Assembly: GCF_020085105.1 (NCBI RefSeq)
Contig: NC_058055.1
Coordinates: forward strand, 9,703,822-9,767,821
Direction of reading: 5' to 3'
DNA: 64,000 nucleotides
Origin: Siniperca chuatsi
Lineage: Eukaryota; Chordata; Actinopteri; Centrarchiformes; Sinipercidae
A program made the translations under genes and the position numbers. The first letter of the stretch is position 1; each line of letters begins with the position of its first letter. The notes under the pieces are model-generated. The model was not told the origin of the DNA, made no database searches, and worked only from the letters and a program-made list of their open reading frames with translations. Of the stretch, positions 1 to 64,000 are shown piece after piece.

Positions 1-1
1 G

Positions 2-808
2 AACCTGATCAGTAATACATGGGCAATTGCTAGTCTCCCACAGCACCTAGGCCTTACAAGAGTCAGTCAGGCCATGCCTAATCCGTTGCCTCTAGACAGG
101 AGAAGTAGATCTCTGGACACAGAAAGCCTTGAGTTGAATATGCCTGACACTTACAGAGACAACAGAGCTGCTATCGTTTCTTGTCCTCAAACTGAAAAGG
201 ACTCTGAAAGAGATTCCTCACCATATTACAAAAAGAATGTACTAGTGTCTGCATCAGAGGTTAGAGACAGTAGCAGCATTATGGCCTTATCGTGGCAAAC
301 AAGGTCAGAAATGGCTTTAAGCCTTCCTCTGACAGATGGGGAAATTGCACAAGAAGTACAGGGCCTCAGTCAAACCCAAGCAGAACACAAAATATTTTCT
401 AGTTCATCCAGCAGTAAATCGCAACGTCTTTGCTCGAATGTGTCGGACAGAGTGTCCTGTGATTTAATTTCACAGAATACAGAGCTTTACAGTAGGCAGT
501 GTCACCATCCTTTGGAATCAGATTCTTGTTTACCTCATGGCACCTTTGTTTATTCCGGAGGGATGGAGGAGGTATCGGATGATGTTGATGAGGATATTTT
601 TTGTAAAGCTGCCACTAATTTACAATCCTATAGTCAGTGTGGTAAAAGCAGACCAGTGGCTAGTAGGGATGGAATATCTCATACTGGGAGTCCTCTGAAC
701 GCAGGTGTGTCTAAAGACGAAATGGCCGTCCTCAGTGAAACAAGAACACCCAGAGATGTGGCGTGCCCTGTTGCCTGCAACAAACTCCCTGAGGCAACCT
801 TTAATTGA
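2..808 (+). CDS. 3' end of a large coding exon, unrecognised protein (partial)
   Basis: The frame is open from the first bases of the window (codons from base 2) to a TGA at 806-808, 268 codons without an intron, so this is the tail of a long exon that begins upstream. The first Met in the frame, at 74, is internal and not a supported start. The protein is polar and low in complexity: serine-rich (an SSSSSSKS run), with a short acidic patch (EEVSDDVDEDIF) and no membrane segment or catalytic motif. This looks like the disordered C-terminus of a signalling or scaffold protein. Human neighbours upstream of ZC3H12B include AMER1, which has one giant coding exon, and the paralogous 11q22 block carries ARHGAP20, which ends in a long disordered exon. 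Either could fit, but I could not match residues to either, so no symbol is given. Confidence 0.6.
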   Translation, partial: NLISNTWAIASLPQHLGLTRVSQAMPNPLPLDRRSRSLDTESLELNMPDTYRDNRAAIVSCPQTEKDSERDSSPYYKKNVLVSASEVRDSSSIMALSWQTRSEMALSLPLTDGEIAQEVQGLSQTQAEHKIFSSSSSSKSQRLCSNVSDRVSCDLISQNTELYSRQCHHPLESDSCLPHGTFVYSGGMEEVSDDVDEDIFCKAATNLQSYSQCGKSRPVASRDGISHTGSPLNAGVSKDEMAVLSETRTPRDVACPVACNKLPEATFN

Positions 809-1728
809 AAGTCTGTCAGTCATACAGTTGGCATTAAGATCACATGTATATGTGCCAATGAGTGCTTTTATGTTACATCCAAAAGAGTAATTGTTGCTTA
901 ATTTGTACTTGCACAACTGATTTCTTTGAAAAGTTGTTGTACACTGTGATGACAGGACATTAATTGAAATTTGAAAATATGTGCCATCATGCTGAGTTAA
1001 GTACAACGCTGTCTTATTGGGAAGTCAAAAGGGATTTTCTGCATTTGCACAGTAACTGTCGCTTGCTTCACACAGGTCACATAGTCTGTTCAAAGTATTT
1101 AAGCAAGTCATTGTTTCATTTGCATTGAAAATGCTCACAGATTCATCTCATTACGCTACAGAATTGTACTAGAATGTTTTTACACACATGTAGCCTCATT
1201 ATCCAGGTCTCAATAGTAATGTCACACTTGTTTAATGGATATTAATTTGCCTGGTTTCCATAGCACAGCCGAACAGGGCTAGCCAAGTCTTGCTAGCAAC
1301 TCATGTATGCTTATGCTTTAAGTGCCGGCTTATGTTTGTGTTTACTGCTTTTTCACAGCCTCTCTGTGCTCCAGTAAGGTTTATGTTGGCCTGTCATGAT
1401 GCTTCGATTTAGTGTTTCTATCTGTTTTCTTGGTTTACCTAATTTCAGGCCAGATTGGGTTTAGGAAACAACAAGAGAGGAGTATCTCAATTCACAGAAA
1501 AGAATAGTTCAAGATACACAATATAAAACCTATCTCTTGATACCATCATGAGGTATGATGGTAGATGTTTTTGCATTTGGCTTAATCTCAGAATATCTAA
1601 CAGCTAGTTCTTTTCCTCAACCCAGAACAGGATAAGCAGGTATAGGAAATGTACAGATAGACTCATAGTTGTTGCATCTTAACTTCAGCTGCCATTTCAT
1701 TAACATGTTGTAGATAGCTTTGCATGGT

Positions 1729-1830
1729 GAAACTACTTTTATTTGTATAGCGCATTTCACATACAGTTACGCTGTGTATGAAAGTGCGTTACATAAGACA
1801 TCAAAGAAACAGCTTGGAAACAGCCGGAGT
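1729..1830 (+). repeat. Interspersed repeat fragment (tttatttgtatagcgc type)
   Basis: The motif 'cttttatttgtatagcgc' followed by 'aaagtgcgttacataagac' is the signature of a very common teleost interspersed repeat, known to me as 'tttatttatatagcgcc...aaagtgctttaca'. The exact class is not assigned. Confidence 0.45.
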
Positions 1831-2390
1831 AAAAAATGGTAGAGGAAAACAAATCGAAGAAGAAACGCTAGTAGTACCTAATAGTCTCAAACTTACTGCA
1901 ATTGCTTCTGGCCTGACAAGCCAGTTTGGCCTTACTATGGCTGTTGTTTTTCTTTGGTCCCATTTTCCAACAGCTTGACCACCTGTGAAGTGCAACATTA
2001 TGACTGAAATGATGCACTCCATTATTGCATTACTGTACGCTTGTGGAATGAAAAAGTAGTTTGGTTTTGTTTGGAATTGAAATAATATGTCAAAAGATGA
2101 ACTGGTTGTATAATTTTCTAGTGCATTTAATGTTTGGTCAGAGGTTAAACTGTTGGATGATGTTTTTTTTATAGTGTAATATTGAACAAATGTCAAATAA
2201 TTTGTATTTATATTCTCAACTCTTTGTACACTCAGAATGGTTATTGCAAATTGGCAATATTCTTTTTGAGTTTTCTTTTTTAATTTTGGATATTTGTTTA
2301 TTGTCTCAAAGTTACATCCATGTTACATTAGGGGATTCCTCTTGAAAATATGTTACTGTTTTGTCAGAGTAGAACACTGCCTTACACTAA

Positions 2391-2396
2391 AATAAA
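2391..2396 (+). terminator. Candidate poly(A) signal of the upstream gene
   Basis: AATAAA, followed about 20 bases on by T-rich sequence. It is the first canonical signal after the stop codon at 808. The choice over the later AATAAA near 2880 is inference. Confidence 0.35.
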
Positions 2397-2529
2397 CATG
2401 ACATAGACATAAGACATACTTTTTTCCATTTTCATTTTTTTATTTTCTCTATTGTTCATATTCAGGACATTGGGGCCAAAGGCAGGGAATAGTCTGTTGT
2501 AGTGCTTACACATAGGCAAACGTTTATAC

Positions 2530-2664
2530 TGACACCTATAAGCAGTTTGGAGGGTCAAGTTCACCTGAACACCTGAGGAGACCGTGTACATGGAAGCCCC
2601 CAGTCTGGTTTGAATCCAGGACTGTCTTGCTGAGAGTCGACACAAAGCTGCTGTGCTGCCCCAT
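2530..2664 (+). repeat. Degenerate interspersed repeat containing a tRNA-like 'gaatcc' box
   Basis: The order 'gacacctata...gcagtttgg', 'ggtttgaatccaggac', 'tcttgctg..agtcgac', 'gctgctgtgctgcccc' matches the layout of a widespread fish repeat (caatttagagtcacc / gattcgaaccc / cttgctgtgaggcgac / caccgtgccgcc). It is heavily diverged. It is not a functional tRNA because no cloverleaf can be formed around the box. Confidence 0.5.
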
Positions 2665-3082
2665 GACCGCAAACAATTCAAATCACTGAGACCTGTCTTG
2701 TGTATGCATGTATTTCATATAGATTGTTTTAAAAACACATGACTTCTCTAATGAGTTTGGAGCAAGTCACTCAATGTGCAATGAGAACAGGTTTAGCTAT
2801 TGTGGGCTAAAAGTATAAAATAAAAGTAGTCAATACTACATTTCATTAGAATTTACATCACAATTTGAGTTCATAATAAAGTTATTCATATCTCATGTAC
2901 CCTACTAAGAATCTATGACATGTCCATCCTTGCTTGTTTGCAAGGCTCCATGTTCTGGGAAATGTCCCTTATTTTCAGAAGGCAGCATTCACACAGGTAT
3001 GGGATAATGAGTTCTGAAACTATCGTTACAAGCCACAAAGAAAGCATCATAAAAGCCCTGCGTTGATGAAACGTCTGATTAA

Positions 3083-3250
3083 GTGGCGGGGAGCAGAAAT
3101 CAAGTTTGTAACGGTGTTCTGAACCCGGTGTCTCCTCACAGCTTAGGTTACTTGTTTCCCTCGCGTTATCTGGCAACCTTGACCAAACTGCGACAGCGCC
3201 AATGGCAGCAAAACATAACTGTTACAGGCGAAGAGGATGACAGCAATAAG
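3083..3250 (+). promoter_or_regulatory. Candidate 5' (first) exon and promoter region, perhaps of zc3h12b
   Basis: The stretch contains more CpG than its surroundings (gcgttat, tgcgacagcgcc, ggcgaag) and ends in a good splice donor, aataag|gtgaga at 3251. One frame is open from 3083 to the donor (56 codons, ending ...TGEEDDSNK) but has no in-frame ATG. A noncoding leader exon is the simpler reading. It lies 4.2 kb upstream of the zc3h12b exon that begins at 7471 with a clean acceptor, and that exon needs a 5' partner. Linking the two is inference. Confidence 0.35.
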
Positions 3251-3389
3251 GTGAGATGATCCCCGTTTGAAGTCAACGATGGCAGTGATAACGTTATACG
3301 TGCAGGTTATGTAGAGATTCATGTTGTGTTGCTGTGGTTTCACCTCCGTTTGAAATATTAAAAGGTCGTCAACTTTATCTCAAGTTACT

Positions 3390-3740
3390 GTAGTATTCCG
3401 GCAAAAATGTTAGCACACGCTCAGCAGCTAAAGCTAACTAATGTTAGCAACCTGACGTTTGAGTTAGCCTGTGGAGGCTCTGAGTTTGCTAATAGTACTG
3501 TAGGTTAGCTAACTACCTAGCTTTGCTAACGTTACCGTTAACTCGCGTTAAAGAGAGACCGGGTTTGCTTGACAAGCTTGGTAGTTAGCGTTAGCTTGCA
3601 CTAACGGTTATCTAATCGTTCTCTAGCCATTGACCAGCAAGATAAACCGAAGTAGGCCGGTTAGTTTATGTTGCTAAAATGTTGACTCTCCAGCTGGCGA
3701 AGTAACGTTAGACTAGCTTGCTAGGGTGTGCTAACCGTAC
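3390..3740. repeat. GTTAGC/GCTAAC-rich, CpG-containing stretch
   Basis: About 350 bases are packed with GTTAGC, GCTAAC and AACGTTA words in both orientations (for example near 3440, 3490, 3525, 3590, 3705 and 3730). Such clusters are common next to promoters in spiny-rayed fish. The words are irregularly spaced, so this is a motif cluster rather than a tandem repeat. Confidence 0.45.
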
Positions 3741-6700
3741 CTCGGGGCCTAAAGGTGTCAAACCACTTCCCTCTAATCAAATTCAATCGCAAAGGTGACG
3801 TCGTGTACAGTAGTAATGCCATAACGTTATTCGAAAAAGTGTATTGTAAGTATGAGATCTCTTTAACTGTCATATTGTTTAACCTTCCCCCATTTCATAC
3901 CTATCAAGTCATGATGCTGTTGCTAATGATATCAAGCACTTAAGTTTTTTTGTATTGACGTGTCAACTAGTTAGCTGATGAATGCAGTAACATCTAAGTC
4001 GACCTAAGTTAATTCAACAGTTCAGGAGGTTTCCTATATGGTCACTGCCATTAGGATCATTGCAGTGTTTGAATTTGGTTGCACATCCATGTAGTTTGAT
4101 GTTAAGTAAAGGCAAAACTGTCCTAATATGAGAACACAGTTAAATCCTCACTTATCTTTTTGCCTACTGTCAATAAACCCCCGCTAAAGGGATAATTTCC
4201 TACTTTACTTTGAAATAATTCTAGTTTCCAACGTGTTTAAAGACATAATTAATCGAAGAAGACTGTTAAAAGTTCAAATTCTACTTAATAATTACCAAAC
4301 AAATTAATGAGAAGAAAAACGTAATGCTGGTTAAGTAGAAGCTCACATCAATATAGTTGGTTTGAACTTATTGCAATGTTTATGACATACACACATATGA
4401 CTCTTTAAAGAATGAGAAGTCATGGCATGCAAAATGAAGCAAGTTGTTGCCCAGGATGATATTCATGTTATTTGTTTCCTCATTCATGCATTCATTAATT
4501 CATACAGATAAATGGAATAGATACAGCTTTTCTGTATACCATATGATTAAAAAAATATCTTTTTATCACTGAGACATCGGTCTTTCTTGGTGAAGTGTTA
4601 GCTTGACACTCTGGAACAGATCATCTACCAGGGTCATATGGAGGATTTTGGTATCAGCGTTCTCATCTTTTGATGCGTAAGATGACCAGAGAACAAGTCC
4701 TCCAAAAACGTAGTTTAATGATTATCAGCCGGCATTCAGTCTTCCCATTGTAGCAGTAGAGGTGTCACTGGTCAAATTACTGTGATTTTCCTTTGGTTAT
4801 GTTGAAGCATATTCATGACCAAAAATGTACACTCTTATTTATGTGTGTGTGTGTGTGCTTTTCAGCTCAGAAGATGAGTTATTTCTAGGCCAAGATAATC
4901 TTCACATGCCCTAATGGCAGAATACACTGATTAGGTTTTGCAGTAGCCACTGTTCAAGAGCTGTTTGTCGTTTCGAAGTGATGGGTCTTCTTAAAGGTGG
5001 TGGCTAAGCTAATGCTGAAAGTATGTCGGAACGGTCGGTATGTCTTTATGCAGAGTACTGGAAACTGGTTGTGCTGATTGAGTTTTCACAGATGAAAACA
5101 CACTTTGTATTCACAAAGCAAAACAGCAAAAGGAAGAGGTAAATCATCAACCTTTCACCTTTAGTGTAATGTTACAGAATGTTAGTGGTGTAGATATCAC
5201 AGTAACAAATACAAGCTATTCTGTTATTCGTCTATCTCATATGAAATAACTGCTGGATCATTTTTGTACAGTGGTGATTGCACTTAAATCTAAATTTGTC
5301 TTAATTTCAAGATATCTAACTAGCCAATTGGTACATGCAACCAACACTGACCATAATGCAGTTCATCCCTGCTTCATACTGGATACTATGTAGGGTCAGC
5401 AATGCAAAAGATGGCTTCAGAGACCTTCTTCACTTGTTGCTATGAAACAGAACTACACGAGCCTGTGCATGTGCAGAGATAGTCTGGAGGCCTCGCTGAG
5501 TCTATGCCTGTGAATCTGGAGGTGGAAGGGAAAGGATTGGAAGAGCTCTGCTCCCTTAAACATGTATTGGTGGTCATAAAATGTCTTACATGGCAGTGGG
5601 CTGTGTGAGTTTGCTGTTGCGTTCCACAACAGTGCCTCAACATCCCTCATTTTTCAGCTAATTGTTTTAAATGTTCAAACCTTAGTTTGTCCATCCTAGT
5701 GAGACCGTGTGCACCACTGATGCTGTAACCCTACACCAAATACTGACATTAAAAGGCATGCATTTGTAGCCATAGATTAACCCTCAAAATATCTAACATT
5801 AAAAAAAGAAATCTCAGACAAATACATTGGTCATCATTTGTTTTATACATGCATATCCAAGTACCTAGATTGATCTTTCTTTTTCAATGGTCAGCACTGA
5901 TCTAGGTACAGGTCTAAGTAATGTCATTTTTATTCCAAAATGGGCTGCCTCAAGAGTTTTAATGTAGAGTTGTAGTGTAGCTGTAAGTGTTCTGCATTTA
6001 CTGACTGCCTGAAGAGAGATGATGAGCTGTGTTTGTGTTAGTCGTGACTGGTAAAAAGGAGTTAGCTGATGACAAGGCTGTGTTGCTAAGCAACCCACAT
6101 CATGGGCTGTGCCTCTTGAAGCTCGAAGCTGGCTGTATTCTACTCTCTGCGAGACTGGGGGAAAGTGTAGTCTAGTGTTTCTGTTCATTAATGCACTTGT
6201 TGTTAAAATTACTTGATTACCAATTTCCATATGTAAAAATGTACACTTGGAGATGTTGATGGTGTTGCATGTTTCTACTGCAGGCTCCCCTGAAGTCCTG
6301 CTCTGCTTCACCATAAAACAGCTTTGTTCCCTAAGGAATTCCATTCAATTCAGATTGTCTGTGAGAGGGCTGTAGGCGCAGGGATACACTGTTCAGCCCA
6401 CACTTTGTCTCAGGTTATGTTAACTCATGCACTCACCCCATGTGTGTCTGGCTCGAATGTTGCTTGCGAGACCAGTAAGGCTTTTGTGCTCATAGACGTG
6501 AGGATTGTTCTGCAGTACACTAACACGTTTTGTGCAGGAAGACTGGGGGTTTCATTTTAAAAGCAGTAAGCCGGAGAGACAGGGAAGTTGGGTGGAGGCT
6601 TTGTTGTCTGTTGTATCTATATTCTTCCATATTGCACCTAGAAGCAGGAGGAGATCAGTGACACAGTTTCTTTTTTGTATGCATCATGTATTTGTTTATT

Positions 6701-7470
6701 GTGAAAAAGTGCCAAAGTGAATTTATGTAATATTCACATGCTGATGCTATTACCATCTAACATTAGTAAAATATTCACAATTCAGTTCAGGTTTGTTGGT
6801 AACTTTCTCACTGCATACCAACAACAACTAGGGCAAACAAACTTCACAAATACAGCACTGCTGTAGATGCTTTGCTATAGTTTAAATGTGCAGTTAGTTA
6901 CAGCTTACAGCTTTAAGTACATCATTGGTTGTACATTTGTAAGAATCAGTGGGTTTGTAGGTGTGACATATAACATTCAGACAAAAAGTATAGCCTCCAG
7001 TTTCACTAAAAATGCAACCGAAACAAAAGACTAGACCGGATTAGTTACCACAAACACCAAACACAGTTAAACAGAGAGAACATACATATGTCCATATTCA
7101 GATCAGTCCGTTTCCTGCGCTGTTGTTGTTTTTTGGTAACTTGTTTATTTGGTCGGGTGACCAATATATCTGATTCATTTTGTCACTTGACAGCAGTGTT
7201 TCCCACAGGTGGAGAATTTATTGGTCTACCACAAGTGGGATAAAGGGTGGGGAGGTGATGGTGATTAATACTCCCCGCTTTGGGGAGAGAAAACTGCTGT
7301 TTTAGTCTGGACAGTGGGCTGAAACTGAGAGAAAAAGATGTCAACAAAATATAATCTATGTATGGGAACAGAGGCAAATGATTTCTCTCAAAATTATTTC
7401 AAGGTTAAGTAAATTTGAACACACATATTACTAATTGAAACTTCCCATTGTGTTCTTGCTCTCTTTCAGG
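3741..7470. other. Noncoding stretch, probably intron 1 of zc3h12b
   Basis: I see no credible exon here. It holds a short GT microsatellite at 4842-4858 and a few chance frames. The polypyrimidine tract ending in ctctctttcag at 7461-7470 is the acceptor of the first coding exon. Confidence 0.4.
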
Positions 7471-7632
7471 ATTTAATAGTTTGATTTTGCCTGCCGACAT
7501 AGGGGAGACCGTGTTACTTTGGCTCTACACAAAGAGCCTGTAGCGCTTAAGTCCAGCATTGAGTATGATTCCCTGGTTGCGGTGGAGGTGAGGAAGCATG
7601 GGGTGCAAAACTGAGGTGTCAAGACGAACGTG
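7471..7632 (+). other. zc3h12b: 5'UTR part of zc3h12b coding exon 1
   Basis: This sequence lies between the acceptor ctctttcag (ending 7470) and the ATG at 7633. Stops in the coding frame of this leader exclude an earlier start within the exon. A GTG lies directly before the ATG; the ATG is the natural start. Confidence 0.6.
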
Positions 7633-11143
<3,511 letters not shown>

Positions 11144-11682
11144 GCAGTTAATCTTATTAAACATTCAAAAGTGATGTGATAAGGGAAATACGGATTTTGA
11201 TTGCAAGATAGGCACTTGTTAAATGTTGCTGCATGTGCAACATCTGCCCTCAGGAGTTTTTTAAAAATGTCTCGGGTGTGAAATCTGGCAATCAGATTTT
11301 ACATCACTAAGATGACATAGAAGTAATCAGCATAGAGGAAGTTTGTCTATTAAGTCTATCTCAAATTGTAAGATGTTTCACATAGGAAAGCTAAGTTTTT
11401 ATATGAAGTGTGGTGCAGCTGATATGAGGTAACACCTTATTAGAAATCTGGTTAATTCAACACATTCATACTACCTGAGCAGGAGCTGCATAGCAGCTTT
11501 GTACCATATCAGTGATTAACTGAACCTTTGTTCAACATCTTCAAAATATATATAGAATAGTCTGCTAACATTTGGCAGGACTGTTGTACGTCCCTTAGAT
11601 CAATTCTGAATGTGTTCCTGTTGATTTAATTGATACATGTTGTATAAAAATTATATATGGCTTCCCAAAGTGTTCAGTATTA

Positions 11683-11694
11683 AATAAATAAATA
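11683..11694 (+). terminator. zc3h12b: Candidate proximal poly(A) signal cluster of zc3h12b
   Basis: Overlapping AATAAA words (aataaataaata) occur about 540 bases after the stop codon, in an AT-rich setting. Confidence 0.4.
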
Positions 11695-11809
11695 ATTATG
11701 AAATAAATGATCACAGGAATAAATTGTGTAAAATATATAAACAAAACAATCATTTTTGAAATAATTGAAGAAGTACTTCAAACTCAACTCACTCACTTAT
11801 TTTTTTAAA

Positions 11810-12713
11810 GTTTTTATAGGAGTTCATATGGGACTGTATGGCACTTGGCTTGTGGTGCTCAAAGCACCAAAAAAACACATTTGAAAAACTCAACAGCAAT
11901 GTCTCCTTCCAGAAATCATGACCCGGTCACTCAAGATAATCCACAGATTTGTTGTGAGCAGTTTCATGTAGGAACTATCGGTAGAAAATAACAGTCCATT
12001 ATTTTCTATAACTTTAATTGCACACATTTTACAGTATTTTATGATTGCTTTTTCAAGTTTCAATGTGAAAAACTCACAAAGAGCCAAACTGACTTGCTAA
12101 ACTCTTACCTTTTTAAATACAAAATGCTAAACATGCATACAAAATTCAAACCTCTAAATCACACGCTCAGTCCTCAGAATACCCCATACCGCCCATTATA
12201 TTCAGAAAATGCAGACATCTGTACGGCCGATATCTCCAAAACTCAGCAACTCACACCAAAATAATCTAGATGGATAAATAGCACTACAGGTAGGAGTAAA
12301 ATATAAAATATGTATTTTATTTGATTTTAGGGTGAACTGTCCCTTTAACATCTGCCACCAGATTTAGCCAGTTAGCACCTGTTAGCTAGAGCAACAACGC
12401 AACAATGTCTGAATCTACCATCTAGCTGCTACTGTAAATAAGCACTGAATAGTCGGGGGACTGAGTATACAGGACCCTCATGTAAGGATGGCCCAGAAAG
12501 ATACTAGAGTGAATAGCCATGGATGTGGGGAATTTTGTGCTACGATCCTTGGTAGCATTAGCAGTCTTGTTAAGTAAGCCTTGAAAGCTGAAGAGGTTTA
12601 GTTACAGAGTCTGTGTACTGTGTTTACTTACTTAGCAGCAGTCTCTAAATTGATAACTTTGGCATTGTTGTTGCGCTAGCTAACAGGTGTAAACTGCCTA
12701 AATTTGGTAGCAG
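11810..12713. repeat. Composite percomorph interspersed element with foldback arms
   Basis: Three parts match recurring percomorph repeat text: 'ttggcttgtggtgctcaaag' with 'gaaatcatgacccggtcac' near 11850-11930; 'gccgatatctccaaaact' with 'agatggataaatagcactac' near 12225-12290; and 'gggtgaactgtccctttaa' at about 12330-12348. The last is followed by an inverted pair: arm 12352-12402 (ctgccaccagatttagccag...) and its reverse complement at 12663-12713, about 50 bp at roughly 85% identity with 'cacctgttagctag' shared exactly. The arms enclose about 260 bases. This looks like a nonautonomous DNA element, or two nested elements, and has no coding capacity. Confidence 0.55.
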
Positions 12714-15700
12714 TTGTTGAGCTGTTGAGGTAAAATGCTATTATGAAATAAAAACAGACTTTTGAATAAGGGAATTTCTATGATGAAATAATATTTCATA
12801 ATGAGTTGAGTTTTAATATTTTCTTAAATTATTTTACAAATTGTTGGTTCATATATTTAATCTATATATTTTACAAATACATTTTTTGTATGTATTTTGT
12901 AATGTATTTTTTTATTTAATTAATATTGATTACTTTGGGGTTCCATAATTATGATGGCCAGCTGGATAACCATCATAATTTGAACTAACCATAAACTAAT
13001 CCTAACTAATATAGCTAGCTAGTGTAATACTGAACGTTGTCCTTATGTAAATCAGTGGGAACTAAGTGATCAATTAACAGGTTAGCTACATGGCAATGCA
13101 GTCAAGATAGGAAGTAATAACTCAGCAACATCTCCCACATTTGCCTTATTAAATCTGACATAAGAGTACATACATTTATACACCATGTAGCTTTTATGAA
13201 GATCTTGTTCAGGCCCTGTGAATGTGTTATGAAAGGCATCTAAGTGTTTCTGGTGCAGTGGAACTATAAATAACCTTGCTTAGGTCTGCCTCTGCTGTAA
13301 ATAATTCTTGTGACTTTTTTGTGCATTTATTTGAAGATAAGTAAGAGGGAGGTAGGTACCTCACAGCATGAACTATGACATTTAATGGCCTTATATCTGA
13401 ATGACCTCACGCTTTAGTCATTGTCTGATTGGTTTCAATGAAAGTCTTAGTCACTGAAGCCTCCTATTTTCAAATGTAAAGCACTATCTCAGTATCTAAA
13501 GAGATATATTTTCTCAGCCTCACTTTACAAAGCTACTATTTTGGTAGAATTTGACAGTGCACAAAACAAGCCAAAAAAGAGATTTGACTTGTATACATGT
13601 GCACATATCTATGTACATATAATCACACAAAAGCCATTATTTCAAAGTCATTTATAAGCTGCTAAATAATGCCAAAAAAAAGATAGAATTTATATAGTGT
13701 CAGTATTCTATATAACTTTACATTTTGGTTCACAGAATTGATTGGATTATAGTATAAACTAATATATGTGTTTGGATAATTTCCTATTGTGTACTGTATA
13801 GTTACCTTTCTGATTTTATTGGATGCTACGTCCAGAATTTTCCTATTTATATATTTGTCAAATTTGTTGTGCTGATTCTTTTCAATGTAAAAATATTCAA
13901 AGTATCTTTGTTTCAAACAGTAGCTCTAATGGACTCCTTCAAGTTGTCAGTGGAGCAGTTTGTTTTCAGGGGCAGGTTCATTTTGTTTCAAAGACTAATT
14001 TTACATGCACTTAAGTAGTCTGATGATTTCCAGCTTTTGTCAGTGACCTGATGCATGAATGAAAAATGAAGAACCTAGTTTCCTTTTATCAGTTTAAGGC
14101 ATTAAGAGAAACTTGGTTTACCCAGGTATCATCACTGTGGCAGTAATCTAGCAGGAATAAATTTATGCCCATGCATCACTGCTTTTAGAGCAATTACATC
14201 CAAAGTCCAGTCTATGCTGAACAAACCTATTGATTTTCCATATTATAACTGTAAATGGTTTAGTTTATTAAATGGGCGGAGTCTGTTTCCACAGATGAAC
14301 AGTAAAGAAGTTAAATTTAAACACATGCACACAGTAAACAAACGGTGGTTTTACAGAAATCAGACTATTTCAGTGCATCTAAACGAGTTGTCCACTTTCA
14401 TGCCTTAACCTGATTTCTGACAGTCATCTGGTTTCTTATGTGCATGTAAACGAAGGAAAGCTTTGAGAACTCATTTCACTGGGCTGTGATGTGACTTGGA
14501 TAGGGACAAGTTGTAGAAATGTACTATTGCAGATGGAAACATTGTTTACGTTTGCACAAGGAATTCTGAAACAGAGTGAATATTTACTTGATGCATTTGT
14601 CAGATAAAATGATAAGAATATGACTGTAACAGTTAGGTCTGGGAGTGAGTTAAATATTGGACTCATTTTGTGATATCTTGTAGAGTATGAGGTTTCAATA
14701 ATTGTATAAAAAATGAAGTGAATGCTAGAAAGCATGTTGAAGATTAAATTTACTGTATGGCTTTTTATGGGAGGCTGAATTGCTCAAATACAGATGTACA
14801 GAACGCATACATGCAGCCAGTCTCCTAGGATCATGGAAGGGTTTGGCTGTGCCTTGCAGCACGTTGCTCTCAGGATGCTTTCAATTTTCTAATTTTCAGT
14901 CTTGCCCTGCCAAAAACCAGTGGTTACTGGCAAGAGTCTACTCTGATCTAGTAGTGATATATTTTGTGAAAATCCTACATGTAACATGTAGTACCTTTTA
15001 AGGTTAGTTATGTACAGTTGAAACGTGGAGATGGCATTGCAAAACTTTGTACTTTTTGTGTATATCCTTGTTATGCACCTTGAGATTTAGAAAATCGGGC
15101 TAATAGGGTGGCTTTACTTGATGCAGCTTTGATGTCAGATGAAGTGATGTTTGTGTCCATTAGGGTGTGTTCCCATGCAGCCAAAGACAAAAATGGGTGT
15201 TAAAAAACTGCTTAAAGACCATTTGTTTGCATATGCTGATTGTCAGGCAGTTTTTGAGCCAGTGATCTTGATTTGACCTTTAAATTTTACCCATGAGTTG
15301 CGGGCCTAAGGATGCTAATGTTGGATGCTAATCATGACATTTGGTATGGCCCCCAGGTCATTAGGTCAAACCTATCACTTATTCTCAAGAAATATTAACT
15401 AATGGTGTAGATTAGCATCTGTTTTGCTAAGCACATTCATGCTCTCACGAGGATTAACTTCCATTGCCTTTTCCCTACTCCCACCCTCAGGACAAAGTGC
15501 TACATTAAACATTCAGCCTACAGTTGCAGTGAGGTTGTAACATGTAAAGCCAACCCTAATAGCAAGACCATGCTTTGAGTTCATTTAAAGGGAAATGCCA
15601 CTTAATTTCAGGATTCAGGTATGGTACCCCTATTAGATTGCATGGCTGAGCATTACAAATTTACAGTATAGTAGCACATGCCTGTGAAAGAGAGGAGTTT

Positions 15701-17830
15701 CCCCCCTAATGTTTAATAATCAGATTTGTGTTAAGACTCATTGTGAGTCAAATAAGTTTATTGTTTTGGTGTTTTATTAATAAATAATAAAAAACAGGGA
15801 AGTGATGTTGAGCTCAAACACAAAGTCCAGAAACTTGGGCTCCCATTTGGAACAGCATCAGACTATGTTTTGATGACATCACAGACCCGAATATTTGTCC
15901 TTTTTGATTTAGGAAAGTGTTCATGATTACAAAGAAAAAATTGTATGAATTTTTAAACTAAGTGGTATTACTCTTTAACAGGGCTAATTATGTGAGCCTG
16001 ACTTTCTCATTGGTGGTGCTTCAAAAATCTATATTTCTTTATAATGTTTAGGTACAACAGTGGTATATGAACAGACATAAAGAAAAAAAAAACATTTGAA
16101 TGTGTTTTGCCCAAATAAATTTTGGGCTTTGCTGACTTTGTTTTTTCATGAAAAAAGACGAGGCCACTTTAGGCCGGCTGTCTGTTCATGAGAAGGTGAA
16201 ACAAACTGCCTAAATGTTTCTTCATGTGAAACAATCAGATTGCAAGGCTGCTGTCAAGGTTGTTTCTGGCATTTGGCCAAACGTTTGCGTGCCATCCTTT
16301 TTCCTTGAGATAGTCATAGTTTCCAAGAGAAACGTGTTCTCAGTGCAAAAAGACTGAAGTACTGTATGCTGTGATAAAAGAAAAAACTCTCAAATTTAAA
16401 ACACCAACATGGTTGCTGATTGAGAGACCAAATTATGATCACTAGTGTTTTGATTTTAATATGCTAATATGATATCGCAATATGTTTCTTGGTGATAGTG
16501 AGATCCTTCTTGAACCTGAACAATGGAATAGTCAATTGCCCTGATGAACTCAGAGTACATTTACTTAGGTGTGTTAAGGAATTAGTAACTGTAATGTAGG
16601 CCACAACACAAATCTACCAAAATGAAAATGGTCAGGGTTCATCATAGTGATTTGTATTCATTGTGGGAATTATCCTAGAAATGTTACTTTGGGTATTAAC
16701 AGGTAATCACACTGACTGATGTTCACAGACATCTGTAGCAGCTGAAGCAAGTTTCTGACAAAATAAACGTATACAGTAGACTACATTAATGTCAAATCAA
16801 TTTAATATTGGATAGATCTCGTTATATTGTCCTTAAAACAGTTAGTTTATGATTTCATAAAGATGTGTACACATTTAATTTTAACTGCTGATTTTGCTCA
16901 CAAGCTTGTGTGTTACTATTTCTGGCACCGTGCCACATTGCTAGCACTTCTCTGTAATTAGATAAAATGCACTCATGGACAATGTGGGCTTAGCAAGTAT
17001 TAGAGCAACTTCACATTCAAATCCCAGTGATTGTTAAATGTTTGTCCATAATGCTGAAATAGTATTGATGGTAGCTGCCCTAATCATAAAGGTTAGACTC
17101 TGCTTTCACAGATTCCGTCTGGACATTTTCCCATTTCCCAGCATTAGCGATATTTCATCTTTTGTCCCTGTTCCTAAGACCACTTCCAGAAAGATTCTGT
17201 TTTCACTGGGCGATAGACTACTTCCAGGCAACAAACAGAAACCTTGCAATTGCTGCAAAAAACTTTCAATGTACCAACCCAGTATTTTACTGCTTTGCCA
17301 AAAGCTTACACTAAAGGCCAGAATGGTGGTTCATAGTCCCCACCCTCCCTTTGAAAGTGCCGCAAACAACTAAGCCACAAATGTCTAGAATTGACTTTTG
17401 CTTGTTGATACAAATTGTATCTATACCTTGAATGTAACAAAATATGAAATGTATAATATGAAAATAGTTTTATTTAAATAAAGGGGGAAAAAATCAATGC
17501 CATAATGTTTGTGACACTGTGTGTCACTGGGAGTAGCCCATTGGTATGTACTAATTCTTACTGGGTACAGTAGTTAACTTACAGGGACATTTACGTGCTA
17601 CATAAAAGTGCACAGATACCCTGTGTACAGCAGTAAGCATCATGTCCTCTTTGTACATAGTCACACGTGTGTGTGTATATATAGAAAGCGATTTGTAAAT
17701 GTAACAGTAACTTCAGTTGTTCAAATACTTAGATCATTTCTGTGTTGTAACCTGTGCATCTATTTCCTCTGAATTGACATGTCTGCTTTATGCTATTTTA
17801 ATGGGAATTTCAATATTTTTTTGAATATAT
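12714..17830. other. AT-rich noncoding stretch
   Basis: It contains only chance frames; the longest, 111 codons near 17.04-17.37 kb, has no recognisable domain or splice context. A 9-base A run sits near 16.08 kb. This could be 3'UTR or intergenic. Confidence 0.4.
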
Positions 17831-17837
17831 TTTGCCT

Positions 17838-17843
17838 AATAAA
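17838..17843 (+). terminator. zc3h12b: Candidate distal poly(A) signal of zc3h12b
   Basis: AATAAA with a GT-rich downstream element (cggtggctttgtc) about 20 bases later, the usual vertebrate arrangement. Assignment to zc3h12b assumes a long 3'UTR. Confidence 0.3.
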
Positions 17844-17850
17844 ACATGCC

Positions 17851-20628
17851 AAAGTTATTCTTCGGTGGCTTTGTCAAACATAATTTCTTGTGATTCGAAC
17901 ACACGGGTTGTCATGTAATGAATTCTGTATTTCAGGGGACAAAGGATTTCTTTTCAACACACTGTAAACTAAGAGTAACTTAACATCAAATGCAAATCTG
18001 TGTCTAGCCTGACGGTTAAAAAAACGGTTAAAAGCATAATACAGAAATTGCAATCTGTCATTGGCTGATCTCTGGGTGCCAGATGATGTCACCACATGCT
18101 GTCCATATGATTGACAAGGAGCAGACGGCAGTATCAGTAGCATACTGACACTGAAGGCTAAATTCAGTGCCAGTTTTTACTTGTGATTTGTGTTTGATGT
18201 TTAATGCTCTTACAAGACACAGATCCTTTTTAAAACAGGAATTTATTGGAGTGTTTAGCAGTTGATTTAATGACTAACCCTGTATGTTGACAAAGCAGAG
18301 GTGTGTTCAATTGTGATTTATTCTACTATCGAATTATTCACCAATTGTAATTTTATAATTTTGGTATCTGAGGCCAGTTTGCATACTGTTGTTTGAAATG
18401 AACAGTCTGTAGGTTTTAGCTGGCCCTATGGGAATTAGACTAGTGCTATTTTCAAGATACTGATATTGTCAATATAGTATTAACTTAAGTTCAGAATCAG
18501 TTGTTAATGGCTAAGATCAAGACCAAAGTGATTTTTGATGTGCACATATTACGTATCTGTTATGATAATTGGTTCAAACACACATACACAAACAGTTGTG
18601 GTCAAGTAATTGTGAACCCCTTGACGTATTGCAGTTTCTGCTACCATATCATTTAAAAATCGAATTGTTGGTGTACAAAATGCCACGACAAGAGGTACAC
18701 ACATTTGAACATGACTGTAGATATATACAGTGTAATACTCAGGTTAAATCACACAAACATTTTAAATCACATACTTGGTTGTTTTCTAATATTAAGAAAT
18801 GGTCACATTTCTGAAGTGGTGTAGGTTTCCTGTTTGAGCAGACCGTTGTGTCTGCAATGTAAAAACGGAAATGTAAAGCAGTGTTTTTTGTGTTGTGATG
18901 ATCTGCAGTATTGTAATCCACACTGACTGGAAAGCATTGCTTTTATAGACCAAAATATACAAAAATAGACTATTTGGGTCTGTGGACTCAAACAAAATGT
19001 AAGTCTTAATGACAAAATGTGTTTCTCCCCGTAAATAAAGCAAAATTCTGTTCAAACTGTGTTTTATCTTTTTTAATGAGACAGGAAAGAGACCTGACAA
19101 GATTACAAAAACACAACTGTGTTGAAAGTTTTGTGTGGCAACTTTAGTTATTTACATGAACAAAATGACATATTAAACTTTGGAAATTGTGATGTCTGAA
19201 ATAAAGAAAGGTAAGAAAATATTTCCCTTTGTCGAATATCTCAGTAGGCGTACTGATTAATATGTATAGCACTCATCCTCCGGCAGTGTATGTGACATTT
19301 CCTGGGATTCAGGCCTTTTTTGTACCAGCTGTTCAATAACTCTTACACATCTTGAACAAGTTACCCTAGAACAGAAACAAGTTCAACAAATCCAATTTAG
19401 ATTTCAGTCATAGAGAAATAATAGCATCATGATTTCTCCATGACACCTGAATAGATGACTTGAAATGATTGTTCATTGAAAACAGTCTCCATTGTTTGTT
19501 AGAGGAAGGTAAATATGTTAGGAACAATGTAGCCAAAGAATGTAATATCTTATTTTCTGGGCAACTTGTTGTGTAATTGTCTATGGCAAAACCCTGTTGA
19601 ATTAAACTTTACTCTGCAAACATTTATCAAAGCCAAATGGTAAACTTGCTTCTACTGTACATGTGGTCAAACATCACTAAAAGATGCAAATGTTTGCCAA
19701 AGCAGGGCCGTGACCTTTTTTTTCCCCCTTCCCTCATTTTTGTGGATTTATAGGCTAAATGTTTTCACACAGTATCTTTGAAATGATAATATAAAACCTT
19801 TGAATTCTATAAAACATAAAGTTCCTCATGAGTTAGACACAAGCAAGGCCAAGTTACTGTGTTTCTCGCATTTCTAATGCCTTCAACCCCTCTTTGTATG
19901 TACAGCAGCTGTACAGTAGTTATGCAACAGGTTACACATCACATGCACACTATCTGCTGGTTAAATGGTGTATTAGCTCAGGGCATGTAAACAGACTTTC
20001 ATGATTTCACATGAATTCCTCTTGCAAACGGACACTAAAACGGCCTATTTAACTAATGCAATATACTGTACATCAAAGTGAAAAAGAGGCCACTGCTGCT
20101 TGTCCCTAAATGACTTTAACAAATTAAAATATGCTGCCTTTAAATGAATAAAACATATGGAGAGATGTAGATCTCAAAAGTTATACATTTTTACAATTGC
20201 TATCAGGCCTGCTAAAGCGATATGTAATGTTGATATGTACAGTGTCATAAGGAGAGAGTTGTACATGTTAGCACCATCTTAAATGTCACACATTCATTTC
20301 TACAGCCTTTAAAAAGCAAAACTCAGTATTCAAGTCAGATTCCTAAAATTTGTAATATCATTGATCTAGAAAAGTACAGTAACTTGAGATGATATTGAAT
20401 TAACCCCGAAATGTTCTTTTAAACACCACAGAGACAACAAGTAACCCTCTGCAAAAAAAGTGAATATGTGGATAACTACATTTTGATTAAAAAACTCTTA
20501 TAGTTCCAAACTCACAAATACTGTCGTTAGGATTAGTTAATTAAAGCAGTACAGCCGTTGCGGAGTGAAATCTTGAGTTCAACAGCTGTTTTTACACCAA
20601 GTACAGCATTGTGTATCATGAATGTAAG
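17851..20628. other. Intergenic stretch without recognisable features
   Basis: AT-rich with no credible exon on either strand. Several AATAAA words (for example near 19035 and 19200) occur without any preceding coding sequence. Confidence 0.4.
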
Positions 20629-20849
20629 TCAGATTGCATAGACTGTGATGCAATCCACACAGTAACCATGATAACGGAGGATTAGAGGCCTGTTCTCTTT
20701 GGCCAGCATCAACCTTGATTTTGGAGAATTACGCACCATCTCGTCTGATTCGGCTCCAGTGAGCAGCTCATACAGTGAGTTGAGATTGTGGGAGGTCATC
20801 CTGCCCTGGGAGTGTAAGGATGAGTCAACATAGAAACGCAGTGACGTCT
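20629..20849 (-). CDS. Candidate terminal coding exon on the minus strand, unrecognised
   Basis: Read on the minus strand, an acceptor (aaatattcccag) at 20850-20852 is followed by 72 codons to a TGA at 20629-20631. The translation has protein-like composition (for example SLRFYVDSSLHSQG, SLYELLTGAESDEMV and LMLAKENRPLILRYHGYC), unlike the AT-rich frames around it. An internal ATG lies at 20797-20799. No upstream partner exon was found in the 2.3 kb before the divergent msn promoter, and no family was recognised. It could be the last exon of an antisense gene, a pseudogene scrap or chance. Confidence 0.3.
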
Positions 20850-21179
20850 CTGGGAATATTTAAGCACTAGCCGGTCTCCAGGGAATCCTTCATGTAGTCA
20901 TTGTTTTTTGCTGTTGTCACTATTTCCACAGTGTACATTCAGCATTACACTCTCTCGTTTTTGCAAATATTTTGAGTTAAAATTGTCATTTAAATATGTA
21001 AATGAAACTAATACAGTCGTTGGAGGCCATACTCAGAGTTAAGGTTAAAAAAATATACCTACACCAAGTACACAGACTGAAAATGACATGTATGAACATG
21101 CTGGACCGACCACAAAATGGAGGTTAAGACATAATCATCTGTGGAGGGAAATGTGTGATTTGAGCTGCAAAGAAAAGAA

Positions 21180-21840
21180 GACTCTGACAGTGTTGACCAC
21201 AAATTCTCAATCTGGTGTGAGCAGGAAGTTTCATCCAGAGACAGATGCCTTGACCGAGTTGTAGAGCATCAAGCATTTATTACACACACACAAAAATGCA
21301 CTTTTGCGGGTGAAGTGGTACAAAGATGACATATTTTGATTTACTGAGCAGTGGAAAAAAGTATGGTTTGATGAGTCATCGTGCTCTATTTGGTGCACAC
21401 CAGAAGAAGTCAAGAGGCCTGAGGTCTTGACTCCCACGATAAAACAGTCTGGACTCTCTGTCATGGTGAGGGAAGCATTTTGTGGCACAGTTTAGGCCAG
21501 CTGAACCTCTGACAGAGCAAGGTCAAATTTCAGTAAGCACAATGTTATTCTGAGTGATTGGGGTCGCCCTTTAAAGAAGCATTTCTCTCCTGATGGTTTC
21601 CAGGATATGGATCCCTCTACAGGAGATAAGTGGTCACAGAACGGTTTGATAAACGCGAAAACAACTTTGACAACACACCATACTCCACTGCCACCCCATG
21701 TCACCACATCTTAGCCCAGCTAGAAGTTTTTGGAGCAGTGCCCAAGTGTCTTCCACCACTCCATCATTATAACACCATTGGTTATGTGTGTGGAAATGGC
21801 AGTTGTCTCCACCACATTACATTATGTTGTTCCTTTCTTT
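21180..21840 (+). mobile_element. Decayed Tc1/mariner transposase remnant
   Basis: Scattered frames read like a Tc1-type transposase. TEQWKKVWFDESSCSIW (near 21334-21385) carries the DES motif with the second catalytic Asp. It is followed by a frame ending PTIKQSGLSVMV, like the family's G-G-SVMVWG. At 21630 VTERFDKRENNFDN corresponds to the E-x-FD-x-HEND segment that precedes the final catalytic Glu. Frames shift between these pieces and stops are present (for example after GTV near 21495), so the copy is dead. Terminal inverted repeats were not found. Confidence 0.65.
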
Positions 21841-22195
21841 TTGGTATTGTAGAAAGCCTGCATATATAATAAACTGGGAGTTCAAAAACATAATGTAACA
21901 TTTCACGAAAAAGGCTATTACAAGGCTCCTATTGTGATTGTGTGACATAACTTGTTGGTTGGTTACTGCTGTTGCAGTTTGTCTGCGATTTACATTGTAA
22001 TCATTTTTTAGACTTTACCCCTTGATATTTCACTTTTCTTTCTACTTTGAAAACTCATAACTGCTGATTGCCAAGACCTCGTTTATAACTTTCATCCAAT
22101 CTAATATAACCCAACTTTACAGAAGTGAAACTGTGAAGTTACCTCAGAGTTTAAGATGCTGTAGTCCCTCATTCGTCCAGGAGTGTTCTATCGTA

Positions 22196-22340
22196 GAAAA
22201 GGTTTCAGTCGTAGTCATCAGAATCAAGACGTTTCGGCTCCCACCCGGACGTTTTTCACAATTGAGAATGACTTCCAGATGGGAGCCGAAACGTCTTGAT
22301 TCTGAAAACAGTGTCCAGATGACTACGACAAAAACCTTTT
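22196..22340. repeat. Two-tier inverted repeat
   Basis: The inner arms at 22218-22243 and 22280-22305 are perfect reverse complements over 26 bp (core gacgtttcggctccca) around a 36-base loop. Outer arms at about 22196-22220 and 22320-22340 pair too (gtcgtagtca / tgactacgac, aaaaggttt / acctttt). A 14-base insertion on the right side separates the tiers. The 'gtttcggctcccatctgg...attgtgaa' phrase recurs in fish repeats, so this is probably two abutting head-to-head repeat ends. Confidence 0.7.
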
Positions 22341-23090
22341 CTCAGAGTTTAAGTCATACTCCATGCATTATGGTGTCTACCTCCTGTAATTACTAAAAAA
22401 AAACCCCACTCTGAAGCAACTGTCATTATTGATTCAATCCCTCTTTATCTGGATGCAGGTGCAGGATCTCTGCACTGTCTCTACGTGATCTCCTCTGGGG
22501 CCACCAGGACTGCGCTGCTAATTGCATTCACTTTCCTTATGTCCAAAACTGAAAGAGTACATAATGTCAGACGCACTGAAATGGATTAATTGAGAAGGTA
22601 AATGTAGCCAACCAGCATGTGTGGACACACGATGACAACTAAGATTTTCATGGTACATACAGTACATGATGTACATTAGTGTACTGGGTCTCAAATACAA
22701 TATCAGAGCTGTGTGCAAATATGGCAGCCTAAGAAATAAGACACCATCCTTTTAAATAAACATATTGATTGGAAATATAGATTGGAAATATGCCAAGAGA
22801 TTGAATACCACTAAGTACTTTACGCTCTTAAATCAATATGTTCAGTAGCCTATGTAGTAGGTTTTCATCCCCCCCCCCAAAAAAAAACACTCCTCTAAAC
22901 CACTTCATTAAATTTTATGATTATCATCTATCATATAGTTTGTGTTAGTTGCTGGCAAAATGCTCAAACCGTTAAAAAAAAGGCTGGTCCTCCGGTGTTT
23001 TAGTGTAGTAGGCTATAAAAGTTATTGCACCTCTTGATAGACCTGCTTTAATGGTGTACTTGTAGGCTAGTAACACATGAGTAATTATTT
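22341..23090. other. Noncoding stretch upstream of msn
   Basis: No supported gene. It holds a C10/A9 homopolymer pair near 22870-22890. Short protein-like frames occur on both strands near 22455-22540 but cannot be told from chance or repeat remnants. Confidence 0.35.
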
Positions 23091-23099
23091 TGAGAGAAG

Positions 23100-23554
23100 A
23101 ATTACCCATGGCGTGGTGCTGAGCCTGTCTGCCGAGCGTGAGAGTGCTGATGAAGTTTTTGGCTGGGAGTTGAGAGGCAGTACGCTGCAGCCATGATGAT
23201 GCGGCTGCTGCAGGCGGAGTCTGCTGGCCTGAGCCCTCTTTTCAGTCTGGCTGGCTGCTGTCCTGTCATCGGCCTGGGTGTGGTCTTGCAGTCAGGGGTA
23301 CCGTTAGCAGGAAATCAAGCTCCAGCCCATTTCACTTTAAGGCGAAACAAAGAAAAAAACACTCTCACAAGCGTAAGGCTGAAAATAGTTCTTTGTAGTC
23401 GAGCTAAAAGTAACGTTTGTTTCCTCGATACGGGAAGGCGTTTGATTGGCGCCGTTGTTCTGATGGGAAAAAGTTTTCTTCTGGTCTCGCTAACTACTCG
23501 TCTGATTTAATAACTTTTTTATTAAACCTGAACCGGACGTGAACGAAAGAAAAG
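23100..23554 (+). promoter_or_regulatory. msn: msn promoter and 5'UTR region
   Basis: Local GC and CpG rise upstream of the moesin ATG (gccgagcgtgag, gatgcggctgctgcaggcgg, gataggcgccgttg-like runs, ccggacgtgaacg), compared with AT-rich flanks. No TATA box is evident, as expected for a widely expressed gene. The region contains an upstream ATG in strong context at 23193 (see separate entry). Confidence 0.5.
23193..23510 (+). other. Upstream ORF or alternative first coding exon of msn
   Basis: The ATG at 23193 sits in strong Kozak context (gcagccATGA) and opens a 105-codon frame ending 45 bases before the moesin start. Inside it, at 23373, lies a plausible donor (acaagc|gtaagg) in phase 0, the same phase as the real exon 1 donor, so splicing to exon 2 at 31357 would give an N-terminus of 60 new residues before ISVRVTTMD. 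No homology of the 60 residues is recognised. It may simply lie upstream of the transcription start. Confidence 0.25.
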
Positions 23555-37017
<13,463 letters not shown>

Positions 37018-37382
37018 TGCCTGCATTCACCAATGCTAAAGCTCATACAGATGGGCCATTCTTGCCTGGACTGCAGTCCTGCCTCACTCAAGCTGTTTCC
37101 TCTGTACCCAAACAAATCAGATCCACAACATGACATGGTTGCACAAGCACAGCACAATGTTCAAATATGGATCTGGAAAACTCCATTTGTTATCATTCCT
37201 AACTTTGAATTTAGGCAAGTCACTGGTTGAAAAGGGACATACTGTATTTTATTAGTACATTCCTCACAAGGGGTTTATGTAGCATATTAGTATTGGGCTC
37301 ACGCCTCATTTCATAACTCATTGAGTAAGCATTTGTAATTTCTTTATATATTTCTGTCACATTTTTTGTATCATGATTTCAA

Positions 37383-37388
37383 AATAAA
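37383..37388 (+). terminator. msn: Candidate proximal poly(A) signal of msn
   Basis: AATAAA lies 366 bases after the stop, the first canonical signal downstream. Confidence 0.45.
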
Positions 37389-38425
37389 ACACAGAGACCA
37401 ATCCAAATTTCAGTTTGAAAGCTGCCTGTAGACATATTTCTGCTGTACACATGCAATGGTTCTTCACAGCGAGTTGGATTTTTCAGACAGTAATATTTCT
37501 TCCATGTTCCGTTGCCCGTAGTTTAAAACCAAATGCACTGTAATCTGTCTGTGTGGAGCATTCATTTGAGCAGTATTATTTTTTGCAAATTTACAATTTA
37601 TTTACTTTACTTGACTGTATTCAGAATCTGCCAACTGTTACAAATCATACAGTCTTTACACCCCACTCACAAGGTGATATTAAAGGTCAATTATCTTTAA
37701 TCATTATCATGTAGATTTTTTTGTCTGTTTTTACATTTCTGAACACCTTCTAGTCAGACTACAAGGCTTTAGTGTGAAGTTTGCTATTAAACAAATTAAT
37801 TTCCTTTTAAATCTGCGTAGCGTTGTGGACAGAATGAACTTGATATGGCATAACCTAAAATCCTAGAATCCTAAGGTTTACATCCTATGTGTTTGCCTTG
37901 TACAATATTTGAAACAATCTTTCTTAGATATGTCCACAATTAGGCTCCCTGTCATGTTACATAAGAAAAAGAAGTTGAATTTTTGTTATGAAGCAACTAA
38001 TGCAAATCTGGTGTCTGAAAAGCATTTTAATCACTAGCTAGAAGTTTTTAGCCTGCATACACTGAATAAATGAGGTTGAAATTTTACCTGCAAAATCTAA
38101 TAAAAATCATGTATTGTCTATATCTATATATCTACACAGCCCACATCTGTAGAAACTTTCACTTGTCACTTTTTCTAAAATTGAGTGTTAATCAGTATCA
38201 TCATCAATTCAATTCAGCATTCAATTTAAAAAACTAATCAGACATTTGAAGTTGATTGTACTGAACCTATAAGAGTTTTACCCTAGTTTAATTCGCCTGC
38301 TTTTAATTTTCAATTCTGCTCATCAGTGAGATTTTGTTTTTTTGCATTGATATAACCGGTACAGCATAAGGAATTACACTGTAATTGTAACATGTCAAGT
38401 TGGCTTTTGTTGGTAAACAAATGCC

Positions 38426-38431
38426 AATAAA
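38426..38431 (+). terminator. msn: Candidate middle poly(A) signal of msn
   Basis: AATAAA in 'atgccaataaagtaatttg', followed by 'gtaaaagttgtagttt', a weak GT-rich element. Confidence 0.35.
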
Positions 38432-39598
38432 GTAATTTGTAAAGGTAAAAGTTGTAGTTTAATCTTAATTGCTCAGTCATGTGTCACAGAAGGAACCTTT
38501 TTTCCACAAAATCTTCATAGAAGTTGATGCATAAAATAAAATCATTTCATTAAATGTGCACTGGAAAAACATAACTTACCTTTGCAAAATAAGTCAAAAC
38601 AGACTTACTGGCCTAGATGGGCACAGTTCCCAATGCATGCATTTTTGATATACTCTATGTATTTAATTACATTTGTGTATTTTGTAATTTGGATTTTTCA
38701 GATGTGAAGATGAAAAATAGACACCTCTGAGGATATTTTTGTATGATAAAATCTAGAAGTACTAGTCAAAGATAGCAGTTTTTGTTCAGAAAGAACAGCA
38801 TTTTGAAAACAGTATTTTGTTGTAAACTAATTGAGCAGTTCACTGCTGTGACAGTAAGCTGATGGGACAAGCAACACGCGAAAGCCTGTGATAGGACCAA
38901 TGAAAAGCCAGCCGCTACAGGAAATGCTGTTCATGGTATATTGCTATAGGCAGACAATACACCATGAATGGAAATTTTAAACCAGACTAAAACATTTTGC
39001 ACAAAAATTAACATAATGTACTTCCTTGTGCAATTGTCCCAGATTACATTTTGGCATTCAGACGTGCATAGGGTTTTGCTTGTTCTCGGATACTTAGAAA
39101 TTAGGGTTTGAAGATTTATTTTCACTATTTTGAAGTTCAAAGTAAATATATTTTAGTGATAAATATTTCTTTTTATTTTATTTTGATTTCTCTTATTGAA
39201 TGAACATTTGTCATTTGTACCAAGATGCATTTTGATATACAGTATTCTTGCCCATTGCTGCGTATAGTTCTTGTGTCTGCCGTGAAATATAAAAATGCAG
39301 TTGTTGCTATTTTGGATACCTTTCTATGCCTTTGACAATAACTTTTATAATGCTACACTGTATGTTCTACCTGAAGCACCATGTATTGACAGCCTTCTTT
39401 TAAGAATCAAGTGTAATTTGAACTCAAGTGATCATGTGTGAAAAAGAAATGAATTTAAAGATGCTACTCAATATTTTGTCTTGAAGCAAAAAGGACTGAA
39501 ACATAATTAATATTGTAAATTGACAGACAGTGCCTTGCCCAGGTTTTTCATCAGATCTTGCTGCTTCAATTTTTCCTTTCACCAAGGATAAAAAAATT

Positions 39599-39604
39599 AA
39601 TAAA
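39599..39604 (+). terminator. msn: Candidate distal poly(A) signal of msn
   Basis: AATAAA, followed about 20 bases on by 'gtattttcttgtcctg', a T/G-rich element. It would give a 3'UTR near the length I associate with vertebrate moesin mRNA. Confidence 0.35.
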
Positions 39605-41320
39605 AGTCTAATTAAACTGTATTTTCTTGTCCTGACGGTTTCTGCATTTTACAGCTAATACTATTATACTACTGATTCTGATTCTGATGACTACCATTTC
39701 TGCAATAATTGAAGTATAAAACCAATTTCATTCATGTCGTGTCTCATATACTCCATATTTCTTAAGTTTAAATTTATCTTGACATGCAGTTCATTAATAT
39801 GTTTACAGGGACTCCACATTATAGCAATTATACTCATCAGATCCACTTTTGGCCCTATGGTTAACAAGATTTAATCCAAGTCATCATCACACCTGCTGTT
39901 GTACTTCTAGTTGCAGTCTTGCAATGAGCCACATGGTGGCAGTTTACCCTCAGCCTGCAATGAGGGCTTCTTCACATCAGTGAACTATTGGTCAGTGATA
40001 CCTGGATTGGCATAAATATAAAGGTCATGTTAATCGATAGTGAACATATCTGTATATAGTATGCTTAAACATTTAAAGAAATTTGACATTGAGGTTAATT
40101 GTTCTCTACTTTACCAAAACAACTTCTCATAATAGAATTTTAAAACTAGCAGGATCTCATTCACCAGATAATAAAACATGGCCATACAGGACCTCCAAAA
40201 CCATCCAGACCCTCACTACGTATGGAAAATTGTTCTGCAAATTATTTTTCTGCAAACATTTTAAAACGGTAAACACTGAAATATCTCCCAGAGTTGATTT
40301 TTTTCCTCTGAAACTATTCTACTTGGAGTATTCAGGTCTAGACTCAAAACTCAAATATATAATAAACCCAGTGACTAACAGGCAAGCAAATAAAAAACTC
40401 TCTGTTTGATTTGTAGTTTAAAACCTATGAATCTGGGTGCAGATGCAGACAGCTTCTGCCTCTTATACTTAAACAGGAGCACATTTCCACAACCATAAGC
40501 GCCTGCCACCTGAGTGCAACAGCATTTAACATTTTATAACATTTTGTCATTAGTATGTTAAATGAAAAAGAACTGAAAATAATTGCAGTGTATGGACAGT
40601 ACTTCCCTTTTCTACTTGTGGTAGCTAAATATTATACAACATTAATTCAATTATTCGTGGTAGCTAAATAAATACTTAAGTTAAGTTAAGGTATCAGCTA
40701 TTTTTGCAATAGGAAATTCAGTTCATTCTTGTTGAACGACTTGATGAAAATCAACCATCTCTTTCTCAACACCAAAGGGAGGTGGTGTTGTTTCATCTCC
40801 AACTTCCTCTATATTTGTGGTATTAGTGTCCTGAAAATGGTGTTGAAATGGTTCACACTCTGAACTGCCACTTAGAGATAAGCTGCAATGAGCCTTACTG
40901 TATGAACAAAACTCATAGTATATACTTCAGTGTTTGGCATAGAAAAAGTCAGGATTACTAGCTTTCCTCGCTTCCTTGCTTCATTCTTCTTCAAGTTGTC
41001 AGATGGGAACTTTAACTACATCCCATTGTCCTTCAAGTCCTTTACTGTAATACTTTATTCTCAAAGTGTCAAATATCTTGTTCTAAATTTGACCAAACTA
41101 GAGTTTTGAAAATAGAGTATAATATTAAAATAATGTTCAATATGAATATAAATTGGGTCATAGCATTATTGTGCATTAGGGCATTCTGGGAACTCATGGC
41201 TGATCTGTAACAATGTAAAAGTTTTCACTGCCCTCTGCACATTCAAATCATGTGACCAACAATCCTTCATGCCAAAACAACCAAATAATTTGCTTGTCAG
41301 TGCCTTTCCAAACAAATCTT
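39605..41320. other. Intergenic stretch without recognisable features
   Basis: AT-rich. One 108-codon chance frame (near 40.08-40.41 kb) has no domain, start context or splice support. Confidence 0.4.
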
Positions 41321-41324
41321 TAGA

Positions 41325-41525
41325 GGTGTTGGTAGGCAGATTTTGTTACCTTTGGACAGAGCCAGTCTAGCTGTTCCCCCTGTTTTTATAGTCTTCTAAG
41401 CTAAGCTAACCGACTGCTGGCTGTAGCTTTATATTTATCGTACAGACATGAGAGTCGTATCAATCCTCCCATCTATCTCTCTGCAAGAAAGTGAATAAGT
41501 GAAAAAAATGTTGAACTTTAAGTTG
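41325..41525 (+). repeat. Percomorph interspersed repeat (ctaagctaaccgactgctgg family)
   Basis: Contains 'acagagccagtctagctgtt', 'tctaagctaagctaaccgac', 'tgctggctgtagctttatat', 'cagacatgagagtcgtatc' and 'tctctgcaagaaagtgaata'. I recognise this order from a common spiny-rayed-fish repeat. It is noncoding. Confidence 0.6.
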
Positions 41526-41765
41526 TTCCTTCAGCAAATCATTTGAGGGTTTCTGATCTGCCACCACTTCCTTAGGTATGTTAAGTTTGGGCAATTATAA
41601 CGACATACTACGTTTTACTGATATTAGTTAACAGTTTTAACATGTTGTATTTGAACTGTGAGATATAATAAAAGTAGTGCTGCAATACAGCGTTAGAACA
41701 ACTGAAAGTTATTCAACAAAATTTTGGCCCTTACATACATGAAAGACTAATACATCCTCTTAAGA

Positions 41766-42197
41766 TTGTACTATGGTATACTATACAATACTATACTATA
41801 CTACACTATACCATATTGTACTACACTATACCATATTGTACTATACTATACTATGCTATACTATATTATACTATACTACACTACACTACACTATACTATA
41901 CTATACTATACTATACTATACTATACTACAATATACTATATTATACTATACTATACTACACTACACTACACTATACTATACTATACTATACTACACTATT
42001 ATATACTACACTATACTATACTACACTATACTATATTATACTATACTACGCTACACTACACTACACTATACTATACTATACTATTCTATTCTATACTATA
42101 CTACACTATGCTTCACTACACTATACTTTACTACACTATACTATATTATACTATTCTATACTATATATACTATACTATACAATATTACTACTACTAT
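41766..42197 (+). repeat. ACTAT pentanucleotide satellite array (about 430 bp)
   Basis: Roughly 85 copies of a 5-base unit (ACTAT, with ACTAC, ACAAT and TCTAT variants), preceded and followed by degenerate units. Because no stop arises in the repeated 15-base frame cycle, all three forward frames stay open for 127-166 codons and read as Tyr/Leu/Ile-rich nonsense. No protein should be annotated here. Confidence 0.95.
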
Positions 42198-43320
42198 AGC
42201 CTACACCTTCCAGGAACATTCACTTCACTTTGCAGATGTAGATGATATGTACATTTGCATAGTTACTGCATGAGTCACAGGATGCTATATGTTGCAGACC
42301 TTAGCATTTAGTGAAGGTGGTTCACATACGGAACTGTATCAGGGTGCTGGTGCCTTCTTGATTGGCTGAGGATGGGGGTATTTAGAAAAGAATTATTGTA
42401 AAGTATTCATAGGACCTTCTAAAATGCATGGTGCATGGCTGCACTCACCACCATAGCTATGGTGGCAGTTGTTATCTAAGATCAAGTTCAGTTTAGGCCT
42501 TTTCCTCCTATTGGCTTCCCCAAGCCATCTGGGTTCATCACAGCCAGCTTTTTTCTTTCTTGTATCCCTGTAGACTTGATGTTTCCTCCCCTGCATGCTG
42601 CTGCAAAGAGATTGGTGGAACATTTTGATCAGTCTGGTACATACAGGCACATTGAAAAAGCTGAGCTTCCACAAGAACAACAGTCCACTCTGTAATCCAG
42701 TCTGAACAGTTTTTATACAGTATATTCAATTTTCAGTCACTTTGTGTATTAAGGAAGTGAATGTAGAGGGAAGTCCAGTGAGTGATTCATGGTACATTGG
42801 TCCAGAGTAACATGAGGAAGTTACACAGCACAGTGCATAGTACATTCTGGCTGTTACAAAAAAAGTGGGTAATGTTAAATAGTGGTGCAATAAAAAATGA
42901 CAGGCTTTTACAGAGTGTTCCTTGGAAGTTTAGGAATCCAGACATTATAAAATCTTAGCAGGGACTAAGTGCTGGGTGGGCTGGTTACATAGGCTGACAA
43001 GAAGTTGTTGGGTGCTCTGTGTCAAAGTAAAGCAACGTTCCACACCATGGGAAGCCTTTTGGAACCGTTTTCTTTGCCCTGATCCTTGTAGCTTTCGTGC
43101 ACAGGGGTGTAAACTGACAGATAGCCCACCAATCAGCTGTGTAGACTAAACACTGATGCTTTTCCTTGAAGCAGAAAGGAGCAGATGATGGCCATTGACG
43201 GCTATGTTCCAAAATTAAAGAAGAATACTACTGACATTGTTATTAATGTAGATAATAAATCAAGAATAGAGTGATACAGAATAATAAAACAGACCATAAT
43301 ACTTAATTTGATCTCATAGT
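42198..43320. other. Intergenic stretch without recognisable features
   Basis: No gene seen. Only chance frames of fewer than 100 codons on the minus strand. Confidence 0.4.
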
Positions 43321-43324
43321 TTTA

Positions 43325-44790
43325 ACACTATTACGGTGTTAATATTAATACATTAATAATAACAGGAATGACAGCTATAAGAAAAATAATGTCAGTATTA
43401 GTAACAGAGCCAATAACAACAACTGCAGTAGCAATTGTCGAGCAGGAACACGGGGGCAGCAGGTGGCCCACAACCACAGATTCAGTCTCTGCAGCTCCAG
43501 AGGCAGAAATACCTGCTGAAAGTGACAGAACGAGAGAGACGAGAAAGCAACTACGGGAGAGAGAAGATGTCGAGTTAGTAACATGCAATAATGGGATAAA
43601 AATGCATACAGATGGAGAGGGAGAGAAGGAGAGAGGAAAGAGGTGCATCATGGGAAGTCTCCCGGCAGTCTAGGCCTATAGCAGCATAAATAAGGGATGG
43701 TTCAGGGCTCACCCAAGCCAGCCCTAACTATAAGCTTTATCAAAGAGGAAAGTCTTAAGCCTACTCTTAAATGTGGAGATGCTGTCTGCCTCCCAAACCC
43801 AAACTGGGACTTGATTCCACAGGAGAGGAGCTTGATAACTGAAGGCTCTGGCTCCCATTCTACTTTTGGAGACTCTAGGAACCACAAGTAACCCTACACC
43901 CTGGGAGCGCAGTGTTCTAGTGGGGTAATAAGGTATTATAAGATCTTTAAGATACAATGCTGCCTGACCATTAAGAGCTGTGTAGGTGAGGAGAAGGATT
44001 TTAAATTCTATTCTAGATTTTACAGGGAGCCAGTGCAGAGAAGCTAATATTGGGCTAGTTGGTTAATTACAGCTACTTTAAAGGATTGTGGTACATAGCC
44101 TGTTAATAAAGACAGATTGATCATATCCAGTAAAGAGGTGCTAACTAAGGGTAAAATGTCTTTAAGCAGCGTAGTTGGAATAGGGTCTAAGAGACAGGTT
44201 GCTGGCTTAGATGAATTAATCGTCAAAGTCAGCTGAAGAAGAGCGACAGGAGCAAAGCAGTCAAAACACACATCAGGCTCTACAGCTGTTTCCAAGGTTC
44301 CTGTGTTTAAAGACAAGTTGGCACCGGTTAAAGGCAGGACTTGATGAATTTTTTCTCTAATAGTTAAAATTTTATTATTGAAGAAACTCATGAAGTCGTT
44401 TCTATTGAGGGCTATGGGAATACATGGTTCAATAGAGCTATGACTCTCTGTCAGCCTGGCTACAGTGCTGAAAAGAAAACTGAGGTTGTTTTTATTTTCT
44501 TCTATTAATGATGAGTAGTAAGCTGCTCTGGCATTACAGAGGGCCTTCCTGTATGTTTTAAGACTATCTTGTCAGACTAAACGAGATTCTTCCAGGTTGT
44601 TGGAACGCCATTTCCTTTCAAGTTTTCGTGATGTTTGCTTTAATTTGCGTGTTTGGGGGTTATACCACGGAGCTAAGCTTCTTTGTTTTATTATCTTCTT
44701 TTTTAGAGGAGTGATAGAATCAAGTGTCATTCGTAGTGAGCCTGCAGCACTATCTAAATCCATCTAACTAAAATACCATCTATACTCTAC
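43325..44790 (-). mobile_element. Internally deleted L2-like LINE retrotransposon
   Basis: Minus strand, 5' to 3'. Residues between endonuclease and reverse transcriptase (APWYNPQTRKLKQTSRKLER...) run from about 44763. They continue past one in-frame TGA at about 44569-44574, where the family has Trp-Gln-Asp, through RAAYYSSLIEENKNNLSFLF and MSFFNNKILTIREKIHQ. The start of the RT domain follows (TCLLDPIPTTLLKDILPLVS ... GYVPQSFKVAVI). At about 44050 the sequence jumps to the post-RT region LHWLPVKSRIEFKILLLTYT ... SYQAPLLWNQVP ... FKSRLKTFLFDKAYS, ending near 43724. The RT core with its YxDD active site is absent. A 3'UTR-like tail continues to about 43325. It cannot transpose by itself; L2/Maui versus Rex1-like clade is uncertain. 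Confidence 0.8.
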
Positions 44791-44985
44791 ACGGGCTGAT
44801 CTGAAATTGTCATTAATTAAATCTCACAAGGGTGGTCGCTACTTCCTTGAATTTTAGCATTATAAACCTATATACACACAGTTCCATAAGCATATTCTGA
44901 ACACAATAATAAGTACACATGAATGCCACCAAACTGCTGAAACCATTATCTCAAAATCTGTGAGCCACGAAAGCCTTCAACAGCC
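44791..44985. other. Short spacer between LINE and mir-223 upstream region
   Basis: No recognisable features. Confidence 0.4.
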
Positions 44986-44989
44986 TTTC

Positions 44990-45207
44990 ACAACCATGAC
45001 ATGTTGACACTTTATTTCCACATATTTCCTGCGAGCTAGCTTTGCAGTTATCTTCCTTGTTTTGACTTCCTCTTTGCAGCGTTGAAGCTCAATGGTCAAA
45101 CCAAATGTCTTGTGCACAGTGTCATCATTGTGAACTCATGTGACAGAAAGAGGAGCGTTGCACTCGGACTCATCTGCTTCCCCATCAAGAGATCAGAACT
45201 ATCAGGT
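44990..45207 (+). promoter_or_regulatory. Candidate mir-223 promoter and first noncoding exon
   Basis: About 300 bases upstream of the hairpin lies a perfect PU.1/ETS-type site on the minus strand (aaagaggaagt, at 45065-45075). An enhancer-core C/EBP-like word (tgtggaaat, minus strand) lies at 45014-45022. A splice-donor-like atcag|gtaaca occurs at about 45207, so a primary-transcript exon could end there. In mammals mir-223 is driven by PU.1 and C/EBP factors in myeloid cells. Their presence here is seen; their use is inference. Confidence 0.4.
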
Positions 45208-45371
45208 AACAGCTTGGTATCCAATTTCTAAAATGTTGTGTGCAAAAAACAATATCTTTGTGTAAAAAGGGAAATATGTGCATGTTTTTAGGTCTTTGAT
45301 AATGTTTGGTTGGAGTGGTATCAGTGTCTTGTTAATTTATTCTACAGAGCCATCTTTGATTTTGCGAGATC

Positions 45372-45463
45372 AGGCCCCCCACTTAGTGTATTTGACAAGC
45401 TGAGTTTGACACTCTGTATCAGTGAGTGTCAGTTTGTCAAATACCCCAAGTGAGGTGTCACTT
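45372..45463 (+). ncRNA. mir223: microRNA gene mir-223 (precursor hairpin)
   Basis: An imperfect hairpin carries both recognised miR-223 arms. The 3p arm (dominant mature strand) is at 45427-45448, begins tgtcagtttgtcaaatac and ends cccca, matching the vertebrate miR-223-3p sequence I know base for base, including its seed GUCAGUU. The 5p arm is at 45385-45406 (agtgtatttgacaagctgag + tt) and differs from the mammalian 5p only in its first base. The arms flank a loop around gacactctgtatcagtgagt, and the lower stem pairs cactta with aagtg. In human, MIR223 lies just beyond MSN on Xq12, the same order as here. miR-223 is a myeloid regulator of granulocyte production and inflammation. It lies within short chance reading frames that should not be annotated as protein. 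Confidence 0.96.
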
Positions 45464-46176
45464 GTCTACAAATTTAACCCATCCTGGGTTACTCCACAGA
45501 CTGAGCAGCCAACTCCACAGGGTGATCTACCACATCAAGGAACGTGAAAACACCAAGGCAACAGGCTCGAAACGCTTTTCTTGTGAAACATTTGAGGATA
45601 TAGACAAGGAACAAGGTTTACAGTGGTTAAAGTCGTAATGGTGACAAATGCTTAGTCATTGTATCATCTGTTTAACTGTCTGTTATTTGGTAAATCATAA
45701 GCAAATTACTCTCATACATAATTGTTGTAATGAACAGAAAGATTAATTTTATCCCATGAGAATCATATATGTGTATTTAATGAATCAACAAAGGCTTCGT
45801 AGAGATGTTTGAATAAGAGAGAGGTGTGTTAATAGGTTTATTGACCAAAAAAGCCTAACCTCTTGAACCCAATTTTGTTTTTCAGTCTTTTTATTGTTAG
45901 GCTTATTAGCACTACATATCTCAGCCAAAGATGCCACATACTGTTATTTACAGGACAGGCAAGGCTGCTCTGAAATTCCATCATTAGGTATGTGAGTGGA
46001 ACTATACATGTTCTAGGACCAGAGTGTTTTGACACAATTTGCATCTAGAGGGTTACAGAGGTTAAAAAAAGGTTTTGAAACATATTGTTCAAAACCCATG
46101 AGAACAACCTCAATATGAGATCTGAGTGTCATATACAATGATCTGTTGCCAGGGATGCAAATGAGCAAACATTAAA

Positions 46177-46194
46177 ATGCATGCATGCATGCAT
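46177..46194. repeat. ATGC tetranucleotide microsatellite
   Basis: Four and a half perfect ATGC units. Confidence 0.85.
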
Positions 46195-48251
46195 AAATGT
46201 ACCATATTATACCATCATATTATATGTATTCACTTGCATGTCTTGTGTAAGAGCAAATCCATGTCAAATTATCAGTTTCTACTTCAATAAAGACTAAAGG
46301 GGTGGTCAGTCTTTTATGAGACTGCACATCTGTAAACTTTTTAGGTGTTTGTCTTATTTTTCCCGTTCAGTATTTTGTTAAATCATTTTGTTCAGCATTG
46401 ATGCAAGTGTCCTCTCTCTGCCAACATGTGGGACCACATGTCTTATCAATTTCACAAGCAAAAATCAGACTCGATCTGACTTGATCTGCATCAACCATGT
46501 ATAATAAAAGTGAATGCGGCAACAGGCTGATCTGTGATCTCTCAAGGGTTATACTTATATTCTAAAGCCGCAGAAAGTGCTGCGGACAGAAGTTTATCAT
46601 CCAACTGACACTAATCGGTCTGCCTTGCATTTCCTGTTCCTGTGGGGACTGGATTGCCTATATATGTAACAAGAAATGTGTGTGCCTGTTTGACATTCAA
46701 ATACAAAGTAATGGCTACAGTCTTACAAACTGTTTCTAACTTCTGTTTCAACATTGCACCAAATGAGGCTTTATTGTCATAAAGGTGTTTAAATTGCATG
46801 GTGCCAGCACACACATCTGCTACTATCCATCACTACATTAATGTCTACTACAGTGCATCATTGCATGAGGCAGCCGGTGACACAAGGTGTAAGTCATGCG
46901 CACTCTTTCTTGACTGCAGAAAAGAAAGCATTTTACACTGCTGCTGTGGTTTGCATCTCTATCAAACATTTGCAAACCGTTCCATATATCATCTGTGTTT
47001 GGCATGCTTGGTATAAACAATGTGGATGATGTACAGTCATGTTTTCTGTGTTATGTGTAATTGGTACAGATGTAGTTTTTATGGCACTCCCATAAACAGT
47101 CACATCAGTCTACTGATTTCTGGCTATATAATTTCAATCAAATTTGGAAAATTTCGAAAAAAGATTTTTTATGTTTTACATTGTGAAGCACTGCAGCCAA
47201 AACCACATCATGTTGCTCTTATTGCTTTCCAGATAACTTTTTTTTGAAGGTTGTCCAAATGTCAAGTTGTACTGAATGCTGTGAGTCTTGTCTAGCCTCC
47301 AAGGCTGTTGGAAATGTTCCAAATTAATATTGGTCTGGAACAGGAGTTCAACACATGTTTTAAAACCATCTGAATAACTTTGAGTCTGTAAAAATATCCT
47401 TTATATTTTTATAAGATCAGTTCCCCATTAAACACAGTGCATACATCAAATAGGTATAAATAGTACCACCTTCAAATTATTGAACCACCCAGGCTGTACA
47501 TTTGGGAATGCAGTCTGTTGTTCTCAACTGATTTCATTGCACAAGGGCCTCCAATAAGGCTGCCAAATTGTGCATTACAGTATGTATTTGCGTTACTGCT
47601 CCAGTGTTTGCAAGATGACATCAAACCCACACCTGCAATACAACTTGACGTCAATGAGAATTGCATAAAAAGTTTTCACTGTCTGTCTATCAGACAAACA
47701 TACAGTTTACCTGTCACACATTTTTCATTAGAGGTTTTAACACGGACACCAAAGTTATCTGTGTATCTGGTGGATTCACTCCACGCTTGTTAAATTATAG
47801 TGGGTGAAGTAATTCAGCGGGAGGAAGTTCAGGTAATATGTTGTCATTTGTGACAGTTGTGTGTAGGAAATTGTTAGACAATTCCACTGAACAATGTAAA
47901 AATGGTTTTCTTTGCTGTGTTCTATCTTGCATTTGTTGCTGAAACTCTACCACCACTCACTGTTTGCCCATGTGTTGGTAGAGCTCTATTCTTTGATTTG
48001 TTCCGTTCATCAAGTAACTTTCACTTTTTTTCACACAATACACAAAGTAAGTAATTTCATATACTAACATATTTAGTTTGTCAAGACATTTATTCAGTTA
48101 TTCTGCAAAGAAAAGCTCAAATCTACAACATGTATTAGATTAATACTGCGACACCACAGGCTCAAAGATCTTCTTCTTTGTTTATGGAGATACAATACAC
48201 AATCTCAATTACACTGGTCAGGACTTACGTGACAATGAAGGAGCTTTCTCC

Positions 48252-48305
48252 CACATTTCAAATGTTGTTTGAAATGTGTCAAACAACAATGTGTCAAACA
48301 ACAAA
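48252..48305. repeat. Small hairpin with 15-bp direct repeat
   Basis: cacatttcaaa (48252-48262) and tttgaaatgtg (48268-48278) are perfect reverse complements around tgttg. Overlapping this, aatgtgtcaaacaac occurs twice in tandem. Confidence 0.75.
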
Positions 48306-51289
48306 ATGAAGACTGACATAATTTGTGAGTGATAGCTTCCCACACTATTCTTTTCTATACTGTATGTTGTCCAATAACAGCTCCTTCATTGTTTATGACA
48401 TACAGGACATAAAAGCTGATTTAGGCTCTCTAACATCAGTTCTGATCTACAGATTGACCCCAAACTACATTATTATAATTATTTTAAAAACATATAGTGT
48501 ACTATTTTATAGCTATAGCTATAAAAGTACACCCCTCTTCTCAGGCTTAGCCAAACGTTTTGTTTCCAAACAACAATAATGTATACAACATTGATAAAAA
48601 TAAGAAGACAAAATTTAAAACCTTTTTACAATGTAATTTACCAAAGTACATTTTTGTAAGTATGTCATAATTTCAAAATACATGATGCCATGACCAATTT
48701 CTTTGTCATATCAACACTGTTACCCCATTTTTCCTATCTTGTTACCCATTAACAATATTTCTGTGCCATGTAATTATTAAATATGTCCCTCAAGTATTCT
48801 CTTTTTTACTTGATATATTTTTTCGGTTATAGGTACCCAGTAAGTATTTTATTGATACTCCATAGATTAAAATAAATGAATACAGTGTAATTTTCGAGCT
48901 GCAATTTGAAGCATTAACATGTTTCTAATATTTGTCATGAGGGTGGCAGAATACTTCAAACACCTTCCAACATAGCAGTCCAGTACAACACCACCACGAA
49001 CTACGACCTCAGTCATAAACATATAGATGATTTAACATCTCTCTGACAGTGTCAACCAAAACTGAACACTTTAAGCTTTGTAAATGTGTTGTAATTTATG
49101 GCAGAGCTGTTGTTGTTGGATTGAATAGCATTAGACTGTACCAGTGTACCTAATAAAGCGACCACTGAGTATATATAAGTGCCAACAAGCTCTGTCACCA
49201 CCTGTAAGTTACCATTTGCTACAGGCTAAGACACTTCAGATTATAGTCATGTATTCTGTACATAGGAGGGATTTTTGGTGGGTGGCTTTGTTTGACTGCC
49301 ATCCTTTCTCACATCTACTTGGAGGCAGGTGATTTTCTGGTCAATAGAATCTTTACAGAGATAAACAACCACAAGAAGAGCTCCCACCAGCAGGAAAGTT
49401 CTTGCTCTGATGTTCCTCCTTAAAACTTATCTCAGTCTGAGATAATATAACTACATTACTAACATTAAAGTACTATGTGTTTAGTGTAAATCAACCTAGT
49501 TATAATTAAGATCTACATGCATTGCAATGACAAAACAATCATTCAGAGGTCATTTTGGGTTACAAATGACTGTTATTCATAGGACCATTTTTTTGATCTA
49601 CCACTGCTATGGTTTAGCTGGTTTGCTGTTGTTTTTCTGGTGAGTACAGTCTCAGAAACATAGATATAAACCCTTCTTGATATCTCTGATGGCTGTTCTT
49701 GCCATCAAAATTAAAGCTGACCTCCAAATCAGAACGTCCACATATTATCTGCTGACAAAAAAATCTCACCACATTTTCTTCCAAGTAACACAAATGTGTA
49801 AAAATATAAGCTATTTATTTTATATAGTAAAAATAATTAAATCAATTTTCATAAGAGGAATGAAATTTACAGAAACATGTAGCACACAATTAAACCAAAG
49901 TTCATTCAACAATAATTATCTGAACGTATTGGTAGGTAGATCAATGTGAGCGCTTGGAAAGTTTCCCTCTGATAGTCAGGAGTCAGTCTGTGCAGATTGC
50001 AATGGTAGTTAAGGTAAAGGTGATGTATAGGATGCCTCTGGGTAACATTTTGCCTTGGGCTCAGCCAATCAGGCAGTCTCTACACCAAGGCATACCACGC
50101 TCCCAACAAGCTACATGATTCAAATAGTTTGATGTATGAGCAAATACGTTGTTGATTTAAAGAGTAAAAGTATAGCACAGATTGCTGAGCTTGTAAGTGG
50201 TGGAAATTGCCAGGAGAGAAACACCACCTGGAAGTCAAAGCTGCCTGAGAAGACAGTGTCGAAGGGTAACCAGCCCTCTTAACACTGAAATTTAGATGAT
50301 AGTTGCCGTGGCCTTTACTACCAGCTCAACAACCTAGCATGGCTCTGTGCTCTGTTCTGCTGGTAACCTGCCTGATGGTGTTTCTGCTTATAATTAACCA
50401 ACCAGTCAAACAATAAACAAACCACAAACTTGCAAAAACATATTCTGAGTGAATCTACATAAAATGTCACATTCCTGTGCATTTATTTAATACAGTTTAT
50501 TACAAATTACAAGATTTTTACTGTAAGTATGTGATACTGCAGCACTTGCACCAGGTATTGCCACTATACTGTGATTACCACGTGATTATAGTCTAACTAA
50601 TTGTACAGTATAGTGTGGCTTGACTAGTGGTACTTGACTAACTGGTGATCTCTGTTAAGTGCAAAACTAAAGTGCTTAATAATAAACATGTCACTGTTGA
50701 TGGTGTTTGAGTCTTATAGCTGACATTCGTTTCTTTGTGTGCTCCACACGCAATGCTTATTCTTTGGTAAACAGTTATGCTTGTTTATTTAAATAAGACA
50801 TACACTGACACCTAGACTCGGTGGTCTGTGGGATCTACAGTCTCCCAGGACGTAAAGTGGAGGTGGAGGCTGAGGTGGCGCATGTGAATCCTGAATGGAG
50901 TCAAATCCAAAGGTAACATGGTAATCAATAACAGTCAATAATAATGGCAAGAAATCTCCTCCCTCCCAAAAGTCTAGAGAGTATAAATGGCAGGCCATCA
51001 AGACTCACCGCATCCCACAGGTAACTTATCAATGTGTAACAACAAAGTGTATATTTTTTAAATCACTCTCATTTTATACATCGTTTGAGTTGAAACAACA
51101 AAAAGACTCAATAAAAGACTGTTCGTGTTTTGTCCATTCCCCCACTGCCTGCATCACAGTCCCACCTGCTCTCTATTTGGAGGTTCCAAAGTGTTTGAGT
51201 TGTGTATGGGGGGCACTTATTCAGTGCTCTTAAACAATACTTGTAGGCAATTGTTTGTGCACGACACAATAAATAGCTTGTTGTGCCTG

Positions 51290-51420
51290 AGATGCTCAAC
51301 AAGCTGCTCCAAAGCAACTGGTTTTGACAATATTCCAGCTAGATTCTTAAGAGATGCTGCTGAAATCATTACTCCATGCATCACCCATATTGTAATTCAG
51401 ATTATTGAGCAAGCTTGGCA
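51290..51420 (+). mobile_element. Reverse-transcriptase fragment of a LINE
   Basis: The plus-strand frame reads KATGFDNIPARFLRDAAEII + TPCITHIV, typical of the beginning of a non-LTR retrotransposon RT domain (…TGLDNIPARFLKDAA…). It breaks down right after HIV at about 51395 and ends in TGA at 51422-51424. It is a short dead scrap with unassigned clade. Confidence 0.6.
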
Positions 51421-51424
51421 GTGA

Positions 51425-53285
51425 CATTTTCACAGTTTTAACATCAGTACTTAATTTGACACTAAGGCTTTGCAGCTGTAGATGGAGCTGCTGTCACACA
51501 AGAGGTGGTATAATGACAACGTTTCACGCTGCTCTCTATAACTTAGTAATACTAAAAATAAAACTATACATCAATGGGGGTAGGGACCGAAATGGATACT
51601 AATCTTCATCATGGTTTACAACATTTCAATTATTATCAGAAGAAACAGCCATGACTTATATGACTCATAAGACACACAGCAAGTTTCCATCATGAATGTT
51701 TACTGCAAAGAAAGGTCTCCAGAGAGTTTTAAGTCTGCTAATAAGCTCTAATAAATATCAGACTTTGGGTGCACAGACAATATTTGTTAGTAGGATCAAT
51801 TCATACATTTTATTGCAGACCAAGTGTGAGGCAGTGCTGCATTAAACAATTAGGGACAGGTTCACCTTTTTCATATCCATACTGTTAAACACCCTAGCCA
51901 AGGAATAACTCATGCTCCTGTAAAATTTGTTGAATGTTCTGGAGAGATACATTTTCATTTTCTCCATTCTTATTTCAACAATGGTTGAATGAGATACAAA
52001 TAATTTGCCATATAAGTTGATGTTGCAGAACCAGGGGTGCAGCACAAAGTTCTGTATATAGGCATTCTCTATGCCCCCACCCTCGCCTTCATGGCTATTC
52101 ATTCTAGTATCTTTGTGGACTTTCCTCAGTCTCCTTATTCCCCAAAGTTCTACTCCCCTGTACAGAAAAGCAAACTACCTAAGCACTGTCTTTGCCACTC
52201 AGTGTTGCAGTGTGACCTCATTCATTGTTGATGTTGCACTCTCAATGTCACTCTGACTTGTGCTTGGAGGAGCCAAGCATCCTTTTGGAAGAGATTGTTA
52301 ATTGAGGTAGAAACATGGTTGAAGTAGGATTACTGGTTCCCTGCCTTCTAAAAAAGTAATTCAAATAAAAACATCACTGAGCTCACATAATTACTTTTTC
52401 AGTGACTGGCTGAACATCATTATTATGTTCAGTCGCATCTCATGCAATGATACTTAATTGAGGACAAGGTTTTTGTTTGAGTAGATGATTTTGGTATGTA
52501 ATGTATGTGAAAGGTGTAAAGAAGACAACAGAGAGTGGGGTTGCTATGGTAAAAAGAGAAAATGCTACAGTATTAGAAACCTCAAGATTCTGCACTGTAC
52601 TTTTTTGAGTTCTGCACTGAATATTTGGTCACATGGTCCATTTGTATGAGGGCTGTTAACTGTTTAAAACAAACATTCATTATTTGTAGGGATTAAAACT
52701 GATTTGTACAGATTACATTTGCATTTTGACTGAGTACCAAGGCTTTATTACGGTCTGAGCAAAGTTGCTCAGGCAGAGGTGAAGGTGTTTATATGTCTGT
52801 CAAATGGAGAAAACTTGGAATGAAGTTGCCAGTTAGAGACAATTTCTTTTTTTTACTTTGGCTGCTACTGTCAAAACAAACCTTTAAGGCTTGATCATAG
52901 ATTTAAACTCCTATTTTGTAACATACTGTGCATTCACTAAGCCAGAACAAGAACTATTTACCTTTAAATGCTCAAATAGTGAACAGTAAAATATATTTTT
53001 CTCTTACAGAAGGTGAAAGAAATACCTTTTCTTTAAAAAAAAAAAAAGGTCCACATTGTAGTTAGACATTTGCCATCACTCTTCACTAAGAGATGTAATG
53101 AGTTTTTATTGTGAAAGCTATATCGCTTTTGCTAATGTGATAAATCACTATTGGCTCAGTTTCTTTACTCCACCAAAGTGACCCCAAGTTGGCAGTGTGA
53201 CTAATGACTGAAAGGAACATGTTTTAGCCCATTTACTACTGTACAAACCACTTGACATAACAGCTAACCATTTTGCAAACCATGC
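51425..53285. other. Intergenic stretch without recognisable features
   Basis: AT-rich with an A13 run at about 53035-53048. No gene seen. Confidence 0.4.
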
Positions 53286-53289
53286 TGGA

Positions 53290-53640
53290 ATGCATTTTTA
53301 GCCATGCTAGCGATATGGCTCAAAATTTACTTTGTCCAATACTTTGGTTTACAGCAAAATACCTGCAAAGCTAATGCCATTCCCATCAGCCTCAGCTTTA
53401 GGTTACTTTGTGTTTAGTGTTGAGTAGCTACTGAATGTTAGCATGCTAACATGCTAAGTTACGATGGTGAACATGGTTAACGTTACACCTGCTTATCAGC
53501 ATGTTTGCAATGTCATTTTGAGCATGTTAGCATGTTGACATTAGCATTTAGCTCAAAGCACTGCTGTGCCTCAGTATAGCCCATAGACTGTAGGTATAGC
53601 CTCACAGAGCTGCCAGCATGGCTGTAGACTCTAGTCTTAT
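53290..53640 (+). repeat. Second copy of the 'agcatttagctcaaagcacc' percomorph repeat
   Basis: Shares with 35905-36325 the order 'aatgttagcatgctaacatg', 'gagcatgttagcatgttgac', 'attagcatttagctcaaagc', 'actgctgtgcctcagtatag', 'cacagagctgccagcatgg'. The 5' part (gtccaatactttggtttaca ... aaaatacctgcaaagctaat) is also family-like. Noncoding. Confidence 0.75.
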
Positions 53641-54284
53641 TTCAACTGTTACATTGGTTTCATTTTTGTACAATAGAAATATTTATTGGCACAAAGTTTA
53701 AATTAGTTTGAGTTATGTAATCCATCAATAAAGGTATGTTAACATAGTGAGGTAATCCCAGTCGATCACACCTTGGGAAAACTCAGGGCATAAACACTCT
53801 AGGACCACAACCACTAAAGGGGTCACAGGATCAGTGTGACTTTCTGTGTTGCTTGCTCCTCACACTTTGCATGGTGTTAAGTTGACTGACTCACCCCCTT
53901 TAATACATGATGCAGGCTGCCAACTCTCATGCACTGACTGTGAGACTCACTCAATTGACACTTTTCACATGCTCTCACACCAAACATCCATTTTCTCATG
54001 CAGTGAAAAACAAATTCATAACTGATAACATCGCTGTGCGACAAGACAGAGCAGCACAGCTGGGAATATAGAAAAGCCAAACATAGATGGAAAAAAATCT
54101 AAAGTTCACCACCTCCATATGACAGAGTTTTTGTTGAAACTGAAACAAATTATTAAAGATGCACAAGCTGTATTAAGTTACTGCTAATGCAAACCGAACA
54201 TTTCCTACTGCTGCAAAAATGCGTCTACAAAACAACGGTCATTTTCTGCATTTTTTGACAGCGTATCAGTTTGAAATATTGCAG

Positions 54285-54374
54285 GGAGTAATGGAACAAG
54301 AAGGAGCAGCCACAATGAGCTGTTAGATGAAGAGTTGCAGGCGACAGACAGCACACCTCCAACTTCTCAGCCAG
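54285..54374 (+). other. Candidate isolated coding exon (30 codons)
   Basis: A 90-base segment has an acceptor (aatattgcag) and a donor (ccag|gtaacc) and is open in one frame: SNGTRRSSHNELLDEELQ and on to PPTSQP. The composition is protein-like and the phase is symmetric (1-1), so it could be skipped cleanly. No neighbouring exons were identified and the family is unknown. In human the next gene after MIR223 is VSIG4, an immunoglobulin receptor with phase-1 exons, but I see no immunoglobulin motif here. Confidence 0.2.
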
Positions 54375-57300
54375 GTAACCAACTCCTTTCACTGTGCCCT
54401 GCTGTTTGCAGAGTCATGCCGTGTGCTGCATAAAATCAGATCATGGTTGCTCATAGAATGATGGAAAAAGGCCAATTATTGCCTGACTTCTTTATTAAAA
54501 CAACAATAGTTTGTTTTGCTGCCTCCAGAATTCTGTGATCTGTAGTATTAAACTGAATTTGCTGTTACCACCAGTAACTACAGGTGACGCCAAATCAACC
54601 AGGACTGAAATCTTAAGGATTGCCACTTTGATAAAAATGATAAATGAAAAATCGTTCACTGCTTGTTGATAATGTTCCTAGACAGCTTCCTTGAGGAATC
54701 TCGCAACTAGTAGTTTTTACACTTGAATGTGATCCATCAAAAAAGACCAAAGTTTCCAAATTTCTGTCAAGCCAGAAAGTCGCTGTCCTCATTAAACTGT
54801 AACATTTCAGTTTCTCTAATAAAATAAATTGCGATCATTTCAATCAAACGCAGCAACAGAGTCAAGTAGCACGAAACCTACCATATTTTTCTTATCAATC
54901 TCTCTAAGCCAATTCATCACTCATCTGATTACCAGATAATGGTAATAACAGAAAGTTAGAACAGATAATTACAGTTGCACACATTTTTGCTGATGTACTT
55001 TTGTGTTCCCTTGTTTAGGGCAAATAGTGAAATACTGTCCAGTTTTTCACTAGGCTACCTGCTATAGCTCAATAAACTCCCCACTGGAAGGGTTTCAGGA
55101 CAAGCATGGCGGACACCTGCTGGAAAGTTCTACAAATACAATGATGCATTATGGAACTGATCTTGTCACCTTAAAGAGAATCACATACATTAGTTACTGT
55201 AAAAGCAGCAAAATTGTTCAATATGTCAAGGAAACCCATCTGGGAAATTATGGCAGCATTTGCTTAAGATGGAAACTGTCTGAAGCTCACTAAGAGGGAA
55301 CGATGAACTCTTAACAGAATTACCATGGCACAACCACAAAAACACCCTCAGAAGTTACCAGAGAATTCAACAAAGTCAACTTTTACACTGTAAACAAAAA
55401 ACTGCACATATTAGGCTTCTAAAAGTTTCCATTGTATTCAATCCAGTCCAAAAATATTCCCAACCTGATGTAAAGATCATAACAAGTGGATACTTTTTGA
55501 ATGAGTTTGATGCTCAAGAAATTTTCTTTTCTGTTTTACAGCAGTTTTTACTTAATTTTCTGTATATATATGGACCAAGGACATCATGTGAACTGCAGTT
55601 TCGTCTTTGGTCATTACATCAAAATGACCACATATTGGACAAACATCAGTGCCTCTTGGATGTCCTTCCCCTCTCATCCATTCAGTTTGTTTGATGTAGA
55701 CAATTACATACTGTGTACTTGAGATTTGGAACTGAGCAGGTTTGGCATGAGCCTATGTGTTAGAGACAATTATACAATAATATTATGAGACACAGGCCTA
55801 TTTCTAACCCTCTTGAAGGACTGAATTTTGTTCCAGCGGGAGCAAGCACTGTGAAGGCCATGAATGCTGGCAGCCAGACAGAAATGTCCCCGATAAGAAC
55901 GCTGACTTTAACATTTAACACCTGCATCTTGTACTTTTTTTCTTGCCCTATAGTAGCCTTGCTTAAGCCCACTGAAATGGGAGTCTACCGAAGACACAAT
56001 TCAGCAAAAATTATTATTGGAGAGAGAGATTTTATATGTTGTGCTGAATGAAATTGACTTATTAAGCTACCTTGTGTTAAGCCTTTATATATGGAAATGA
56101 AACAAGGTAAAGGTAAAAGGTAAAATGACAATATTCCAGTGAATGAAATGTTCCATTTGTGTTCACTCTGGCTTAAACTGGGAGGCTCCACAGTGAGAAA
56201 ACCAACATGCAAATTACACTTTCCCAGTGAAAATATTTGGCAAGAATTCACAACAACAACTTACTGTCACTATTACTTTTTCTGATTTAAGTTAGTAGTA
56301 TATGAAGCCTAATATTACCCTCGCCCTCGAGGTGAAAGAGGGTGGAGATAAAGGCGGGAATGTGTGGGAGAGCAGAGAAGAAAAAGCAAGGTTTCTAAGA
56401 GGTAAAATGCCAAGGCTGAGACATTAGACCTTCTCCTGAAAAGCTGTGAATTCTGTGAAAATTCAAGGTTACAAATGAGCAGCATGAGGATTCCCAGTTT
56501 GGGCTCCAAGCCCTCACTGGGGAAACCTCTGAGATCTTTAGCAGAGTGTTAAAGAGTTGATAATTAAAGTTGATAATCCACACATCCAACTCATTTTCTG
56601 CCATTGCTTGTCGAATATTAATAAACACAAACACAAAATTCCTGGTTTCCTTTCATGTAAGTGGCGTAACTGACAATAATGTGCACCTTAGAGAGATGAA
56701 CATTGTTTTAACAAAATACAGTTTTTCAAGTTGAAAAGTGTCATTAATTTAAATAAGTCCACCTGTTTTTTTTAATCAGAACATCATTTGATTTTTTTCT
56801 CAGTTATACCTCCTTTAACTGCCTTCTAAAGGTTCTTGTCCTCCTGGCTTAATGGGCTGATCTGGGTGTCCCATCAGTTTATCTCACAGGCTGCTCTGCA
56901 GAGATGGTTGTCCCAGACAACAAGAAGATAAATGTGGATCAAAAAGCCTACATGTACTGCTTGGAAACAAGCCATGGCTTTGTCAACACTTCAGTGGCCC
57001 TAGGTTACTGATAATGTAATCTGTAAAACAAGCTTAATATATTTCTTCATATTATAAATCAAACTTCTTCATCAAGACTTCCAAGTCAACTAACTTGACT
57101 CTATATATATATATATATATATATATGTTTTCACTTAAGGTAAAATACTTGATGATTTCATGTTGGGTTTTTTTTCATTCATTATGAATTAACATACTCC
57201 GCTCAAAGTTCAGTGTACTTAAGGACAGAGTTTTGGGTTTCTTGGATAGTATAATAAAAGAAGGCAGGGAGTGTTGACATGCAACAACATGCAATAGCGT

Positions 57301-59120
57301 CTATCTGAACAGATGCATGGACAATGGATTTATTCATTCTTGTGTTTTTTATTGGAATAGTTTAATGGCTTGCAAGAAAATGGGCCTTTGATTGAAACTT
57401 TTATTCCCTATTTATTACTGCACTGAAACGCCACTAACATTCTCTGTTATTCTTTTATTTCATTTCAACTTATCTTCTTTTCCTTTTTATTGTCCACTTT
57501 AAATGATTCAACCCATTTTAAGCCCCATATAAATCGCTTTGAATAGTCTCGTAATAATTTTGTAAGAGGCCCTTCCACGGCAAGAACTACTTTTGCTGTA
57601 CAATGGTTACCCCACTCAAACATGCTGTAACCAGACATGGAGTCTTGGTGTTGAAAGCCATTTGTAGGGTCCCACCAGCAATGAGAAGCCTTGACATTTA
57701 AAGGGAGAGCTGCAGGACAAATGCCAGCATATGTTTAGAGACAAACAGCAGCAGTTAATCAAGAACGACCACTGTGTCAGAATGGCAGAAGGCTGCCTCC
57801 CACACCGGGTCATCTTCTCCCAGCTGGCAATGGGTAAAATGGTCAGATAAGGGAGATATAAAAAACTCTGTGAAGGCTACCCTTTAACAAAAGTTTAGAT
57901 CAGTACTCAACCTTATGAGAAAAACAACCCTCAGATCCACTATCATGATCAGTGTCAAACCAAATTCACAACACCAAGGACACAGCACAAGCAGAGAATA
58001 GCCTAGATTTCCAAACGTGTCACCACTGTGGAAATGTAGGACAGAAGTCCATACGCAAATGTCCATATGTTTTAAAGGTGTCTTTGGATTGACTATGTGA
58101 TAGTGCATGCCAAGTCACAGATCAGCTATTTTTATGATATACAGTATAGAAAACATGGGATCCTGGTGCAAATATTACCATAAAGAAATTATTATTTTGC
58201 TATGACTTAAGAAATATTGTACATAATATCTATACGGCTATGGAGACATGACGTTTAACAGTCTTGATGCTGTACATCCTCTAAGGAGGGCTGTTCCTGT
58301 ATCTGTTCAAATTGTACAAACAAATACCGGTTGATTTCTAAGGCTGACAGTTTACTATTTTTTTATATATGGTGCTACATATATTTTATAACATTCACTT
58401 TGGTGACATTGTTAGATTACATTAAACCACTTAAACTGACAAACATCAAAATCAAATTCCGCATTAAATTGGACAGATAGCCCTGCTGCATTTGTTAACA
58501 CAGCTGGGCTACAGCAACCTGCAGTACCTGCAACATGCCTTTTACTCTGTTTGTATTAGAAGCAATGCTTTTGAGGTACGTTAAAATAAAGTGAATCCAG
58601 CAGTGAATTAAATATGGAGAAAACAATTCTAGTCACAACACTATTTTAAAACTGAAGCAGAACGATGATGTAGTAGAGTCCACATGGCCCAGATGTGTTC
58701 ACATTCAATTTCAGACCATGTACTTTCTGGCTGCACTAAGAATGTAGCTCATGTGGACTGTGATGGTTGTGGGTTTAAAAGCAAAATTAGGCGACTGTAG
58801 TTCATTTGGGATCATAGTTAGATCAGTCATCCATCTGACAAACACTTTAGTCCATGACACAGTATCCTGAGTACAATAAATATGTGTAATATAAACATCC
58901 TGTTGTATGTGCACATTAAAAAAACAGAATCCAGTTAGAATTAAGTTTTTTCCAAAACTAAAGAAAAAAGAGAGTTGCATATGAACATAATTCACAGGAA
59001 ATACCGCTGAATGTACAGGAGCAATATCCCTCTAGAGACGATCAATTACTTATTATTCATTCAATGTAAGGTGTCTCCATTATTTTGTCACCTGTGGTGG
59101 GCTTTATCTTTGATCATTTG
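54375..59120. other. Intergenic stretch without supported genes
   Basis: Only chance frames shorter than 90 codons. One AT microsatellite at 57102-57126. Confidence 0.4.
57102..57126. repeat. AT dinucleotide microsatellite
   Basis: Twelve uninterrupted TA units. Confidence 0.9.
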
Positions 59121-59126
59121 ATGCAG

Positions 59127-59324
59127 CGTTTCCCAAACCTCTCCTGGAGTACCCCTTGTCCCCTGCTCCAACACATGCAACTGATTCAAATGATCAACTC
59201 ATTATGAACTCCTGAAGCTGCTTGATGATAACAAGCTGATCATTTAAAACAGCTGTGTTGGAGCAGGGAGAGATCTAAACCATGGACTAAACCAGGACAA
59301 GGGCTACTGGAGAGGTTGGGAAAT
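59127..59324. mobile_element. Foldback (MITE-like) element
   Basis: Left arm 59127-59176 (gtttcccaaacctctcctgg, then agtaccccttgtccc and ctgctccaacaca) is matched in reverse complement by 59251-59322 (tgtgttggagcagggagag ... gacaagggctactggagagg, ttggga), with an extra block inside the right arm. The inner tgattcaaatgatca / tgatcattt pair continues the fold. It matches a fish element I recognise whose ends read 'cagtgtttcccaaccctgg' and its complement. There is no coding capacity. Confidence 0.75.
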
Positions 59325-59350
59325 AACCCTGATGACATCATCAGGGTTAT
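59323..59350. repeat. Perfect 13-bp palindrome
   Basis: ataaccctgatga and tcatcagggttat are exact reverse complements separated by two bases. It abuts the foldback element at 59127-59324. Confidence 0.85.
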
Positions 59351-59589
59351 TTTCTCAGACTTCAGTGCTCCCTCCAGAGAAACAGAAGAGTAGCTCTGGC
59401 TGAGTAGCTCTGGATGTGTAAAATTGGTCAAGTGCCACTTTAACATTGCTTGCCAGCTACCTTTAAATGGAAAGAAAAACAAGAACCACACTTTACTTTG
59501 TTGTAGTGTGTAAGTAGTGTTGAGCAGACACAGCCAGGGCAGTTCTCCATCTGACCAGCACTTTGGTCAGTGACAAAGCTATTAAGTAT

Positions 59590-60041
59590 GTGTGTCACGG
59601 ATGTGTGTACGAGGCACTAGGATTGAGGACCCAAATACTTACACTTTATTAAACCAATGTTCAAAATAACAGGCTTGCAGTCAGGCACAAGAAGGCAATC
59701 CAAACAAGCAAACTAATCCGCAAGGCAGGCAGGCAGGCAGGCAGGTCATAAACACGCAGCAAGTCAAAACACTGGTAACAGATATCAGGCAGAAAATCAA
59801 GAACAGATACAGATGGCTGGAACACAAGTGCACAACAATGAAGACATGACAAAAAGGGAAACGGCTGGTGAGCTGGTTATACACTGATGAGAAAATGAGA
59901 GTCATGTGTGTCAGCAGGTGGGGATGATTTGGGAATGTGAACAGGGGAGCAGGTAGACATGGGAGTCAGGTGACCAGGATTGGTGGGAAAGTCTGGGGGC
60001 ATCTACTGGACAGGTGGAGAATGGCAGGTCTGGAGAGTTCC
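59590..60041. repeat. Nonautonomous DNA-element-like repeat with a GGCA tract
   Basis: Contains 'gaggacccaaatacttacac', 'caggcacaagaaggcaatcc', a GGCA microsatellite at 59724-59745, 'ggctggtgagctggtt' and 'gggagcaggtagacatggga'. This layout of short CAGGCA-rich modules is typical of widespread fish nonautonomous elements. Minus-strand frames over it are shadows. Confidence 0.5.
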
Positions 60042-60078
60042 TCAGAAATGCACAGGCCTGGCCTGTGCATTTCTGAGA
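60042..60078. repeat. Perfect 18-bp palindrome with one-base centre
   Basis: ctcagaaatgcacaggcc (60042-60059) and ggcctgtgcatttctgag (60061-60078) are exact reverse complements around a single T. Confidence 0.9.
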
Positions 60079-63000
60079 AGTGGCTGGACAACTCGATCTT
60101 CATTCATTGTAAAGTGTTTCCATTATTTTGTCCTTCCGGCAGTAGGCTTCATTTTTGATCATTTGATAGACCGATTTAGGATAGGTTGAGTAGTGATGTG
60201 CTGATAAAATCTCAAAGCTTTCAAACCCTCTTCCTGTTTGTGCTGAAAAAAAAAAAAAAGAGACACTTTGAGACATTGAATACAGTAGTGATGGTCATAC
60301 GAAGCCTTTTGAAGCTTTTTGGTCTTTTTTCTTGTTTGTTGCTGAAAAAATGCACTGAAAACAGAAAGGAAAGTGATATCTGTTTTGCAGGAATTATAGC
60401 ATCTATAGACTGGGGCCAAAGCAGTGGCACCACACCTCACTGATTTCAGTTTCAATCCCATATGTGTACAGTATAAGAACATCTATAAGAAGGCTATATG
60501 TGATGTTTGTGTATGCGTCAAGCAGCCAACATGCCTGTGTGTGGTTCTGGCCCAACTGCTCACTTGTTTCATGGTTGGCTTGGACTGACGTCTGTGGCTG
60601 CCAAGAGCTGCATACCTCCTACGTTGCACAAGCACAAACATTAACACACACAGCATGAAACATGCCATGAGATAGAGAGGACTCTTCATTACACCTTCAT
60701 TCAAAATAACTTCTTTAGTAAAAAGACAGGTCTGCTGCTGTCTGTTCCCTACAGCCTTCTGAACAAACTAATATTGAGTAGCTTTCAGTTTCTGAAAAAT
60801 GCTCTCACAAGCATGGTGCACGTTCTTTGAAATAATGTAACTGCACCTCACACCTGGTCACACCATGCTGACCAGGTCATGTGTCCTGTTTTGTCATTTG
60901 TTTCCAAAGTGCAATCACTGCAGGATCTAAATCGTCCATCACTATATGTTTGTGTATTATGCATTACATTCTGTAGTTGGTGAGGTGAAATAAACTTGAA
61001 ATAATTAATCACATCTCATCAGTCCCGTTTGCTTTTGATGCACATTGCTTACAGGTTTGTTTAACCTCTTCAGGCCCAATAACACATGCATCACAACCTT
61101 TGTTCATATCACAGAACACTTTTTAAATTGTCCTTTTATGATCCAGACATGTTTAACCTTTAAATGCATAGCCTACCTCGTGTCTTTATTACACCCTGTC
61201 TAATTCATTCATTTCATTAAAATAAACTCTCAACTGGTATTCCTCAAACTATTTGTTTTTAACAATGTTCTGGTGTCAAAATGTCAAAAATGATTTAAAA
61301 AAAAAGCATTGTTTTTCTAATGTTTTTCTCTAAAAAGTTTATAGGGTCGCTAGAGACACGAGGTGTGTCAGAGCGTTACATGTTTTATTCCCGGTGCACT
61401 GGATGCAAATGATAGCAGGTGATGTTGTGTTTTCCTGTTTGGCCTCATGATGGCGCTGTCATCTCACCGTTACTATGAATACATACAGACACAATGACGA
61501 AAAAGTTGGTTTATATTAGCTTACTGTCACAGTAGCATGATGGTGCAGCACCTGGGTGTCAGGTGTGTAGAGCAGCACTTTCTTTGATACTGGAGGGTAT
61601 TGATGTCGAAATGAGGATGAACCTGAAGATACCTGAATGTGTTCTTGTGGAGCCTGACTGGAGCCTGACTACAACTAAAGAAGTTAGGACTGAGGAGGGA
61701 ACCTAATATAGTTGTCTCAGCTACCTCGAATGTGCTGCTATAAATGCGCATGTAGCACATGTAGCACCAAATGTCCAACTTGGCAAGATTTCACAAGCAT
61801 TGGGCTTTCCTGGAGAAAAGGAAAGATGGGCCACGACTTCCAAAGGCTGATGGGTGCTCTAAAAGTCTTTCAGAAGTCTTTTAAAAATGTTTTTTTCAGA
61901 AACAGAGCCGCTTCAGCTGAGGAACTTCCACAAACACGCTGAAGATGCCGCATCTGTGGGCAGTGCGCACAACCACTGTATGTTGCAATGACCACAAGTG
62001 ACTGTGATTGGTGATCACTGTGCTGACTAATTTGGGTTTGGTAGGTGCCAGTCTATGAGAAATTACAGTAGCCTATGTATAAGATTACATGATAACATTA
62101 AATATAACAGGCTGCCGCTGAAAATGATTTATTATTATTTTTTTAAAATTCTGATATCTATAAATGATTGTAATAATTTCATAAATGGCAAAATATTTGT
62201 TTGTGTTTGTCATTGTTAATAACACATTCTGAAAAGTTTACAAGCAATATAATTTTAATATATGGCTTATGCTGCCTTAAGTGCCGGGTCGCTAAACACC
62301 GACTTATGTAGGAATGTTTGAAAAAACACGGGTAAATTTAACGGGTAAAGACAATAATAATGTGTGTCTGATGTGTCCACATAAAGCTCAATCTAGTCCT
62401 TATTCCTTGTTGAAAAATATGAATCTACGAATATGAAACAATATTGATACTAAAATTGTACCAAGACACAAACTGTCTCTAGTCCATTCTCAGTGTGTAA
62501 CTTAATATGGTTAATATGAAAACAGCCCTCTAGTGTCAAACTCTGCACAGCATTCTGCACAGTTAAGGTCAAACATCCAAGTGAAGTAACAATGAGGGTT
62601 TATGGTATTAGCAAATACGCCCTGGAATTCTCACTTTATAGTATCAAATGATCCTTAAATTGAGTTTGTGGTGGCAACTGCAACATGGCTTTTCTTGATT
62701 GCTAATAGATGTCTCTGTCAAACATTTCTGGACGTCAGGTAGAAAATGTGTTGTACATTACTGAATGTAGGCCTACAACACATGCCTGTTTGTAATTTAA
62801 TCTCAACTTTCTGATGAATCCCACTAAAATTAAAATAAAATCGTATGTCCTTTTGACCCATTCATTCAGTACACTGATTTAAGTCCATAGTTGATCTGTA
62901 GAAGGGTTTTAAAACTGCAGAGGCATAAAAGACAATTCATTAAATTGGCAGTGTGCTCTGAGGAGTCTGACAGACCTATATGCAGATATTACCAGGTGTA

Positions 63001-63215
63001 GCATCTGAATTATCTTAACAAGTGACCATATTTTTTATTTTTTTTATCAACATGCATACTTTGGATCAGTGTGGGCTGGAACGCATCTGGAAAATTATGA
63101 ACTTTTTTAAAAATGTACCTTCTTATCCAAAAGAAATATTAAACAGCATAAACAGCAATGACTGACATAGGAAACAGGCCTGTGCCCCAATAAAGCAAGT
63201 CCACAAAAATGCGAA
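60079..63215. other. Intergenic stretch without supported genes
   Basis: Contains an A-run near 60246-60259 and chance frames. A frame at 61712-61942 begins with several Cys residues but shows no known finger spacing. Confidence 0.4.
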
Positions 63216-63237
63216 ACACACACACACACACACACAC
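63216..63237. repeat. CA dinucleotide microsatellite
   Basis: Eleven uninterrupted AC units. Confidence 0.9.
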
Positions 63238-63662
63238 TTTGATATAAAACAAATGGAGACACAAAGCACTATATTATATAAATGAGGGGTTCGGCTATAG
63301 CCTACAGACATGGCACGTTAATAATAAAATCCGCATCTCTCTTCCACCAAATTATCTAAAAATGTTTAATTTGACCAATAAGCACCCTGCTCTTATTTCA
63401 GTGGGGGAAGGTGCCGATGTTGGACGGGTACAAAAGTCCTTTCCTGAATTCACTTTTAAACAAATCGAGCTTGAGCCTCTGACTCTGAACCTCTCAGTTT
63501 AGGAGGAGTTTGTGACTCCTGCAGCTCTCCTGCGACCTTTACCACAACGCTTCTCACAACGTGAGCGCTGGATTGAGCTGTAACACTTAGCCGACTGGGA
63601 CCCGTGGAGACTTTAGTCGTGCAAAGTTCCAGTCTCTTGGCCAAGTAAACCCTTTCTGGGAC

Positions 63663-64000
63663 ATGAGCCAAACTATACGACAGTTTTCTTGCAGCAAAAT
63701 GTGGCCGGGGGGGGAGAAAATAAAGACGTGCGACTTTGTGAGCGTTCCCAGCTTGGCGCCAAAAACTGAAGAAAGTCGGGTTCATTTCACCAAAAACTCA
63801 ATAGGACACGGTTCCGGCAGGCTGAAGGAGTCCGACAAAGCAGATGCAAACATTTCCGAATCCGGACACATTAATCCGCCAGCCTGTGACATGGAAAAAC
63901 ACTGCTGTCAAACACCTGCTGCTCCTCAAGAGGAGTTGTTAAACGCTGACTGCCGTGTGGGCGACGGACGCTCTTTTTCTGCCAGCGCCACAATCTCAGA
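63663..64000 (+). CDS. 5' end of an unrecognised protein-coding gene (partial, runs off window)
   Basis: A frame opens after a stop near 63590 and stays open to the end of the window. The first ATG, at 63663, has G at -3 (gggacATGA); a second in-frame ATG lies at 63699. The 112 visible residues begin MSQTIRQFSCSKMWPGGEKI and include SVPSLAPKTEESRVHF and DMEKHCCQTPAAPQEELL. They are polar with no signal peptide or membrane segment. Local GC and CpG are higher than in the preceding 18 kb (cgagcttgag, gcgacc, gtgagcgctgg), as expected of a promoter plus first coding exon. I could not match it to neighbours expected from human Xq12 (VSIG4, HEPH, EDA2R, AR). The opposite-strand frame at 63456-63785 is treated as a shadow. 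Confidence 0.5.
   Translation, partial: MSQTIRQFSCSKMWPGGEKIKTCDFVSVPSLAPKTEESRVHFTKNSIGHGSGRLKESDKADANISESGHINPPACDMEKHCCQTPAAPQEELLNADCRVGDGRSFSASATIS

Follow-up and report, generated by a model that had tools for sequence, protein, structure and literature searches.

A functional and probably single-copy mir-223 gene almost certainly lies downstream of moesin in Siniperca chuatsi, within the 64-kb stretch of DNA analysed here (the window). This reading draws together a covariance-model match to the mir-223 family, conserved mature arms, a fold far more stable than shuffled sequence (z -5.74), a single locus found in the assembly, and the presence upstream of moesin and a ZC3H12B/C-like gene (Table 1). 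mir-223 is a long-known blood-cell microRNA gene. Scanning the window with cmscan against Rfam identified the mir-223 model RF00664 on the forward strand with an E-value of 3.2e-24, the score of 99.7 bits lying well above the curated gathering score of 57 bits. The alignment is full length (model positions 1-106 of 106), and the hairpin is the sole Rfam match in the window at the curated cut-off.

Table 1. Features of the mir-223 locus and its surroundings, in coordinates of the window
Feature	Position	Strand	Evidence or remark
ZC3H12B/C-like (Regnase-like) ribonuclease gene	7630..11143	+	upstream of moesin; Pfam domains
Moesin coding exons, 11 pieces, first residues unplaced, partial gene model	31357..37014	+	upstream neighbour
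Possible (unproven) exon of spliced primary transcript	45080..45205	+	splice-site ranks
mir-223 precursor (RF00664)	45361..45466	+	cmscan 99.7 bits; MFE -43.6 kcal/mol over 45350-45480
Predicted miR-223-5p arm	45385..45406	+	21/22 vs Rfam consensus; ends inferred
Predicted miR-223-3p arm, seed GUCAGUU	45427..45448	+	22/22 vs Rfam consensus
CNNC motif	45466..45469	+	begins 18 nt past 3p end; putative role in Drosha/SRSF3 processing

Comparison with the consensus printed with the Rfam match, which served as reference in place of miRBase entries, revealed that conservation is concentrated in the mature RNAs. The 3p arm is identical throughout and carries the seed, and the 5p arm deviates at its first base only, as an earlier note on this DNA had described for both arms. 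Identity falls to 13 of 20 positions in the loop, 10 of 24 in the 5' flank and 9 of 18 in the 3' flank. Retention of the mature arms together with drift of the loop and flanks is the pattern expected under selection on the mature RNAs. The locus thus resembles the RF00664 family in both mature arms, in its hairpin architecture and in its position downstream of moesin (as in human), and differs from it in the first 5p base and in the diverged loop and flanks. The same note had also pointed to a 70-codon frame over the hairpin, which is present at 45426-45638 with a GTG start; its description of the gene as hidden is overstated, as a routine Rfam scan reports the hairpin.

Folding of 45350-45480, proposed as a check in the earlier note, yielded a stable hairpin with the two arms on opposite sides of the predicted structure. 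The minimum free energy of -43.6 kcal/mol compares with a mean of -25.2 kcal/mol among dinucleotide shuffles, and none of 200 shuffles folded as stably. A stable hairpin alone is nevertheless little proof of mir-223, given that 7 of 6392 90-nt segments scanned over both strands fold better than the best segment over this hairpin, including those at 22211 and 60001. Such segments are what would favour an accidental resemblance to mir-223, in a hairpin that arose by chance or from an inverted repeat such as that of a transposon. Against this stand the E-value of the RF00664 match and the 3p 22-mer, which was matched in none of 100 shuffles and, even with 3 mismatches allowed, has a single occurrence in the window. 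Furthermore, when the hairpin and its surroundings (701 bases) were compared with the assembly, skipping simple repeats and very frequent words, no other place gave a match. The E-value and the shuffles refute a chance hairpin for practical purposes, and we regard its probability as negligible. The strongest-folding stretch of the window, at 22211-22320 (-54.6 kcal/mol per 90 nt on the reverse strand and -52.8 on the forward strand), may represent the end of a transposon; in the region 21.0-21.8 kb, frames appear Tc1/mariner-like by eye, and the one frame of this group compared with Pfam (21049-21261) had no match.

Closer inspection of the minimum-energy fold bears on how the precursor may be processed. 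Position 45386 is paired to 45446 and position 45384 to 45448, so that arms ending at 45385 and 45448 would leave a 3' overhang of 1 nt, not 2 nt; a 2-nt overhang with the 3p end at 45448 would place the 5p start at 45386 instead of 45385. The predicted 5p end may therefore be off by one base. A CNNC motif at such a distance from the 3p end as found here would favour Drosha/SRSF3 processing. Also observed in the base of the hairpin was a strong donor-like site at 45450 (CCAA/GTGAGGT, the slash marking the junction), ranking 31st of 4025; splicing at this site, if used, would compete with Drosha cutting.

Relaxing the window scan to E-values of up to 0.1 added only an antisense match to the hairpin itself, at 45366-45471 on the reverse strand, with a score of 54.3 bits just below the cut-off of 57. 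This score could be read as a sign that the locus is bidirectional and that its antisense strand also gives a functional microRNA. Near-palindromic hairpins, however, resemble themselves when reversed, and the arms at 45377-45403 and 45429-45455 are 85% complementary; a second, antisense microRNA is accordingly considered very unlikely.

A further alternative is that this locus is a dead or silent pseudogene, with a working copy elsewhere. Teleosts duplicated their genomes, which lends this idea some plausibility. In Atlantic salmon, two mir-223 genes are listed (PMC5418855, Table 4), compared with the one locus found here. From a search of the whole assembly that contains the window (718.8 Mb in 65 contigs), one RF00664 locus was recovered, plus its own antisense match; the gene is thus probably single-copy, on the strength of 49 first-look candidates scored out of 79,863, which leaves some room for a diverged second copy. 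When the assembly was scanned for the 3p 22-mer with up to 2 mismatches allowed, an intact 3p arm was seen nowhere else; two further places, on contigs C5 and C22, resemble the 22-mer with 2 mismatches. Neither forms a hairpin (z -0.41 and 0.16) or gives an RF00664 match at E-values of up to 1, and they are therefore probably not paralogues. The single locus recovered from the candidates scored, the two places without hairpin or family match, and the intact 3p arm at the present locus make a pseudogene highly improbable. Searching with moesin also brought up ERM-like exons elsewhere in the assembly, on contigs that include C8, C12, C15, C16 and C24; relatives of this neighbour gene are thus present, with no second mir-223 found.

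A separate observation concerns the forward strand of C22 at 15092878-15092899 (L004:2001-2022), which is complementary to miR-223-3p nearly in full, at 20 of 22 positions, with a mismatch opposite position 3 of the microRNA and a G-U pair at position 8. The site begins nine bases past the stop of an open frame with a membrane-anchor-like tail, and could represent an extended 3'UTR target site of miR-223-3p; this reading of the sequence is weak owing to the broken seed and to the scope for chance matches genome-wide.

Target octamers were also surveyed within the window. The octamer AACTGACA occurs six times on both strands together, compared with 4.96 expected, and one of the six sites is the antisense of the mir-223 hairpin itself. 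On the forward strand the nearest AACTGACA site past the moesin stop lies at 43112, which leaves some 6 kb after the stop with no site. The 3'UTR should be within these 6 kb, and self-targeting was set aside as a reading.

Examination of the genes upstream of the hairpin lends support to its orthology. The joined FERM part of the moesin gene ranked moesin chains first among PDB matches (719 bits), and among PDB chains aligned over 292-294 residues moesin scored 630-633 bits, radixin 604-607 and ezrin 585-588. The last sense codon of moesin lies at 37012-37014 and its stop codon at 37015-37017, which places the hairpin (from 45361) 8.3 kb past the stop on the same strand. Further upstream, exons of the Regnase-like gene encode the Pfam domains UBA_6, RNase_Zc3h12a and Regnase_1_C; one RNase exon scored 162.5 bits against the PDB structure of ZC3H12B and 162.0 bits against ZC3H12C, and so gives no choice of the former over the latter. 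The human gene order, ZC3H12B, LAS1L, MSN, MIR223, VSIG4, is therefore matched in part: a ZC3H12B/C-like gene, moesin and mir-223 follow one another on one strand, but no Pfam match to an Ig domain, as expected of a VSIG4-like gene, was obtained in the 22 downstream open reading frames compared, from a total of 141 stop-to-stop frames in 46-64 kb (81 forward-strand frames with a minimum of 45 aa and 60 reverse-strand frames with a minimum of 50 aa), a comparison that short exons could escape. The same 22 frames gave three weak Pfam matches to other families, all under the cut-offs. VSIG4 could be situated past the window edge.

With respect to the earlier note, which had placed the hairpin just beyond moesin in the human order and considered its identity supported by sequence and by location, the downstream position is confirmed and the distance is larger than its wording implies; the argument from sequence stands, and that from location stands on the moesin side only. 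Synteny with human is likewise supported on that side only. We found no literature on the genes that flank mir-223 in any fish, though such an account may be in print, and the excerpted text of PMC7854456 gives no neighbouring genes of mir-223. Taken together, sequence, covariance model, fold and upstream neighbours identify the hairpin at 45361-45466 as a mir-223 orthologue. Two further features were noted between moesin and the hairpin. About 1 kb from the hairpin, a 115-codon frame on the reverse strand (44044-44391) had no Pfam match and resembles by eye a non-LTR retrotransposon reverse transcriptase. At 41751-42270, some 500 bases of imperfect ACTAT-type repeats are open in all three forward frames.

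We also considered whether the hairpin belongs to a spliced host transcript. In human, the third exon of linc-223, a noncoding RNA that undergoes splicing, is reported to contain pre-miR-223 (PMC5312375). Comparable here are a candidate exon and an acceptor just upstream of the hairpin; a spliced transcript is known in human, whereas the present splice sites are read from sequence, using scores from textbook splice-site frequencies. The acceptor before 45080 ranks 12th of 4171 and the donor at 45206 ranks 86th of 4025, while the candidate next exon, which would start at 45348 and hold the hairpin, has an acceptor ranking only 367th of 4171. In the 27 kb past moesin, two acceptor-donor pairs were at least as good as 45080/45205 on both sites, compared with an average of 1.0 over 100 shuffles, and seven were at least as good by summed score, compared with 5.25 in shuffles. 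On the forward strand of the whole window there are four pairs as good, one of which is a true moesin exon. The exon at 45080-45205 is thus not clearly above chance and, having been noticed after looking, the pair stays a lead only. By analogy with human, a short noncoding RNA produced by splicing might carry mir-223 in one of its exons here, with the exon layout of this RNA, and not its sequence, kept across bony vertebrates, a proposal that we consider rather unlikely. If such a layout were true, the donor-like site at 45450 could set splicing against Drosha cutting.

Members of the mir-223 family are transcribed by Pol II and cut by Drosha and Dicer, and miR-223-3p acts on target mRNAs. By analogy with this known family, a Pol II primary transcript from the intergenic region would fold into the mir-223 hairpin, Drosha and Dicer would cut it, and miR-223-3p, with the seed GUCAGUU, would load into Argonaute and repress mRNAs in myeloid cells and in certain epithelial cells; for this locus, the transcription, the processing, the tissue of expression and the targets are all inferred in this way. 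Among fish, loss of miR-223 in zebrafish is reported to raise neutrophilic inflammation via NF-kappaB in the basal epithelium (PMC6451422), miR-223-5p is reported to rise about fivefold in alphavirus infection of Atlantic salmon (PMC5418855), and expression or function of miR-223 is reported from Nile tilapia (PMC4159003). With miR-223 reported earlier from these three species, the present locus is an ordinary orthologue of an already known family. It adds nothing new on mir-223 function; its placement in this assembly, together with its upstream neighbours, provides a further case of mir-223 located beyond moesin.
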